Of a stretch of 64,000 bases of DNA, positions 1-64,000 are shown piece by piece. The position numbers and the translations under genes were made by a program. The notes beneath the pieces were generated by a model. It was not told where the DNA came from, made no database searches, and saw only the letters and a program-made list of their open reading frames with translations. Position 1 is the first letter of the stretch; the number at the start of each line of letters is the position of its first letter. Origin of the DNA: Methanococcoides sp. EBM-47 (GTDB taxonomy: Archaea > Halobacteriota > Methanosarcinia > Methanosarcinales > Methanosarcinaceae); assembly GCA_001896725.1 (NCBI GenBank), contig MPPA01000031.1, forward strand, positions 62,001 through 126,000, read 5' to 3'.

Positions 1-2
1 AA

Positions 3-110
3 GACGCTCTTGGAGGATCCATTATCCTTTATGCAGATATGGACCTTCCTGCTTCTTGCCAGATCAATGCTGGGAAAACCGTGTATACGCAAATGCGGTT
101 ATGCATTTGA
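3..110 (+). CDS. possible 3' end of an unidentified gene (partial)
   Basis: An open frame enters from the left edge and ends at a TGA at 108-110, giving 35 residues ending in TQMRLCI. It has a plausible hydrophobic and polar mix (GGSIILYADMDLP) but no motif that I recognise. The other two forward frames are also open over part of this stretch, so the choice of frame is uncertain. Its only support is position: it would finish just before the promoter of the Sir2 gene. Confidence 0.3.
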   Translation, partial: DALGGSIILYADMDLPASCQINAGKTVYTQMRLCI

Positions 111-156
111 CCGTATGTTCAGAGAATAAGAGATATGTTGCAAGAGACCAGGTAAA

Positions 157-166
157 AGATATATAC
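157..166 (+). promoter_or_regulatory. TATA box of the Sir2 gene
   Basis: The sequence AGATATATAC is centred about 28 bases before the ATG at 190. This is the normal archaeal distance from TATA centre to transcription start, so the mRNA would begin at or next to the start codon. The lack of any Shine-Dalgarno sequence before the ATG agrees with a leaderless transcript. Confidence 0.5.
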
Positions 167-189
167 CTGTCAGCAACATTCTCTCATTT

Positions 190-933
190 ATGCACCAACT
201 TCTCTCTCTTATGCATAGTTCCAACCACTCTGTGTTCCTCAGTGGTGCCGGTATCTCTACACTGTCAGGTATACCTGATTTCAGGGGCAGCAAGGGCATC
301 TACAAGCAATTCGATGTGGATAAGATATTCGATATCCATTATTTTCGCAAGGATCCTGCATATTTCTATATTCATGGAAGAGAGTTCATCTATAACCTAG
401 AAGAGAGGGAACCTAATATCATCCATAAAATGCTAGCAAAACTGGAAGATGAAGGTATAGTGAAGTCGATAATCACCCAGAACATTGACATGCTGCACCA
501 GAAAGCAGGTTCTAAGCGGGTCATAGAGATCCATGGCTCTCCAGCAAATCATGTCTGTCTGCATTGCAACAAAAAATTTCCTTATGAGCTTATTTCTCCT
601 ATTGTACATGGGCCGCAAGTGGTCCCTAAATGCGACGGATGCGGTGGTCTTGTTAAACCGGATATTATCTTCTTTGGAGAAATGCTGGATCAAAATATCC
701 TATCTCAGGCTATCTCCGAAAGCTTAAAAGCCGACCTCATGGTTGTGATCGGCTCATCTTTAGTGGTCCAGCCGGCAGCATCTCTGCCCCTGAACACTAT
801 AAAGCATGGCGGCAGACTGGTCATAATCAATAACATGCCTACACCTCTAGACGAGTATGCTTATCTCAGATATCCTGATCTTGAAGATGTGTTCAAGTAT
901 CTGAAAAAAAGATTATTGAACAAAGACATTTGA
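190..933 (+). CDS. Sir2-family NAD-dependent protein deacylase
   Basis: This 247-residue protein is a class III (sirtuin) deacylase, which removes acyl groups from lysines using NAD. The N-terminal Rossmann motif is SGAGIS...GIPDFRG at about residues 18-33. The TQNID motif is at 96-100, the catalytic histidine is in IEIHG near residue 115, and the zinc site is formed by CLHC (123-126) and CDGC (148-151). The C-terminal NAD-binding stretch is VVIGSSLVVQPAA. Length is normal for the family. The start lacks a Shine-Dalgarno but sits about 28 bases after a TATA box, which suggests a leaderless mRNA. The sua5 gene follows 11 bases downstream, so the two are probably co-transcribed. In archaea the best known target is the chromatin protein Alba; the target here is not known. 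Confidence 0.93.
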   Translation: MHQLLSLMHSSNHSVFLSGAGISTLSGIPDFRGSKGIYKQFDVDKIFDIHYFRKDPAYFYIHGREFIYNLEEREPNIIHKMLAKLEDEGIVKSIITQNIDMLHQKAGSKRVIEIHGSPANHVCLHCNKKFPYELISPIVHGPQVVPKCDGCGGLVKPDIIFFGEMLDQNILSQAISESLKADLMVVIGSSLVVQPAASLPLNTIKHGGRLVIINNMPTPLDEYAYLRYPDLEDVFKYLKKRLLNKDI

Positions 934-944
934 TACGATGATCA

Positions 945-1994
945 ATGAATACGTATACAAAAATATTCAAATTGACTCGCGATAATTTTTCTGAAGTTAT
1001 CGGGGAGTGTGCAGAAATTATTAAGAAAGGTGGCACTGTTGCCATCCCTACGGAAACTGTATATGGACTGGCAGCCAATGCACTTGATCCAATAGCTGTT
1101 AACAGAATATTCCATGCAAAAGGTCGTCCTGCAGACAATCCACTTATTGTGCATGTAGCATCAATAGAGCAATTAGAGCAGTTGGTTTCAGAGGTCCCTC
1201 CTAAAGCTCTATCCCTCATCGAAGCTTTCTGGCCAGGACCACTGACACTTATCCTCAAAAGGACTGGAATTGTACCAGATATCACCACAGGCGGACTGGA
1301 CACGGTTGCCGTAAGGATGCCTGCTGATATAGTAGCACAGGAACTGATATCCTTATCCGGCAAGCACCTTGCTGCACCCAGTGCTAACATTTCAGGCAGA
1401 CCAAGCCCAACCACTGCATCTCATGTGCTCCATGACCTGGAAGGAAAGATAGATGCGGTTATAGATGCAGGAAATACGCGTATAGGAGTGGAATCCACAG
1501 TTATCGATATGAGCAGAGAAAAGCCTGCTATACTAAGACCTGGCTATATATCCGCAGCCAAAATAGAAGAAATCATAGGAGAAGTGGATATCAACTACAA
1601 TGAGCACGATACAGGAGCATTGGGCGTTGTGAGATCACCTGGTATGAAATACACTCATTACTCTCCGGCTGCTACCGTGCTGCTTCTGGAGGGACCGCAT
1701 GATCTTGTATCAAATAAGGTCCGTGAAATGTATGCAGATTTTACATGCCGTGGAGCAAGAGTAGGGTTGCTTGTCACCAGCAACGATCTTTTTTCCCTGA
1801 CGAACGATGTGGTCTATCTTGGAAGAAAAGATGAACCTGAAGAAGTGGCCAGAAACCTATTTCTTGGTTTGCGCTCATTGGATGAGAGAGGAGTGAACAT
1901 AATAATTGCAGACGGGTCTTTCACTCACGATGGCGTAGGTGCGGCTGTGATGAACAGGCTAAGAAAAGCCTCAGAAATGATAATCAAACTATAG
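945..1994 (+). CDS. sua5: L-threonylcarbamoyladenylate synthase (Sua5/YrdC family)
   Basis: This 349-residue protein makes threonylcarbamoyl-AMP from threonine, bicarbonate and ATP, the first step of tRNA t6A37 modification in the cytoplasm. The YrdC domain fills about residues 10-195, with IPTETVYGLAANA and KGRPADNPLIVHV as signature stretches. A linker with SPGMKYTHYSPAA near residue 230 leads to the C-terminal Sua5 domain, so this is the long Sua5 form and not the short TsaC form. It starts 11 bases after the Sir2 stop and is followed 8 bases later by a small membrane protein, which suggests one operon. Confidence 0.95.
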   Translation: MNTYTKIFKLTRDNFSEVIGECAEIIKKGGTVAIPTETVYGLAANALDPIAVNRIFHAKGRPADNPLIVHVASIEQLEQLVSEVPPKALSLIEAFWPGPLTLILKRTGIVPDITTGGLDTVAVRMPADIVAQELISLSGKHLAAPSANISGRPSPTTASHVLHDLEGKIDAVIDAGNTRIGVESTVIDMSREKPAILRPGYISAAKIEEIIGEVDINYNEHDTGALGVVRSPGMKYTHYSPAATVLLLEGPHDLVSNKVREMYADFTCRGARVGLLVTSNDLFSLTNDVVYLGRKDEPEEVARNLFLGLRSLDERGVNIIIADGSFTHDGVGAAVMNRLRKASEMIIKL

Positions 1995-2002
1995 GTGTAT
2001 TT

Positions 2003-2236
2003 ATGAAAGAATATAAAAAGGACAAATTAAAGTTAAAACAACGATATATTACAATACTGAAAACAAATAAGCAGCTTACCAGGGTAAACGTCATTATCCT
2101 GTCCCTTGGGCTGGCATTATCATATCTGGGAAAAGAAGCTATAGGTACATCGTTACTTTGGACAGGGATCATCATTTTTCTTTATACGCTTGCATCTAAC
2201 TTTGTAGCCCGCCGTTCACTGGAGGGTTTGAAATGA
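2003..2236 (+). CDS. small two-helix membrane protein, unknown function
   Basis: This 77-residue basic protein begins with a lysine-rich stretch (residues 1-25). Two hydrophobic segments follow, at about 27-45 (VNVIILSLGLALSYLG) and 50-68 (LLWTGIIIFLYTLAS), and the tail is positively charged. The ATG is 8 bases after the sua5 stop, with GGTG just upstream, so it is probably the last gene of the Sir2-sua5 operon. I do not recognise a named family. The spacing, ribosome binding site and clean membrane topology support a real gene. Confidence 0.7.
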   Translation: MKEYKKDKLKLKQRYITILKTNKQLTRVNVIILSLGLALSYLGKEAIGTSLLWTGIIIFLYTLASNFVARRSLEGLK

Positions 2237-2261
2237 GGTAATAGGGCAAAAAATAAGCCCA

Positions 2262-2723
2262 TCATATAAAACCAATGCTCTTAAAGAGTCTAGACGCTAG
2301 GTCTGCAACTACGAATTTGGCATTATTAACGATGCCTACTGGGTCGATGATAAGCGTTCCATTTGAGCGGCTCTCCTCATAAACAGAAAGTGGATCGGTT
2401 GTGTTTATAAGTTTTCTGACCGTAGTTTCATCAGTGGCTATTATTACAGTAGGATCATAGTCCCTTACATCCCCTACCTTTTCAAATTCTGTCACCCTAC
2501 CGTTTTTAGTGATCAACCATACGTTCAGCTCATTTCCATCGTCCATCAGAATACCTGCCAGGATCTTTTCGTTGCCCAGAACTATTTGTATGGAGCCTGG
2601 AAGTTCTTCATAGTACGCATTGTATTCTGTGACAGCTCTATCCAGATCATTAAAAAGTTCTGCACTGGCAGTGCTCATTGTAACAAAAAACAGGATAATT
2701 AACATACATAAGGTCTTCTTCAT
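2262..2723 (-). CDS. secreted protein with an SCP2-like fold, unknown function
   Basis: This 153-residue protein has a clear signal peptide (MKKTLCMLIILFFVTMSTASA), so it is exported. The mature part contains a pattern like the SCP2 sterol-carrier fold: a strand region with VWLITKNGRVTEFEKV, then TVIIATDETTVRKLI and DPLSVYEE, then a hydrophobic C-terminal helix. SCP2-like domains bind lipids or act as accessory domains; the fold call is from pattern only. It converges on the small membrane gene and shares the spacer 2724-2947 with divergent polC. Confidence 0.65.
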   Translation of the reverse strand: MKKTLCMLIILFFVTMSTASAELFNDLDRAVTEYNAYYEELPGSIQIVLGNEKILAGILMDDGNELNVWLITKNGRVTEFEKVGDVRDYDPTVIIATDETTVRKLINTTDPLSVYEESRSNGTLIIDPVGIVNNAKFVVADLASRLFKSIGFI

Positions 2724-2947
2724 ACCAAACCTCTTTTTGTCCTTGGAAAATGAATCTTTCAGTATGTACTATTCTTATTTTTCTTCTATATAACCTTGTT
2801 CGTCTTATGATGAACAATTTAGAACCTTTAGATCATGCAGAATATACTGGGTTACAGATTGTTTTTTATATTGTGATATGATTAAAAGTATTGCTGTAAA
2901 CTATCCTTATCATTTTGTTTTACATGCGCGATTTGAGGTTTTCCAGA

Positions 2948-5900
2948 ATGGGAGAGATAATTGCAAGCGAACCTATGTGGGAATATTTCCACTGGCTTGA
3001 TGCAAAGCTAAAACAGGAAATCGATATAGCCAACAAAGCCAGAGAAAGAGGAAGGGACCCAAAACCTTTTGTAGAGATACCACTTGCCAAAGACCTGGCT
3101 GACCGGGTAGAGAACCTCATCGGTGTCAAAGGTGTAGCTCAGCGTATCAGAGAACTGGAGGCAACCATGTCCCGTGAGGAAGGTGCCCTTGTCCTTGGCA
3201 GAGATGTGGCTATGGGTAATGTCGGAAATTTCGATAGCCGGAAAAAAGCCATAGATGCTGCTATTAGGGTATCCATGGCAATGATCACGGAAGGCGTGGT
3301 GGCAGCGCCCATTGAAGGTATTGACAGGGTTGACCTGGGGAAGAACGATGATGGTACTGAATATATCCGCATCCTATATGCCGGTCCCATACGCAGTGCA
3401 GGTGGCACAGCTCAGGCTCTTTCTGTGCTTGTAGGGGATTATGTGCGCAGAGGAATAGGTATCGATCGTTATAAGCCACGTAAGGAAGAGGTGGAGAGAT
3501 ATGTGGAGGAAATATTGCTTTACAGAAGGGTGGCAAACTTACAGTACACACCTTCTGAATCTGAGATAAAGCTAATAGTAGAGAACTGTCCCATCTGTAT
3601 AGACGGTGAACCCACAGAAGAAGAGGAAGTAGAAGGTCACAGGAACCTGGAGAGGATAGAGACAAATCGCGTAAGAGGTGGTATGGCCCTTGTACTGGCT
3701 GAAGGTCTTGCGCTGAAAGCACCAAAGGTCCTGAAACACGTAAAAAAGCTACAGATAGATGGCTGGGATTGGCTGGAAACGCTCATAGCGGGTGCAAAGG
3801 GCAGTGAAGGTGAAGAGGAGCTAAACGCGAGCGTAAAGCCTAAGGATAAATATCTGCGAGATCTTATAGCCGGAAGACCGGTATTCTCCCATCCATCAAG
3901 GCCCGGGGGGTTCAGGCTGAGATATGGAAGGTCACGTAATACTTCTTTTGCTGCCGCCGGGATCAATCCTGCCAGCATGGTGATCATGGATGATTTCATT
4001 GCTCCGGGCACTCAGCTTAAAGTGGAAAGACCTGGTAAGGCCGCAGGCATGGCTCCAGTGGACTCCATAGAAGGCCCTACAGTAAGGCTAAGGTGTGGTG
4101 ATGTTGTCAGGGTCGATGATGTAGAAGAAGCCTATAAGGTGCATCCGGAGGTTGAATACATCATCGATATCGGTGAGATCATGATCAATTATGGTGACTT
4201 CCTTGAGAACAACCATGTATTGATCCCTTCTTCATATTGCTTTGAATGGTGGATACAGGAATACTCTCTTGCTACCGGTGAAGATGGCTTAGCAAAGCCT
4301 GAACTTAAACATCCCTCCCAGGAACTTGCCCTTGAGATATGTAGAAAGCACAGTGTTCCTCTTCATCCGGATTTTACTTATCTGTGGCACGATATAACAA
4401 CAAATGATTTTATAAGACTGGCAGAGTTCATTGAAGAACACGGGTCTTTGGACGAAAAACACTCCGTATTATCCTTGCCCTGGGAACTGAGTGCCGATAC
4501 CGGTATCAAGACCCTGCTTGAAAACATGCTTGTATTGCATAAAGTCTCTGATGATACCATAACGGTCTTGCAGCCTCTTCCGCTGCTCAGATGCCTGGGC
4601 ATAGGTAATAATCTTCAAAGAGATTGGACAGATATTGATGCAGAAAGTGGTCTTGATGCAGTTAACAAGGTCAGTGGACTGCTTGTAAGGGCACGTGCTC
4701 CTTCAAGAATAGGAGCACGTATGGGAAGACCCGAAAAATCAGATAGAAGAATGATGTCACCTGCACCTCATGTCCTGTTCCCTATAGGTGATACTGGTGG
4801 GAACACCCGCAAACTGGAAGATGCTGCCTGTTACAAAGAATCTTTGAACAGCAAAATCGGGTTCATAAAAGTGGAGATCGGATCAAGGGTCTGTCCTTCA
4901 TGTGGAACGGAATCATATGAGTTCAGATGTGATTGTGGTAAATTCACGATTCCTAAACTGTTCTGCCCAAGATGTGGTATTTTTGCTAACAGGGAAACAT
5001 GTCCAAAATGTGGTGTGAACACAACATGTGCCCACATGCAGAGAATTGATTTTAAGAGCATATATCAGCAGGCCTTTGAGAAGTTGGGTGAACGTGGATC
5101 GAACATGGATGTCATCAAAGGCGTCAAAAGAATGATGTCACGTAACATGACCCCGGAACCACTTGAAAAAGGCATTTTGCGTGCCAAGCATGAACTGTAT
5201 ACCTTCAAGGATGGAACTGTACGCTATGATATGTCAGATATACCTTTGACACATATAAGAGCAGATGAGCTGGGAGTGTCTGTAGGAAAACTGCTGGAAA
5301 TCGGTTATTCTGAAGACATCTATGGAAGACCCCTCACCAGAGGGGATCAGGTTTTGTGCCTCAAGGTCCAGGATATTGTTGTTTCATATGACTGCGCCCA
5401 ATATCTTCTAAGAACTACCAGATATATAGACGACCTATTATCCCGTTATTACCGTATTGAACCTTATTATAATGCTCAAAGCATCGAGGACCTTGTAGGA
5501 GTGCTTGTAATAGGCCTTGCACCTCATACATCAGCAGGTGTCTTGGGAAGGCTTGTAGGTTTTACCAGAGCAGCTGTGGGTTATGCTCATCCCTTTTTCC
5601 ATGCTGCCAAAAGGCGCAACTGCGATGGTGATGAAGATTGTATAATGCTGCTTATGGACGGGCTGATCAATTTCTCAAGAGAGTACCTGCCGGACAGAAG
5701 GGGAGGAAAAATGGATGCACCTCTTGTGCTTACCACCCGCCTGGACCCAAGTGAGGTAGATAAGGAGGCTCATAACATAGATGTGTGTGCATATTATCCA
5801 CTTGAGTTCTATGAAGCTACTCTCAAGTATACAAACCCAAAGGAACTTGAAAGTAAAATGGACCTCGTAAGTGGCCGGTTGGGCACTCCTCTTCAGTATG

Positions 5901-6373
5901 ATAATTTCATGTTCACTCATGATACTTCAGACATAGCGCGAGGACCTCCTGTTAGCGCTTATAAGACCCTTGGCAGCATGGTGGAAAAAATGGATGCTCA
6001 GCTTGCCCTGGCTGATAAGATAAGGGCTGTCGATGCTTCCGATGTTGCTGAAAGGGTTCTGGTCTCACACTTCCTGCCGGACCTGTTCGGCAACCTTAGG
6101 GCCTTTTCCAGACAGAGCACACGTTGTATCAAATGTGATGAGAAATTCCGCAGACCTCCGCTTACAGGCGTATGCCCTAAATGCGGAGGACGTGTGATAT
6201 TGACAGTACATGAAGGCTCTGTAAAGAAATATCTGGAAGTATCAAGGAAGGTAGCTGCCGATTACAATGTTTCTTCTTATACCAGACAGCGTATTGAACT
6301 TATAGGACTTGATATTAGGTCCCTTTTTGATAATGATAAATCAAAACAGACAGGACTTTCGGAGTTCATGTGA
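2948..6373 (+). CDS. polC: DNA polymerase D large subunit (DP2)
   Basis: This is the catalytic subunit of the archaeal replicative polymerase PolD, which works with the DP1 exonuclease subunit (not in this window). I start it at ATG 2948 because GAGGT at 2935-2939 lies 8 bases upstream; TTG 2915 and ATG 2924 are in frame but lack this site. The protein is then 1141 residues, normal for an intein-free DP2. The catalytic barrel acidic motif NCDGDED is at about 891-897. A multi-cysteine zinc region (CPSCG...CDCG...CPRCG...CPKCG) covers about 649-695 and a second zinc finger (CIKC...CPKC) about 1060-1079. The extreme C-terminus QTGLSEFM looks like a PCNA-interacting peptide. No intein interrupts the catalytic motif. 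Confidence 0.97.
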
Positions 6374-6377
6374 TGAT

Positions 6378-7610
6378 CTATTTGATCGGCATGCCAAGGA
6401 CGTTTATCTGGTTGATCAGCTCAGTGAACTGTTCCAGCTCAAAGGCGATCACTGCTTCCCGGGTCATGCCTATGGACATTTCCCCGTCATAGCTGAGCAT
6501 ATCAGGGCCACGGCGAACGAACCTGTCCACACCGTCCCTGGATAAGGCCGCTTGTGCTTCAGGATCATGTACGAATGCGCGTCCGGGTATAATGACCGTT
6601 TCTTTGACATTCTCCAGATCAAGGTCATTAATGTCCTCTATTGTTATAAGGCAACCAATATCCTTGTTTACTGACACTACGTTCACACTGCCTCCCAATT
6701 TAACAAAGATATCTGCAAGTCTTGAGGCAGCTACTTTACTAGTTATCAGTGTTGCCTCTTTTCTTATTTTAGGGAGCTGGGCCATAGCTTGCTCATCATT
6801 GCGCAGTGCAAAGGGGCAGCCTATGAGCGGGTCTTCAAGGGGGGTGCCTGTGATCCTCATCTTGTATCGTGAAGCAGCTTCCCTTACTATACTTAGGAAC
6901 TCATGCAGAGTATGTGTCTTCACATCCTGGATTATAGGACTATTTCCCAGGATCAGTCCTTCTTCCCTGCGGTTTGCAAAACGCATGAGTATAGAACCTT
7001 TTGCTCCCATCTCCTGCAGGTCTGTAAGTGTGTTCCACAACCTTTCACCATCATTTATACCAGGTATGAGCACAATGGCAGCGTAGACATCACAATGCCT
7101 GCTGAAATCCTTCAATACCTGCAGAGCTGCCAGAGGATCAGGGTCATGCATATGATCGGCCCTAAGTTGCGGATCTGTGGAAAAAACGGTAAAGGATACT
7201 TCTGTAACACCATGTTCTATAAAGAACTGTGCATCATCAGGAGAGTTAAAGCCTTTGCCGCTGGTATATCCTAAATGGATGGGCTTTCCCAGCTGAGAAA
7301 GAACAGACACGAGTTCTCTTAATTGCGGATAGCAACTGATATCTCCCCCGCCACTAATGGTGATCTTTTCTATTTCGTTGGACCTGAACCTGATGCTGTC
7401 CGAAAGACCGTGAAGGACAAGTTGCAAGGGCTTAAAACCAGTATATGCTTCTTTGATCCCCCTGGTGCAGTAATCACATCCTTTTTGAAAAGGGAAACAA
7501 TATTTGCAGCCAAAGGGTGGAGTGTCTTTTACTTTTTTGAAGTAACAATATGTGCAGAACCCATTACAGTCTATGCCCGGACTGCCACCAACATCGGCTA
7601 CAATTTCCAT
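6378..7610 (-). CDS. mmp10: methanogenesis marker protein 10, McrA arginine C-methyltransferase (radical SAM, cobalamin-dependent)
   Basis: This 410-residue enzyme places the 5-C-methyl group on an active-site arginine of McrA using S-adenosylmethionine, an iron-sulfur cluster and cobalamin (known for Mmp10 of Methanosarcina). The radical SAM motif CxxxCxxC is at residues 15, 19 and 22. Four more cysteines at 35, 38, 45 and 48 match the extra cysteine cluster of the family. [13 protein letters not shown] is the GGE-like SAM-binding segment. It is transcribed away from mcrB, so modifier and target share one 412-base control region. The target arginine context ([11 protein letters not shown]) is present in the mcrA of this window. 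It converges on polC with only 4 bases between stops. Confidence 0.95.
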
Positions 7611-7830
7611 TCACATCGTGTGATACCACAGGTATTACTTAAATCTTTGTAATGCCCGGTACAATATAAATTACATGTTTATTTGTATAATTAAATAAAT
7701 ATAATCCTTTTAATTGATCATTATGTATGTAAAATATTAGTTCTATGTAGTTCTATGATCTACAAATTATTCGTTTTAGTATATGTTATGTACTATCTGG
7801 CAAATCAAATCAAAACAATATATTATTTTT

Positions 7831-8022
7831 AATATATATCGTTTTCCCTGCAATTGAATGCAGATGGAACATTGATGCAAAAGGTTTAAAACCTAATTAA
7901 TCGTAATTAGCGGGTAATCCCGATGGAAAGTATCGTATATTTTAGCGATCGTACAGATCTTTTCTTAATGCCTTGTCTGTACATTTTCCATGATGGATCT
8001 TAACAAATAGGAGGAAACATAC
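7831..8022 (+). promoter_or_regulatory. mcr promoter and structured leader
   Basis: An AT-rich TATA candidate (AATATATATC, 7831-7840) predicts a transcription start near 7862 and a leader of about 160 bases. Four inverted repeats follow in a row: CTGCA/TGCAG at 7848-7863, GGTTT/AAACC at 7883-7893, CTAATTA/TAATTAG at 7893-7910, and CGGG/CCCG at 7911-7922. A fifth pair, GTACAGA (7951-7957) and TCTGTAC (7976-7982), lies closer to the gene. The ribosome binding site AGGAGG is at 8009-8014, 8 bases before the GTG start of mcrB. The repeats may be operators or RNA hairpins; the sequence alone does not decide. Confidence 0.6.
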
Positions 8023-9324
8023 GTGTCTGATAAAATAGACATTCACGACGACAAAGGTAAGCTGCTGGAAAGCGGCGTCGATCTTATGGACATTGCGCCA
8101 ACAAGGAACGCAGCCATACAGAAAATCGTCAAGGACACCAAGAGGACTGTTGCAGTTAACCTCGCAGGTATCGAAAATGCTCTTGCCAGTGGAAAAATGG
8201 GTGGCGCTGGTCGCCGTATCCTTGGCAGAGGACTTAAATACGACATTGTTGCAAACGCCAGTGCCATACAGGAATCTGTTGAAAGATTGATCAGGGTCAA
8301 AGAAGACGATGACAGCAATGTGCAGGTACTTGCAGGCGGAAAGCAATTACGCGTACAGGTCCCGTCCGTAAGGACAGCAATAGGTGCAGACTACATATCA
8401 GCAAGCACAGTGGGTGCAGCAGCTGTGGTACAGACGATCATCGACATGTACAAGGTAGACATGTTCGACGCACCTATCGTTAAAGGAGCGGTCTGGGGAA
8501 GCTACCCACAGACAATGGACATGATGGGCAGCAACGTTGCATCTATCCTCAGTATCCCACAGAACAACGAAGGTCTTGGCTACTCTCTGAGGAACATCAC
8601 CACTAACCACATTGCAGCCATCACAGGTAAGAAGGCCATGAACGCCGCAGCACTCTCATCCATCTTCGAGCAGGTAAGTATGTACGAGATGGGCAACACT
8701 GTTGGTTTGTTCGAGAGGCACCAGCTCCTCGGTCTTGCATACCAGGGTCTGAACGCTAACAATATGGTATATGACATTGTCACCGAGAACAAGAACGGTA
8801 CTATCGGTACTGTAGTGGCATCAACGGTTGAGAGAGCTATCGAGGACGATGTCATTACAGTTGACAAGAAGGCACCATCCGGATACAACTTCTACAAGGC
8901 AAAAGACGTTTCCAAGTGGAACGCATATGCAGCTGCTGGACTGCTTGCCGCTACCATGGTGAACGTTGGTGCAGGAAGAGCAGCACAGAACGTTTCTTCA
9001 TCTATTCTGTACTTCAACGACATCTTAGAGAAAGAGACAGGACTCCCAGGTTGTGACATGGGAAGGGTTCAGGGTACCGCAGTTGGATTCTCCTTCTTCA
9101 GCCACTCGATCTACGGCGGTGGTGGACCAGGTATCTTCAACGGTAACCACGTAGTTACCAGGCACTCCAGAGGATTCGCAATTCCTTGTGTATGTGCAGC
9201 ATGCTCACTTGACGCAGGTACTCAGATGTTCTCCATAGAAAGAACATCCGCACTTGTGGGCAACGTGTTCGGTTCAATACCAGAGTTCAGAGAACCGGTC
9301 AAGGCAGTTGCAGGAGCCCTCTAA
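8023..9324 (+). CDS. mcrB: methyl-coenzyme M reductase beta subunit
   Basis: McrB is part of the (alpha beta gamma)2 enzyme that reduces methyl-coenzyme M with coenzyme B, releasing methane. The protein is 433 residues, the usual size. It starts at GTG 8023, placed by a strong AGGAGG 8 bases upstream. The signature [15 protein letters not shown] lies at about residues 363-377, in the region that contributes to the coenzyme B and F430 pocket. It is the first gene of mcrBDCGA, with codon use typical of a very highly expressed gene. Confidence 0.98.
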
Positions 9325-9365
9325 AACCATTAATGTCCGATGTCATGATATCAAGGTGATCACAG

Positions 9366-9851
9366 ATGCCAGATACTTCCTCAGACACAATAGAACATCT
9401 GCAGCTTGAAATCGTTCCTCAGCGTTTGCTCAAGCCTGAAACAGCCCAAGCCCTTCTCAATGGGATACTGGGACTGGAAGGTGTTATCCGGTTGTTCGTT
9501 CATGGTCCCAGGTTGCCCGGCACAGTACCTTATGGCCCGGCAAAGGGAACTGCTATGACACATAATTCCCGCCGTCTTATAGAAATAGAAGGCAACATGG
9601 TGGAATTGGTTGTCAGTGTAGGCAGCATCCGTCTGGAAGTGGAAGACGCTGACGTGAAAGAACAGGTGCATGAGATATGCGAGAAGATCCTTCCGTTCCC
9701 CTTTGAGTTCAGAGAGGGGAATTTCATGCTTCGAAGGCAGACCGTCTCTGGCTATGCGAGGTTCGGACCTGATCAGAACCCCCTTCTGGTGGGGCTCACT
9801 GACCCTAAAGGCAAGCTAAGAGACCAGGTATGCATTCTCAAAAAGGAATGA
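9366..9851 (+). CDS. mcrD: methyl-coenzyme M reductase operon protein D
   Basis: McrD (161 residues) is the small operon protein thought to help assemble or activate MCR; it is not part of the finished enzyme. Family features seen are the N-terminal HLQLEIVPQRLLKPETA, the central VHGPRLP...GPAKGT, and FEFREGNFMLRRQTVSGYAR towards the C-terminus. It lies 41 bases after mcrB and 4 bases before mcrC, in the standard gene order. Codon use is less biased than in mcrB and mcrA, as expected for a lower-abundance accessory protein. Confidence 0.95.
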   Translation: MPDTSSDTIEHLQLEIVPQRLLKPETAQALLNGILGLEGVIRLFVHGPRLPGTVPYGPAKGTAMTHNSRRLIEIEGNMVELVVSVGSIRLEVEDADVKEQVHEICEKILPFPFEFREGNFMLRRQTVSGYARFGPDQNPLLVGLTDPKGKLRDQVCILKKE

Positions 9852-9855
9852 TATT

Positions 9856-10467
9856 ATGTTCGACCGGGAAACGCAAGTTGTTGACTGCAGGCATGGGATG
9901 GGCCTTGGAAGAGGCGGTGGCCTCGCTCAGAGAGGCACACTTTCTGAAACAGGAAGGTCCGATGTCATAGCAATTGCAATGAGCCCCGGAAGAAGACATA
10001 TCACAAAACCTGTATGCGAGCTTACATATGGTATGCGTCGCGAAGGGATACAGGTGAGCGTCCTGGTACTTAATACAGGATCAGGCATACCCGACACCAA
10101 CATGGGTTCAGGTACCTTCGGTATATCACCCGAAGAAATAGCCCAGATCTCAAGGCATAAACTTGCGGTCATACATACGGGCAATGTCAGGGACCATGTG
10201 GTAAAGAAAGTAAGGAACATGCTTGAGCAGGTGAATGTTCCTGCTATTATAGTGTGTCAGATCCCTGTGGATTTCGAGGACCTTGCAATGGCAGGAGTGA
10301 AGACAAGGCTTGTGAGGCCAAAAGACAAGGATATTGTGACAAAAGGAAAAGTAATGGAAATTGTGACAGGGGTTACACGAGGCGAATCATGTTCAAGGGA
10401 AAAGCTGAACGAGCTCGTGAAAGCCGTGAAAACCACAATGAAATCATTAGATGTTAGGAGTGTATGA
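9856..10467 (+). CDS. mcrC: methyl-coenzyme M reductase operon protein C
   Basis: McrC (203 residues) belongs to the ATP-dependent activation machinery (component A3) that reduces the nickel of F430 to the active Ni(I) state. The N-terminal stretch DCRHGMGLGRGGGLAQRGT and the central NTGSGIPDTNMG followed by FGISPEEIAQISRHKLAV are family signatures. It lies 4 bases after mcrD. Its TGA stop at 10465-10467 is 2 bases before the mcrG start, so translation of the two is probably coupled. Confidence 0.95.
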   Translation: MFDRETQVVDCRHGMGLGRGGGLAQRGTLSETGRSDVIAIAMSPGRRHITKPVCELTYGMRREGIQVSVLVLNTGSGIPDTNMGSGTFGISPEEIAQISRHKLAVIHTGNVRDHVVKKVRNMLEQVNVPAIIVCQIPVDFEDLAMAGVKTRLVRPKDKDIVTKGKVMEIVTGVTRGESCSREKLNELVKAVKTTMKSLDVRSV

Positions 10468-10469
10468 TT

Positions 10470-11219
10470 ATGGCATATAAACCACAGTATTATCCAGGTG
10501 CAACATCTGTTGCAGCAAACAGAAGGAAACACATGTCTGGCGATGTGGAAAAGCTCAGGGAAATCTCCGAGGACGATCTGGTTATGGTTCTCGGCCACCG
10601 TCCACCAGGCAGCGACTACCGCAGCACCCATCCTCCACTTGCAGAGATGGGTGAGCCAGAGTGTTCTATCAGACAGACTGTCGAACCAACCCCAGGAGCA
10701 AAAGCTGGTGACAGGGTAAGGTACGTGCAGTTCGTAGACTCAATGTATAACGGTACATCTGTACCATACTTCAGGACCTACAATGCGGCCATAAACTTCA
10801 GAGGCGTGGACCCTGGTACCCTTTCCGGCCGTCAGGTCATTGAGGCCCGTGAGAGGGACATGGAAGAGGTTGCCAAGTTCCAGATAGAGACCGAGATGTT
10901 CGATCCTGCACTTTCAAGCCTGAGAGGTGCAACTGTACATGGTCACTCTCTGAGACTTCCGGAAGATGGCGTAATGTTCGACATGCTGGACAGGGCAAGG
11001 CTCGAGAGCGATGGTATCGTAAAGATGCATAAGGACCAGGTAGGCAGACCTATCGACAAGAAGGTAGAACTCGGAAAACCAATGTCTGCAAAGGAAGCAG
11101 CAAAGAGGACGACCATCTACCGTGTGGACAATGTTGCGTTCAGGAGCGACACAGAGGTTCTTGAATGGGTTCACAGGGTTTTCGACCAGAGAACAAAATA
11201 CGGATTCAAACCGGAATAA
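10470..11219 (+). CDS. mcrG: methyl-coenzyme M reductase gamma subunit
   Basis: McrG is the third structural subunit of MCR. I start it at ATG 10470 (MAYKPQYYPG) because AGGAG at 10456-10460 is 9 bases upstream; the in-frame ATG at 10464 is only 3 bases from it. This gives 249 residues, the usual size, with the expected N-terminus GATSVAANRRKHMSG. The segments LGHRPPGSDYRSTHPPL and FRTYNAAINFRGVDPGTLSG are typical. It sits between mcrC and mcrA, 14 bases before mcrA. Confidence 0.97.
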   Translation: MAYKPQYYPGATSVAANRRKHMSGDVEKLREISEDDLVMVLGHRPPGSDYRSTHPPLAEMGEPECSIRQTVEPTPGAKAGDRVRYVQFVDSMYNGTSVPYFRTYNAAINFRGVDPGTLSGRQVIEARERDMEEVAKFQIETEMFDPALSSLRGATVHGHSLRLPEDGVMFDMLDRARLESDGIVKMHKDQVGRPIDKKVELGKPMSAKEAAKRTTIYRVDNVAFRSDTEVLEWVHRVFDQRTKYGFKPE

Positions 11220-11233
11220 TCGAGGTGACATAA

Positions 11234-12952
11234 ATGGCAACAGACAGAAAGAAGATGTTCGCAAGAGACTTGGAGATCAAGTTCACAAAAGAGCACGGTA
11301 CCAACAAGATGGAAGGTGGCAAGATCACTGACATGGTTGGTAGGTACTACAGGCTCGGTGTTGACCAGAACCCAAGGAAACTTGAAATGAAGAAGGCAGG
11401 TCAGGAATTAGCCAAGAAGAGAGGACTTGTCGGTTATAACCCAATGTTACATTGTGGTGGTATACCACTTGGTCAGAGGGCACTTACCCCATCCTTCGTA
11501 TCAGGTACTGACATGCTGGTAGAGACCGATGACCTGCACTACGTGAACAATGCAGCAATGCAGCAGATGTGGGATGACATCAGGAGAACCGTGATTGTCG
11601 GTATAGACCTGGCACACGAGACCCTTGAGAAGAGACTGGGTATCGAGGTCACACCAGAAACCATCAACTTCTATCTTGAAACCCTCAACCATGCCCTTCC
11701 AGGCGGTGCAGTGGTCCAGGAACACATGGTAGAGACCCACCCCGCACTTGTGGATGACTGTTACTGTAAGGTATTTACTGGTGACGATGAACTTGCAGAT
11801 GAGATCGACAAGCAGTTCCTTATCGATATCAACAAGGAATTCCCGGCAGAACAGGCAGCTCAGATAAAGGCAGCCATCGGAAAGACAACCTGGCAGGCAG
11901 CTCATATTCCAACCTTGGTCAGCAGGGTCACAGACGGTGCCCAGACCAGCAGGTGGATGGCCATGCAGGTCGGTATGTCCTTCATTTCTGCATACAGCAT
12001 GTGTGCCGGTGAGGCAGCGGTCGCTGACCTTTCATATGCAGCAAAGCACGCTGGTGTAATCTCCATGGGTGAGATGCTCCCTGCAAGGCGTGCACGTGGT
12101 CCTAACGAGCCAGGAGGTATCTCCTTCGGTCACCTCGCAGATATCATACAGACCAGCCGTGTAGATCCAGAGGATCCGGCACACGTAGCCCTTGAGGTAG
12201 TAGGTGCAGGCTGTATGCTCTACGACCAGATATGGCTTGGTTCATACATGTCAGGTGGTGTCGGTTTCACACAGTACGCAACCGCAGCATACACCAACAA
12301 CATCCTGGATGACAATCTGTACTATGACGTAGACTACATCAACGACAAGTACAACGGTGCAGCCAAGAAGGGCACTGACAACAAGGTAAAGGCAACTCTG
12401 GAGGTTGTCAAGGATATCGCCACAGAGTCCACTCTGTATGGTCTTGAGAACTATGAGAAATACCCGACCGCACTTGAGGACCACTTCGGAGGCTCCCAGA
12501 GGGCAACCGTGCTTTCCGCAGCAGCTGGTGCCGCAACAGCTCTTGCTACCGGTAATGGGAATGCAGGTCTTTCCGGCTGGTATCTCTGTATGTACTTGCA
12601 CAAGGAAGCATACGGCCGTCTTGGTTTCTTCGGTTTCGATCTGCAGGACCAGTGTGGTGCAACCAACGTGTTGTCCTATCAGTCCGACGAGGGTCTGCCT
12701 GTTGAACTGCGTGGACCAAACTACCCCAACTACGCCATGAACGTAGGTCACCAGGGTGGATACGCTGCAATAGCATCTGCAGCACACGCTGGCCGTGGCG
12801 ATGCATACGCAGTGAACCCGCTCATCAAGGTCTGTTTCGCAGATAGCCTCCTGCCCTTTGACTTTACCGCACCAAGGAAAGAATTCGGTAGGGGCGCACT
12901 GCGCGAGTTCATGCCCGCTGGTGAGAGATCGCTCATCATCCCGGCAAAGTAA
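11234..12952 (+). CDS. mcrA: methyl-coenzyme M reductase alpha subunit
   Basis: McrA (572 residues) carries most of the active site with the nickel cofactor F430. The sites of the usual post-translational modifications are visible: the N-methylhistidine in AAKHAG (residue 272), the 5-methylarginine in ARRARG (286), the thioglycine in [11 protein letters not shown] (467) and the S-methylcysteine position in the same motif (474). These correspond to His257, Arg271, Gly445 and Cys452 of Methanothermobacter marburgensis. The arginine is the target of the neighbouring Mmp10. GAGG-type ribosome binding sequence (CGAGGTG) lies a few bases before the ATG. A hairpin terminator follows 19 bases after the stop. 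Confidence 0.98.
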
Positions 12953-12971
12953 ACCCAAAGATAAAACAGTG

Positions 12972-12998
12972 GTAGGCTTTATGCCTACTTTTTTCTCT
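12972..12998 (+). terminator. intrinsic-type terminator of the mcr operon
   Basis: Six-base arms GTAGGC and GCCTAC enclose a TTTAT loop and are followed at once by six T and a further pyrimidine-rich stretch. It starts 19 bases after the mcrA stop, so it most likely ends the mcrBDCGA transcript. Confidence 0.8.
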
Positions 12999-13127
12999 TT
13001 TTCCATTAATACGATCCGTGTTCCAGCGGTTTATTCAGCCAGCTTTCCTAAGTATTATATATCATGCAATTCCTCTCCATATAGTTATAGTATATCTAGG
13101 ACTACCCGTTTCCATGGAGTGTCACCT

Positions 13128-15179
13128 ATGCAATATAGTCTGGGAATAGATGCCGGCGGAACTTTTACGGATGCTGTCCTCATTCGTGATACGGATGGAG
13201 TGATAGTGCAGAAAACAAAGGTAATGACCACATATCCTGACCCTTTGGGCGGGATAAGCAGGGCTATCGATGAGCTGGATAAGGAGTATGTCCGTAATGT
13301 TAAATTGGTATCGGTTTCCACCACACTTTCCACTAATACCATCCTTGAGGACACTGGATTTCCTGTGGCCGCCATCCTTGTAGGGGATTATTCGATACCA
13401 CAAGAAGGGTTCCCTACACCGAATTATATCATGGTGAACGGCGGCCATACAAGTAATGGCGAAGAGGCTGCTCCCCTGGATGAGGAAAAAGTAAGATCGT
13501 TCGCTCAGGAAGTAAAGGACAAGGTGGCTGCCTTTGCAGTCTCTGCTTTTTTCAGCAATAGGAATTCAGACCACGAGCTTAGGGTGAAGCACATAATTAC
13601 AGAACTAACAGGGTTGCCTGTGGTATGTGGTCATGAACTGTCCCAAGATGTGGGAGCATATGACCGCGCGATAACCGCATACCTCAATGCTCAATTACTC
13701 CCTATCACACATCAGTTCATACAGTCCATACTTAAAGATATTCGTGCAAGAGGGATCGATGCAAGTCTACTTATGCTTAAATGTGACGGTTCTGTAGTAG
13801 GTATGGAAGAAGCACTGGAGCGTCCGATCGAATCTATCTTCTCAGGTCCTGCGGCAAGCCTTGTAGGTGCATCCTTTCTTGCAAAAATTGATACTTGTGC
13901 CATGATAGATGTAGGTGGTACCAGTTCTGACGTCGCTCTTATAAAGAATGGGGTGCCTGAGCTCAGTGATCATGGTGCCATTGTAGGGGGCTGGAAGACC
14001 ATGATCAAAGCTATCCGCATGGAAACCTCAGCCACCGGAGGGGATAGTCATGTGTGGATCAGCGACCGTAAATTCCATGTGGGGCCCCGCAGGGCCATTC
14101 CTCTCTGCCGCGCAGCACAGCAGTACCCTGGTTTTCTGAAGCAGTTGCAGGAGAGCAAGAACCCTTCCAAAAAGACCCTTTGTGAGAACGTGCAACCCAC
14201 AAAATATTTTGTGCGTACTGGGTCCAAACCTATCGACCTTACAAGAGGCGAAGAAGAGATATATGATTATATCTTGCACACTCCAGTATCCTATGTAGAT
14301 CTATTCCAGAAAATGAAAAAACAGCCAAGTATCTATGCTATAGACAACCTCATCAAAAAGCGTCTGATACAGGCCATCGGTTTTACCCCAACAGATGCGC
14401 TCCATGTACTTGGTGAACTGAAGAAATGGGATGTGGAAGCATCTGTTGCAGGTGCAGAAAAGCTGGCAAAAATATTGCATCTGGATAAAGAGGAATTCTG
14501 TCGGCAAATTAAAAGCAAGGTTGCAAGGAATATGGCAGCAGCCCTGATATCTTATCTCATAGAAGATATACCTGCCAATATTGTGCAGCGTGTACTTTCT
14601 GGTGAGAACTTCACCCGTTTTAAGATCGAAATACCTGTTGTACTACTAGGTGGACCTGTGTGGGCTTTCAAGGAAGAGATGGATAAGCTCATTGATGCGC
14701 CTTTCATCGTACCTGAGAACGCAGAAGTGGGCAATGCCGCAGGGGCACTGGTAGGCAAAGGTATAAAGAGAGTGGAGATACTTATCAAGAAACATTTCTC
14801 TCCTATTACTGGAGAAGGTGTTTCGAATGAGGAACTCAAAACTGCAAAAGAGGCAATAGAATACTTTGTCTTTACTCCTGAAGGAAGAAAGGTCTTTGGG
14901 GACCATGTTGAAGCCATTTCGTTTGCAATCGAGGCTGGCAGAAAAACAGTAATGGACTACATGATCGGTGCAGGGTATTGCAGCAATGAAGTTGAGATCA
15001 CTGTTACCAGAAAGGACATGGTGATCGCTGAGGGAGAAAAACCCATGGAATCCAAGATCATTGTGGTGGGTGTGGGAATTTCCCGTATAGTGATGAAAAA
15101 GAACTGTATCCCTGAATATATGAGTAAAAAGGCGATCAGTTTCAGCAAAGCGATTGACAGGTCATACTCCGGAAGATGA
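13128..15179 (+). CDS. HyuA-like hydantoinase/oxoprolinase-family ATPase (paralogue 1)
   Basis: This 683-residue protein has the actin-like ATPase fold of the hydantoinase A/oxoprolinase family. The first phosphate loop is GIDAGGTFTDAVLI (residues 5-18), the second is MIDVGGTSSDVALI near 260, and LLGGPVWAF lies near 505. The start is ATG 13128, with GGAG 8 bases upstream; a longer in-frame extension runs back into mcrA and is rejected. A block at about 365-430 resembles a winged helix and ends in GFTPTDALHVLG. The usual HyuB partner is absent nearby, so the substrate is unknown. A second copy follows aroA. It lies after the mcr terminator and has its own TATA-like sequence near 13053, so it is probably a separate transcription unit. 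Confidence 0.85.
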   Translation: MQYSLGIDAGGTFTDAVLIRDTDGVIVQKTKVMTTYPDPLGGISRAIDELDKEYVRNVKLVSVSTTLSTNTILEDTGFPVAAILVGDYSIPQEGFPTPNYIMVNGGHTSNGEEAAPLDEEKVRSFAQEVKDKVAAFAVSAFFSNRNSDHELRVKHIITELTGLPVVCGHELSQDVGAYDRAITAYLNAQLLPITHQFIQSILKDIRARGIDASLLMLKCDGSVVGMEEALERPIESIFSGPAASLVGASFLAKIDTCAMIDVGGTSSDVALIKNGVPELSDHGAIVGGWKTMIKAIRMETSATGGDSHVWISDRKFHVGPRRAIPLCRAAQQYPGFLKQLQESKNPSKKTLCENVQPTKYFVRTGSKPIDLTRGEEEIYDYILHTPVSYVDLFQKMKKQPSIYAIDNLIKKRLIQAIGFTPTDALHVLGELKKWDVEASVAGAEKLAKILHLDKEEFCRQIKSKVARNMAAALISYLIEDIPANIVQRVLSGENFTRFKIEIPVVLLGGPVWAFKEEMDKLIDAPFIVPENAEVGNAAGALVGKGIKRVEILIKKHFSPITGEGVSNEELKTAKEAIEYFVFTPEGRKVFGDHVEAISFAIEAGRKTVMDYMIGAGYCSNEVEITVTRKDMVIAEGEKPMESKIIVVGVGISRIVMKKNCIPEYMSKKAISFSKAIDRSYSGR

Positions 15180-15182
15180 TCA

Positions 15183-16463
15183 TCAGTCAAGTGTTTCTAT
15201 CTTTGCTCCAATGGACTTCATTTCTTCAAAGAAATCCGGATAGGAAATGGATACCGATTCAACAGTATCGATCGTAGTGTTCCCTGCAACCATTCCTGCC
15301 AGGGTTAGAGCCATCACTATCCTGTGGTCATGCCATCCATGCAGATCCGCTCCAATGGGCTTCCCGCCTGTGATAGTAAGACTGTCCGGCTCTTCTTTGA
15401 CCATAATACCCATCTTTGATAGTTCCACTGCCATAGCATGCAGCCGATCTGTTTCCTTATAGCGCACATGCTTAGCATTGCCTATAACTGTCACCCCCTC
15501 GGCAACAGCAGCCAGCACAGCCACGGTGGGTACAAGATCAGGAGTAGCTCCGGCATCGAACCTGATACCCTTTAGAGTTTTCTGTTTAACAGTAACAATA
15601 CCCTTTTCCACATCCCAGTGCACGTCTGCTCCCATTTGCCTAAGCACATCGATGATCTTGGAATCTCCTTGTTTCGAAGGGAAAAGACCACGTACAATGA
15701 TGTATGAACCCAGCATTGCTGCAGCTGCAAGCAGATAGGAAGCCGAGGAAAAATCTCCAGGAACGATGTAATCTATAAGATCATATTTCTGGTTTGAAGG
15801 AACAATGAACCTTATGCCGTTCATTTCATCCACCAGTATCCTTACTCCTGCCTGAGATAATATTTCTATAGTGATATCCACATAAGGCCTGGACTTCATC
15901 TGCCCTTTCACGGTGAGGATCGTATCTTCCATAGCAAGCGGACATACCATCAGTAATGCAGAAATGAACTGTGAACTCATGGACCCATCTATCTCGGCGG
16001 TAGAGCCTTTGAGCCCCCCCTTTACTACAATAGGGGCACAACCATTGTTCCTTGTGGAGAATACCTCTACATTAAGCTTATTGAGAGCATCAATAAGGGG
16101 CTGATTAGGTCTTCCCCTTATGGAACTGTCACCTGTAAGCACAGTCGCGCCATCTGCAAGCGAAGATATAGCGGTCATAAGACGCAGAGTAGTACCCGAG
16201 TTCTTCACATCTATTACATCATCAGGTACACAGGGTTTTCCTTTTATACCTGTTATATGAAGGTCACCATTGATAAGCTCGATCTTAGCCCCGAATTTTT
16301 CGCAGGCAGCTACAGTTGCCAGAGTATCTGCTGACAGTAAGGGCCTTCTGATGATACATTCATTAGACAGCGCCCCAACGATAATAGCTCGATGAGTATA
16401 GCTTTTTGATGTAGGTGCAGCCAACTCACCCTGGACCTTTGAACTATCAATTGAAAATCTCAT
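15183..16463 (-). CDS. aroA: 3-phosphoshikimate 1-carboxyvinyltransferase (EPSP synthase)
   Basis: This 426-residue enzyme joins shikimate 3-phosphate and phosphoenolpyruvate to form EPSP, the sixth step of aromatic amino acid synthesis. Family motifs are SKSYTHRAI near the N-terminus, NSGTTLRLMTA (phosphoenolpyruvate site) near residue 87, SSQFISALLM near 160, and the catalytic KHVRYKETDRL near 335. Length is normal. It stands alone, converging on hyuA-like copy 1 with 3 bases between stops. No other aro gene is nearby. Confidence 0.97.
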   Translation of the reverse strand: MRFSIDSSKVQGELAAPTSKSYTHRAIIVGALSNECIIRRPLLSADTLATVAACEKFGAKIELINGDLHITGIKGKPCVPDDVIDVKNSGTTLRLMTAISSLADGATVLTGDSSIRGRPNQPLIDALNKLNVEVFSTRNNGCAPIVVKGGLKGSTAEIDGSMSSQFISALLMVCPLAMEDTILTVKGQMKSRPYVDITIEILSQAGVRILVDEMNGIRFIVPSNQKYDLIDYIVPGDFSSASYLLAAAAMLGSYIIVRGLFPSKQGDSKIIDVLRQMGADVHWDVEKGIVTVKQKTLKGIRFDAGATPDLVPTVAVLAAVAEGVTVIGNAKHVRYKETDRLHAMAVELSKMGIMVKEEPDSLTITGGKPIGADLHGWHDHRIVMALTLAGMVAGNTTIDTVESVSISYPDFFEEMKSIGAKIETLD

Positions 16464-16836
16464 TTATGCACAACCCCATCTTGTAAAATTTCTGCTCATG
16501 GGAACTCTCAGCTTCCCTGGCATTCCGATCACAAGGGTAATACTGCACAATGTGAATTAAGGATTTCGTTAACATCTTATAAAAGATTTAATTAAATACA
16601 TATATGTGTATACTGTGAATACATTTATACTAAAATGTTGAACAAACATATCAACTTAATGAATTTTGTTATTTACAAACAGTTAGATCCCGAAGGTATC
16701 AAGTGGGCTGTAGAGACATGGACCTTGCACAGTCTGCAGAAAAAGATTTAAATATTACTCTTTATCTGAAGTTATTTACATTAGAACAAATATTCAAAGA
16801 ACAAAAAAGGGTTACACTTTTGAGGTGAAGAGCATT
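16464..16836. other. intergenic region between divergent aroA and the second HyuA-like gene
   Basis: This 373-base AT-rich spacer holds the two divergent promoters. A TATA-like CTTTTATAAG lies near 16577-16584 on the minus strand for aroA, and GATTTAAATATT near 16745-16756 can serve the plus-strand gene. A near-palindromic ACATATATGTGTATAC is at 16598-16613 and resembles the hairpin that follows the downstream gene. I see no convincing gene. The ribosome binding site GAGGTG at 16822-16827 sets the next start. Confidence 0.4.
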
Positions 16837-18786
16837 ATGCAATATGGTCTTGGAATGGATGTAGGCGGAACATATACTGACGCTGTTATCATTAGAGAGG
16901 GTGATGAACAGATAGTAGATTATGCAAAGTCACCCACAACACATCCTGACCTGCTGACTGGCATTCAAAACGTACTTGACTCCCTGAGTACATCCTATCT
17001 TGAAAACGTGACAACGGTTTCCATTTCAACCACACTTGTTACTAACACCATTCTTGAAAATAATGTCTCAGAAAAAGCATCCGCCTATAACGTTGCACTT
17101 ATCATGGTAGGCGATACTGATCTGCCACCAAATTCTTCGATCCCCTATTCCATCACTGTGCAAGGAGGGCATAATGCAAATGGGAATGAAAACTACCCTC
17201 TTGAAAAGGACAAAGTCAAAAAATTTGTGATAGACACTAAGGATAAAGTAGATGCTTATGCGGTTTCTGCACATTTCAGCATTAGAAATCCTGATCATGA
17301 ACTGAAGGTAAAAGAGATCATTGAGGAACTGACAGATTTACCTGTGGTTTGCGGACATGAACTCTCACAATCCTTAGGTTCCTATGAACGGGGTGTAACA
17401 GCTTGTCTTAATGCACAATTGGTCCCTATCTCTACCCGGTTCATGAACACAGTGGTTTCAGAGATAAAAAGACGTGGGATCAATGCAAAAATAATGATGC
17501 TCAAGTGCGATGGTTCAGTGGTCAGCATCCAGGAGGCTCTCAGGCATCCCATAGAATCCATATTCACTGGTCCTGCTGCCAGTCTTGTCGGTGCATCATA
17601 CCTTTCAAAAAAAATGAATTGTATAGCCATTGATGTTGGTGGAACCAGCACAGATGTTGCAAAAGTGACTGATGGTATCCCCGAGATCATAGATGAGGGA
17701 GCTGTCGTTGGCGGGTGGCAAACTAAAGTAAAAGCTATACGTATGGAAACCTCTGCAATGGGAGGTGATAGCCATATATGGATCAAGAACCAGGAGATCA
17801 ATATTGGGCCGCGTAGGGCCATTCCTATTTGTGCTGCTAGTGCAAAATGGCCGATCCTCAAAGAAAAATTAAAGAAAAAAAACATCCCATCAAAAATGCA
17901 ACTCTGCAAAACCATACAGCCAACTATATTTTTTATTCGCACAGATGTCATTCCCGATGGACTGAGTAAAACCGAAGAAGAGTTGTTGAGCCGTATAGAT
18001 GACGAACCAAGATCGATCAATGAACTATATCCTGATAGCCTGCCCTCTCCCATATTCCTTGACCTTTTAATTGAAAAAAAACTTGTCCAGGCGATCGGGT
18101 TCACCCCAACTGATGCATTGCATGTCCTTGGTCATTATACTGAGTGGGATCAAGAGGCTGCAAGAATTGCTGCTGATGTTCTGGGAAAAATGATGCTTTC
18201 AGAAAGTACGGTGCTATGCAAAAAAATCAAAAAGATGTTTGCAGAGAATATGGCCTCTTATACTATGGCTTATTTGCTGAAGGGAATTGACAAAGGAGAA
18301 ATTAAAAGGATAATTGCTAACAAAGATGAATACCTATCCAAGTTCAAGGTTGGAGTAACAGTTGTTCTGCTTGGGGGGCCGGTCAGAGCATATCTGGATG
18401 ATATGAAAGAGATGATCGAAACAGAGATAATTTTGCCGGAATATGCAGAAGTAGGTAATGCAGTTGGTGCTATAGTAGGCAAAGTCATTAAAAGAGTAGA
18501 GATACTCATACGAAAAATCCATGAAGACGACAATGTAACTGTGATGATGTTTTCTCCAAATGGAAGAAAAAGATGTCTAAGCTATATGCATGCTCTTGAA
18601 GAAGCAGAGAAGGAAGGCAGACAACTCCTCCTTCAATACCTTAACAACTCTGGCTTTTCTGCCGATGATTTCAAAATTGAATCTATAAGGCAGGATATTA
18701 AAATCAATGAGAACGATACATTCCCATTAGAAACAAAAATTGTCTTTATCTGTCAGGAGATAAAGAAAAACGGATCATATGAATAG
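16837..18786 (+). CDS. HyuA-like hydantoinase/oxoprolinase-family ATPase (paralogue 2)
   Basis: This 649-residue protein is a clear paralogue of the one at 13128. It shares GMDVGGTYTDAVII at the N-terminus, VVCGHELSQSLGSYERG, LKCDGSVVS, the second loop AIDVGGTSTDVAKV, METSAMGGDSHIWI, GFTPTDALHVLG and LLGGPVRAY. The start is ATG 16837 because GAGGTG lies 9 bases upstream; the GTG at 16825 overlaps that site. Most divergence is in the middle winged-helix-like block and the C-terminus. Codon use is more AT-rich than in copy 1. No HyuB-like partner is adjacent, so the activity cannot be assigned. Possible roles include ATP-dependent opening of a cyclic amide; this is inference from the family. 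Confidence 0.83.
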   Translation: MQYGLGMDVGGTYTDAVIIREGDEQIVDYAKSPTTHPDLLTGIQNVLDSLSTSYLENVTTVSISTTLVTNTILENNVSEKASAYNVALIMVGDTDLPPNSSIPYSITVQGGHNANGNENYPLEKDKVKKFVIDTKDKVDAYAVSAHFSIRNPDHELKVKEIIEELTDLPVVCGHELSQSLGSYERGVTACLNAQLVPISTRFMNTVVSEIKRRGINAKIMMLKCDGSVVSIQEALRHPIESIFTGPAASLVGASYLSKKMNCIAIDVGGTSTDVAKVTDGIPEIIDEGAVVGGWQTKVKAIRMETSAMGGDSHIWIKNQEINIGPRRAIPICAASAKWPILKEKLKKKNIPSKMQLCKTIQPTIFFIRTDVIPDGLSKTEEELLSRIDDEPRSINELYPDSLPSPIFLDLLIEKKLVQAIGFTPTDALHVLGHYTEWDQEAARIAADVLGKMMLSESTVLCKKIKKMFAENMASYTMAYLLKGIDKGEIKRIIANKDEYLSKFKVGVTVVLLGGPVRAYLDDMKEMIETEIILPEYAEVGNAVGAIVGKVIKRVEILIRKIHEDDNVTVMMFSPNGRKRCLSYMHALEEAEKEGRQLLLQYLNNSGFSADDFKIESIRQDIKINENDTFPLETKIVFICQEIKKNGSYE

Positions 18787-19169
18787 TATCATAATTAACG
18801 ATCAACGAACTAAACCGAACAAACCTCATAAAATTTTATATAAATTATCGAATGTTGCTATATACATACACATATATGCATTTGTATATGTGTATATATA
18901 ATTTAAATTAGTTCGAACATTTTGTTTAGAGGGTCTATACTTCTTTTTTTAGAAAAAGTATAAATAAGATGTCTCTGAAATTTATACATGAATATAATAA
19001 TGAATCCTGGTGGATCAGTTTTTATGTCTCACATGCTGATATTGTCAAAGAGATGAAGTTCTTTATAGTAGTTAGGTGTAGAACTGGAACAAATAATATA
19101 GAACATATTTAAACATTTTATTGCTGTTTGCCTGGAAAACGATGGACTATATGTTAAAGGGATTGAATA
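18787..19169. other. intergenic region with nested inverted repeats
   Basis: This 383-base spacer follows HyuA-like copy 2. An 8-base pair of arms, CGAACTAA (18806-18813) and TTAGTTCG (18908-18915), encloses the long AT hairpin at 18861-18900. A TATA-like CATATTTAAAC lies near 19104-19113 and probably serves the DUF488 gene at 19170. A 47-codon open frame at 18969-19112 has no ribosome binding site and is not called. Confidence 0.4.
18861..18900. repeat. long AT-rich inverted repeat (possible hairpin)
   Basis: Sixteen-base arms with one mismatch face each other across an 8-base centre (TGCATTTG). The inner eleven base pairs are perfect: ATACACATATA at 18866-18876 and its complement at 18885-18895. 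It starts 75 bases after the stop of the HyuA-like gene and lacks a T-run, so it may be a transcript-end hairpin or a protein site. Confidence 0.6.
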
Positions 19170-19529
19170 ATGATTCAATTAAAAAGGATTTATGATCAAC
19201 CCTCAGAAAATGATGGGGTAAGAATACTGGTAGATAGGCTTTGGCCTAGAGGTCTTAGCAAACAAAAGGCAAAACTTGACCTGTGGCTTAAGGAAGTGGC
19301 CCCTAGTGATGATCTGAGGAAATGGTACTCTCACGATCCGAACAAGTGGGAAGAGTTCAAAGAACGTTATTTTAAACAGCTGGATGAAAAAAAAGAATAT
19401 GTTAATCAGATCATAAAAATTGCAGAAAATAGTGATGTTACCCTTCTTTACTCGGCAAATAATGAAAAATTTAATAATGCGGTTGCTCTGAACGAGTATA
19501 TTGAACATATAAGGAGCTATCAAGAATGA
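19170..19529 (+). CDS. DUF488 family protein (YeaO type)
   Basis: This 119-residue protein has the YeaO-type DUF488 signature: RILVDRLWPRGLSKQKA (residues 19-35), LDLWLKEVAPSDDLRKWYSHD, and a late TLLYSANNEKFNNAVAL. The biochemical role of the family is unknown. Its stop overlaps the start of the hemerythrin gene by 4 bases (ATGA), so the two are translationally coupled. A second, differently built DUF488 protein follows the hemerythrin. Confidence 0.88.
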   Translation: MIQLKRIYDQPSENDGVRILVDRLWPRGLSKQKAKLDLWLKEVAPSDDLRKWYSHDPNKWEEFKERYFKQLDEKKEYVNQIIKIAENSDVTLLYSANNEKFNNAVALNEYIEHIRSYQE

Positions 19530-20080
19530 TGGGTGTTGAGGATTTAAGACATGAGCATACTGAAATAGCTCTAATGCTCGATATTTTAGAAAGGATCTGT
19601 GAATTACTTGATTCTGGAGAGGAAGTCAAACCTGAACATCTAACGCAGTTACATGACTTTATGGTCGTCTTTGTGGACAAATGCCACCATTCAAAAGAAG
19701 AAGAATTCCTATTTCCTACTTTGAAAAATATAAATGGAAATGAAACAAAGAAACTAATAGATGTGCTTATACAGGAGCATGAAGCGGGGCGTAAATATGC
19801 ACATGCTATAGGTGAAGCCATTTCTGATAAAAAGGGCATGGGCTCTGTTGATCGTTCAAATATTATAAAATATGGCAGGCATTATATCAAACTCCTGGTC
19901 CAACATATTGGTAAAGAAAACAATGCTCTCTTCACGATGGCTGAAAAAAAACTTTCAGTAGAACAAGACCAGGAACTATTTGAAGGATTTGAAATCGTGG
20001 AAAAGGAAAAGATCGGAATAGGCGAACATGAAAAATTACATGAAATGCTGCATCGGCTGGCCGGTATATATTTACAATGA
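19526..20080 (+). CDS. hemerythrin HHE-domain protein
   Basis: This 184-residue cytoplasmic protein carries hemerythrin-type metal ligands in four helices: HEHTE near residue 9, HHSKEEEF near 53, QEHEAGRKYAH near 82 and HIGKENNALF near 123. Such domains hold a di-iron centre that binds or senses oxygen or nitric oxide. The start ATG 19526 has AGGAG about 9 bases upstream, inside the DUF488 gene. In a strict anaerobe a role in oxygen or NO defence is the natural guess. The two DUF488 neighbours suggest a shared stress-related task. Confidence 0.88.
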   Translation: MMGVEDLRHEHTEIALMLDILERICELLDSGEEVKPEHLTQLHDFMVVFVDKCHHSKEEEFLFPTLKNINGNETKKLIDVLIQEHEAGRKYAHAIGEAISDKKGMGSVDRSNIIKYGRHYIKLLVQHIGKENNALFTMAEKKLSVEQDQELFEGFEIVEKEKIGIGEHEKLHEMLHRLAGIYLQ

Positions 20081-20134
20081 AAATAACCAAGGTAAAATAT
20101 ATAACAGTTCCTATTGACCTAAATGATATCCAAA

Positions 20135-20575
20135 ATGCCACTCTGTTACACTATCGGGTATGGGAATCGTACTCTTGAAGAGTTCATATCCTTGTTACAG
20201 ATCAACAAGATCACTCACCTTATAGATATAAGGCGATATCCAAATTCATGGATGGAACATTTTGATAAGGAGCTATTACAGAGAATACTTCCAAAGAACA
20301 GGATCTCTTATGTGCACTGTACCGGCGTGGGTGGTATGCGGGAGAGTGCCTACTATGAATACATGGAAACGGAAGAGTTCAATCACAGCTTTTCAAGACT
20401 TGTAGATCTCATAATGGAAGTAAACGGCACTGATGGATATCCAGTGTTAATGTGTGCAGAAAAAAGCCCGAAGAACTGTCACCGGCGTTATCTTGCACAA
20501 CATCTGGAACGATCAGGGATCAAAATTATACATCTGACCGAGCCTGGTCAGACCGACTTCTCGTCTTTCTCCTGA
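20135..20575 (+). CDS. DUF488 family protein (second type)
   Basis: This protein of about 146 residues has the classical DUF488 pattern: CYTIGYGNRTLEEF at the start, LIDIRRYPNS, VHCTGVGGMR, and the cysteine motif MCAEKSPKNCHRRYLAQ near residue 110. I start at ATG 20135 because homologues begin just before YTIGYG; the in-frame ATG at 20123 is the alternative. Neither has a ribosome binding site, but a TATA-like AAAATATATAAC at 20094-20105 fits a very short or absent leader. It follows the hemerythrin gene and may form one functional group with it. Confidence 0.87.
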   Translation: MPLCYTIGYGNRTLEEFISLLQINKITHLIDIRRYPNSWMEHFDKELLQRILPKNRISYVHCTGVGGMRESAYYEYMETEEFNHSFSRLVDLIMEVNGTDGYPVLMCAEKSPKNCHRRYLAQHLERSGIKIIHLTEPGQTDFSSFS

Positions 20576-20578
20576 TCG

Positions 20579-21436
20579 TTACATTGCCCTAAGACGAGCT
20601 ATCCTCTCTTCTGTAGCAGGGTGCGTTCTGAACAGATTGCTGAAGCTGCCTCCCTTAAGAGGATTTATGATAAACATGTGTGCTGTACTGTTGGATGCCT
20701 GCACATCTCCCCTTCTTGGGCGATAGAGGGCAGAACCATATTCCAGCTTCTCCAAAGCATTTGCAAGAGCCCAAGGTTTCTTGCAGATCCGTGCTCCTTC
20801 TTCATCAGCAGCAAATTCCCTTGATCGGGAAATAGCAAGCTGTATGATAGTAGCCGCTAGAGGGGCCACAATAGCTAATGCCAGAAAACCCAGGATACTG
20901 TTCCCTCCTTCATCATCACGCCCTCCGAAACCGCCGAATATGGCCGCCCACTGTACCCAATTGGCTATCATGGATATGGCACCGGCAATGGTAGCTGCGA
21001 TGGCACTGATTAGCGTGTCCCTGTTCTTCACATGGGCCATTTCATGGGCCAGCACGCCTTCCAGTTCCTCGGTTGTCAGAAGTTCCAGTATGCCCGTGGT
21101 GGCAGCGACAGCTGCATGCTTGGGATTCCTTCCTGTTGCAAAGGCATTAGGCATGGATGTATGCATTATATAGACCTTGGGCATAGGCATGTCTGCAAGG
21201 GTTGCAAGCTTCTTAACTATGCCATACAACTGCGGATGTTCAGAAGCAGTTACCTCCTGTGCCCTGTACATGCGCAATATTATCTTATCACTATACCAGT
21301 AGGTACCAAAGTTCATGATCATAGCGAACGAGAACGCTATGATCATCCCTAAAGACCCTCCAAAATGATTTCCGACCATGACCAGTAAACCGGTCAAAGT
21401 TGCCAATAACAAAGTTGTTTTCAGCATGTTTCCCAT
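20579..21436 (-). CDS. htpX: HtpX-type membrane zinc metalloprotease
   Basis: This 285-residue protease of family M48B degrades damaged membrane proteins. Two N-terminal membrane helices (about residues 5-25 and 28-48) precede the zinc motif HEMAH (131-135), and the third ligand is probably Glu207 in [11 protein letters not shown]. Two further hydrophobic segments at about 143-170 and 180-200 lie between them. The C-terminal [14 protein letters not shown] is typical. It converges on the DUF488 gene with 3 bases between stops. It is most likely transcribed alone. Confidence 0.95.
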
Positions 21437-21564
21437 GTTATATTTACCTCAACAGACCTCATTAGATGAGCTCTCCCAGGTCTTCACGTAGCTTATGTAT
21501 GTTCGTCTATAAATAGATTAGCTTAATTGCTAAATATAAAAATTAAATGAAAAAAATAAAGCTA

Positions 21565-21834
21565 TTAGATCTCTTCAATAGTAATGTTTCCCTCTTTTTC
21601 CATCTCAAGAATAAGAGTTTCCAACTCTTTCATTTCCTGTTCCATGTCCTGTATCTCAGCATCAGTTATGCTAACATTACCTTCAATAAGAATTGCATCA
21701 ACTGCTGCTGTGTCATTCTCAAGGGATACCAATGATGATGTAAGTTCAGAGCCACTATCCTTTTTATCTGTACACCCTGAAATTGTAAGGGCGCAAACAA
21801 ATATGAGCATAGCACAAATATGAGCATATTTCAT
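21565..21834 (-). CDS. small lipoprotein, unknown function
   Basis: This 89-residue protein has a lipoprotein signal peptide with lipobox TISGC (Cys21). The mature part is short, acidic and partly coiled-coil (DMEQEMKELETLILEMEKE). A strong GGAGGAG lies in the last codons of the upstream gene (21838-23127), so the pair is translationally coupled and likely works together at the cell surface. No family recognised. Confidence 0.75.
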   Translation of the reverse strand: MKYAHICAMLIFVCALTISGCTDKKDSGSELTSSLVSLENDTAAVDAILIEGNVSITDAEIQDMEQEMKELETLILEMEKEGNITIEEI

Positions 21835-21837
21835 CCA

Positions 21838-23127
21838 TTACTCCTCCAGTGCGCTGTTTTCTTCAAAATCACTCCCAAATTGGGAAACCCAATGTTTACT
21901 TTCTTCATCAGTACCTGCCATATATGTGCCTTTTCCTGAAAGTACGGCATTTCCGGTTCCTTCGACCTTCAGATCAAGTTCCTTACCTTCCACCATAACC
22001 GTAATCCTGCTACCAGAAATGTTCACTTTGGCTGTAAGATCAAAGTATACCAATGCTCTCTTTTGCTCAGGTGCATGGGCATTATCCAGTTCCAGGAATA
22101 TCTCAGAACCATTGCCAATGATCTTTATTTTTGCATCACCTGCATGGTCCTTTATAACAAGCTGTGCATTATCTATTGTCATCTCTGCAACCATATCTCC
22201 TGAAAGTACAACAGTACCATTGCCTTTAGCCACAAGTGTGCTATCACCATTAAGGGAAACTACCCCCTGTCTGTAGGTTTTAAGTACCTGGGATATTCTG
22301 ACAAGCACAGAATTTGCATCTTTCAGCTCCTCAGCTGCAGCGGTCCAATATTCACGTGATATGTTATCTCCGTTCTGATATGTCTCTCTTGCACGTTCCC
22401 TGTTCTGCTTGGCTTGTCCTATGAGGTTGATGTACTCTTGAAGCAGCTCTTCAAGTTCCACGGTATCCTCACCCTGTTGATGGAGCGTTTCTATCTCCTT
22501 AGAAAGACGTTCTGAGAGAGACACAGATTTATTCAGATATATGCCTATCTTCTCATCTACAAAAATTGTCCTTGTCTTATAAGCATCCTTTACTACATCT
22601 CTCCATATATCGCGTATATTCCTGGCAGATCTTACAAGCTCCTTGGTTGTAGTGGCATTCTCAACTTTGTCCTTTTCAGCATCAAGTTCAGATATATATC
22701 CATCGATTTCAGAGATGACCACATCAGCATCTTCTCTCTGTGATCTATCCACTTTCTCTTTCAGTTCTTCTAAATTAGATATTGCATAATCAATGGTTTC
22801 AAGCAAGTATTCTTTTCTGGCGTCAAATAATTCCTTTGAGAAAGCATTGATCTTGCCGCTTTTCATATTAGCATTTGCTTGCTGTAATCTTTCTTTTGCA
22901 GCAAAGTAGCTATCTTTGTCCCCACGCAGCTTTACAATAGCTTCCTTTTTGCCTTTTTCATCGCTATCGCTTACAGATACACGGTCCTGCTCCTTACCCT
23001 GGCCCTTTGCCCCATCATGTTCTCCCTTTATGACGTTGTCATTGTCTTCTCCGGAGACTACAAAGACACCTGTTAAGATAACGCTCATTATCATCAGTAC
23101 AATAATAACATAAGTAAATAATTTCAT
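21838..23127 (-). CDS. exported coiled-coil protein with a C-terminal beta-repeat region
   Basis: This 429-residue protein has an N-terminal signal or anchor helix (MKLFTYVIIVLMIMSVILTGVF) and then a low-complexity charged stretch. A long helical, coiled-coil-prone region covers about residues 60-285. The C-terminal part is beta-rich, with related short units such as GNGTVVLSG (about 313) and GTGNAVLSGKG (about 400). The layout suggests a cell-surface stalk with a small beta-solenoid head. The downstream lipoprotein gene is translationally coupled. I do not recognise a named family. Confidence 0.75.
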   Translation of the reverse strand: MKLFTYVIIVLMIMSVILTGVFVVSGEDNDNVIKGEHDGAKGQGKEQDRVSVSDSDEKGKKEAIVKLRGDKDSYFAAKERLQQANANMKSGKINAFSKELFDARKEYLLETIDYAISNLEELKEKVDRSQREDADVVISEIDGYISELDAEKDKVENATTTKELVRSARNIRDIWRDVVKDAYKTRTIFVDEKIGIYLNKSVSLSERLSKEIETLHQQGEDTVELEELLQEYINLIGQAKQNRERARETYQNGDNISREYWTAAAEELKDANSVLVRISQVLKTYRQGVVSLNGDSTLVAKGNGTVVLSGDMVAEMTIDNAQLVIKDHAGDAKIKIIGNGSEIFLELDNAHAPEQKRALVYFDLTAKVNISGSRITVMVEGKELDLKVEGTGNAVLSGKGTYMAGTDEESKHWVSQFGSDFEENSALEE

Positions 23128-23283
23128 AGTCTTCGTTTTTATCTCCCCTTATCCCCTTATAGATGTATTTATTGATGACCGCTTTTAATGATTTGGTTTT
23201 TCTGTAAAAATCTACTTATCTATTTATATAGAGATCCCTACAAAACCAACAAAATTATTTTTCAAATATATTTTCAAATATAA

Positions 23284-23538
23284 TTATAATTTATGGTCCA
23301 CTGTTGCAACATTCCCATAGTTGTGTTCATGCTTGTAGGCTTTTGGTTCATATGCACCGGTGTTCATACATTCTTTATCGCATACCCTATAACAGTAGCG
23401 GTCACCAGTGCAACTCTCTTTATCCATCATTTTTTGTCCATTTCCTCCCTCTCCTGCTTTTGCAGATACTGCTCCGATCACCAAACTTACGATCAGGAGC
23501 GCAAAGAAAGCATATACAACATATCTTATACTTTTCAT
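23284..23538 (-). CDS. small secreted cysteine-containing protein
   Basis: This 84-residue protein starts at the ATG at 23538 (MKSIRYVVYAFFALLIV), where a GTGATTT sequence just upstream can act as a ribosome binding site. A signal peptide probably ends at AVSA (about residue 26). The mature part has four cysteines in CTGDRYCYRVCDKEC, followed by a His/Tyr-rich tail. The spacing suggests disulfides or metal binding. No family recognised. Confidence 0.6.
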   Translation of the reverse strand: MKSIRYVVYAFFALLIVSLVIGAVSAKAGEGGNGQKMMDKESCTGDRYCYRVCDKECMNTGAYEPKAYKHEHNYGNVATVDHKL

Positions 23539-23776
23539 ACAAATCACTTCTTTATTTTTGGCCCGGATATTTTTCGTTTGGTCCTATATTGACAGATTCA
23601 AATAAATACATACTTTACTTTAATGCTTCTTTCCTTTGATATGAAAAATATTCTAAGGACCAATCTGCTTTATTTTACTTGACGAAACTTCATAAAGGCA
23701 AAGCTAGCAGGCAATGGAAAAGATTTACATATCATGCGGTTAATATAAAAATGTGCTTTCCAAAAAGAACAGAACT

Positions 23777-24562
23777 ATGTATTTACAATTATGGACTTGT
23801 ATGGTTTTATGTCTTTTTATTTTTCCAGTTACCGGAGCTGCAGATGTGGCTACCGTACATGGCGCAGTATACGACTGGGAGACATTTAAACTGCTGGAGA
23901 ATACAATTGTTGAAGTGAACTCCACGCCTCCACAGTCACAGTTAGCTAAATATGGTCTCTACTCCTTTGATCTGCCTATAGGCATCTACCTACTCAAAGC
24001 AAGTTATTATAAGAACGGGGAACTGGTATCATACAGAGAAGAAACGCTCAACATTACAGATAATGGAGACTATCTGCTAGATATATTGCTTTTGCCAGCT
24101 TATCCCAAGGGCAATTTGAACCAAAGCGACCTTCCAGAGATCCCGACACTGATAAAAGAAGAGGACCTTATCCAGGATGAAAATTATAAAAGCACTATTT
24201 TTTTAATCGTGTCAGGCTCATTGCTCATTGCAGGTGCAATTGTATTTTTAATACTGAAAAAGAAACAAAGTTCCCATAGCGCACATCTGGAAACCAGTTT
24301 ATATGTAACTGACCACTCAGGTCCAGAGAATGCAATCGATGATGAAGTATCACTGCCTCAGGACCTTCAGCAGGTAATCGATATAATAAAGGCTGATGGT
24401 GGAAAGATCACTCAAAGAGACCTTCGCAGGAAATTGAGCTATTCAGAGGCAAAAGTGAGTCTTATGGTCTCAGATCTTGAGAACAGGGGTATCATCGAGA
24501 AAATTAAAAAGGGCAGAGGGAACATCATAGTGCTTAAACAAAGGAATCACCAAAATATATAA
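23777..24562 (+). CDS. membrane-anchored winged-helix transcriptional regulator with an extracellular beta domain
   Basis: This protein of about 261 residues has a signal peptide (WTCMVLCLFIFPVTGAA), an exported Ig-like or carboxypeptidase-regulatory-like domain (ATVHGAVYDWETFKLLENTIV), a membrane helix (TIFLIVSGSLLIAGAIVFLI) and a C-terminal cytoplasmic winged helix (GGKITQRDLRRKLSYSEAK, then a recognition helix in VSLMVSDLENRGII). It looks like a one-component sensor that couples an outside signal to DNA binding. ATG 23777 lies about 31 bases after TAATATAAAA and has no ribosome binding site, which suggests a leaderless mRNA. A GTG at 23753 is the rejected alternative. Confidence 0.82.
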   Translation: MYLQLWTCMVLCLFIFPVTGAADVATVHGAVYDWETFKLLENTIVEVNSTPPQSQLAKYGLYSFDLPIGIYLLKASYYKNGELVSYREETLNITDNGDYLLDILLLPAYPKGNLNQSDLPEIPTLIKEEDLIQDENYKSTIFLIVSGSLLIAGAIVFLILKKKQSSHSAHLETSLYVTDHSGPENAIDDEVSLPQDLQQVIDIIKADGGKITQRDLRRKLSYSEAKVSLMVSDLENRGIIEKIKKGRGNIIVLKQRNHQNI

Positions 24563-24625
24563 TAGTGTTCAGTGCCTATGCTTTCCAATGTACACATCAT
24601 CATTTCAAATACAACGAGGCGGCAC

Positions 24626-25132
24626 ATGCGAGTTTCTATGGACATAGAATTAAAGGATGCTCCTGGACAACTGGTGTATGCATTAAAACCAATATCTGAG
24701 TTCAAGGGTAACCTTGTCTCTGTGGTGCATCATCATGAGAAAAGGACTCCTCGTGGCACTATTCCTGTACAAGTGGTATTCGAGACCGAGTCATTGAGCA
24801 TATCTACTCTTATAAAGAAACTGGAAGAGCTTGGTGTGGGGGTCATCCGGGTCAACGAGGAAAAATATCTCGAAAGAGGGACTGTTGTGCTTATAGGTCA
24901 TATAGTGCACACGGACCTGGAAGACACGATCGATACCATTGATAAAACTGGATATGCAGAAGTAGTTGAGCTGCACCTTTCTATGCCCAGCATAAATAAA
25001 TCATCATCTGCATCTTTCAAACTTGATGCAGTGGGAAAGAAGGAATTGAGGGATGCCATATCATTGCTCAGGTCAATCGCTAATAAAAAGGACCTTGTGT
25101 TGATAGAGCCCATTGAAAGCGAGATCCTGTGA
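24626..25132 (+). CDS. ACT-domain amino-acid-binding regulatory protein
   Basis: This 168-residue protein starts with an ACT domain: MRVSMDIELKDAPGQLVYAL, then GNLVSVVHHHEKRTPRGTIP. A second regulatory half follows. The start at ATG 24626 is supported by GAGGCGG a few bases upstream and by the typical family N-terminus; the frame itself is open from 24572. It lies 9 bases before homoserine dehydrogenase. It probably senses threonine, methionine or another product and tunes that pathway, an inference from context. Confidence 0.85.
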   Translation: MRVSMDIELKDAPGQLVYALKPISEFKGNLVSVVHHHEKRTPRGTIPVQVVFETESLSISTLIKKLEELGVGVIRVNEEKYLERGTVVLIGHIVHTDLEDTIDTIDKTGYAEVVELHLSMPSINKSSSASFKLDAVGKKELRDAISLLRSIANKKDLVLIEPIESEIL

Positions 25133-25141
25133 GGTTATGAT

Positions 25142-26137
25142 ATGAAAAGAATAAAGGCATCTATCATTGGTTTCGGTTCAGTTGGCCAGGGAGTGGCAAG
25201 AGTGTTGCTCTGTAAGAAAGAGGAACTCAGTTCCATGGGTCTTGACATCACGGTTGTAGCTGTTGTAGATTCCAAGGCCGCCGTAATTGACCAGGAAGGT
25301 GTGGACCTTGCCATGGTCCTTGAGCGTAAGGGATCAGAAGGTATCGTAGGTGATGAACGCATTACAGGCCATGATGTTATCCGTAATATAGAACATGATC
25401 TGGTCATAGAGACAACTCCTACTAATATCGATACAGGTGGTGTGGGGCTGAAAAACATGCTTACTGCCTTCAGTAAAAAAAGGCATGTGGTAACATCCAA
25501 TAAAGGACCACTTGCTTTAAAGTACAGGGAGCTGGCAGCACTGGCAGAAAGATCAGGTTGTGCCTTCAGGTTCGAGGCCACCGTGGGTGGTGCAATGCCC
25601 CTGCTCAGTCTTATAAGAGATACTCTGACAGGTAACGACATAATCAGCATAGAAGGCATATTCAATGGTACCTGCAACTATATTCTTACTCGTATGATGG
25701 AAGAACATGCAACCTACGAGCTCATGCTTGCAGAAGCCCAGGAGCTGGGTATAGCTGAAAAGGACCCTACCTATGATGTAGAAGGTATAGATGCAGCATG
25801 CAAGCTTGTGATCCTTGCAAATGCCATTTTTGGCATGAACGCCACATACAAGGATGTGCATGTTACAGGCATCTCCCGCATTACTCCCGAAGCCCTGATG
25901 CTGGCTGAAGCTGATAATTATGTAATAAAGTTAATTGGAGAGGTCAGCAAGAACAGGATCCAAGTAGCTCCACGGCTAGTGCCTATAGACCATCCGCTGG
26001 CTGTTGGGGGAACTCTGAATGTAGCTTCCCTGCAAACCGATCTTGCCGGACCTGTTGTAGTTGTTGGCAGAGGTGCAGGGTCCATCGAGACAGCAAGCGC
26101 CATTCTGAGCGATATCATTTCCATATATAAGGATTAA
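25142..26137 (+). CDS. hom: homoserine dehydrogenase
   Basis: This 331-residue enzyme reduces aspartate semialdehyde to homoserine for threonine and methionine synthesis. The dinucleotide site GFGSVGQG is at residues 10-17. TSNKGPLA (near 119) and FNGTCNYIL (near 180), plus [15 protein letters not shown] (near 212), are catalytic and substrate-binding signatures. It has no ACT domain of its own; a separate ACT protein is encoded 9 bases upstream. Length fits the short archaeal form. Confidence 0.95.
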
Positions 26138-26151
26138 GCAAGCTGATCGCA

Positions 26152-27837
26152 ATGACAAGCTTCAGGGAATTCTGCAGGATATGTAAGATCATAGAAGAGA
26201 CAACCGGATCTCTGGATATGACAGGCTTTGTCTCGGAGCTGTTCTCTCTTGTGACCAGTGAAGAGTTGCCGATAGTTACTCATTTTGTCATGGGTGAGAT
26301 ATTCCCTGCATGGAGCGATGAAGAAGTAGGCCTGGGACCTGGCCTACTTCTCAATGCGCTTTCAAGGTCCTCAGGCCTGCCGCTCAAGGAAATAGAGAAG
26401 ATAGTACGGGAAACAGGAGATGTCGGTAAGACAGCTGTGAAAGCTCTGGGGAAAGCATCCAAGGAACAGGTCACATTTTCTTCTTTTTTAGACTCCTCTG
26501 TGGAACTGAGCATCATAGAGGTCTTTGAAAGGTTCAGGAATATAGCTCATGCAACAGGTAAAGGGTCCCAAACATCTAGGATCAAGCATCTGCAATATCT
26601 TTTTAGCTCGGCATCCGCTGAAGAGGTTGGCTATATTGCCAGGCTTGCCATAGAGGATATGAGGATAGGTGTGGGGGAAGGCATTGTCAGAGATGCTATA
26701 GCCAAGGCTTTTAATGTGCCGGTGGCATCTGTCGAAAGAGGCTACATGCTCACCAATGATATGGGACTTGTGGCGGTCACCGCAAAGGAGGGAGGAAATG
26801 AAGCTCTTTCGGACCTTGGATTGCAAATAGGCAGACCAATAAAACTAATGCTTGCTCAGGTAACACCTGATATCGAAACAGCCATCAAGGATTTGGGTGT
26901 TGTTGCAGCAGAATGGAAATTCGATGGTGCAAGGGTACAGATACATAAAAAAAATGATGATATCTCTCTCTATTCCCGCCGTCTTGAGAACATCACTGGT
27001 TCACTTCCTGACATCGTGTCTGCTGTTAAGAAGGCCATTAAAGCTGATTCTGCAATACTTGATGGTGAGGTGGTTGCAATCGGTGAAGATGGAAGACCGA
27101 GACCATTCCAGGAGATCCTTAAACGTTTCAGACGTAAATACAATGTACAGGATAAAGTACGTCATATTCCACTCACCCTTAACCTTTTTGATATCATGTA
27201 CCTCAATGATGAGAGCCTGATAGAACTTCCGCTACAAGAGCGACGAAAGTTTCTGGTTGCTTCTATAGAGAACAATGATCTTGTACGTGTGGATGAACAG
27301 CTGATCACATCAGACTCCTTGCAGATAAATAATATGTATGAACAAGCACTACAGGCAGGTCATGAAGGGATCATGATAAAGAACCCCGGATCGCCATACT
27401 CACCAGGCAAACGAGGAAAGAACTGGCTTAAGAAGAAACCAATCATGGAAACCCTGGACCTTGTGGTAATAGGAGCTGAATGGGGTTATGGCAGAAGGAC
27501 AAGTTTCCTTGGTTCTTATGCATTGGCTTGCTATGATCCTGAAACAGGCAGATTTCTTTCTGTAGGTAAAGTAGCTACCGGAATATCAGATGAGCAACTG
27601 GCAGAACTTACAGAACTTTTCAGGGAACATATTATCTCTGAATCAGGGATCAGCGTTGAGATCAGACCACATATATTGTTTGAAGTGGCTTTTGAGGAGA
27701 TACAGAAGAGCATAAACTATGGATCAGGATATGCATTACGTTTTCCCCGGCTTGTACGTATAAGGGATGATAAATCATTGGAAGAGGTCGACACACTGGA
27801 GCGTCTTGAGGATATGTACAGGACCCAGCGTAAATAA
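26152..27837 (+). CDS. lig: ATP-dependent DNA ligase
   Basis: This 561-residue enzyme seals nicks in DNA during replication and repair. The N-terminal DNA-binding domain covers about residues 1-225. The adenylation motif is EWKFDGARVQIH, with the nucleophilic lysine at 256. Later nucleotidyltransferase motifs include SRRLENITGS, ILDGEVVAIG, HEGIMIKNP and WLKKKP; the OB domain follows. Length matches archaeal ligase I. It lies 14 bases after hom and may share its transcript. Confidence 0.96.
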   Translation: MTSFREFCRICKIIEETTGSLDMTGFVSELFSLVTSEELPIVTHFVMGEIFPAWSDEEVGLGPGLLLNALSRSSGLPLKEIEKIVRETGDVGKTAVKALGKASKEQVTFSSFLDSSVELSIIEVFERFRNIAHATGKGSQTSRIKHLQYLFSSASAEEVGYIARLAIEDMRIGVGEGIVRDAIAKAFNVPVASVERGYMLTNDMGLVAVTAKEGGNEALSDLGLQIGRPIKLMLAQVTPDIETAIKDLGVVAAEWKFDGARVQIHKKNDDISLYSRRLENITGSLPDIVSAVKKAIKADSAILDGEVVAIGEDGRPRPFQEILKRFRRKYNVQDKVRHIPLTLNLFDIMYLNDESLIELPLQERRKFLVASIENNDLVRVDEQLITSDSLQINNMYEQALQAGHEGIMIKNPGSPYSPGKRGKNWLKKKPIMETLDLVVIGAEWGYGRRTSFLGSYALACYDPETGRFLSVGKVATGISDEQLAELTELFREHIISESGISVEIRPHILFEVAFEEIQKSINYGSGYALRFPRLVRIRDDKSLEEVDTLERLEDMYRTQRK

Positions 27838-27912
27838 AGAGTTCCTAAGGTCGATCATATCTTTTCCTCTTTCAAAAAGTATTATACCTATTAGGCCATA
27901 ACTCGCCACCAT

Positions 27913-28272
27913 ATGAAAAATAAGTTGCTTGTAATTCCATTGCTGACAATTGTTCTAATACTTTCAGGCTGTACGGATGAAGAGATAGTACACCATACTG
28001 AAAACAATATATCTGCTGAAAATATAAAATATATAGAGGTCTATATTGATGATTATGCCTTTCATCCCCAATCACTGACCATTTCCAGGGGAGATACAGT
28101 AAGGTGGACTAATAACGATTCTGTGGCATATATTGTTAAAAGCAGTTCGTTTCAGTCTCCCACGCTGACCAAGGGTATGACCTTTACCTACACTTTCAAT
28201 GAAAGGAGAACATACAATTACTATCTTGCTACACACCCATATACAAGAAGTGGGACAATAGTGGTGGAATAA
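27913..28272 (+). CDS. cupredoxin-fold lipoprotein that lacks most copper ligands
   Basis: This 119-residue protein has a lipobox LSGC (Cys20) and then one cupredoxin domain (DYAFHPQSLTISRGDTVRWT ... SGTIVVE). In copper-binding relatives the motif near the C-terminus reads YYC..HP..xM; here it is YYLATHPYTRSG, so the cysteine and methionine ligands are gone. The first histidine ligand position is AYIV. Only one histidine is kept. Type 1 copper binding is therefore unlikely. ATG 27913 is about 30 bases after the TATA-like AGTATTATACC and has no ribosome binding site, so it may be leaderless. Confidence 0.85.
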   Translation: MKNKLLVIPLLTIVLILSGCTDEEIVHHTENNISAENIKYIEVYIDDYAFHPQSLTISRGDTVRWTNNDSVAYIVKSSSFQSPTLTKGMTFTYTFNERRTYNYYLATHPYTRSGTIVVE

Positions 28273-28274
28273 GA

Positions 28275-29309
28275 CTATAGAAGCACATCCTCAAGACCAG
28301 AAGAGAGCACTATTTCTATAGTTTTTTCTATTTCCTGTACTGTAAGACGCCTGTTCATTTCAGGATATTTGTAAGCAATATAGTGTGGAGTATACTGGAA
28401 CATCGGATTGAAACGGACATGAGGGATATGTTCTTCTATCCACTTCACTACAGGCTGTGTACAGCAGTCCACATGTCCTGGTAAGACCAGATGGCGCAGA
28501 AGTATCTCGGCATCTACGTATGCTCGGGCAAGGTTTTCAGTAACAATTTTGCTATAATTGTTAACTTTTGAATATTTTTCTGCACACTCATCGTTACCGT
28601 ATCTGAGATCTGCAAGATACACATCCACAACGCCTTCGAGCAGTTCTCCCATTTCCTTTGAATGGTACATGTTAGAGTTCCAGATCACGGGCACATTAAC
28701 TGACAAGTTACTGATAGTTCTTAATATCACATGTGGATGCGGAGTAGGAGTGACGAAATTTATATTCCTTGATCCCTGCATACGACGCTTTTCTATCAAT
28801 TTAGCAAGTTCTATAGGATCAGCGATCTTACCTGTTTCAGGATGAGTAGCTATATCCCAATTCTGGCAATAGATGCATGAAAAAACACAACCTGTAAAGA
28901 ATATTGTGTGTGAAGGCACAAGTTCGGGTTCTTCTCCTGTGTGTAGGAACTCAGATGCATATCCTGAAACTGCCCCTACCCTGCAGTGCCCTTTTTGGTT
29001 CTCCTTTCTGTTAACACCACATCTGCGTTCGCAGAAGTGACAATCTTCCAGCATCTTTTTTACGATTGCAACTTTCAGGTCGAGAAGAGAAGACCTTGGC
29101 ATACTGAGACAAGGGTCATATCCATTAGCATCGATCGATGCCAGCAGCTTTCTATAATCCTGCATCTTTACTTGATGTATGCCCCATAGCTCCTCCAGAG
29201 AAGCTGTTTTTTCAAAGGACACGGGAACTAAACGGCATATATTGTATCTTGGAGGTAATTCATTCTTTTCTACTTGCTGATACCTGCGCAGGAAAACAGG
29301 TCCTTTCAT
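28275..29309 (-). CDS. radical SAM protein, PflX-like (pyruvate formate-lyase activating enzyme homologue)
   Basis: This 344-residue protein has the radical SAM motif CVFSCIYC at residues 141-148. An upstream cysteine set, CHFCERRC...HC at 90-109, is typical of the PflX/AmmeMemoRadiSam-like group. I start at ATG 29309 (MKGPVFLRRY); the frame stays open further but would run into the promoter and start of the divergent transporter. The role of PflX-like proteins is unknown, and no glycyl-radical enzyme is adjacent. It converges on the cupredoxin-like gene with 2 bases between stops. Confidence 0.85.
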   Translation of the reverse strand: MKGPVFLRRYQQVEKNELPPRYNICRLVPVSFEKTASLEELWGIHQVKMQDYRKLLASIDANGYDPCLSMPRSSLLDLKVAIVKKMLEDCHFCERRCGVNRKENQKGHCRVGAVSGYASEFLHTGEEPELVPSHTIFFTGCVFSCIYCQNWDIATHPETGKIADPIELAKLIEKRRMQGSRNINFVTPTPHPHVILRTISNLSVNVPVIWNSNMYHSKEMGELLEGVVDVYLADLRYGNDECAEKYSKVNNYSKIVTENLARAYVDAEILLRHLVLPGHVDCCTQPVVKWIEEHIPHVRFNPMFQYTPHYIAYKYPEMNRRLTVQEIEKTIEIVLSSGLEDVLL

Positions 29310-29381
29310 ATAGTTCACTTGTGCGGTAAGAGTTGAATAACTTGTGGTCCTATATGATATGGATCTCAGGTGGAGATAACA

Positions 29382-30593
29382 ATGGTAGAAATAGACCATG
29401 TTGCACAGAAGCTTGACCCCAAACTTTACATTCTTTCCATATCCAAGTTCTTCAAAGACCTTGGTACAGGTATACTTGCTTTCCTGATACCTCTTTATAT
29501 AGTACAGACCCACAGTATCTTTGCCCCTGAGATCCCCAATATTGTAAAAGCAGGCATTGTCACCACGGTCTTTGGTCTTTTCAATGCTTTTTCCCAACCA
29601 ATTTCAGGCAGGTTGTCAGACAGATTAGACAAGAGGAAGTTTTTTGTCATATTCGGACTTACCGGCTTCATGGTGGCTTCTGTGCTTTATTCCTATGTTT
29701 CTGTATTTGAGCATATAGTGATTCTGAGGGCTGTACAGGGTATAACAGTGGGTGCAACAGTACCAGCCATTATAGCAATGGTGACCCATTTTTCCACACC
29801 CGGTAACAGAGGCAGGGCCATTGGTATATATTCAAGCATGAGAGGGTTCGGTTATGGTATAGGTGCCATGGTGGGTGGTATGGTAGCTACATATTATGGG
29901 TTTAATGCAGGGTTTTATTTATGTGCTCTCCTGGGCTTGATAAGTTTGCTGCTTGTGCAGTTCTTCGTGGGTGAGACATATGACAGACATGAAAAACAAG
30001 TAGATGTGAAAAATGGTGGATCATTACAGTTTCATGCTCTCGCCTTTGCAATGTTCATGATGATGGTCGGAATTATGATAATATTCGCTTTTCTTCCTGA
30101 ATACGAGGTCCGGCTGCAAGCCTCGGAGCTTTCTCTTAGCATAGCAGTGTCCGCATATGTTATATCCAGGGTGATATTGCAAACACCCCTGGGTATATTA
30201 TCGGACAAGTATGGGCATAAAAGGCTGATAGTATATGGTTTACTGCTCAATATACCTGTAGTGCTTGGATTAGGTTATGTTACAAGGGTGGAGGAACTCA
30301 TTGTGCTGCGCGCATTGCAGGGACTTTGCATGGCTTCAGTGGAAACTCCGGTCATGGCACTTGCTGTAGATCTTGCAGGTAGTACGTCAGTGAGCGCGCG
30401 GGTAAGTTCCATTACCAGTGCACAGGCAGTAGGTACAGCTTTTGGTCCTTTGATAGGGGGTCTTCTTGGAGGATATGTCTCTTTTATAATGCCATTCTAT
30501 GCCTGTGCAGCTCTGATGACAATCTCACTGTTAATAGTTGTGTACATGATCAGAGAACCCAGGCTTGCAGGCAATATCAACCAAGGTCCGTAA
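29382..30593 (+). CDS. major facilitator superfamily transporter
   Basis: This 403-residue membrane protein has about 12 transmembrane segments and the MFS loop motif SGRLSDRLDKRKFFVIFG between helices 2 and 3, repeated as LGILSDKYGHKRLIVYG in the second half. This is the drug-efflux or sugar-exporter-like group; the substrate is unknown. ATG 29382 is chosen because AGGTGGAG lies about 7 bases upstream. Its last 17 bases overlap the 3' end of the convergent histidine kinase gene. Confidence 0.9.
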   Translation: MVEIDHVAQKLDPKLYILSISKFFKDLGTGILAFLIPLYIVQTHSIFAPEIPNIVKAGIVTTVFGLFNAFSQPISGRLSDRLDKRKFFVIFGLTGFMVASVLYSYVSVFEHIVILRAVQGITVGATVPAIIAMVTHFSTPGNRGRAIGIYSSMRGFGYGIGAMVGGMVATYYGFNAGFYLCALLGLISLLLVQFFVGETYDRHEKQVDVKNGGSLQFHALAFAMFMMMVGIMIIFAFLPEYEVRLQASELSLSIAVSAYVISRVILQTPLGILSDKYGHKRLIVYGLLLNIPVVLGLGYVTRVEELIVLRALQGLCMASVETPVMALAVDLAGSTSVSARVSSITSAQAVGTAFGPLIGGLLGGYVSFIMPFYACAALMTISLLIVVYMIREPRLAGNINQGP

Positions 30594-33198
30594 AGGTCAT
30601 GATGAACGTTGTCCCTGCACATCTATCGATCTTCAGCTTTCCTTTCAGTTGTTCTATCAGGGCAATGATCAGTTGCAGTCCCAAAGAACTTGTATTGAAT
30701 ACATCCACATCTTCTGGAATCCCACTCCCATTGTCGCTGATAGTAAGCACAAGTGAGCCATCACAGCTCTTAAGGGACAAGCTGACCAAACCATCCCTAC
30801 CTGAATCAAAGGCATGTTTCAGAGAATTTGTAATAAGCTCGTTTACTATAAGACCCAGTGGTACGATCTTATCTATGTCCAGATATATCTCATCTACATC
30901 GATCTCAAGGTTTACTTTTTTTGTATCTGTTCGGTAAAAGCATAGTAAGTAATTCGCCAGATTTTTTATATAATCTGCAACATCTATATTCTTCAGGTTC
31001 TTTGACATATAGAGTTTCTCATGAGCTATGGCCATGGAACGTATCCTGTTCTGGCTTTCCGCAAAGGCCAATATGACATCTCTGTTCTGAAACTTTCTTG
31101 ATTGCAGACTTAAAAGGCTTGCGATCACCTGAAGATTGTTCTTGACCCTGTGATGTATCTCCTTAAGCAGTACATCCTTCTTATAAGCCTCCTCTGCCAA
31201 TTTTCTTTCACTTATGTCCCTTGCAACGGTCAGAATTGCTTTTTTACCCTTATAATCTATGATCCTGCTAATTATTTCCATGGGAATGTGTTTACCAGCA
31301 TTGGTCAAGTAGATAGTTTCATATATTGTCTTTCCTTTCTTTTTGAGCTCCTGGAATCTTTCAGGTAACAATGCAGTATATTCCGGTGCATTGAAATCCC
31401 GGGGGGACATGTCCAGCAATTCAACTCTGCTGTATCCTAACATCTCAGAAGCAATATGGTTTACTTCCTTGATCTTGTCTTCCATATAATCATAGATGTA
31501 GATGACATCATTGGCATTCATGAACAATGTCCTGAATTTCTCTTCGCTTTCCATGAGTGCCCTTTCAGTTTCTTTTAAATGGGATATATCAAGAAAGCTT
31601 TCCACTATGCATTGTCTTCCATCCAGTTCAATGTGAACTGCATTTTTTAGAATAGGGACCCTTTCACCCTTTGCTGTAACAAGGAGCCTTTCAGAGAAAT
31701 CCATTATCTGCTTCTGATCAGTGAGGGGACATTTTCCCTTCTCTGCAGCACACATGAAATCATGGCAGGTCTTGCCTATGATATCTACTTTCTCTCCTCC
31801 AATAAGCTGGACAGCCATAGGGTTAGCATCAACTATAGTGTGTGATCCAGCGTCAATTATTATTACACCGGTCTGGACAGCTTCCAATATGGTCTTCATT
31901 CTTTTTTGGCTTTTACTGATCTCAGATTCTATTTGCTGCTTTAGGATCGCAGCACCTATGGTATCAGCGGCTATCCAGAGGGCATCCATTTCCACTAGTG
32001 ACCATTCTCTTTCATGTTCACAATCATCAAAGCCAATGAACCCCCACCATTCCCTTCCAATATATATTGGCACGGCAGCAAGGGAAACAATTCCCTGATC
32101 GCTCAGCGCTCGCCGTTCCTCATCAGGGAAATTTTTTATAAGGCCAGAGATATGATATCTTCGTCTCATCGTTTTCTCCCAGCGGGGTGCCATTAAATGG
32201 TAGGGTAATTTTTGTAATAATGGATTGTTTATCTGAGGAGCAATACCTCTGGCAACCCACTCGTATTTGTGAGACATTAGAAGATTACAGTCATCCTCGG
32301 TCTCGTTCTGAAAAATATATACTCTGCTGACATTAGTAGCCCTTCCAAGTTGTTCCAGTATTTCTTTAAAATTCTCTGAAGATACACCAATTTGCAGGAA
32401 TTTGCTTGCAGTAATACTTACAGCTTCAAGAATGCGAATAACCTGTTCTTTTTCCATGTGTTCTGTGATGTCTTTCAGAATACCTGATATACCTATAAAG
32501 GCACTATTTGCATCTTCCTGTCTTGAGCATCTGCATTCGAACCAGAAGAGCTTTCCATTTTTATCTCTGAGCCGCATGGTCATAGTAGCCATTCCTTCAG
32601 ACGTCTGAAGCCTAAGGTATTCTCTGGATGCATGATCCCTGTCTTCAGGAATAAAAAGTTCAAATATGTTGGTGGAAAGAAGTTCTTCTTCCTTGAAACC
32701 ATATTTTTGTATATGGTGACTTACATATGTTATTGCACCATTTTTATCCGTTTCGAAGATCATATCCATAGAATTCTCAAAAAGAACATAGGACCTACTG
32801 GTGTAAAGAGAACTATCAGCTATCGGTAGTTTTTTTTCTGTAATATCCCTGCCAATTAAGAATACACATAAAATCTCTCCATCAGAACCTTTTTCAGGAA
32901 TCAGACACCATAACCACTTCCGATGTGTAAAACCAATTGGGAAATCCATCAGGATCTCATGTTCAGTATCCTTTCCCGTAAGAAATGCTTTTTGTATCTG
33001 TTCTTCAAGGAATGTACAAGCATGGATCGGAATACCTGTTTCTTTCAATGTTTTATCGACAAGATCATGTGCCTGCATCCCAGTGGCTTTTTCCATTGCC
33101 CGATTAATATACAGGCATTTTATTTGCTCATCGAACGCACCTATTAAATCACAGGAATTATCTACAACTGTACGAAAATCCATTGGGATCATATCCAT
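30577..33198 (-). CDS. multi-PAS/GAF sensor histidine kinase
   Basis: This 873-residue cytoplasmic kinase has no membrane segment. Order of domains: PAS (about 5-125), PAS (about 135-250), GAF (about 260-430), PAS (about 440-550), PAS (about 560-675), then HisKA_2 with EIHHRVKNNLQ (phosphate-accepting His682) and an HATPase domain with NELITNSLKHAF and SDNGSGIPED. This build is common in Methanosarcinales. No partner response regulator is adjacent; candidates in the window are the REC-PAS-DUF835 protein at 53152 and a truncated receiver at 41417. Its 3' end overlaps the transporter gene by 17 bases. Confidence 0.92.
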   Translation of the reverse strand: MDMIPMDFRTVVDNSCDLIGAFDEQIKCLYINRAMEKATGMQAHDLVDKTLKETGIPIHACTFLEEQIQKAFLTGKDTEHEILMDFPIGFTHRKWLWCLIPEKGSDGEILCVFLIGRDITEKKLPIADSSLYTSRSYVLFENSMDMIFETDKNGAITYVSHHIQKYGFKEEELLSTNIFELFIPEDRDHASREYLRLQTSEGMATMTMRLRDKNGKLFWFECRCSRQEDANSAFIGISGILKDITEHMEKEQVIRILEAVSITASKFLQIGVSSENFKEILEQLGRATNVSRVYIFQNETEDDCNLLMSHKYEWVARGIAPQINNPLLQKLPYHLMAPRWEKTMRRRYHISGLIKNFPDEERRALSDQGIVSLAAVPIYIGREWWGFIGFDDCEHEREWSLVEMDALWIAADTIGAAILKQQIESEISKSQKRMKTILEAVQTGVIIIDAGSHTIVDANPMAVQLIGGEKVDIIGKTCHDFMCAAEKGKCPLTDQKQIMDFSERLLVTAKGERVPILKNAVHIELDGRQCIVESFLDISHLKETERALMESEEKFRTLFMNANDVIYIYDYMEDKIKEVNHIASEMLGYSRVELLDMSPRDFNAPEYTALLPERFQELKKKGKTIYETIYLTNAGKHIPMEIISRIIDYKGKKAILTVARDISERKLAEEAYKKDVLLKEIHHRVKNNLQVIASLLSLQSRKFQNRDVILAFAESQNRIRSMAIAHEKLYMSKNLKNIDVADYIKNLANYLLCFYRTDTKKVNLEIDVDEIYLDIDKIVPLGLIVNELITNSLKHAFDSGRDGLVSLSLKSCDGSLVLTISDNGSGIPEDVDVFNTSSLGLQLIIALIEQLKGKLKIDRCAGTTFIMTFTDLG

Positions 33199-33354
33199 GC
33201 TATCAAATCATATTATACACTGATGGGCAAAGGAAGTAATAATATTTTAATTTGAAGCAGTTTTTTACAATGCTCCTATGGTGGTAGGGCCCAGGAATTA
33301 TTTAATCCTCGAAAAAGAAGATAAATGCCCAATCTTTTACAAATCTCTGCTGGA

Positions 33355-34665
33355 TCAGCCAACAACGCTCATATCCGCTATCCGAAGTGATGGTGTAACT
33401 GTTCCCCCCACTTGCCTTCGATCTTTACCCGCACCATTTATATTCCTGAGAATATCGAATACATTTCCTGATAGCATAAGTGATTTGATAGGTCTTGCAA
33501 GTGTTCCTTTTTCAATGGTGAAGGCATTTCTTGCTTCTACTGAGAAATCACCAGAAATATAATTAGCTGTATGTGCTCCTATAACGGTATTAATATAGAT
33601 ACCCTTATCTGTATCTTCTATCACATTGCTCTTTTCATATCCTATTATAAAATTACGGATCCCTACAGAAGGAGGGGAAGAATAGGACTGTCTGGAAGCA
33701 TTGCCTGTACTGTTTATACCTTCCTTGCCTGCTGTATAGTTGTCATAGAGATAGGATTTAAAAATACCTTTTTCTATAATAGGAGTTGTCTGGGAAGGAA
33801 CACCTTCATCGTCTGCCATGGCTGTCTCGATGCCTCCTTCAAGTAATCCATCATCAATTATGGAGAGTTTCTCGCTGGCGATCATTTCACCCGTACGACC
33901 TATCAGGCTGGATCGGCCTTTCTGGACGTTATCTGCATCAATGGCAAAGGAAAAGATGCCTGTCAGAAGGTCTGTAACTGCAAACGGATGCAGCACAACC
34001 TCTGTACGATGTGGTTCGATGGAAATACCTTGTCTTGACATGGATGCAAGCTCAGAAGCAGCTTTTCCCAAATTGAAGAAATCAATGTCCATTTTTCTGG
34101 ACATATCGTATTCATAGGCAGTTGTTGGTTCTTCCTGACCAGTTATAACATCTACGAACCCACTTATTGCAGTCCCTTTATCCTCTACCTCTATTCCATT
34201 GCTATTTAGTATCAAACGGCGGCTTGCCACACGGGAAAAGGATCCTGCAGTCACAAGCACATCTGGTAAGGATGATGCTCCTTCCAGCATGTTGGTAGAC
34301 AGCTCTATACATTCGTCAAGCTCCATATCTTTGATATGGGGATCGAACGTACCTTTGATCTCAGGGTATTTGCCGTCTGTAGGGAAAGACCGCCATGCTG
34401 GGTCCCTGCCTCTGATCCTGGCCGAGGAAACTGCGGTCCTCGCAGCTTCTTCCATCTTCATAACAACATTGGTGCTTGCAAACCCAACAGCACCGTTAAC
34501 AACTGCACGAATCCCCATCCCCTGATTTATGTTCTCTTTAGAACCTTCGATCAGGCCTTTGCGGATATCTATGCTGGTCACTTCGCTTTTGACCATATAG
34601 ACTTCAGCCTCATCGGCACCAGCCCTCAGAGCAGCACTTAAGGCTTTTCTTGAAATGTCATACAT
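33355..34665 (-). CDS. tldE: TldE/PmbA family protease subunit
   Basis: This 436-residue protein is the non-catalytic partner of the TldD/TldE heterodimeric metalloprotease, which trims small peptides and matures some peptide natural products and antitoxins in bacteria. It lacks the HExxxH motif. Family features are RAGADEAEVYMVKSE at the N-terminus, GMGIRAVVNGAVGFAS, and NFIIGYEKS...GIYINTVIGAH in the C-terminal half. It begins directly after the TldD stop, so the two are translationally coupled. Confidence 0.93.
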   Translation of the reverse strand: MYDISRKALSAALRAGADEAEVYMVKSEVTSIDIRKGLIEGSKENINQGMGIRAVVNGAVGFASTNVVMKMEEAARTAVSSARIRGRDPAWRSFPTDGKYPEIKGTFDPHIKDMELDECIELSTNMLEGASSLPDVLVTAGSFSRVASRRLILNSNGIEVEDKGTAISGFVDVITGQEEPTTAYEYDMSRKMDIDFFNLGKAASELASMSRQGISIEPHRTEVVLHPFAVTDLLTGIFSFAIDADNVQKGRSSLIGRTGEMIASEKLSIIDDGLLEGGIETAMADDEGVPSQTTPIIEKGIFKSYLYDNYTAGKEGINSTGNASRQSYSSPPSVGIRNFIIGYEKSNVIEDTDKGIYINTVIGAHTANYISGDFSVEARNAFTIEKGTLARPIKSLMLSGNVFDILRNINGAGKDRRQVGGTVTPSLRIADMSVVG

Positions 34666-36006
34666 TCAGGTACCTCCAACAACGGCCTTCGAGATACAAA
34701 TATGAGGTGACCCATCGCTCACAGGTACCAATTGTCCACCTTTCCCACATCTTCCGGAGTTCATTTTCAGGTCATTGCCCACATGTGTTACATTATTGAG
34801 GATCTCAAGTGTCTTTCCGGAAAGGGATACATCTCTCATGAGGGTAGTGATCTCACCATTTTCTATGAGATATGCCTTTTCTGCATTGAACTGGAATATA
34901 CCTTCACCAGTATTGACCTGCCCGCCCCTGGAACCAATAAGGTACATACCTTCACCAATCTCTTCAAGCATCTCATCAAACGTGGAATTGCCGTTATCAA
35001 GGTATGTATTGCTCATGCGTACTATGGGCATGGAATACCCCTGACATCTGCTGTGTCCTGGGTCACCTCCAAGCTTTGCTGAAGTTTCTCTGGAATGCAG
35101 GTAAGAACTTAGTATGCCATCTTTTATAATGGTCGTTCTCTGTGATTGTGTTCCTTCATCATCAAATGGGAAGTAACCATATTCATGGAGCGTAGGATCA
35201 TCCACTATGGTGATAAGGGGTGAAGCTATCTGCTTTCCAATCATTTTATCAAGAATGGAACTCCCCTCAAGTACAAGATCGGCTTCTGATGCATGTCCTA
35301 CAGCCTCATGTACGAACACTCCTGCCAGCTCCTGATCAAGTATCACCGGCATGTTACCTCCCTTTGCGGGCTTGGCATGTATGAGCTGAAGTGCCTCATT
35401 AGCTGCATTTGCTGCAAGCTCAAGAGCATCATTTTCATCGAATATCTCATATCCTTTGACACCGAACTTGCTTTCTCTTCCTGCCTGATAGATACCATTT
35501 TCTGAAGCCACTGCACTGACCACAAATCCTGACCTTATAAGCTCGTACTCACAATCTATACCGTCAATATTGGTATAACATATCTTGACCTCTGCTTCAG
35601 AGTAGGCGGTGCTTGTACTGCTGATCCCATCAAGCTTTGCTCGTTTGTTCATTTCCTTGAGAAGTTCCACTTTTTCTTCAATGGATATATCCCGCGGATC
35701 AATTTTTACACTAGGAAGGTCTTTCAATACTGGCTTTTCCACTGGGGCTAGTTCCACTTTTTCCTTGGGATTTCGGGAATGCATGCTTATGGCAAGTTCA
35801 GAAGCAGCATTAAGAGCTTTCTTCTCATTAAAATAACCATCAGCTGAGGTAAAACCCCATGAACCCCCGCACAAAGCACGTATACCCCCACCCCGTGTAT
35901 AGTTCACAGATATCTCTTCAACATTTCCATTATCAATAATAATGGACGTAGTAGTGGCATCCACCACCCTTACGTCGTAAAAGTCAACATTTTTCATGTG
36001 GGTCAT
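34666..36006 (-). CDS. tldD: TldD family metalloprotease, catalytic subunit
   Basis: This 446-residue protein has the zinc motif HEAVGH at residues 233-238 and the downstream glycine-rich substrate groove (GSRGGQVNTGEGIFQF). Together with TldE it forms the TldD/E protease. Two close in-frame starts exist (36006 and 35997), and no clear ribosome binding site separates them. It lies 18 bases after the lonB stop on the same strand, so lonB, tldD and tldE probably form one proteolysis operon. Confidence 0.94.
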   Translation of the reverse strand: MTHMKNVDFYDVRVVDATTTSIIIDNGNVEEISVNYTRGGGIRALCGGSWGFTSADGYFNEKKALNAASELAISMHSRNPKEKVELAPVEKPVLKDLPSVKIDPRDISIEEKVELLKEMNKRAKLDGISSTSTAYSEAEVKICYTNIDGIDCEYELIRSGFVVSAVASENGIYQAGRESKFGVKGYEIFDENDALELAANAANEALQLIHAKPAKGGNMPVILDQELAGVFVHEAVGHASEADLVLEGSSILDKMIGKQIASPLITIVDDPTLHEYGYFPFDDEGTQSQRTTIIKDGILSSYLHSRETSAKLGGDPGHSRCQGYSMPIVRMSNTYLDNGNSTFDEMLEEIGEGMYLIGSRGGQVNTGEGIFQFNAEKAYLIENGEITTLMRDVSLSGKTLEILNNVTHVGNDLKMNSGRCGKGGQLVPVSDGSPHICISKAVVGGT

Positions 36007-36024
36007 ATTAAAACCAACATCCTC

Positions 36025-37923
36025 TTATGTGGGAACCACTTCAGGAATATCAAGATTGAGCTTAAGGTTCGTCAGTTTCGAAAGCTTCTCTACTATTCTC
36101 TTTTTATCGACTCCAACTAGACTGTGCTCCATAACTTCTATAATGTTCGTTACTGGCACTATCTCTATCTTACCTTTAAAGGCTTCTTCTATAAGCACAT
36201 CATCCTCATTGGATTTTGGGATAATTACTTTCTTTATACCTGCTAGGGCTGCAGCCTCTATCTTGTAGGTGGAACCTCCGATGGGCAATACATCCCCTCT
36301 TACTGAGAGGGACCCTGTCATTGCAACAGACTGGTCCACAGGTATGTTCTCAAGTGCTGAGATCACAGCAGTGGCTATAGATATGGATGCACTGTCACCC
36401 TCTACACCTTCATATGTTCCTATGAACTGTATGTGGATATCATGGTTTGCAGTATCCTTTCCGGTGATGTTCTTTATCACAGCAGATACATTTTGGACAG
36501 CTTCTTTTGCGATATCCTTAAGCATGCCTGTAGCTACCACACGTCCTTCTGAACTTGATTGAGCTGGTGTCACTTCGGCCATGATAGGTAATACTATACC
36601 AGAGTCACCACCCATTACGGCGAGACCGTTGACCCTTCCCACGGCTGAACCGTTCTTCTGGAACAACTGATAATCTTTACGTCTTTCAAGATAACTATCT
36701 GCAAGCTGTTGTTCAATAGAGCGGGCCATCTTTTTTGCAGCAAGCACATGCTTATCGTTTGTCACTGGCGAGCTCTCAGCATGGGCAATGTCCCCGGCTA
36801 CTCTTACAAGACCTCCAAGATCCCTTAGTTTCAAGGTCAAATGACCCTTTCGTCCAGCTCTGCGCCTAGCCTCTCTGATAACCTCATTGACCGCGGACCG
36901 GTCAAAAGGAGGTATATGTCCGTCACGCATTACTTCCTGTGCCACGAAACGTACCAGGTTCCTGCGGTTCTCAAGAGTGTCTTCCATTGAGTCACGCATG
37001 AATATCTCATAACCGTATCCTTTGACCCTTGACCTGAGAGCAGGATGCATCTTTTCTACTGCATCAAGGTTACCTGCAGCCACCATGATAAAATCACAAG
37101 GTACTGGCTCTGTTTTTACAAGGGCTCCGGAGCTGCGCTCTGATTGTCCTGTGATAGCATACTCTTTTTCCTGAAGGGCTGTCAGCATGCTCTGTTGGGA
37201 CTCTAGGCTGAGGGTATTTATCTCATCGATGAATAGAACACCTTTGTGTGATTTGTGTATATCACCACTCTCAACCCTGTCATGTGCAGGAGTTTCAAGC
37301 CCCCCTGACTGGAAAGGATCATGGCGCACATCACCAAGGAGTGCTCCTGCATGCGTACCCGTTGCATCGATATAAGGAGCATGCTCTTTGTTATAATTAT
37401 TAACAATGAGCTTAGGTATCATCATCTCTTCTTTTGGCATCAACTGGCGCGTAAGCAGGAGTATCATTATAGTTGCTATGATCCCCCACAACAGTTGGTC
37501 CACATAGAAAGAATATATAATGATACCAAAGACCAGTATCATCATCAGCATGTTCCTGGATTGGGTTTTTTTCTGGGCTTCCAGTTTATGGGCCATGACT
37601 ATTTCTCTACCCTTGCCTGCGGGTACCGTCCTTATCTTGGGATTATTCTGATCCTCAAGGTTCGGGTAAGCAAGGATATCCTGCAGCTCTTCTTTAGGCA
37701 AAAGTTCTGCCATAGCCTTTGCCAACAAGGACTTACCAGTACCTGGGGTCCCTATCATCATTACATGTCGGCGCTGGCTTGCCGCTTTCTTGACCACTTC
37801 TACAGCATGCTCCTGTCCGATGATCTGATCGATCAGTAGTTTTGGGACATCTATGGAGTTCGTAGTATTGAAATCAAGATCATAAAGTTCGTTTTGGTCA
37901 ATAGTAGTCGTCTCTGTATCCAT
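36025..37923 (-). CDS. lonB: archaeal membrane-bound ATP-dependent Lon protease
   Basis: This 632-residue protease is the archaeal LonB type. The Walker A motif GTPGTGKS is at 58-65. Two membrane helices sit inside the ATPase domain at about 124-158, and Walker B is GVLFIDEIN near 228. The protease domain has catalytic Ser511 (GVEGDSAS) and Lys554 (GSTYK), 43 residues apart as in known LonB. I start at ATG 37923 (MDTETTT); the longer frame from 38007 adds a non-conserved stretch. LonB is the main regulatory and quality-control protease at the archaeal membrane. Confidence 0.96.
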   Translation of the reverse strand: MDTETTTIDQNELYDLDFNTTNSIDVPKLLIDQIIGQEHAVEVVKKAASQRRHVMMIGTPGTGKSLLAKAMAELLPKEELQDILAYPNLEDQNNPKIRTVPAGKGREIVMAHKLEAQKKTQSRNMLMMILVFGIIIYSFYVDQLLWGIIATIMILLLTRQLMPKEEMMIPKLIVNNYNKEHAPYIDATGTHAGALLGDVRHDPFQSGGLETPAHDRVESGDIHKSHKGVLFIDEINTLSLESQQSMLTALQEKEYAITGQSERSSGALVKTEPVPCDFIMVAAGNLDAVEKMHPALRSRVKGYGYEIFMRDSMEDTLENRRNLVRFVAQEVMRDGHIPPFDRSAVNEVIREARRRAGRKGHLTLKLRDLGGLVRVAGDIAHAESSPVTNDKHVLAAKKMARSIEQQLADSYLERRKDYQLFQKNGSAVGRVNGLAVMGGDSGIVLPIMAEVTPAQSSSEGRVVATGMLKDIAKEAVQNVSAVIKNITGKDTANHDIHIQFIGTYEGVEGDSASISIATAVISALENIPVDQSVAMTGSLSVRGDVLPIGGSTYKIEAAALAGIKKVIIPKSNEDDVLIEEAFKGKIEIVPVTNIIEVMEHSLVGVDKKRIVEKLSKLTNLKLNLDIPEVVPT

Positions 37924-38073
37924 GATTTGCTCACAGTTATGATTTCTGTTGTCAATCTGGCTGTTCCTTGTTTTTATCAATTTTACATATATAATGCATA
38001 TATACAATAAATGTATCTTTATATTGCAAAACTATATAAATATTAAGGCGGATATGCAGAAAGTGTTTAGAAC

Positions 38074-38514
38074 ATGAAACCCATTATTCATAAACTTATT
38101 GCTTTAATATTCGTAATGAGCCTTGTTTCTTTACCCGTAGCTGCCACAACCGAAGATCCCCAATATGTTCATTACAAGCGCATGACAATGAAATTCAGTG
38201 GAAATAATGCTACTGTTTCTCTTTCCTTTGAGCTTGATGCGTTTGTGCAGGCTTACACATTACTGATGGGCAGCTATAATCTGGAAGGTGATATAAGAAA
38301 GATGTTCTATGATTTTGATGAAGTAACAGTTTCAGAGATAGGTAAAGACTATGCTGTCCTCAGGATAGGCAATGTTTCACATTCAAGCAATGGTTATTAT
38401 CTGCACGATTCCAGAAAATTAGGGTCAAATGTCAGTGTGCTCATCATGGTCTATCCAAGTGGTGCAACTAAACAGAAATCAAATGCAAAGGAAACATTGA
38501 ACATATTCTATTGA
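38074..38514 (+). CDS. secreted protein, unknown function
   Basis: This 146-residue protein has a signal peptide (KLIALIFVMSLVSLPVAA, cleavage near residue 24). The mature part is a beta-rich domain (RMTMKFSGNNATVSLSFELD) with several N-glycosylation sequons (NAT, NVS). A TATA-like ACTATATAAATATT at about 38029-38042 precedes it. It is divergent from lonB. No family recognised. Confidence 0.75.
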   Translation: MKPIIHKLIALIFVMSLVSLPVAATTEDPQYVHYKRMTMKFSGNNATVSLSFELDAFVQAYTLLMGSYNLEGDIRKMFYDFDEVTVSEIGKDYAVLRIGNVSHSSNGYYLHDSRKLGSNVSVLIMVYPSGATKQKSNAKETLNIFY

Positions 38515-38668
38515 ATCATTCTCTTTAAAATAATGCCTTTCTCTTTAAATAAGCACTGTGTCGGTGATTGTTATCATCGCATTAACAGAGTATTTTTAAA
38601 CTAAATGTGTTGATCATCATTTTTAAATAAACTTTAAATTTTATCATATTGTGGGAATAGATCAGACT

Positions 38669-38677
38669 ATTTATAAG
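38669..38677 (+). promoter_or_regulatory. probable TATA box of the tRNA cluster
   Basis: ATTTATAAG lies about 90 bases before tRNA-Val in a spacer with no gene and is the best TATA match there. The three tRNA genes follow with short gaps and could be one transcript. Confidence 0.35.
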
Positions 38678-38765
38678 GTATATGCCTTGAACATGTAGAT
38701 AGTCTTTTTTATTTTATGGAACAAAAGGTTTATCTGTAATGACAATGTATGGGTGGTGCCGATAA

Positions 38766-38839
38766 GGGCTCGTGGTCTAGTTGGTTATGACGTCGCCTTG
38801 ACATGGCGGAGGTCCTGAGTTCGACTCTCAGCGGGCCCA
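38766..38839 (+). tRNA. tRNA-Val(GAC)
   Basis: A 74-base cloverleaf. Acceptor arms GGGCTCG and CGGGCCC pair with one G-U. The anticodon loop TTGACAT gives anticodon GAC, and the T arm CTGAG-TTCGACT-CTCAG is perfect. CCA is not encoded. First of three tRNA genes in a row. Confidence 0.96.
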
Positions 38840-38909
38840 TCAGCGAAACAGTAACAGTTAAGTTTAAATTGGAAAACAGCATTTAGGTGCTATGTTGCTC
38901 CCCCATAAG

Positions 38910-38983
<74 letters not shown>

Positions 38984-38994
38984 TCTAACAGTGT

Positions 38995-39066
38995 ACATCA
39001 GTAGTGTAGTGGTTATCACCTGGCGTTGCCAACGCTAGAACCCGGGTTCGAATCCCGGCTGATGTA
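38995..39066 (+). tRNA. tRNA-Gly(GCC)
   Basis: A 72-base cloverleaf. Acceptor arms are ACATCAG and CTGATGT, the anticodon loop TTGCCAA gives anticodon GCC, and the T arm is CCGGG-TTCGAAT-CCCGG. The first pair is A1-U72 instead of the usual G1-C72. CCA is not encoded. It starts only 11 bases after tRNA-Phe. Confidence 0.95.
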
Positions 39067-39128
39067 TTTTATTCATTTCATTTTATATAAATAAGTACAA
39101 TTTTTTATATCATAATACCATATATAGA

Positions 39129-39431
39129 TCAAATAACATAATCCACAACAACTCTATCTTCCTTTATCTTTCCTACTATCTCTGCAACTTTGACATGTTC
39201 AGGATGCTTCTGATATTTTAACAACGCCTTTTCATCCTTGAACTCGGAATATAACACTACATCAAAGGCAGCTTCAGAAGGTATTATATTAATTCCGACC
39301 TCTATATGTTCGATCTCCTGTATCGTTTCAGTTAATCCTTCGAGCATCAACTTCATCATTTTGGCGTTCTCTGTCTTTGTTCTTCCTTCCGCAAGATCCT
39401 TGAGCTTCCACATTACGATATGTTTTAACAT
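39129..39431 (-). CDS. Dabb-family (stress-responsive A/B barrel) protein
   Basis: This 100-residue protein is a dimeric alpha/beta-barrel (Dabb) family member: it begins MLKHIVMWKLKD, has a central VGINIIPSEAAFDVVLYSEF and ends HPEHVKVAEIVGKIKEDRVVVDYV. This pattern, ending in a histidine-proline helix and a final strand, is typical. The function of the archaeal members is unknown. It stands alone between the tRNA cluster and the flippase gene. Confidence 0.88.
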   Translation of the reverse strand: MLKHIVMWKLKDLAEGRTKTENAKMMKLMLEGLTETIQEIEHIEVGINIIPSEAAFDVVLYSEFKDEKALLKYQKHPEHVKVAEIVGKIKEDRVVVDYVI

Positions 39432-39499
39432 TGCATCCCTATTCCTTTCAGTTATTCTAAAGTCTGAGAATATCTTTCATAGATCGTAGTAACTGGAGG

Positions 39500-41020
39500 T
39501 TATCTTCTTTGTCCTAATATCTTTTTGCTGAATTTAAAGCGTTTCAGGAATTCATATATCTCTTCATCTGTCCTTACAATATATAGATAATATAAAGCAA
39601 TGAACAGTCCTGATAGCCCAACGATCAAATATTGATTTGTCCCGATCAATTTAAGGATAAAGAGAATCGCTCCCACTGGAGAGAACATGAGCAGATTAGA
39701 TAAAACTACGTGCCTAACATAAGAGGCCTTAACTTCAGAGTAAGCCAACATCTTGAAACATAAATAACCATAAACAAAGATCCCTGATAAGGCGAATAGT
39801 GCCAAAGCCACCCTTGCATTACCAATAAATCCTCCAATGCCCAAGGACAATAACCGGGTTATGAAATTGAATATATTGAATTTCAGACCGAACTGTTGTT
39901 TTTCCAACACTACATATATTGAACTAAGAGGACTGGATATAAACCACACAAAAGCCCATATGCTCAGGATCTGAGCGTAAACACCAGCCTCAGCCCATGA
40001 ACTACCAAATATGACACTAAATACATCACTTCCTACGAACGTTAGTGTCAGTATCGGGAATAAACCAATGACCACAAGCAGTTTGAAAACAGTTTCAACG
40101 AGAGAGCTCAAGTTACCCTGAGAACTGGCAACAGATGCCCTTTGGAAGAAAACCTGATTAAGAGAACTGCCTATAAAGCTCATTGGAAGTTGTAGGATCC
40201 TGAAACCAATAGAATAGAATCCAACTACTGCAGGGGAAAAATAAAACGCTAACAGGAATGCAGGAAGTTGCCAGGAGATACTGTTCAGCAGAGCTGACCA
40301 TGTATCTATCAAAGGGAATTTTTTGTACCTTTTCAGACCCTGTATGAATTTTTGTGGGTGAAGATTCGCTTTAATGAAGTATTTATCGTCTTTCCAGATC
40401 TGTCCTCCCAGAACGAGAGTTGAAACCGTGTATCCCACCACACTGCCAACTATCAGACCTCCACTTAAAGGATATCGTAGGAAACCGGAAACTATCTGCG
40501 TTCCTGTTGTTGAAAGAGAACGTGAGACCTGAGCAAAAGAAAGCCTCTTAAAATGCTTTGTTCTGGAATTCCAGTAGTTCAGAGCCTGAAAGAACCCGTT
40601 GACAAAAATAATGATTGGTATCATCCACAAGAAATCCGCAAGCTGTGGAGAGTTTAGCATCACAACGATCTCATTTTTAAAAAAGTATATTGGAAGAATG
40701 CTTATTGCAGTGATTATACAGACTATCGTTAAGCTCAATCCCAGTAGATTTATCGCTTCTTTATCAGATTCCGGAAGCATTATCGAAAACTCATACCTCA
40801 TACAGGCAATGATCCCGATGATCGTTGTAATTGAGATCAATAAAGCCCATGTGCCAAACTCATCAGGAGTGTACAATCTTGTTAATACCGGGGAGGCAAG
40901 TATAGTAACGATCTGGGCAAAGGTAGTTCCTCCGACAAGAGTCAATACATCAGATGCAAAGCTTGTTTTCTTTTTAGCTGGTGAAGAAATACCATTATGA
41001 CTCTGGTTAGAACTTTTCAT
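39500..41020 (-). CDS. polysaccharide flippase (Wzx/MATE-like)
   Basis: This 506-residue protein has about 12-14 membrane helices and the family N-terminus (GGTTFAQIVTILASPVLTRLYTPDEFGTWAL). It probably moves lipid-linked sugar units across the membrane for surface polysaccharide or S-layer glycosylation. Genes of this type usually sit among glycosyltransferases, but none is nearby. The gene is AT-rich relative to its neighbours and flanked by low-coding DNA and a broken response regulator, so gain by transfer is possible. Confidence 0.9.
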   Translation of the reverse strand: MKSSNQSHNGISSPAKKKTSFASDVLTLVGGTTFAQIVTILASPVLTRLYTPDEFGTWALLISITTIIGIIACMRYEFSIMLPESDKEAINLLGLSLTIVCIITAISILPIYFFKNEIVVMLNSPQLADFLWMIPIIIFVNGFFQALNYWNSRTKHFKRLSFAQVSRSLSTTGTQIVSGFLRYPLSGGLIVGSVVGYTVSTLVLGGQIWKDDKYFIKANLHPQKFIQGLKRYKKFPLIDTWSALLNSISWQLPAFLLAFYFSPAVVGFYSIGFRILQLPMSFIGSSLNQVFFQRASVASSQGNLSSLVETVFKLLVVIGLFPILTLTFVGSDVFSVIFGSSWAEAGVYAQILSIWAFVWFISSPLSSIYVVLEKQQFGLKFNIFNFITRLLSLGIGGFIGNARVALALFALSGIFVYGYLCFKMLAYSEVKASYVRHVVLSNLLMFSPVGAILFILKLIGTNQYLIVGLSGLFIALYYLYIVRTDEEIYEFLKRFKFSKKILGQRR

Positions 41021-41416
41021 GAGGAAGACCCATAGTGTTATTTTTTAGGATTAGCTGATCTATTTTGATTTAATCTGTATAATTGGTCAATGATCATCAC
41101 ATTCAAATATAATTTAATAACAGCGAGCCTCATAAAGGCTTTTTCCATTAATATATCTATCTGTAAAAACTATTACTTATTAGAGATCGTTTATTGCGAA
41201 TTGGATCTAAAAGCCCGTACTTTTTTCCATTAGCTCTACATCCTTTTGAGATAGTGGAACTTATTGGTCGTTATTTTCCACGAGGCAGGCTTTTGAGCTT
41301 CACCTTTGATCTTATCACTTTTACTTTTCTCATATCGATCAGCTCTTTGTTTTTACCTTCAATATTCAGCAGCCCTGTTCTTTACAGTCTTGATCTGTTC
41401 TATATGCCTATCCTTA
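41021..41416. other. non-coding stretch downstream of a truncated response regulator
   Basis: These 396 bases lie between the flippase start and the truncated receiver gene. On the minus strand the stretch after the receiver stop still reads as broken peptide (for example a frame with NIEGKNKELIDMRKVKV), but I cannot join it to the receiver with confidence. I see no complete gene. A flippase promoter is expected near 41100 in AT-rich DNA. Confidence 0.35.
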
Positions 41417-41599
41417 TTAACATGCCTTGTACATGATGCTGATCACATTACCAGCAAAAGCTTTCCTGTAACCCTTGGTCAGCTCCAACGCTTTTGTTCT
41501 ATCTACAGCTTGCGCGACCTCCATACCATTTGATTGCAGAACGAAGAGTACCAGTTCCATATTCATGGGATTATCTTCTACTACCAAGACGTGTCTCAT
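41417..41599 (-). pseudogene. truncated response regulator receiver domain
   Basis: The N-terminal part of a CheY-like receiver is clear: MRHVLVVEDNPMNMELVLF with the acidic pair, then QSNGMEVAQAVDRTKALEL. The frame ends in a TAA about 60 codons in, before the phosphorylated aspartate (usually in DLILLDI) and the conserved lysine. It cannot be a working receiver. It is most likely a decaying remnant of a two-component gene. A few upstream in-frame codons (to 41620) are possible. Confidence 0.75.
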
Positions 41600-41876
41600 T
41601 ATGTTCATCCGGATGCTCAATTAAAACAAATGTTTAATTATATTAATGAATATTAATAAAAATATAACTATATATATTTATTCGTATATGATCATTCTGG
41701 GACTATGATGACCATTATACACAAAAATAAGCAGGTATAGACCCATTTAGAAAAACTTCTTGCCGTTCCTTTTGATCATTACAAACAAACAAACAAACAA
41801 TAAAGATCCTAAAGATCATGTTCTTTTCTGAGAAGCTGCAATAAGGGATGAAAAATTTGTCTTGAACAAAGTTACC

Positions 41877-41902
41877 TTAAGAGATCTGATTTCATCTCTT
41901 AA
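41877..41902 (-). terminator. hairpin after the S16 protease gene
   Basis: Nine-base perfect arms TTAAGAGAT and ATCTCTTAA enclose an 8-base loop and lie directly after the stop of the minus-strand protease gene. No T-run follows, so it is a terminator-like or 3'-end stabilising hairpin. Confidence 0.5.
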
Positions 41903-42841
41903 TTATGGAACATTGCTCATTGAACCATCAAAAGCATAATACAGTACATCTTCTATGGAATCCACATATTCTACACGGATCCCGATATTCTCTTCAATGT
42001 ACGGCTTGGCATCAATGATCACTGGCCTTCTTTCGATTATGGAAAAGCCACCTATGTTCTTCTCAGCATAGGTATATTGCACAAGTTGGCTGTTTTTCCG
42101 TGGTAGCAAAAGCAGCTGCTTACCCCCATCTTTTGCTGCCCGGGCCTTTTCCAGCACGCCTCCGATCTCGCCTACATGACCATATTGATCGATCGTTCCT
42201 GACAAAGTGATACTATCGTTCAATTGCTCATTATTAATGGCTGATATCATGATCAGCGTCATCAATGCACCAGCACTTGGTCCATCTACTGCCGGTATTT
42301 CACCTGGCGCAGTTATACTGAATATAGTATCACTTACCATCAGGTTTGTGCCTGTCATGTTCTGTGCCACGAAAACAGCTGTATTGGCTGCGTCCTGGAA
42401 CACTACGCCCATAAGTGGTTTTGTTTCCACGAGGACCCTGCCTTTACCATGGTCCACCTCAACAGAAATGTTCATCAATGAGCCTTTTTCAGTCACTATC
42501 TGCCTGATAAAAGGTCCATCTATAACCTCTTCAACACTTTGGTACACAGCAGGTGCCTGCATACTGGCGCTGCCTTTATGTCCATCTGTCAAAAGGCCCA
42601 TACCGGCTCTAAGTTCGTTCATTTGATGCCGGTAATAATCAACCTGGGAAGCATATGACTGAAGAGATACATTATTCTGACTTATTCGCGCATCAAGCAT
42701 CTCATTTTCTGCCTCAAGGGAATTGATACGCTCCTGCAATAGTTGCACCTGCTCATCTTTCACAGGTTGCTGTACTGTCAGCAGGTAGAGATTTGCAGTG
42801 AGAGAAATGATCAATATAAGGATTATTGTCCCTTTTCTCAT
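41903..42841 (-). CDS. exported or membrane-anchored S16 (Lon-type) serine protease without an ATPase domain
   Basis: This 312-residue protein has an N-terminal membrane helix (GTIILILIISLTANLYLL) and a coiled coil at about 25-80. A Lon-type protease domain follows, with catalytic Ser189 (DGPSAGALM) and Lys232 (VLEKARAAKDGGK). Their 43-residue spacing equals that in LonB of this window. There is no AAA+ domain. The signal-anchor points the protease outside the membrane, where ATP is absent. Substrates are unknown. This matches a known archaeal group (COG1750-like). Confidence 0.9.
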   Translation of the reverse strand: MRKGTIILILIISLTANLYLLTVQQPVKDEQVQLLQERINSLEAENEMLDARISQNNVSLQSYASQVDYYRHQMNELRAGMGLLTDGHKGSASMQAPAVYQSVEEVIDGPFIRQIVTEKGSLMNISVEVDHGKGRVLVETKPLMGVVFQDAANTAVFVAQNMTGTNLMVSDTIFSITAPGEIPAVDGPSAGALMTLIMISAINNEQLNDSITLSGTIDQYGHVGEIGGVLEKARAAKDGGKQLLLLPRKNSQLVQYTYAEKNIGGFSIIERRPVIIDAKPYIEENIGIRVEYVDSIEDVLYYAFDGSMSNVP

Positions 42842-43093
42842 GGTAAAATATACATTCTTTAGAGTATATACAGTTTACTTTACTCGCTTGCATGGTATGC
42901 TTAAATGTTTATACTGAACCCTCATTATAATGATGATCTTTATTTATAGTAATCCAGATATATTTATATAATGAAAAAGCAAAGGATAGCTTGTACAGGA
43001 ACCATAAGGTGGTGACTGAACAAAAAAATATTATTGGATCGATCTTGTATAGCAGCATAAAAATGTCATTTATAAAAAACGAGAGGTGCATAA

Positions 43094-43177
43094 ATGATAG
43101 CTAGAACAATTAAGCTGGGAGTATACGGTTGCATAATTGCCGCAGCAGTGGTCTATGCTCAGTTCAACAACAGGTAA
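43094..43177 (+). CDS. 27-residue membrane peptide (candidate small protein)
   Basis: ATG 43094 is preceded by GAGAGGTG with about 7 bases spacing. The 27-codon frame encodes a short basic N-terminus (MIARTIKLG), one hydrophobic helix (VYGCIIAAAVVYA) and a polar end (QFNNR). A TATA-like ATATTTATATAATG lies near 42960-42973. The quality of the ribosome binding site and the clean one-helix design support a real micro-protein. Function unknown. It precedes the 593-residue gene of the lar-like block by 475 bases. Confidence 0.55.
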   Translation: MIARTIKLGVYGCIIAAAVVYAQFNNR

Positions 43178-43652
43178 AGAGAGGCCGGCAAGTGCCTCAA
43201 ATTACCTTTATTGTAAATATAATTAAGTGAAATGAAGAAAATAACTTTTGTGCTTCGATCACTGGCCTTTCATACACACCGCACTTATACTTTTCTTTTA
43301 TATCTTCTAATTTCTTTTAGAGATTTTACTTTGCTAACACATGTTTGCAATTAATACAATCTGTCTTTATTTGTTACTAAAATTTGAAATGGTCCTATTT
43401 GTCTAACTATATTAAGATCACAGTAAAAAAGATCATGCTATTAAAATAAATCATGCTATTAAAATAAAACCCATATTGAACATGTCCTTTAAGCTATACG
43501 ATATAATAAAGTACTTATCTGTTTGACATTAAACTAACTAGATACAAAAAGCAAAAACTGATCACTATCTTCTCCTGCAAAACAAGGGATCTTAAAGGGA
43601 AAACAGGAGAGAACTATTAGATAAATTAGAAAACCAAGAGGAGCGGAAGAAA
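43178..43652. other. intergenic leader region of the 593-residue gene
   Basis: No gene is visible in these 475 bases. A TATA-like ACGATATAATAAAG near 43498-43511 suggests transcription from about 43535 and a leader of about 120 bases. In that leader TCTCCTG (43571-43577) and CAGGAGA (43604-43610) can pair around a 26-base loop. The ribosome binding site GAGGAG is at 43638-43643. An 18-base tandem repeat lies upstream at 43432-43467. Confidence 0.4.
43432..43467. repeat. two perfect 18-base tandem repeats
   Basis: The unit ATCATGCTATTAAAATAA occurs twice in direct, perfect tandem. It lies about 30-60 bases upstream of the predicted TATA box of the 593-residue gene, so it may be an activator or repressor site. 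Slippage of AT-rich DNA is the simple alternative. Confidence 0.7.
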
Positions 43653-45434
43653 TTGGAAAAAGAGGTCTTTGCCGGGGCCATGGCTGCGGTATCCCAGATA
43701 GAGAATATAACCAACGATAGGATAGAAGCACTGACAAAAAGTCACGGAATGACGAATATTGCAGCTATCTGTGCAGCTAATGCTATAGCCACTGAAGTGT
43801 TGCGGGGTGTAAACATAATGCTCACAGATGAGGATGCCCCAGATCTGCAGATAGATGATGTACTGAAGAAAGGTATAGATGCTGCTGTTGAGGCAGGTGC
43901 TGATCCTGCCAACGCTGCTTTATTCGCTGCTGTTATCTGTTACTTTGCTGGTTCCAATGCCCAGGCAGGTGTTCCTGCAGGCAATAGGAAACTTGGAGCA
44001 CTGGCAAGGATGGCCGCAAAGGTACCAAGAGCTGGAGTGCTAGCTGTGCCTACACCTAAGAACAACAATAAAATATCGGGTTTTGCTGCAGTACAGGCAC
44101 TGTATCAGGCACTTGCTGAAGGTAGGGTCACAAAGGTCGTGGGTAAAAACCTGCCATTAGGAGTAGCAGGGGGTCCATTATATGGTCATAATACCTTGGG
44201 AGAGGACATGGGATTTGCTGAGATCGCAATTAATGGTGCAAAGGTGGCCACTCAAGGAATGATAGATGCTTATAGTGGTGCAGGTGTTTCCCCAAGCCCA
44301 GTGATCAGTGCCATATTGGGTGTAGCTGCAGCTCTTGAGGTTGTGCATCCGGACTCTTTTGTTGCAGAGGAATATGGTGATTTCTTTGATGTCAATAGTG
44401 CGTATCTTGCAGGTAAGGCAGCATGCGAGGTTGCCGGCATCCCTGAAAAATTACATATCAGGGGTACAAACGAAGAATATGATGCTGCAAGAGTGATAGG
44501 TGACATGGGGGTAATAATAAAGGATATTGGTGCGCCCACCGTTGTAGGTATGATGTCCTTTGGAGAGATGCTTTGTGCCTTCCAGGAGTCTATAGCTATT
44601 GGAGCAGGTTTCTCCGGTGGACCTATTATGCCTCCATTAGGGCATATGACCGCAGATGCTATTATAGCACTGCGCTGTCTTATCCATACAGGTAACGACA
44701 AAGACAAAGCAATGGACATCATAGCTAATATAAAGAAAACCGAGTGGCTTGATCCGGAAATGGCTGCAATTGGTGCAAATACCATCGCAAGAAAAGCAGA
44801 ACAAGTGCGTAGAGGACCAATTACACATACAATAATAGCAGCTACTGATCCTGCAAGAACAGCTGCAATTTTTTATAGGGCACAGAAAACCTATGATGAT
44901 CTTAAATCTGGAAAATCTGTGGAAGATGTTGTAAAAGAACTTGATGAGCAAAGGAAGGCAACTGTGGAGAGGAATGCTGCAGCTATGTTGGGAATGATGA
45001 CTGGCCATAAAGTGGAGATAAAGATCCAAAAGGTGGTCGGTGGTGCCAGGCGTAGCCATCCCTTCACAAATTCTTACTATGGTTTTGACACCGATGCAGA
45101 TGTAGACATCACGGTAGACGGGAAGAAGTTCCAACTGCAGGGTTTGGGACAAAAAGTCATACCCGAAGCAATAATCAACAATGATAAGGACATATTGGGC
45201 ATAGTTCCATTAGCAGCTATTCCAGTGACTGAGATGCAGCTATCTGGGCACACCATAATAAACATCACAGTGCCTGCAGCTGTAGCCGCAGCTATGGGAA
45301 TAGAAGAACCAGCCGAAGCGGCAAAAAAATGTGAGCTTGGGGGGAAAGGGTGCAGTGCAGCTATTCCCGGTGCAAAGGCTAAAGCAAAGGCAGTTGCCAA
45401 ACTTGCCAAGAAAATGATGGAAGCTATGGTGTAA
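43653..45434 (+). CDS. 593-residue protein of unknown function, first gene of a larB/larC-like block
   Basis: I do not recognise this family. The start is TTG 43653, set by GAGGAG 9 bases upstream. The protein is rich in alanine, glycine and methionine and has no signal peptide or membrane helix. Conserved-looking blocks are LPLGVAGGPLYGHNTLGEDMG (about residues 168-188), SGGPIMPPLGHMTADAI, and the tail KKCELGGKGCSAAIPGA, a CX6C pair followed by a lysine- and alanine-rich helix. Nine or more histidines are spread through it. The next genes are a LarC-C-terminal-like protein, larB and larC, which in bacteria make the nickel-pincer nucleotide. It could be an enzyme that uses or helps make such a cofactor; this is inference from context only. 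Confidence 0.85.
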   Translation: MEKEVFAGAMAAVSQIENITNDRIEALTKSHGMTNIAAICAANAIATEVLRGVNIMLTDEDAPDLQIDDVLKKGIDAAVEAGADPANAALFAAVICYFAGSNAQAGVPAGNRKLGALARMAAKVPRAGVLAVPTPKNNNKISGFAAVQALYQALAEGRVTKVVGKNLPLGVAGGPLYGHNTLGEDMGFAEIAINGAKVATQGMIDAYSGAGVSPSPVISAILGVAAALEVVHPDSFVAEEYGDFFDVNSAYLAGKAACEVAGIPEKLHIRGTNEEYDAARVIGDMGVIIKDIGAPTVVGMMSFGEMLCAFQESIAIGAGFSGGPIMPPLGHMTADAIIALRCLIHTGNDKDKAMDIIANIKKTEWLDPEMAAIGANTIARKAEQVRRGPITHTIIAATDPARTAAIFYRAQKTYDDLKSGKSVEDVVKELDEQRKATVERNAAAMLGMMTGHKVEIKIQKVVGGARRSHPFTNSYYGFDTDADVDITVDGKKFQLQGLGQKVIPEAIINNDKDILGIVPLAAIPVTEMQLSGHTIINITVPAAVAAAMGIEEPAEAAKKCELGGKGCSAAIPGAKAKAKAVAKLAKKMMEAMV

Positions 45435-45474
45435 AATGAAAATAAGGTATGGTAATTCCATACCTTGTTCATTT
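45434..45474 (+). other. long intercistronic hairpin
   Basis: An outer 7-base stem (AAATGAA / TTCATTT) and an inner perfect 9-base stem (AAGGTATGG / CCATACCTT) around a TAATT loop start at the last base of the 593-residue gene. There is no T-run. It may protect or separate the upstream message from the LarC-like gene. Confidence 0.6.
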
Positions 45475-45496
45475 CCAAAAAATATGAGGTATCTTT

Positions 45497-46045
45497 GTGC
45501 TCTTGATGACAAATGTAGACAATATCAACTGTGAACATGTGCCTTATCTAATTGATGAGCTGATGAAGAAAGGTGCAAGTAATGTACATGTCTTGCCTGC
45601 TATTACCAAAAAAGGCAGGAGCGAGTATATTTTTTTAGTTGATACGGTCAAAGCCCATGCTGAAGAGCTGGCAGAGTTCCTGGCACAGGAAACAGGAACC
45701 CTTGGTGTAAGGTTTCTGGAAGGTGAGCATCGTGTGTTCGAGCATGAAATAAGGAAACTTGACATCTCCTTTGGGAACAGCCATCAAGATGTACTGTGGT
45801 GCGGACCCATAGATTTCAAGATCGTACATGATATTAAAGGTAATGTAATATCTGTAAGAGCAGAATATGAACAGATTAAAGAAGTTGTTGAAGAGCTCAG
45901 ACAGAAGGAACTAAACATTTCTTTCTATGAGATAAAAGGGATGATAGAACAGCGTGCTCTTATACAATTTAAAAATTTTAGTAGGACGTTGAAAAAAGAG
46001 GAGATAAGTCAGCCGGGCACTTTATATTTTTCAGTTAATGGTTAG
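45497..46045 (+). CDS. stand-alone homologue of the LarC C-terminal domain
   Basis: This 182-residue protein matches the C-terminal half of LarC encoded in this window: TNVDNIN versus TNVDDVT, PAITKKGRSEYIFLV versus PATMKKGRTGHIIKV, and QETGTLGVRFLEGEHR versus RETGTLGVRVIPTKHR. In LarC this half takes part in CTP-dependent insertion of nickel into the pincer nucleotide. The N-terminal half with LHFHEVG is absent here. GTG 45497 is the best start (GAGGT 6 bases upstream), though ATG 45506 is in frame. It sits between the unknown protein and larB, so it is probably a specialised subunit of the same pathway. Confidence 0.82.
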   Translation: MLLMTNVDNINCEHVPYLIDELMKKGASNVHVLPAITKKGRSEYIFLVDTVKAHAEELAEFLAQETGTLGVRFLEGEHRVFEHEIRKLDISFGNSHQDVLWCGPIDFKIVHDIKGNVISVRAEYEQIKEVVEELRQKELNISFYEIKGMIEQRALIQFKNFSRTLKKEEISQPGTLYFSVNG

Positions 46046-46103
46046 ATAGGTCTAGAAAGCATCTTAAGCTTTTATACTTTTATATCAATATAAGCACGTG
46101 AAT

Positions 46104-46913
46104 ATGAACCTGAGAGATATCCTGCTTAAAGTAAAGAACAATGAAACAGACCTGAATGCAGCCGAATCTCTTATACGCGGCATGGGTTATGTGCCTGTTT
46201 CCGATATCGCGAAGATCGATGTCTGTCGAAGTCAGCGCACAGGTATAATGGAAGCTATCCTTGCAGAGGGAAAAGAGCCTGAGGATGTGATAAAAATAGC
46301 AAAAGCCCAAGTGGATGCATGTGGCAGAGTGCTTGTAACACGTCTTAATGAAATTAATGTAAAAATGATAGAAAAAAACTTCGAACCTGAACAGCTGGAA
46401 TGGGGAAAGCATAAAAGAACAGTGGTGGTGCATAATGGCACGCCTGTTACCAGAACAGGTGGAGTGGTAGCAATAATTTCTGCTGGCACTGCTGATATCA
46501 CGGTTGCCGAAGAGGCTCGCATAGTAGCTTCTGAAATGGGATGTAAGACCATTGATATCTATGATGTGGGGGTCGCGGGTTTTCACAGGCTTGTTGGTGA
46601 AATGCTTAAACTTCAGGCATATAAGCCAGATTCAATAGTGGTAGCTGCTGGCAGGGAGGGTACCTTACCTACAGTAGTGTCAGGTCTGATAGACGTACCC
46701 GTGATAGGTGTGCCCGTATCTACAGGTTATGGAGCAGGTGCAAAAGGTGAAGCTGCGCTTCTTTCTATGTTGCAGTCATGTTCTGTGCTTGCAGTAGTGA
46801 ACATCGATGCAGGATTCGTTGCAGGAGCCTTTGCCGCACGGATAGCCAATAATGTTGCCATGGCCCGTAGCGGGAAAACTGGAGAGACTGTATATGAGAA
46901 CAATGGTCTTTGA
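46104..46913 (+). CDS. larB: pyridinium-3,5-biscarboxylic acid mononucleotide synthase
   Basis: LarB carboxylates nicotinic acid adenine dinucleotide and cleaves off AMP, the first step to the nickel-pincer nucleotide. The 269-residue protein has the N-terminal MNLRDILLKVKNNE with AESLI, and the PurE-like C-terminal domain with IISAGTADITVAEEA, VYDVGVAGFHRL and VPVSTGYGAGAKGEAAL. I choose ATG 46104, since homologues start MNLR; a GTG lies 6 bases upstream. There is no ribosome binding site, but a TATA-like TTTATACTTT near 46071 predicts a start of transcription at about 46100, so larB may have its own leaderless promoter. Its end overlaps larC by 20 bases. Confidence 0.93.
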   Translation: MNLRDILLKVKNNETDLNAAESLIRGMGYVPVSDIAKIDVCRSQRTGIMEAILAEGKEPEDVIKIAKAQVDACGRVLVTRLNEINVKMIEKNFEPEQLEWGKHKRTVVVHNGTPVTRTGGVVAIISAGTADITVAEEARIVASEMGCKTIDIYDVGVAGFHRLVGEMLKLQAYKPDSIVVAAGREGTLPTVVSGLIDVPVIGVPVSTGYGAGAKGEAALLSMLQSCSVLAVVNIDAGFVAGAFAARIANNVAMARSGKTGETVYENNGL

Positions 46914-48093
46914 TGCTTTTTCAGGTGCTTCCGGAGATATGATCCTTGGAACCCTTATTTCTCTAGGAGCCGATGGAGAAAGAATACGGCAGATCATAGA
47001 GTCGGCAGTTGATGTATCAGTAAGGATAGAGAAAGTGAAGAAAGGGGGAATCCATGCAGTGGATGTCCATATAGATGTAGAACATGAGGAACATGCGCGT
47101 CGTTATGAAGATCTTGTGGACATTGTGCAGAATGCAGGGTTATCTACAAAAGTTGAACATAGTGCTCTGGCAGTTTTCGGGATCATGGCCAAAGCTGAGT
47201 CAGAAGTGCACGGTGAATCCCTTAAAGATCTGCACTTCCATGAGGTAGGCCAGAACGATGCTTTAGCTGATGTCATAGGTTCATGTTTTGCGATGCATGA
47301 GATCGGTGCTGATGCAATATACTGCCTGCCCATTAATGCTGGAGGAGGAAGAGTTAAGGCTGCCCATGGTTCCATGCCTGTACCGGCTCCTGCCACCCTT
47401 GAGATCCTGCGATCCTCGGGACTGTCATTCTATGGTTCTGGAAACCGAGAACTCCTCACGCCCACGGGAGCCGCCATCCTAAGCCATTTTGCCAGACCGA
47501 TAGAAAATTATCCAAGTGGAAAGGTCCTTTCCATTGGGTACGGTGCAGGGGATGCTGATACAGATAGTCCAAATGTGCTGCGTAGCATTCTCATAGATAC
47601 GGATGATGATATCTCCAAAGATTCCATCGAGGTGCTGGAAACAAATGTGGACGATGTGACCGGGGAAGTGCTGGGTAACCTATTCGAAAAATTGTTGTCA
47701 ATGGGGGCAAAAGATGTTGCTATTGTCCCTGCGACCATGAAAAAAGGACGTACTGGACATATAATAAAAGTAATCACAAGATCCGAACACAGTGCTGTCA
47801 TTGCAAGAGAGATCATGAGAGAAACTGGTACTTTGGGAGTTCGTGTGATACCGACCAAACACCGTTATACTGCAGACAGACGCATAAACAGTGTACGAGT
47901 CATTATGTGGGGAAAAACATACGATATGCCCGTGAAAATATCCGAGGACCGTAATGGTGAGATCCTGCACATTTCTGCGGAGTATGAAGACTGCAAGCGA
48001 GTTGCTAAAGAATTAAATATACCTCTTAAGGACGTAATACGAAAAGTGGAAGAGCAAGCATGGAATGTCCATGGGCCCCATGATCGGTTCTGA
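46894..48093 (+). CDS. larC: nickel-pincer nucleotide nickel insertion protein
   Basis: LarC inserts nickel into the pincer nucleotide using CTP. I start at ATG 46894 (MRTMVFDAFSGASGDM), with GGAG 9 bases upstream inside larB, giving 399 residues. The N-terminal domain has FSGASGDMILG and the metal-type motif LHFHEVGQNDALADVIG near residue 110. The C-terminal domain starts near LETNVDDVTGEVLG (about 246). In Lactiplantibacillus plantarum larC is two frames joined by frameshifting; here it is one frame. LarE and LarA are not in the window. Confidence 0.94.
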   Translation: MRTMVFDAFSGASGDMILGTLISLGADGERIRQIIESAVDVSVRIEKVKKGGIHAVDVHIDVEHEEHARRYEDLVDIVQNAGLSTKVEHSALAVFGIMAKAESEVHGESLKDLHFHEVGQNDALADVIGSCFAMHEIGADAIYCLPINAGGGRVKAAHGSMPVPAPATLEILRSSGLSFYGSGNRELLTPTGAAILSHFARPIENYPSGKVLSIGYGAGDADTDSPNVLRSILIDTDDDISKDSIEVLETNVDDVTGEVLGNLFEKLLSMGAKDVAIVPATMKKGRTGHIIKVITRSEHSAVIAREIMRETGTLGVRVIPTKHRYTADRRINSVRVIMWGKTYDMPVKISEDRNGEILHISAEYEDCKRVAKELNIPLKDVIRKVEEQAWNVHGPHDRF

Positions 48094-48531
48094 TGCTGGT
48101 TGATAATTAAAATAATAAGATGGAATGGGTCTAATAAATTAACACATCTTCGATGGATTATTTCTGGAATTGTACAAGAAAAGAAGAGAATGCAAAAAAG
48201 TACATGGCCATATAAAAGATAATATGAACTTCGATATCAGAAGAATATGAATAGAGAACAAAGCTTTCTCTTCTTTGCTCAATTTTGTTTCTTATCAACT
48301 TTTGATGCTTACTGAATTATAAGTAAGGTCAAGCTTAGGAATTCGTTTGGTAGGTTATTCTAAAAGTGTACATCAGGTCAGAACAGGGATCAAAGGAGCT
48401 AATTAGATGGTCTCGATTGCTTTACATACTGAAATATCATTAACTATAAATAGAATAATATGAATAGGATTCTAGCTTTTAAATAATATTTTTAATACTG
48501 TTTCATGGTCTGTATAAAATAGGTGATTAAT
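48094..48531. other. intergenic region downstream of larC
   Basis: This 438-base AT-rich spacer has no gene I would call. An 18-codon frame at 48407-48463 (MVSIALHTEISL) has a good AAAGGAG site 8 bases upstream but no other support. AGGTGATT at 48521-48528 is the ribosome binding site of the next gene. Confidence 0.35.
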
Positions 48532-48933
48532 TTGAAAATAAGAATACTAAGTTCAAAAGAAGAAATAGACACCCTTCACCAAAATGAAGAAATGATACAT
48601 CTGGCTTTCAGGCCTTCAAATACAGATATTTTTTCAATCATCTCAAAATGCCCTAAACTTAAGGCTATCCACATGCCTACATCTTATAAGAAAACACTTT
48701 CCAAGTCATCTCTCATGTTCCTAGAAATGCAGAACATAAAAATCCTGGAAGGTGATGTGTGGGGACACAGAGAAGTAATAGAAGAATATTCTGAGATCTC
48801 ACAAAATGTTTATGATAAGATCCAGGAATATAAGGAAAAAGGGATGTCTGATGAAGAAGTATTAAAACAAATGAGATCAGAAACAAGCTTAAGTTCCGAT
48901 ATTCTTTCATTCCTCATCCGCAGAACTAAGTGA
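48532..48933 (+). CDS. DUF1699 family protein
   Basis: This 133-residue protein is a DUF1699 member, a family of Methanosarcinales with unknown role: KIRILSSKEEIDTL, IHLAFRPSNTDIFSII, SYKKTLSKSSLMFLEMQ and ILEGDVWGHR. The TTG start at 48532 is chosen because AGGTGATT lies a few bases upstream and the family begins with MKIR; the GTG at 48523 lies inside that site. The C-terminal EKGMSDEEVLKQMR followed by LSSDILSFLI looks like a helical DNA-binding or protein-binding segment. Confidence 0.87.
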   Translation: MKIRILSSKEEIDTLHQNEEMIHLAFRPSNTDIFSIISKCPKLKAIHMPTSYKKTLSKSSLMFLEMQNIKILEGDVWGHREVIEEYSEISQNVYDKIQEYKEKGMSDEEVLKQMRSETSLSSDILSFLIRRTK

Positions 48934-49146
48934 AGGAAAACCTTCTTTTTTCATTCACGGAATATCTTCCTGGTCTAAGGGTTTTTTGGCTTCTTTTGCC
49001 TTCGGGTGAATAATGTTAGTTTTAATAACTTTAAGAGTGTTTCCTCCCTTTTTTATTATTCCTTGTATTTGTAGATATGCTGAACACTAATTTCATATAG
49101 GGATAAGATAATAAGTTACAATATAAATGATATGGAGTGGTGAATA

Positions 49147-49398
49147 ATGGTTAAAGTCACACTGGTTACTGCCCAATGGTGTCATTTTTGCCCGACAGCA
49201 AAGAAACTCTGGAGAGAGCTCAAAGAAAAATATGATTTCGAATATGTTGAAGTCGATTATGATTCTCCGGAAGGTGAAAAGCTTATAGAGGAGTTTTCCA
49301 TAGTATCTGTTCCCACGACCATAATCGATGATAAGATCGTTTTTGTGGGAGTGCCGGATAAGAACCAGGCTAGTAAGAACCTGGAAAAAGCAGTTTAA
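49147..49398 (+). CDS. small thioredoxin/glutaredoxin-like protein
   Basis: This 83-residue protein has the redox motif CHFC at residues 12-15 (AQWCHFCPTAKK) and the cis-proline loop SVPTTIIDD near 53. It is the short thioredoxin type common in methanogens. The thioredoxin reductase gene follows 20 bases later, so the pair forms an electron-transfer module for disulfide reduction in the cytoplasm. Confidence 0.93.
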   Translation: MVKVTLVTAQWCHFCPTAKKLWRELKEKYDFEYVEVDYDSPEGEKLIEEFSIVSVPTTIIDDKIVFVGVPDKNQASKNLEKAV

Positions 49399-49418
49399 TT
49401 AAAAATCGGGTTATTTAC

Positions 49419-50333
49419 ATGTATGACTTGATCATAATAGGTGGAGGGCCAGCCGGGCTTACCGCAGGAATATATGCGATCCGATACGGTATGGACACTG
49501 TAGTGCTTGAGAAGAACGTATTGCCCGGGCAAATAGCAGCAACAGACCTAGTAGAGAACTATACTGGCTTCACAGCTATCTCCGGACCCGAACTCATGCA
49601 GCGGTTCAAAGAACATGCAGAGACCGTAGGAGTAACGATCGAGTCTGCTGAGGTGTCCTCGATCATTTCTGAGGGTGACAGAAAGGTGGTAGTGACAGAT
49701 ATTGGTGTCCTTGAATCAAAAACTGTTATCGTTGCCACAGGCGCCAACCCAAAGAAACTGGGTATCCCAGGTGAGAAAGAGCTTATAGGCAAGGGTGTTT
49801 CGTATTGTGCTACTTGTGATGCACCGTTCTACAAAGGAAAGGATGTTATTGTGGTAGGCGGTGGAGAATCTGCACTTACAGATGCACTTATCCTTTCCAA
49901 TGTCGCAAATAAAATATACATTGTACACAGAAGGGATAAGCTGCGTGCTTCTAAGATATTACAGGAAAGAATATCCAAAAAGTCAAATATTGAGATCATT
50001 TGGGATACTGTTCCTGAAGAGATACAAGGAAAGACTGGTGTTGAGAACGTAATGCTACGGAACCTCAAGACCGGAGACATCTTTGCACTGCAAGTGGACG
50101 GTGTTTTTGTCTGTATTGGCATTCGTCCCAGTACAGAGTTCATAGATGTAAAAAAGAATAGTTCAGGTTTCATATTGACAAATGAAAAACTGGAAACTTC
50201 TATACCAGGTATCTATGCAGCTGGGGACTGCAGGGACACTTCTATCTGGCAAGTGGTCACTGCAGTTGCCGATGGGGCAATAGCTGCGGTTTCCGCACAT
50301 GAGTATATCCTGGACCATGAACTTGAACAATGA
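49419..50333 (+). CDS. trxB: thioredoxin reductase
   Basis: This 304-residue flavoprotein has the FAD loop IIGGGPAGLTAG (6-17), the redox-active CATC at 130-133, a second dinucleotide loop VVGGGESALTDA (145-156) and IVHRRDKLRAS (168-178). The HRR..R arginines are the kind that bind the NADPH phosphate, which favours NADPH over F420H2. The C-terminal GIYAAGDCRD is typical. It follows the thioredoxin gene in one operon. Confidence 0.95.
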   Translation: MYDLIIIGGGPAGLTAGIYAIRYGMDTVVLEKNVLPGQIAATDLVENYTGFTAISGPELMQRFKEHAETVGVTIESAEVSSIISEGDRKVVVTDIGVLESKTVIVATGANPKKLGIPGEKELIGKGVSYCATCDAPFYKGKDVIVVGGGESALTDALILSNVANKIYIVHRRDKLRASKILQERISKKSNIEIIWDTVPEEIQGKTGVENVMLRNLKTGDIFALQVDGVFVCIGIRPSTEFIDVKKNSSGFILTNEKLETSIPGIYAAGDCRDTSIWQVVTAVADGAIAAVSAHEYILDHELEQ

Positions 50334-50369
50334 ATCTTTATAAATTAAATAACGAAAGGAGAAATTAAC

Positions 50370-50789
50370 ATGAATTGCAATATAAGATCCGATGGTACAC
50401 CCTGCCTGCAGATATGTAGAGATTCAACAGCGGATGATCTCCAACCCATAGCAGAGGCTATACATGCTTTACTTGGTATACCAGTTACTATTAGAAGCCT
50501 CACCAATCATGGGATCCGTATGGAAAGGGGTGAAATAGTGGATAAGGATTATACAGGGCCTGTATTGGAAGATGTTCTAAGGACAAATAAGACCATTCAT
50601 GTAATGCCTACCGAAGGGCCATACAAAGGAAAGGCTGTTGTAGTGGCACCTATACGCACTTCAACTGGAAGTGTGATAGGTGCTGTAGGTGTGGTGGATC
50701 TGGTTGCCGCTCTTGATATAGTATCCATGTTCAAGGAATACCCAGATATTGTTGATGAGGTAGAGGCATCTAAAAAGAAGCTGCTGTAA
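50370..50789 (+). CDS. DUF2111 family protein
   Basis: This 139-residue protein is a DUF2111 member, a methanogen family proposed to have a small sensor-like fold. Signatures are DSTADDLQPIAEAIHALLGIPVT, DKDYTGPVLEDVL and VVVAPIRTSTGSVIGAVGVVDL. The last part resembles GAF/PAS-type small-molecule sensors. It follows trxB by 36 bases and has AAAGGAG before its ATG. Confidence 0.88.
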   Translation: MNCNIRSDGTPCLQICRDSTADDLQPIAEAIHALLGIPVTIRSLTNHGIRMERGEIVDKDYTGPVLEDVLRTNKTIHVMPTEGPYKGKAVVVAPIRTSTGSVIGAVGVVDLVAALDIVSMFKEYPDIVDEVEASKKKLL

Positions 50790-50803
50790 TACCTGCAGCC
50801 CTG

Positions 50804-51013
50804 TCATATCCTTTTTACTTGCTGGTATTTGATGTACTTTAGAATAACAATAGTTACTATAGAGACTGCAATGGAAGTAAGTATGACGAATATAAGATTT
50901 CCGGCATCTGCAAACTTCAGCATCAAGTAGAAAAGCAAGGCACATATAGCAAATCCAGCGATCAAGACCGCAATGAACTTTAACGTAAAGAGAGATTCCT
51001 GTGTTCTTTCCAT
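50804..51013 (-). CDS. small two-helix membrane protein
   Basis: This 69-residue protein has two hydrophobic helices, FIAVLIAGFAICALLFYLML and LIFVILTSIAVSIVTIVIL, and a basic tail. I start at ATG 51013 (MERTQES); an in-frame ATG at 51034 is possible. It converges on DUF2111 and is divergent from the regulator at 51219, with the palindromic operator between them. No family recognised. Confidence 0.6.
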   Translation of the reverse strand: MERTQESLFTLKFIAVLIAGFAICALLFYLMLKFADAGNLIFVILTSIAVSIVTIVILKYIKYQQVKRI

Positions 51014-51106
51014 GTGCCTTTGACAGACGGTCATTCTTTTTAAACTTTATGTTATAATTTGTTCATGTTATTTTCAGTATATAGGTCCCAGAAGTATTTT
51101 TTAATT

Positions 51107-51127
51107 TGAACCGATCCAATCGGTTCA
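51107..51127. promoter_or_regulatory. palindromic operator upstream of the TATA box of the regulator gene
   Basis: Perfect nine-base arms TGAACCGAT and ATCGGTTCA are separated by CCA. The palindrome ends 4 bases before a TATA box (TTTATATATTTTT near 51132-51144), the usual position of an archaeal activator site, or of a repressor that blocks the TFB contact. It sits in the divergent spacer of the regulator gene, so self-regulation is likely. Confidence 0.7.
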
Positions 51128-51218
51128 TTTAGTTTATATATTTTTGCTTACATCTTTTATACATTAATGTTAAGTGTTGCTTGATGAACAATGTTTTGCT
51201 TTTTAGGAGATGGTGCAA

Positions 51219-52004
51219 ATGAAAAAATCATTGCTCAATGTATTATTTGCTTCCGATAAGAGAAAGGAAGTTCTTCTGTTATTACAGAACGGAGCACAGG
51301 AAATGGAAAACATCCTCAGGTTCCTTGATACCACCAGACAGGCATTACTTCCACAGATGAAGATCCTAGAAGAGCATTATCTTGTTTTTCACTATGATGA
51401 TACTTACGAATTGACAACCATTGGAAAGCTTATAATTGATGAAGTGGTCCCATTATTGAGCATCATTGAGTTTTTCGATAACGATATTGATTATTGGGGA
51501 ACACATAAAATAGATTTTATCCCACCTAACCTTTTGCAAAATATAGAAAAACTTAGAAAATATAAGGTTATAGATCCTCCTTTTACAGATATATATAAAC
51601 TCAATGATGAAATCCTGAAAACGTCCCCCATTTCAAAATTACATTATGGGATCGTGACATATTATCATCCTTTGTTTTGTCAGTTCCTATCAAATATGAT
51701 CTCAAACAATGTAAATGTGTATATGATAATGCCTCAATCTGCAATTCACGGGTTTATAACTGAAAATTCCGTTCAGCTCGAAAAACTCATGAAAAGTGGT
51801 TTATTCCACTTTTTTGTATATCATGGAAATCTAAGCTTTGTAGGTCTTGCATGTAATGACCATTACTTTATGATGAGATTGTTAAAAAGCAATGGTGAAT
51901 ATGATACTAAATATATCCTCTCTGATGATAAAGAGGCGTTAAAGTGGGGGAAAAAACTTTTTGAACATTACTTGAAGGACTCTGCACCAATAACGCAAAT
52001 TTAG
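51219..52004 (+). CDS. winged-helix transcriptional regulator (DUF1724/FilR1-Msr type)
   Basis: This 261-residue protein has an N-terminal winged helix (KRKEVLLLLQNGAQEMENIL ... QALLPQMKILEEHYLV) and a C-terminal FilR1-like (DUF1724) sensor domain from about residue 85. In Methanosarcina, proteins of this build (Msr) control methanol methyltransferase genes, and FilR1 controls filament formation in Methanosaeta. No methyltransferase gene is nearby. ATG 51219 is chosen because AGGAG lies 9 bases upstream. A perfect palindrome lies upstream of its TATA box. Confidence 0.88.
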   Translation: MKKSLLNVLFASDKRKEVLLLLQNGAQEMENILRFLDTTRQALLPQMKILEEHYLVFHYDDTYELTTIGKLIIDEVVPLLSIIEFFDNDIDYWGTHKIDFIPPNLLQNIEKLRKYKVIDPPFTDIYKLNDEILKTSPISKLHYGIVTYYHPLFCQFLSNMISNNVNVYMIMPQSAIHGFITENSVQLEKLMKSGLFHFFVYHGNLSFVGLACNDHYFMMRLLKSNGEYDTKYILSDDKEALKWGKKLFEHYLKDSAPITQI

Positions 52005-52214
52005 CTGCAACTTAAAAACCCATTTTTTTCCTGATATTATGAGAACATTCCTTGGATCCTAATCCTATACACCTATCTGTTCAATATTGTGGAAATTTAA
52101 ATTAATTATATTATGGAAAAAATATAAAGAGAACATTTAATTTGCAAAAGTTTTGATGAAGTTTTTCAGACAGCAGATCACAGAACCAGTAAGTGAATTC
52201 CAGCAGATCCTGCT

Positions 52215-52943
52215 TCATGATTTTATACAATTGGTATGGATCTGATGTAAATGGTCCGAAAGTATTACTTTCACCCTGCTGTTCATTTCTTCAATGATGG
52301 CAGCAGGCAGATCTATTACTTTTTCAACGGCGTCAATGATAACTCCGTCTGCAGTGGCTATCACGTATCCGGAACCTGCGTACTTGAGATCAAAATCAAC
52401 ATGTGCAGAGGTTAAAACCTCTCCACGCAATGATGATGAAACCAGTTCCTGCCTTATCAAAGCAGCAAGCTCTCCGCTTTTGCCCATCTGAGAATCCAGC
52501 AGGACCTTCACATAGAGAACGCTGCTTTTGGAAAGTATGCTGCACATATATTTTAGAGCTTTGTGTGTAATGTCAGTATTCTTATGGGATCTGAAAATCC
52601 CTCTTGTATCCCGGACAAAACCATCATCGCATAGCCACAATGTGTGATCTTCCAGCATACTTTCTATTGTTATGAGCACATTATAGCCGTCTACCAGGAC
52701 CATCTTACCTGATATTTCCTTCAAAGTAAGTTTTTTCCTGTTACGTGTAACAGCTGTTTTAGGAGGTACTATCACTCTGGTGAGAATATGCCTCTCGTTC
52801 CCGTCAAGATTATAGCGGTCACCAACAAATCTAATTGATGAGGTTTTAGGGTATCCTCTTTCTAGCAGATATCGGATGTCTCTGGCAGGAAAGGATAATT
52901 TATCGTTAGTGGAACTTGCAGCTTCTTTTAGAGTAGTTGGCAT
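52215..52943 (-). CDS. DUF434/DUF5616 family protein
   Basis: This 242-residue protein matches the COG2454 family: an N-terminal DUF434 region (DIRYLLERGYPKTSSIRFVG, then NERHILTRVI) and a C-terminal NYN/PIN-like part with MVLVDGYNVLITIES, where the acidic residues could bind a metal, and LLDSQMGKSGELAALI. This fold suggests a nuclease, but no activity is known. ATG 52943 is preferred to TTG 52946. It stands alone. Confidence 0.87.
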   Translation of the reverse strand: MPTTLKEAASSTNDKLSFPARDIRYLLERGYPKTSSIRFVGDRYNLDGNERHILTRVIVPPKTAVTRNRKKLTLKEISGKMVLVDGYNVLITIESMLEDHTLWLCDDGFVRDTRGIFRSHKNTDITHKALKYMCSILSKSSVLYVKVLLDSQMGKSGELAALIRQELVSSSLRGEVLTSAHVDFDLKYAGSGYVIATADGVIIDAVEKVIDLPAAIIEEMNSRVKVILSDHLHQIHTNCIKS

Positions 52944-53151
52944 CAAAGGTTTTTAGGTCTGTTTATTATAAGTATCTGGCCGGGAAGTTAATAATAGACA
53001 ATTATATATAGATTAAATATTATCATATTAATATTATATTATTACATTTCAAACGTACGGTAACATATGGGTCTTAAAATGATCTTTAGGGTCTTTATGG
53101 AAAACGAAGTAAAAACTGACATATCCATTCAATATTTATTAAGGGGATATA

Positions 53152-54438
53152 ATGGAAGGCGAAAAAAGATCTACGATCCTTGTTGTGGATGATGAGGAGA
53201 TCAACATCAATCTGCTAGAAGGATACCTTATGCATGACTATGATATCATTCCAGCCCGCACAGGCAGTGAAGCCTTGAAGATCATAAAACAAAAAGTACC
53301 GGACCTTGTGCTTCTTGATGTGATGATGCCAGATATGAACGGCTATGATGTATGCGACAAACTCAAAAATTCACCTGAAACCCAATTCATTCCAATTGTA
53401 ATGGTGACCGCCTTATCAAGTAAAGAAGACCGTATCCAGGGTATTAGTGCAGGAGCAGATGATTTTCTGACCAAGCCAATCGATCGGCTCGAACTGAAAA
53501 CCCGTGTAAGTTCTCTTTTGAGGATCAAACACCTCCATGATAGCTTGATAGAAGAGAAAAAACAGTTGAAAAAGGCAAATGAACACCTGTACAATCTTAT
53601 GAAGGCTTCTCCCATAGCTACTCTTACAGTAGATTCCGACCAGAACATTCTCACCCAGAACCTGAGCGCTATGCACCTTTTAGGATATGGAATGGATGAA
53701 CTGATCGGATCTTCCATAACTACCATTACAGAAGGTAAGCAACTTGAGTTTACAGATAAGAAAGACTATGAGATCTGTTTCCTTAAGAAGAACAAAGAGA
53801 AAACCCCCATGAACGTTTCAACTTCTGTAGCAGAAGATAATGGGAGTAGGATCATGATCATAACTCTTCAGGACCGTTCTGAACTTAGAGGTCTCTTCAT
53901 CACGCCAGTAAAGGAGGAACTTGCAGAAAAGACTTCCTATGATACTGTTTTTCTTGAAAACGGCTTTATTTATCTTATGCCTGAACACGAATCGGCAGAT
54001 GGCTATAAAATATTTACAAATCTTGTAAAGAGTGGTACCCCTGGTTTATGTATCACCCGCCAGAACCCTGAAAAGATCAGGGATATATATCATCTTACCA
54101 AAACCCCCATGATATGGTTGACCAAGAACAAGATCCCTGGCCAGCAGGTGATCGATCCATCAGAATTGTTTAAAATATTTCCAACAATATTTGATTTTAT
54201 CAATAAGGTAAGTGATGGTGTCATTCTTTTGGACGGGCTTGAATTCTTATATCTCTTTAACGATGTACGTTCCGTGGTAAAGCTCATGGAACAAACCAAT
54301 GATGCTATTATGGCATCTTCATCAAGAATGATATTGCAGCTTGACCCAGAGATACTCGATAGAAAAGAATATCACCTGTTGAAAAGATGGATGAAACTGT
54401 TGCCTTTGGAGGCCAATGGTCTCGAACAGGTACCATAA
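53152..54438 (+). CDS. response regulator with PAS and DUF835 domains
   Basis: This 428-residue protein has a receiver domain (acidic pair D13-D14, phosphorylated Asp56 in LLDVMMPDMNG, Lys108 in LTKPI), a coiled linker, a PAS domain at about 144-245, and a DUF835 domain at about 290-420 (YKIFTNLVKSGTPGLCITR ... FDFINKVSDGVILLDGLEF). DUF835 is an archaeal domain related to the KaiC/RecA-like fold without a P-loop. The KaiC-like ATPase gene follows 75 bases later; together they look like a signalling unit with a protein output and not a DNA-binding one. Confidence 0.9.
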   Translation: MEGEKRSTILVVDDEEININLLEGYLMHDYDIIPARTGSEALKIIKQKVPDLVLLDVMMPDMNGYDVCDKLKNSPETQFIPIVMVTALSSKEDRIQGISAGADDFLTKPIDRLELKTRVSSLLRIKHLHDSLIEEKKQLKKANEHLYNLMKASPIATLTVDSDQNILTQNLSAMHLLGYGMDELIGSSITTITEGKQLEFTDKKDYEICFLKKNKEKTPMNVSTSVAEDNGSRIMIITLQDRSELRGLFITPVKEELAEKTSYDTVFLENGFIYLMPEHESADGYKIFTNLVKSGTPGLCITRQNPEKIRDIYHLTKTPMIWLTKNKIPGQQVIDPSELFKIFPTIFDFINKVSDGVILLDGLEFLYLFNDVRSVVKLMEQTNDAIMASSSRMILQLDPEILDRKEYHLLKRWMKLLPLEANGLEQVP

Positions 54439-54513
54439 TTATATATACATGCGCCCTACAATGGACGTTGACTAAAATCATCCATTTTACAATGTTCAAA
54501 GTTTGATGATAAT

Positions 54514-55233
54514 ATGAGGTTCATAGATACTATAGATGGTCTTAATGAAGTGTTCGAGACCGATATCCCCAAGGACTTCATGATACTTATAAAGGGTGCG
54601 GCAGGTACCCTTAAATCAGGTTTTACTTTTCAGATGCTTACTAATTATCTTGACAGTTCAGGTGAATATGGCCTCTACATCACCCTTGAGCAAAGCAGGG
54701 AGAACCATATTAAGAACATGCAAAGTATGGGCATTTCTGTATCCAAACGTCTGCATATAAGCGATTTTAGTGATTACAGGGTTCAATATGATGATTTTTC
54801 CGATGATCTTATCGACCTGCTGCAGGAAAATATAATAGAGTTCAAAGAAAAAATTGGGGATAAATGTACCTGTGTGGCTCTCGATTCTCTGGGTGCCTTG
54901 TATTCTTTGCTGGATATAGAGCGGATCAATCTGAGAAAACGTCTGTACAGGTTCCTTGAGATCCTGCGCAGAGAAAACATTACTATGTTCCTTATACTAG
55001 AAACAGAAACTGATCATAGTATGGAAGGATCAGAGACAGGTACAGAAGGCTTCCTTGCCGATGGTATCATCGAACTGGGACTTCATTTTCAAGGAAATAC
55101 TGCCAATCGTTATTTACGAGTAAGAAAGATGAGGGCTACTGCCCATAGTATGGAACCTTGGATCCTCACTGTTGCAGGTAATGGGCTTAAGGTCTACAAA
55201 GGCACTTTCAGTATATCTCCATGCCTGGACTGA
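54514..55233 (+). CDS. KaiC-like RecA-superfamily ATPase (single domain)
   Basis: This 239-residue protein has one RecA-like domain: Walker A GAAGTLKS at residues 28-35, a strand-end ITLEQSRE near 56-63 and Walker B-like VALDSLGAL near 120. Known KaiC-like proteins in methanogens often sit beside histidine kinases and DUF835 proteins and are thought to be ATP-driven signal switches. It probably acts with the REC-PAS-DUF835 protein upstream. The third position of the P-loop is unusual (GAAGTLKS versus GxxGxGKS), with leucine in place of glycine. Confidence 0.85.
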   Translation: MRFIDTIDGLNEVFETDIPKDFMILIKGAAGTLKSGFTFQMLTNYLDSSGEYGLYITLEQSRENHIKNMQSMGISVSKRLHISDFSDYRVQYDDFSDDLIDLLQENIIEFKEKIGDKCTCVALDSLGALYSLLDIERINLRKRLYRFLEILRRENITMFLILETETDHSMEGSETGTEGFLADGIIELGLHFQGNTANRYLRVRKMRATAHSMEPWILTVAGNGLKVYKGTFSISPCLD

Positions 55234-55301
55234 AAAGCTAAGTAAATATATATTCTTGTAACAGTAAATTGTAACAGTAAAAGTTGATCATGGAGATTTT
55301 T

Positions 55302-55696
55302 ATGATAGCTGTTACTGGAGTTCTCCCACATATAGAGTTACAGTTTTTCATACTGTTATTGTTGATATTCTCTTCATATATGGCTCACTCTAAAAAAATA
55401 AAGGTCCATTGCAGTTTAATGGGTACAGCCCTTATTCTAAGCTGGTCACCATTGTATTTGTGATGCTCCCTACTTTTTCAGCCCTTTCTGAGATGCAGAT
55501 AAGTGGTCAATTACTGCTTGGATTGTGGGTACATCACATAGCAGGTATTTTAGTGGTGTTGCTGGTGATCTATATCGATCTAGCTGTAAAAGGCTCAGTG
55601 CATTTTCTGGGAGAGCCTTACAAGTTGATGAGGCCTGTGGCATTGCTATGGTTCCTGGCCTTGTCTGGCGGGATACATATCTATCTTAGTTTATAA
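55302..55696 (+). pseudogene. DUF420-like membrane protein gene with a frameshift
   Basis: A frame starting at ATG 55302 (GGAG 9 bases upstream) encodes MIAVTGVLPHIELQFFILLL...KIKVHCSLMGTALILS, then stops early. The next frame continues directly as LVTIVFVMLPTF...LWVHHIAGILVVLLVIY...LSGGIHIYLSL to 55696. Joined near 55437-55443 they make one protein of about 130 residues with four membrane helices, like the DUF420 family (helices with conserved histidines). One base appears to be missing. It is either a true mutation or a sequencing error. The downstream part alone has no good start. Confidence 0.75.
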
Positions 55697-55714
55697 ATGA
55701 ACACAGATGTCGTT

Positions 55715-56470
55715 TCAGGCGGTCGGTATGACTATTGATACATCATTATAGTTCTGGATGGTTACAGGTACTCCATACACTCCTTCTATTATTTCTGGTG
55801 TAATATCTTCCAGGCCGCCATAAGCAAATATGGTACCCTGCTTTAGGAAGAGGAACTTATCCGAGTATCTTAGGGCAAGATTCAGATCGTGCATTGTCAT
55901 TATAGCTGAAACGTTCTCTTTTTTAACAAAATCTCTTATGATATTAAGTATCTCGAGCTGGTTCCTTAGGTCTAGGCTGCTTGTGGGCTCATCCAGCAGA
56001 AGCAGTTTAGGGTTTTGAGCTATTGCACGTGCAATGCCGACTTTTTGTAATTCCCCTCCGCTCAGTTCATCAATATATCTCAAGGCCAGTTCTTCAAGAT
56101 GCAATTTCTTGATAGTGGCCTCTACAAGCATCACATCTTCGGTTGAGAGATTCCATTTCATATGCGGCATTCTTCCCAGCAGAATAACGTCAAAAGCCGT
56201 CAGTCTTGCAGGCTCACAGCGTTGAGGCACGTATCCTAGACGCCGAGCTATCTCTATTTGCTCCAACTTGAGCACATTTTCTTCTTCGATGAGTATTGTA
56301 CCCCTTTTAGGCTTGAGGATCGCGTTCATGCATTTTAACAATGTGGTCTTTCCGACACCATTAGGCCCCAGTATGGATAATATCTCATTTTTCTTAAGAT
56401 GGAATTTTATATCTTTCAGAACTTCGTTGCTCCTGTATTGGAATTCCACACCATCAACTTCAAGTATCAT
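55715..56470 (-). CDS. ABC transporter ATP-binding protein (iron/cobalamin/siderophore type)
   Basis: This 251-residue ATPase drives import with the permease and binding protein upstream. Walker A is GPNGVGKT near residue 36, the Q-loop is VPQRCE, the signature is LSGGELQKVGIARA near 138, Walker B is LLLLDEPTSSLD, and the switch histidine is in MTMHDLN. ATG 56470 is chosen because GGGGAG lies about 8 bases upstream; a longer frame inside the permease gene is not conserved in pattern. It overlaps the permease stop by 4 bases. Confidence 0.94.
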   Translation of the reverse strand: MILEVDGVEFQYRSNEVLKDIKFHLKKNEILSILGPNGVGKTTLLKCMNAILKPKRGTILIEEENVLKLEQIEIARRLGYVPQRCEPARLTAFDVILLGRMPHMKWNLSTEDVMLVEATIKKLHLEELALRYIDELSGGELQKVGIARAIAQNPKLLLLDEPTSSLDLRNQLEILNIIRDFVKKENVSAIMTMHDLNLALRYSDKFLFLKQGTIFAYGGLEDITPEIIEGVYGVPVTIQNYNDVSIVIPTA

Positions 56471-57537
56471 ATTCTTCTCCCCTTCAATATAAGATAAATA
56501 AACGTAGGTGCACCTAGAAAAGACGTTAGCACAGCAACAGGCAGTTGGTATGGCTGCATCATGAGCCTTGCCATGGTATCGGCGCAAAGCAATAGCAAGG
56601 CACCCATCACAACACTTCCTGTAATAAGAAAACGATGATCATCACCTATAAGACGTCGTGCCATGTGAGGGCATATGAGCCCCACAAAACCTATAACTCC
56701 CAGAAAGGCTACGATGATGGCAGTGACAAGGGATGCCCACAACATACCCCATAGCCTTACTTTTTCCACGTTCACTCCAAGTCCTTTGGCTGTTTCATCT
56801 CCTGCATCAATTGCATTGTATCTCCAGCGGTTGAATGTGAAATATATTATGGAGGCACCCACTATAGCAGTTATGAGCCCAAGCTCCTCCCAACTTGCCC
56901 TTGCAGTGTCTCCAAATGTCCAGAACACCATGGAGGCTAGTTGTACATCGTCAGCAAAGTATTGCAGGAACATTGTCCCGGCCGTGAACAACGATCCCAT
57001 GGCCACCCCCACAAGTATCATAACCTCCGGGCTAGTGCCCCTGACCTTTGAGAAACCCAGAATGACCATGGTGACCAGCATGGCAAAAACAAATGCTGCT
57101 ACGGTGGTTATATAGGGGTTGTTTATTGTGACCGCATCTCCTACCCGGCTGCTGGTGCTGCCGGCGCCCAGTATTATAACAGAGAATGCCGCGCCAAAGG
57201 CAGCAGCATTAGATATCCCTAAGGTGAAAGGAGAACCAAGTGGATTGCGCAGTATGGATTGCATCACAACTCCAGTAACTGCCAAGCCTGCACCCGCTAC
57301 AAGGGCTGTCAGGACTTGTGGCAAACGAACATTCCATATGATACTGTCCCAGGTTGTCGAGACTGTATCTCCGGCAAGCGTTCTTATAACATCCTGTGGT
57401 GGGATATCCACGGACCCTGTGGATATCGAAAGCACAGATACCACAAGCAAGAGCACAAAACCTACCATTATATATGTTCTTTTTTTGGCTGTATGCTCTT
57501 TATACAGGCCGGCTATATCTCCCGCTTGATGGCTCAT
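56467..57537 (-). CDS. ABC transporter permease (FecCD family)
   Basis: This 356-residue protein has about ten membrane helices and FecCD signatures: IIWNVRLPQVLTALVAGAGLAVTG, SILRNPLGSPFTLGISNAAA, the ATPase-contact loop near AKGLGVNVEKVRLWG, and VGLICPHMARRLIGDDHR. It forms the membrane channel of the importer. It follows the binding protein by 29 bases and overlaps the ATPase gene by 4 bases. Confidence 0.95.
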   Translation of the reverse strand: MSHQAGDIAGLYKEHTAKKRTYIMVGFVLLLVVSVLSISTGSVDIPPQDVIRTLAGDTVSTTWDSIIWNVRLPQVLTALVAGAGLAVTGVVMQSILRNPLGSPFTLGISNAAAFGAAFSVIILGAGSTSSRVGDAVTINNPYITTVAAFVFAMLVTMVILGFSKVRGTSPEVMILVGVAMGSLFTAGTMFLQYFADDVQLASMVFWTFGDTARASWEELGLITAIVGASIIYFTFNRWRYNAIDAGDETAKGLGVNVEKVRLWGMLWASLVTAIIVAFLGVIGFVGLICPHMARRLIGDDHRFLITGSVVMGALLLLCADTMARLMMQPYQLPVAVLTSFLGAPTFIYLILKGRRI

Positions 57538-57566
57538 TTCTTTTCACCGTTCATATTTTTCTACAT

Positions 57567-58730
57567 TCAGACTTCAATCTTCGTGAATGCAGGAATTGAG
57601 AAGGCATTGATCATTTTCTCATATACCTGGCGGCCTACTTCCTCATCACCTTTTCCAACAAGGAACGTATATATCTCAATGGTCTTGCTTTCTAGGTCCA
57701 CATCTTCAAACTTCTCTGGATAAAGGAGCTTGCCTGCAAAATAAGCATCAGCAAGTATAGATCCCTGATTCTGTGTATACCAGTTGTAAGGGAGTACCCC
57801 GTAAACTTTTCCATCCTGTACTGCTGTGAGCTTCTTGTAGGATACATCGTTCTGCAATTGATACACAGCACTGGACTTGTCCTCTGACTGGGTTGTTGAA
57901 AGGTCTACAAATATGATCTCAGGGTCCCATCCAAGGATGCTTTCCTTGGAAACATCTGCTGTAGTAAGGTTCTTAGGATCATATGCCACGTTCTTTGCAT
58001 TGGTGAACAGAAATGGAGGATATGTTGGTTCTGTTGACTGGAAGCCGTGAGGGCCTGAGCGGGCTATACCACCAACGTAACATGTGATCTTCTCTTCTTC
58101 GGGAACGTCCCCTGTGCGCTCGTTCAGGTCTGCAATGGCGTTGTCAAAGAAGGTGATCACCTCTTCAGCACGCTTCTCTTTATCCATTACTTCTCCCATT
58201 ATGCGGAGCGAATTGTACATATCAGCTTTATTGTTGACCATATCGCCGTAATTCAAAGCTATTACAGGAATACCCGTCTTTTTCTGAAGTTCTACGGGAT
58301 CGTACCCTGATGTGGAATACATTTTGAAGATGACCTGTGGCTGCGGTTCAAGTGCCAATATCTTTTCAGGATCATCATTACCTCTGAATTCTCCGAAAAC
58401 CGGATACTTCTTGAACTGAGGATTTGCAAGTGCATAAGGTCTAGCATCGAACTTTGATTCCTCGGTTTCAATGCTATCAACAGCAACTATCTTGTCCTGT
58501 GCTTCCAGATAAGAAAGATATCTAAGAGCTCCGGGACCTGAGCATATAACATGATCAGGTGATTTGGGTACTTCCACCGTCCTTCCAAGGAAATCTGTTA
58601 CAGTGATCGTATCGTTATTTTTCGATATGTTATGGTTGTTAGATGAGTTATCCATACAACCTGCACATAAAATAGAAACGATGACCAGTGAAGTAGTTAT
58701 AAATATTTTATATGGATATTTTATTTTCAT
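57567..58730 (-). CDS. ABC transporter substrate-binding lipoprotein (iron type)
   Basis: This 387-residue protein is exported and lipid-anchored (lipobox LCAGC, Cys25). The mature part is a class III binding-protein fold: TVTDFLGRTVEVPKSPDHV near 42-60, PEKILALEPQPQVIF and GIPVIALNYGDM in the middle, and SILGWDPEIIFVDLS late. COG0614 members bind Fe-siderophore, cobalamin, heme or molybdate-like ligands; the ligand here is not clear. First gene of the three-gene importer. GAGGAG precedes its start. Confidence 0.93.
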   Translation of the reverse strand: MKIKYPYKIFITTSLVIVSILCAGCMDNSSNNHNISKNNDTITVTDFLGRTVEVPKSPDHVICSGPGALRYLSYLEAQDKIVAVDSIETEESKFDARPYALANPQFKKYPVFGEFRGNDDPEKILALEPQPQVIFKMYSTSGYDPVELQKKTGIPVIALNYGDMVNNKADMYNSLRIMGEVMDKEKRAEEVITFFDNAIADLNERTGDVPEEEKITCYVGGIARSGPHGFQSTEPTYPPFLFTNAKNVAYDPKNLTTADVSKESILGWDPEIIFVDLSTTQSEDKSSAVYQLQNDVSYKKLTAVQDGKVYGVLPYNWYTQNQGSILADAYFAGKLLYPEKFEDVDLESKTIEIYTFLVGKGDEEVGRQVYEKMINAFSIPAFTKIEV

Positions 58731-59216
58731 TTACATCGCTCCTCTAGCATGAAGATGAATTGATTACTCCTATTTAGTATTAATAATTTTGTTTTTTTTA
58801 ATATTGGTTAAATGGAAAATTTTATGGCTTTGTAGTAATGCTCGTAAAACCCCTATCCTTCAGTTTAATTCTGCAGATACGACCAATGTAAGTACATTTG
58901 AAAATATTCAGAGCATAGAATATTATATGTTTAACAGAACTTCCTATGGAATTGATTTTATGCATTTAATAAAATAACAAAAAATATTATAATTTAATAT
59001 ATTTCTAATTATGTATATATTTTTTAGTTAGTAATGTTGCTAAGGTTTAGATCTAAGAAATTATTTAATTTAGCAAACTATGTTCCTCAGTAAAACAATA
59101 GAAAACTTCCACAAAGGTTTGTATATGAGATATTTATTGTGTTTTATTGTGTTCATAAAAATTCTGACAGCAACAGTGCCAGGGAATGAAAAAGACTGAG
59201 GGTAAGCTGAACCTTC
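58731..59216. other. intergenic region between the ABC importer and a regulator gene
   Basis: These 486 bases are AT-rich and hold the promoter of the importer on the minus strand, with AT runs near 58770-58800. A 62-codon plus-strand frame at 58789-58977 has no ribosome binding site and is not called. A direct repeat (ATTGTGTTTT then ATTGTGTTC) lies near 59136-59155. No long palindrome is visible that would name an iron regulator. Confidence 0.35.
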
Positions 59217-59567
59217 CTATTCTTTTGAACCGGGATTTTGTTTTACGTTTTCTAAATATGCTTCACCTCTTGGTGAAAGCTGATATTGTTCAATGTTATC
59301 GATCATTGTTTTTTCGATGTAGAGCGCATTTTCCAGCATATCAAGATGGAATCTGGCTTGCATTCGGTTAACTTTGAAGCTGTTCTGTATGTCTTCAATT
59401 GTCACGTTAGATCCGGCCAGAATGTATAAGATCTTCCTTCTTACAGGATTTTGAAGCGTTTTCAGACCTATATCGTGATCTTCCGTAGGATTACGTACTA
59501 TTCCTTTTTCTTTTTTTATTCTTTCTATCCATTCTTTCCGACTATTTTCAAGAGGATCTTCAGACAT
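59217..59567 (-). CDS. small winged-helix transcriptional regulator (ArsR-like)
   Basis: This 116-residue protein has a charged N-terminus and one winged helix: LQNPVRRKILYILAG, then TIEDIQNSF, the recognition helix VNRMQARFHLDMLENA, and the wing IEQYQLSPRGEAYLE. It matches the ArsR/DUF-type winged-helix group of archaea. The ferredoxin gene is divergent, and a palindrome overlaps that gene's core promoter. It may control either the ferredoxin or the importer. Confidence 0.8.
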   Translation of the reverse strand: MSEDPLENSRKEWIERIKKEKGIVRNPTEDHDIGLKTLQNPVRRKILYILAGSNVTIEDIQNSFKVNRMQARFHLDMLENALYIEKTMIDNIEQYQLSPRGEAYLENVKQNPGSKE

Positions 59568-59678
59568 GGCATCAAAACCATTTATTGAGAAAAGATAATA
59601 AGGTTTTCGATAAGTTTGCTCTTCTTAACATCACATCAAATTATAGAGGATTAACCAGATGTTTGAACATTGAACAGT

Positions 59679-59701
59679 ATTGCATTTAAATATTATGCAA
59701 T
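59679..59701 (+). promoter_or_regulatory. palindrome overlapping the ferredoxin TATA box
   Basis: Perfect seven-base arms ATTGCAT (59679-59685) and ATGCAAT (59695-59701) are separated by nine bases that contain the TATA-like TTTAAATATT. A protein bound here would block TBP/TFB, so it looks like a repressor site. The winged-helix gene at 59217 is the natural candidate. Confidence 0.5.
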
Positions 59702-59735
59702 TCAAATATTACGTATCCATTAAAAGAGGTTAAAC

Positions 59736-59969
59736 ATGGCTGATAAAACAATTAAAGTTCCTGAAAATGTTCCAGGTCCGTACTATGTTGACAATGAATG
59801 CATTGCATGTGAGTTATGTGTGGACACTGCTCCTGCCCACTTCAAAATGATAAATGATGGCCAACCGCATGCATATGTTTTCAAACAGCCTGAAAACGAT
59901 CAGGAAAAGGATGCATGTGATGATGCAATGGGAGCTTGTCCCGTTGATGCCATAGGAGATGATGGATAA
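59736..59969 (+). CDS. [4Fe-4S] ferredoxin
   Basis: This 77-residue protein has a single cluster site: Cys22, Cys25, Cys28 (CIACELC) and Cys68 (GACPVDAIG). Cys61 is extra and could form a disulfide or be free. It is an electron carrier in the cytoplasm. GAGGT lies just before the ATG. It is transcribed away from the winged-helix regulator and has a palindrome over its TATA region. Confidence 0.93.
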   Translation: MADKTIKVPENVPGPYYVDNECIACELCVDTAPAHFKMINDGQPHAYVFKQPENDQEKDACDDAMGACPVDAIGDDG

Positions 59970-60121
59970 CTCAGGATAAGCATAATGAAATTGGTATGCA
60001 GGGATAATATTTATTTTAGATTTTTATCCCAGTCGTTTTCTCCCAGCATGGCAGAAACAGGAAGGTTGTAAAAGAAGAGTATAAAAATCAACAACATAGT
60101 AAATTATTAAAAATGTTTAAA

Positions 60122-60194
60122 TAGCCCGGCACGGATTCGAACCGAGGTTGCGGGATCCAGAGTCCTGCATGATTGACCACTACACTACCGGGCT
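60122..60194 (-). tRNA. tRNA-Gln(CUG), with two stem mismatches
   Basis: A 73-base cloverleaf. Acceptor arms AGCCCGG and CCGGGCT pair perfectly, and the loop CTCTGGA gives anticodon CUG. The anticodon stem CAGGA/TCCCG has an A-C mismatch at 28-42, and the T stem CTCGG/CCGTG has a U-U mismatch at 50-64. CCA is not encoded. The anticodon is clear, but the mismatches leave some doubt whether it is fully functional. Confidence 0.88.
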
Positions 60195-60244
60195 AAGGTG
60201 AAAGCATTTCCTTAATTGTGGATTTCGTATATTAAGGTATCGCT

Positions 60245-60649
60245 TTATTGCAGGCCGTCGGGATTTTCATTCAAGACAGCTGTCCACCACCATCTTGCCA
60301 TATCCAGCAGATCTTTACTGAATTGACTAGAAAGAAGGTACTTACGATTTCTATTTGATATTAACCCAGCACCCAGGAGCTTATTGCGCATTGAATAAAA
60401 TGAGCCACGGTCAGTTCCAAGAAATTCCATAACCTCTTTCCATTCATCTGACCTTAGTGGATTTCCACTCTTCTGCCTCTCTTCGATCAACAGAAGGAAC
60501 TTTTGCCCTCTTATAGCTGTAGTTTCTTCCTGGAACAAACGCCTCATTAAACTATAGTAAGGGTCCCGTGAATGTGTGATCCTAGCATTTGAGTCGGACC
60601 GTATGACAATGGTAGTTGATGTCCTTGGAGCATCTTTTACTATAGACAT
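60245..60649 (-). CDS. hypothetical protein with a winged-helix-like region
   Basis: This 134-residue basic protein starts with [14 protein letters not shown] helical region with [36 protein letters not shown] resembles a winged-helix DNA-binding domain. It follows the DUF2551 gene by 14 bases, so the two are co-transcribed. No named family recognised; a role in gene control is likely. Confidence 0.72.
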
Positions 60650-60663
60650 TTTACTATGACCTT

Positions 60664-60990
60664 TCAGATAACAGATAGCTGGATGTTCTTTGATTCAAGC
60701 TCTGTGCGTAAAAGGTCTGCATATTCCTCTTTAAGGGAATAAACTATCGGTGTTTTATAAGATTCTTTATAGGACCTTAATATCCCAAGTTTGGAATAGA
60801 TATATCCTACCATCGAGGCAACAGCACTTCTTGATATCTCGAACTTTGATGTGATCTGCTGGTGCAGTTCATCTATTGTAGTCTTTTGGACCTGTAGGAA
60901 CACAGATAGGACGTGGGACCGCAACCCATTCACATCTAACTCGATAAAAGACTGAAGTCTCCGTTTTATTTTGGATTTTATCGAATCCAT
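60664..60990 (-). CDS. DUF2551 family protein
   Basis: This 108-residue protein fits DUF2551, a methanogen family of unknown role: [49 protein letters not shown] and GILRSYKE. The middle part has the form of a winged helix ([18 protein letters not shown] as recognition helix), so it may be a small transcription factor. It is the first gene of a two-gene unit. Confidence 0.85.
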
Positions 60991-61162
60991 AGTTTCACCT
61001 CTGCTAAGGCATTATAAAGTTATTCATCTTTAAAGTATAAAAATGTTTGTAATAAATGAGTGGAGGCACAAAAACATGGGTCAAAGGTGTTCAGATAAAT
61101 AATAAATAACGATAAAGTTATCAATGAAGATTAAGATATCCATTTCATAGTGTGGTAGCATC

Positions 61163-61663
61163 ATGCTTTTTAAATATGATCCTTCTAATAATTTCTTACT
61201 GGTGAATAACACTATAGTTCCATCTTATGATCTGACCGAAAATCTCATCGGAACATGTAGTTTCTGTGATGCCCAGATAATAAGTCAGAGCTATCATGAT
61301 CTTGATGATAATACAGCGGTAGTTGCATATTGTGAAAAATGTGGCGCCTCTTTTATCAATCTCTATGATAGGGAATGGAACTGGATCAGTGAACAGCCTA
61401 TCTCTCACTTTTTTTCTTATAAGGAATCAACTGCTCGGAATGCGGAATTCCAAATGGGGGTAAATTCTAAGCGGGAAAACTCTTACTACACAGATCTTAC
61501 AAATGTACCAATGAATAAACTTACTACCATATTCTCTCCTTCAGAAATAGAGTCTATGATGGCTAAATCCCTTGGAAAAAAGTATGTAAGACAATACTTG
61601 TATAGGGCCCGCAAAAAATACGAAAAGTTTCAGGATGTATTCGGGATCACTTTAGATATTTAA
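61163..61663 (+). CDS. hypothetical protein with a zinc ribbon
   Basis: This 166-residue protein has a zinc-ribbon-like pair CSFC (about residues 32-35) and CEKC (about 57-60) in its N-terminal half. The C-terminal half is basic and helical (SPSEIESMMAKSLGKKYVRQYLYRARKKYEKF). It could bind nucleic acid. It is divergent from the DUF2551 gene. No family recognised. Confidence 0.75.
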   Translation: MLFKYDPSNNFLLVNNTIVPSYDLTENLIGTCSFCDAQIISQSYHDLDDNTAVVAYCEKCGASFINLYDREWNWISEQPISHFFSYKESTARNAEFQMGVNSKRENSYYTDLTNVPMNKLTTIFSPSEIESMMAKSLGKKYVRQYLYRARKKYEKFQDVFGITLDI

Positions 61664-63196
61664 TATATATTCTCACTTTTTACTGAGGTATTTATTATAC
61701 ATGGAGTATATCATCAGTAAAATTTTTATAAATTATGTAATGTTTTATTTGTTTTATCAAAAATCAACATTTTAATAAATTAAATAAATATTTACTCTAA
61801 TTTGTATGTTATATTATTAAGTAATTCTTATTGGTTACATTAAACTTATTTTATTATTTTTCATTGATATTTTAATAAAGTATCTATAAAAAATGACAAT
61901 AGGAAATTATTTAAAAATAAATTTATTACACAATTATCCAAATTTATTTATGATTAAAAAACATTAAAAAATCAACTTGATCATATTAACTCGCCTAAAT
62001 TATTATAAGTGTAGTAAAATACCCATCTTTCCAGTTAACTCGCATAGGTAGAATAAAAGATCATGATCAAATGTTATCAGCAAATATTTAGTTCATATAC
62101 ACTATATGTATGAATTTAAAACTCAAAAATAATGTGTGTTTTTGTCAAGTGAGATATTACAAAGACTATATGAAAGAGGAGTATCTTGCGGATAACCCCC
62201 CCATCATCTATCCAATTAAGGTGAAGATCAGAATAGAGGCATATTATTAGTTTATATTCATATAGATTATATGAATCAATTATTTATAATCCTTTTTTTC
62301 AAATGATGTATATATAATATTCCATTTTAGCCTATGTTTATCTAATACTTTATTACCTAAATAGGGTAGACTAAAAGCATTAAAAAATATTATATAAATA
62401 TATCTAGATAAAAACATTTTAATTATCTGAGTTTTACTAAAATTAGATTTTACACATAAAATCTCCATTTTTGCTTTTTTATGCAGGTATTTTAAAAGAT
62501 GTGCCAAAACATGCATTTATAAAAATCTAATTATTTATTGAAGACACTTTTAGATAGGTTATAATTAAATATATACTTTTGAGTAAAGTGTGTTTAAAAA
62601 TAGATATTATATAATATTGTTCATGATATATACTATAATATATCATTAAGTTAATTTATACTTAAATAAATAGATTATAATTAATATATTTTATATAATA
62701 TATTAAAAATATACTTAAAATTTTGAATAATTATGTAAGCAGCTTTTAATTATTTTTTATATAGGATCCACGGCACAAGTTATATGAGAAAAGTGAGAGA
62801 AAGGAATACTACCAACAACAATAATGATCAATAACCGTACAACAGTCGTTGTTCCGGGTATATTATTAGGTTCTACGCCTGGATTATTATGCAGGCCTCT
62901 TGAGCAAAACAGACCTTGATAACTTTCGGTTGCAGTATCTTTCTTGTAGGTGCATTAATCTCTGGGCATGGATTTAGGTTTATTTCTTTCTTATGCGGTC
63001 TTGCTCTTTATATCCACCAGTGCTCTAAAATGTTGAGTTAAAAGTGAGAACAAAGTATAAGCTAGAAATATTTTTTAAAATTACAAAAGCTGTTTGAAAA
63101 TAAAAATCTGCAAAAAAACTTATACCAAAATAAAAGAAAAGAACCATCATTTACTCTATGATGGTTTAGGTTGTAGTTGACTGATGTAACGGGTCC
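61664..63196. other. 1.5-kb very AT-rich gene-poor stretch
   Basis: I see no intact gene in these 1533 bases. Base composition is far more AT-rich than around it, with long runs of A/T, for example at 62560-62760. A weak 78-codon minus-strand frame (62280-62516) and a fragment reading YYKDYMKEEYLADNPPIIYPI (62155-62250) may be remnants. A decayed membrane gene is at 62824-63041. It looks like a graveyard of transferred DNA. Confidence 0.45.
62824..63041 (+). pseudogene. possible decayed membrane-protein gene
   Basis: Starting at ATG 62824 the frame reads MINNRTTVVVPGILLGSTPG and stops. Hydrophobic peptide continues in another frame as ITFGCSIFLVGALISGHGFRFISFLCGLALYI and ends at 63041. Two frame changes are needed to join them. 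The hydrophobic character suggests a small membrane protein. The call is weak. Confidence 0.3.
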
Positions 63197-63943
63197 TTAT
63201 CCAACGTAGTATGTTACCTGTACTGACATTGAAACTATAGACTCTCCCGGCTCAATGGGTGTGGAGATTTTTCCTGCTCCTCCCACTGCATCTTCCGCTG
63301 CTGCGTAGTAAATCCTTGAGTTGCTATTTTCGGATATGGATGCTGTCTGTACGCCTGTGACCTTAAGGCCCAAGCTGCTGGCGAGACCATTGGCCTTTGA
63401 TGAAGCATTAGCAATGGCTTTGTTCATAAGGTCTTCACGGAGCTGTTCCTGTCTGTCCTCAGATACTGTGAAAGAGATACTTCCGATCTGATTGGCTCCA
63501 GCAGCTGTTGAACTGTCAATGATCTGGCTCAGGTTGCCGATCTTTGTGGTTGTGACCTGAACACTGTTGGATGCAGAGTAACCTGTAATGGTTTGTTCTT
63601 TGTCGTAGTTGTATATAGGGTACACGGAAACATAGGATGTCTGTATTTCCTTGTCCTCCAGACCAAGAGCCTTGAGCTCTGCAACAACTGTGCTCATAAG
63701 AGCTGCGTTACTATCGGATGCGGCCTTTGCTGTGTCAGCTTGGACCACGACGCCTATACTTAAGGCAGCAGTGTCAGGCACTACCTTCTCTTGGGCATAC
63801 CCGTTCATGGTTATTGTGTTTGCAGCGTTCTTTTCCAAACCTCCTTGAGACATAGCGTATATCGTTAACGACATCACTACTAGGACAATTGATAATGCAA
63901 TGATAGCTAAATTGGATCTATCGCTTTTATTTTCCTGTGACAT
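63197..63943 (-). CDS. SIMPL-domain (DUF541) membrane-anchored protein
   Basis: This 248-residue protein has an N-terminal signal anchor (AIIALSIVLVVMSLTIYAM) and an exported SIMPL/DUF541 domain: ITMNGYAQEKVVPDTAALSIGV, KEIQTSYVSVYPIYNY, TGYSASNSVQVTT and ANASSKANGLASSLGLKV. Bacterial members are linked to oxidative stress and bind to envelope partners; the archaeal role is unknown. ATG 63943 is preferred, with GGAAGG just upstream. Confidence 0.92.
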   Translation of the reverse strand: MSQENKSDRSNLAIIALSIVLVVMSLTIYAMSQGGLEKNAANTITMNGYAQEKVVPDTAALSIGVVVQADTAKAASDSNAALMSTVVAELKALGLEDKEIQTSYVSVYPIYNYDKEQTITGYSASNSVQVTTTKIGNLSQIIDSSTAAGANQIGSISFTVSEDRQEQLREDLMNKAIANASSKANGLASSLGLKVTGVQTASISENSNSRIYYAAAEDAVGGAGKISTPIEPGESIVSMSVQVTYYVG

Positions 63944-64000
63944 TTTCACCTTCCCCTATTTCTGTGCATTGTTAACCGGTAGTTTTATTGCGGCCGGTTA

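Follow-up and report, generated by a model that had tools for sequence, protein, structure and literature searches.

A candidate NPN-dependent enzyme family, unrelated in sequence to LarA, encoded beside nickel-pincer genes in archaea and bacteria

The window, the whole 64,000-nucleotide stretch of archaeal DNA analyzed here, contains a co-directional run of four genes, headed by one encoding a 593-aa protein that we label Q and continuing with a short LarC2-like gene, larB and larC. The cofactor concerned is the nickel-pincer nucleotide (NPN), which LarB, LarE and LarC build starting with nicotinic acid adenine dinucleotide; proton-coupled hydride transfer is the reaction for which LarA employs it (PMC11770544; excerpts of PMC11796402). 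The run has the following features.

43638..43643, + strand: Shine-Dalgarno-like GAGGAG, directly before the TTG start of Q
43653..45434, + strand: protein Q, proposed non-LarA NPN-dependent enzyme (open reading frame, archaeal and bacterial homologs, conserved His/Lys/Arg/Asp set, confident model without a PDB fold match)
45497..46045, + strand: short LarC2-like protein, 182 aa, 62 bp after Q (Pfam Ni_insertion, 7e-25; NCBIfam nickel_LarC2, 80.1 bits against a cut-off of 50)
46098..46913, + strand: larB, first NPN biosynthesis enzyme, 52 bp beyond the short LarC2-like gene (NCBIfam LarB, 231 bits against a cut-off of 175)
46894..48093, + strand: larC, full-length nickel insertion protein (Pfam Ni_insertion, 1.9e-129; NCBIfam LarC1 and LarC2)

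The likely start of larC is the ATG at 46894, which overlaps the end of larB. The rest of the source genome contains a LarE-family protein above cut-off (279.6 bits) and one LarA homolog. The decisive evidence for Q, its neighboring nickel-pincer genes, lies outside coordinates 43653-45434, to which the original prediction was confined. The best relative of Q is 95% identical and occurs in a Methanomethylovorans MAG; consequently, we assign the window DNA to a methanogen close to Methanomethylovorans. Farther away, the window holds what we take, from the translations, to be mcrBDCGA (8023-12952) and, just downstream of this operon, two hydantoinase/oxoprolinase-like proteins of similar sequence (12858-15179 and 16825-18786) that flank a minus-strand aroA-like gene, all three recognized by eye in the translations. 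Downstream of larC is an archaeal DUF1699 protein (48523-48933; PF08004, 5.2e-57).

Homologs of Q in many archaeal and bacterial genera are open over their full length at 40-95% identity, and the reading frame is therefore confirmed as real, beyond chance. As first described, Q is an alanine- and glycine-rich protein (17.0% and 9.6%) whose TTG start has a Shine-Dalgarno sequence about 9 nt upstream, seen in AGAGGAGCGGAAGAAATTG, and whose C-terminal KKCELGGKGC precedes a Lys/Ala-rich tail. Two other elements of that description stand in part. The supposedly repeated loops, GGPLYGHNTLG from residue 173 and GGPIMPPLGHM from residue 322, are both present, but they have only GGP and a later GH in common. 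The histidines, described as many, number ten (1.7%), which is ordinary; it is the near-invariance of five of them that is unusual.

Searches of Pfam, PHROGs and PDB sequences returned no match to Q, and NCBIfam returned a chance-level match only. When 23 and then 59 members of the family, or their profiles, were scanned, there was still no known family; the few profile matches were partial, one being a designed repeat protein, and candidates such as NCBIfam thiazolyl_GetA and Pfam Fe-ADH_2 were rejected as short, below cut-off and differing between members. No viral relatives were confirmed. An AlphaFold2 model built from 59 aligned members (mean pLDDT 93.3, pTM 0.92) predicts a protein that is largely helical, with a small beta portion at about residues 454-496. 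A Foldseek comparison of this model with the PDB gave nothing at E ≤ 0.001, and TM-scores among the matches listed were below 0.25. The model supersedes an earlier one from 23 sequences (pLDDT 77), which left the conserved loops unresolved: many invariant residues fall in its poorly predicted loops (23-30, 102-111, 167-185, 321-330 and 465-478). Neither model has a PDB fold match. The original prediction had placed the protein in no known family and proposed profile searches and structure prediction; both agree with it, the latter by yielding a confident model that resembles no solved fold at that threshold. The family may nonetheless be present as an unnamed 'uncharacterised protein' entry in AlphaFold DB, COG or arCOG.

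Conservation was counted across an alignment of 59 diverse members. Thirty-five positions with polar or charged residues reach at least 93% conservation, five of them histidines (H31, H179, H232, H268 and H331), while the other histidines and all cysteines vary. Invariant residues include N111-R112-K113, R119, R126, K136, E184-D185, E229, D234, D284, D291, E312, R466-R467 and D479. The alignment marks the following positions within the gene.

43743..43745, + strand: codon of His31, invariant (59/59)
43983..43991, + strand: codons of Asn111-Arg112-Lys113, invariant, in the loop GVPxGNRKLG
44169..44189, + strand: first GGP..GH loop, G173-H179 (His179, 59/59)
44346..44354, + strand: codons of His232-Pro233-Asp234 (His 58/59, Asp 59/59)
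44454..44456, + strand: codon of His268 (56/59)
44616..44645, + strand: second loop, GGPIMPPLGH, G322-H331 (His331, 58/59)
45048..45053, + strand: codons of Arg466-Arg467, invariant
45330..45353, + strand: CX6C tail, Cys560 and Cys567, not conserved (4/59 and 5/59)

The near-invariant histidines and the invariant polar residues support, at the level of aligned sequences, a polar functional site with several histidines. Because five histidines are conserved and each GGP..GH loop carries one of them, a metal or cofactor centre is plausible, as suggested by the proposal of a metal-binding core. The same alignment separates the histidines from the two tail cysteines, whose variability leads us to reject a CX6C metal site. 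The hinted internal duplication is likewise discarded; profile-profile comparison of different parts of Q with each other gave a probability of at most 1.5%.

Neighboring genes were then scored, using profiles built from the neighbors themselves, at 81 Q loci, which share descent in part and so cannot be counted as 81 independent events. At 73 of these loci, Q has a LarC-family gene no more than 320 bp away, across archaea, Bacillota, Pseudomonadota and others; it is the short LarC2-like protein in 50 cases and a full-length LarC in 23. Q is thus adjoined by NPN synthesis genes, as would be expected of an NPN-dependent enzyme in the wide sense. Three of the eight remaining loci are cut short (L096, with 13 bp left on the contig; L064, with 596 bp; and L116, where the contig starts inside Q). 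Within 8 kb of Q, larB occurs at 34 of the 81 loci, larE at 18 and a NicO-type nickel permease at 10. The link is found again on each side of the divide between archaea and bacteria, and the connection between Q and the NPN pathway is strong.

The rhizobial gene order is Q-larC2-larC-larE-larB-nickel permease, in which every gene but Q serves either NPN synthesis or nickel uptake. On the Rhizobium tropici CIAT 899 plasmid pRtrCIAT899b, the annotated order is a hypothetical protein (Q, WP_004112731.1), larC, a LarC family protein, two small hypotheticals, larB and HoxN/HupN/NixA, the two small hypotheticals occupying the place of the relatives' larE. We observe larE as two adjacent pieces (matches of 135 and 131 aa) in the Q operons of several Rhizobium strains (L131 15607-16413, which is R. 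tropici pRtrCIAT899b; L106-L108; and L119), representing a frameshift or a split larE. Long antisense reading frames over Q in high-GC loci were dismissed as frame artefacts. At three loci from UBA6113 and Anaerosphaera (L057, L058 and L060), DUF1893 and the substrate component of an ECF transporter come after Q, LarC2 and LarC1 (L058 9846-12200).

The short partner encoded in the window is, by its sequence features, a member of a stand-alone LarC2-like subfamily that is distinct from LarC. The subfamily retains the K-K-x-R motif of LarC as well as its Gly, Lys and Glu positions, has its own invariant histidine where LarC mostly has arginine, and is additional to full-length LarC in Methanosarcinaceae and rhizobia. 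Such a histidine is what one would expect if the partner were adapted to a different client. We also note a sequence relationship between the subfamily and Methanopyrus MK0293 (PDB 3c19), which is still described as uncharacterized.

At least 108 relatives of Q exist: this number was confirmed when contigs of 84,980 species were scanned, and 80 of them were kept. Archaeal holders include Methanosarcinaceae, Methanocella, Methanomicrobiales, Archaeoglobi, Thermoproteota and one Thorarchaeote; bacterial holders include Lachnospiraceae, Eubacterium, Sporomusa, Anaerosphaera, Rhizobium, Mesorhizobium, Sinorhizobium, Paracoccus and beta- and gammaproteobacteria, with acetogens and other clostridia among the groups represented and a few others besides. 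Several are in culture: R. tropici CIAT 899, Eubacterium callanderi, Sporomusa acidovorans, Paracoccus thiocyanatus and several Methanosarcina. A midpoint-rooted tree divides the family into an archaeal and a bacterial side, with one Desulfuromonadaceae MAG inside the archaeal side. Q occurs in 34 of 295 genomes of the phylum sample and in 20 of 200 genomes of the class Methanosarcinia. Broken or frameshifted copies are seen in some methanogens (G374:C1:1136995-1137622, G407:C15:4201-5331 and L115 8001-9505), consistent with recent loss or assembly error. This patchy presence, together with the broken copies, suggests that Q is often lost.

No Lar_N (LarA) match was found in 21 of 47 Q-bearing genomes: all ten rhizobia tested, P. 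thiocyanatus, four gammaproteobacteria, two Anaerosphaera, two other clostridia, one Methanoculleus and one Thermoprotei MAG. Several of these are drafts or MAGs, for which single absences are weak evidence, but the rhizobial set agrees throughout. LarB is above cut-off in 18 of the 21, and in these 18 genomes Q could be the sole recognizable NPN user, with unknown users possibly coexisting. LarB above cut-off was not found in the two Anaerosphaera species and the Thermoprotei MAG; both Anaerosphaera may import an NPN precursor rather than make NPN. In a sample of 151 Rhizobiaceae genomes, seven have LarB and one of the seven has Q; of the six others, three have LarA, two have a weak LarA-like match within about 3 kb of larB, and one has neither.

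Among the 200 Methanosarcinia genomes, LarA is present in 187 and LarB above cut-off in 185, far exceeding the 20 with Q. Because LarA is so much more widespread there than Q, Q is not required for making NPN. By the same token, with LarA in the source genome and in nearly all Methanosarcinia, the NPN genes there need not serve Q. Some Methanosarcinia genomes have LarB with neither LarA nor Q; four such genomes (G139, G142, G149 and G150) come from one order, family and genus (f3, g16). Q therefore does not explain all orphan NPN pathways. These genomes may contain further NPN users, or LarA may be absent from the assembly.

The counts also help to distinguish a user of NPN from an accessory of its biosynthesis or delivery, such as a nickel chaperone, a LarC2 insertase partner or a cofactor carrier. 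The conserved histidines would suit an accessory, as would the identity of the closest and most constant neighbor, a nickel-insertion protein that in many proteobacteria lies only 0-21 bp from Q. We consider an accessory role unlikely: LarA in Methanosarcinia receives its NPN without Q, the 21 genomes have no LarA to be served, and a protein of about 590 aa with many invariant polar residues suits an enzyme better.

LarA binds NPN via Lys184 and His200. Invariant Lys and His also occur in Q, whose binding of NPN is a prediction. Homology to LarA was rejected on the following comparisons. The Lar_N domain (PF09861) was found neither in a Pfam scan of Q nor among the matches of the 23 and 59 members; hhalign of LarA against Q gave a probability of 1.3%; and Foldseek, with the pLDDT 93 model as query, placed no LarA among the best 50 matches listed. 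The idea that Q descends from LarA remotely or by rearrangement, and that these searches overlooked it, draws on a string common to both proteins, AGFSGG, which in LarA is found shortly before the NPN-attachment lysine and which is overlapped by the sole Q-LarA profile-profile alignment. The residues that follow it are Pro-Ile in Q and Arg-Lys in LarA, however, and taken with the profile and fold comparisons, they make such an origin highly improbable.

Bacterial neighborhoods offer hints about the substrate. A PatB-family C-S lyase recurs at nine loci, RidA at eight and D-cysteine desulfhydrase/D-cysteate lyase-like proteins at four, and amino-acid transporters of different families also recur; together, these neighbors span Bacillota, rhizobia and one Synergistote. 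No neighbor of this amino-acid type (PatB, RidA or transporter) was seen at the archaeal loci. On the basis of these recurrent neighbors, our best guess, a tentative one that we rate less likely than not, is an amino acid or close derivative as the substrate, at least in bacteria. RidA, an imine remover, would fit a PLP lyase or a hydride transfer via an imine. The combination of PatB/MalY, RidA and an ABC transporter in tropical-legume symbionts raised mimosine catabolism as a rhizobial lead, which was dropped: a literature search did not connect it with these genes, and it leaves the methanogens unaccounted for.

The same neighbors could instead belong to an ordinary amino-acid or organic-acid enzyme that does not use NPN, whose lar linkage would stem from a common pathway, as when LarA and Q work on one metabolite; a LarA homolog does lie near Q at some Bacillota loci (L101, L112, L114 and L120). 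Where LarA is missing, in the 18 genomes that have Q together with LarB, such a LarA step cannot be the reason for the linkage, and the cofactor genes are the constant companions in all lineages, whereas other neighbors vary. We regard an NPN-free enzyme as very unlikely.

Our preferred reading is that Q is a non-LarA NPN-dependent enzyme, unrelated to LarA in sequence and with a model matching no solved fold, and we judge this probable. The reading frame, the family, the linkage, the LarA-free genomes with Q and LarB and the conservation are directly legible in the sequences; NPN binding, catalysis, ligands and reaction are what we infer. Q would be the apo-protein, LarB, LarE and LarC would make NPN for it, and the adjacent LarC-type protein, short or full-length, would probably finish or hand over the nickel cofactor. 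NPN would sit in a pocket whose walls are formed by the invariant loops (around H31, N111-R112-K113, G178-H179, H232-P-D234, H268, G330-H331 and R466-R467), where histidine could act as nickel ligand and as acid/base, and Arg/Lys could hold the phosphate and carboxylates. The reaction, if it resembles that of LarA, may be a reversible hydride transfer, resulting in racemization, epimerization or isomerization. With somewhat less assurance, we lean towards Q as the founder of a second, independent NPN enzyme class with a new fold, shared by archaea and bacteria and possibly carrying out hydride transfer on amino acids rather than 2-hydroxy acids.

To our knowledge, LarA is the one class of proteins known to use NPN, an organometallic pincer cofactor of biological origin, and we know of no characterized NPN-dependent enzymes beyond the LarA/Lar_N superfamily. 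If our reading is correct, a second, unrelated protein scaffold has adopted NPN, which would bring a new reaction type to nickel enzymology. Q gives the predicted non-LarA NPN proteins a named candidate that can be tested in cultured organisms.

Compared with known systems, Q resembles the LarA/Lar_N superfamily (PF09861) in its linkage to larB, larC and larE, in its invariant His and Lys and in its probable use of NPN. It differs in lacking sequence similarity, in length (about 590 aa, compared with about 425 aa for LarA), in a model without a PDB fold match and in its frequent occurrence in genomes without LarA. The partner gene of Q belongs with the LarC/LarC2 nickel insertion proteins (PF01969, NF052512; PDB 6bwo and 12bi) and MK0293, but Q itself is unrelated to them, and the partner differs from LarC in standing alone and in its invariant histidine. 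In published surveys, larA is missing from about 15% of genomes although larB, larE and larC are present, and non-LarA NPN-binding proteins have been predicted (excerpts of PMC11796402). Our literature search found this enzyme class predicted, with no member identified in the papers found. The excerpts of PMC11796402 name no candidate protein and stress cyanobacteria, a group not represented among the 80 Q loci listed; Q fits the prediction in rhizobia, Paracoccus, Gammaproteobacteria and some clostridia.
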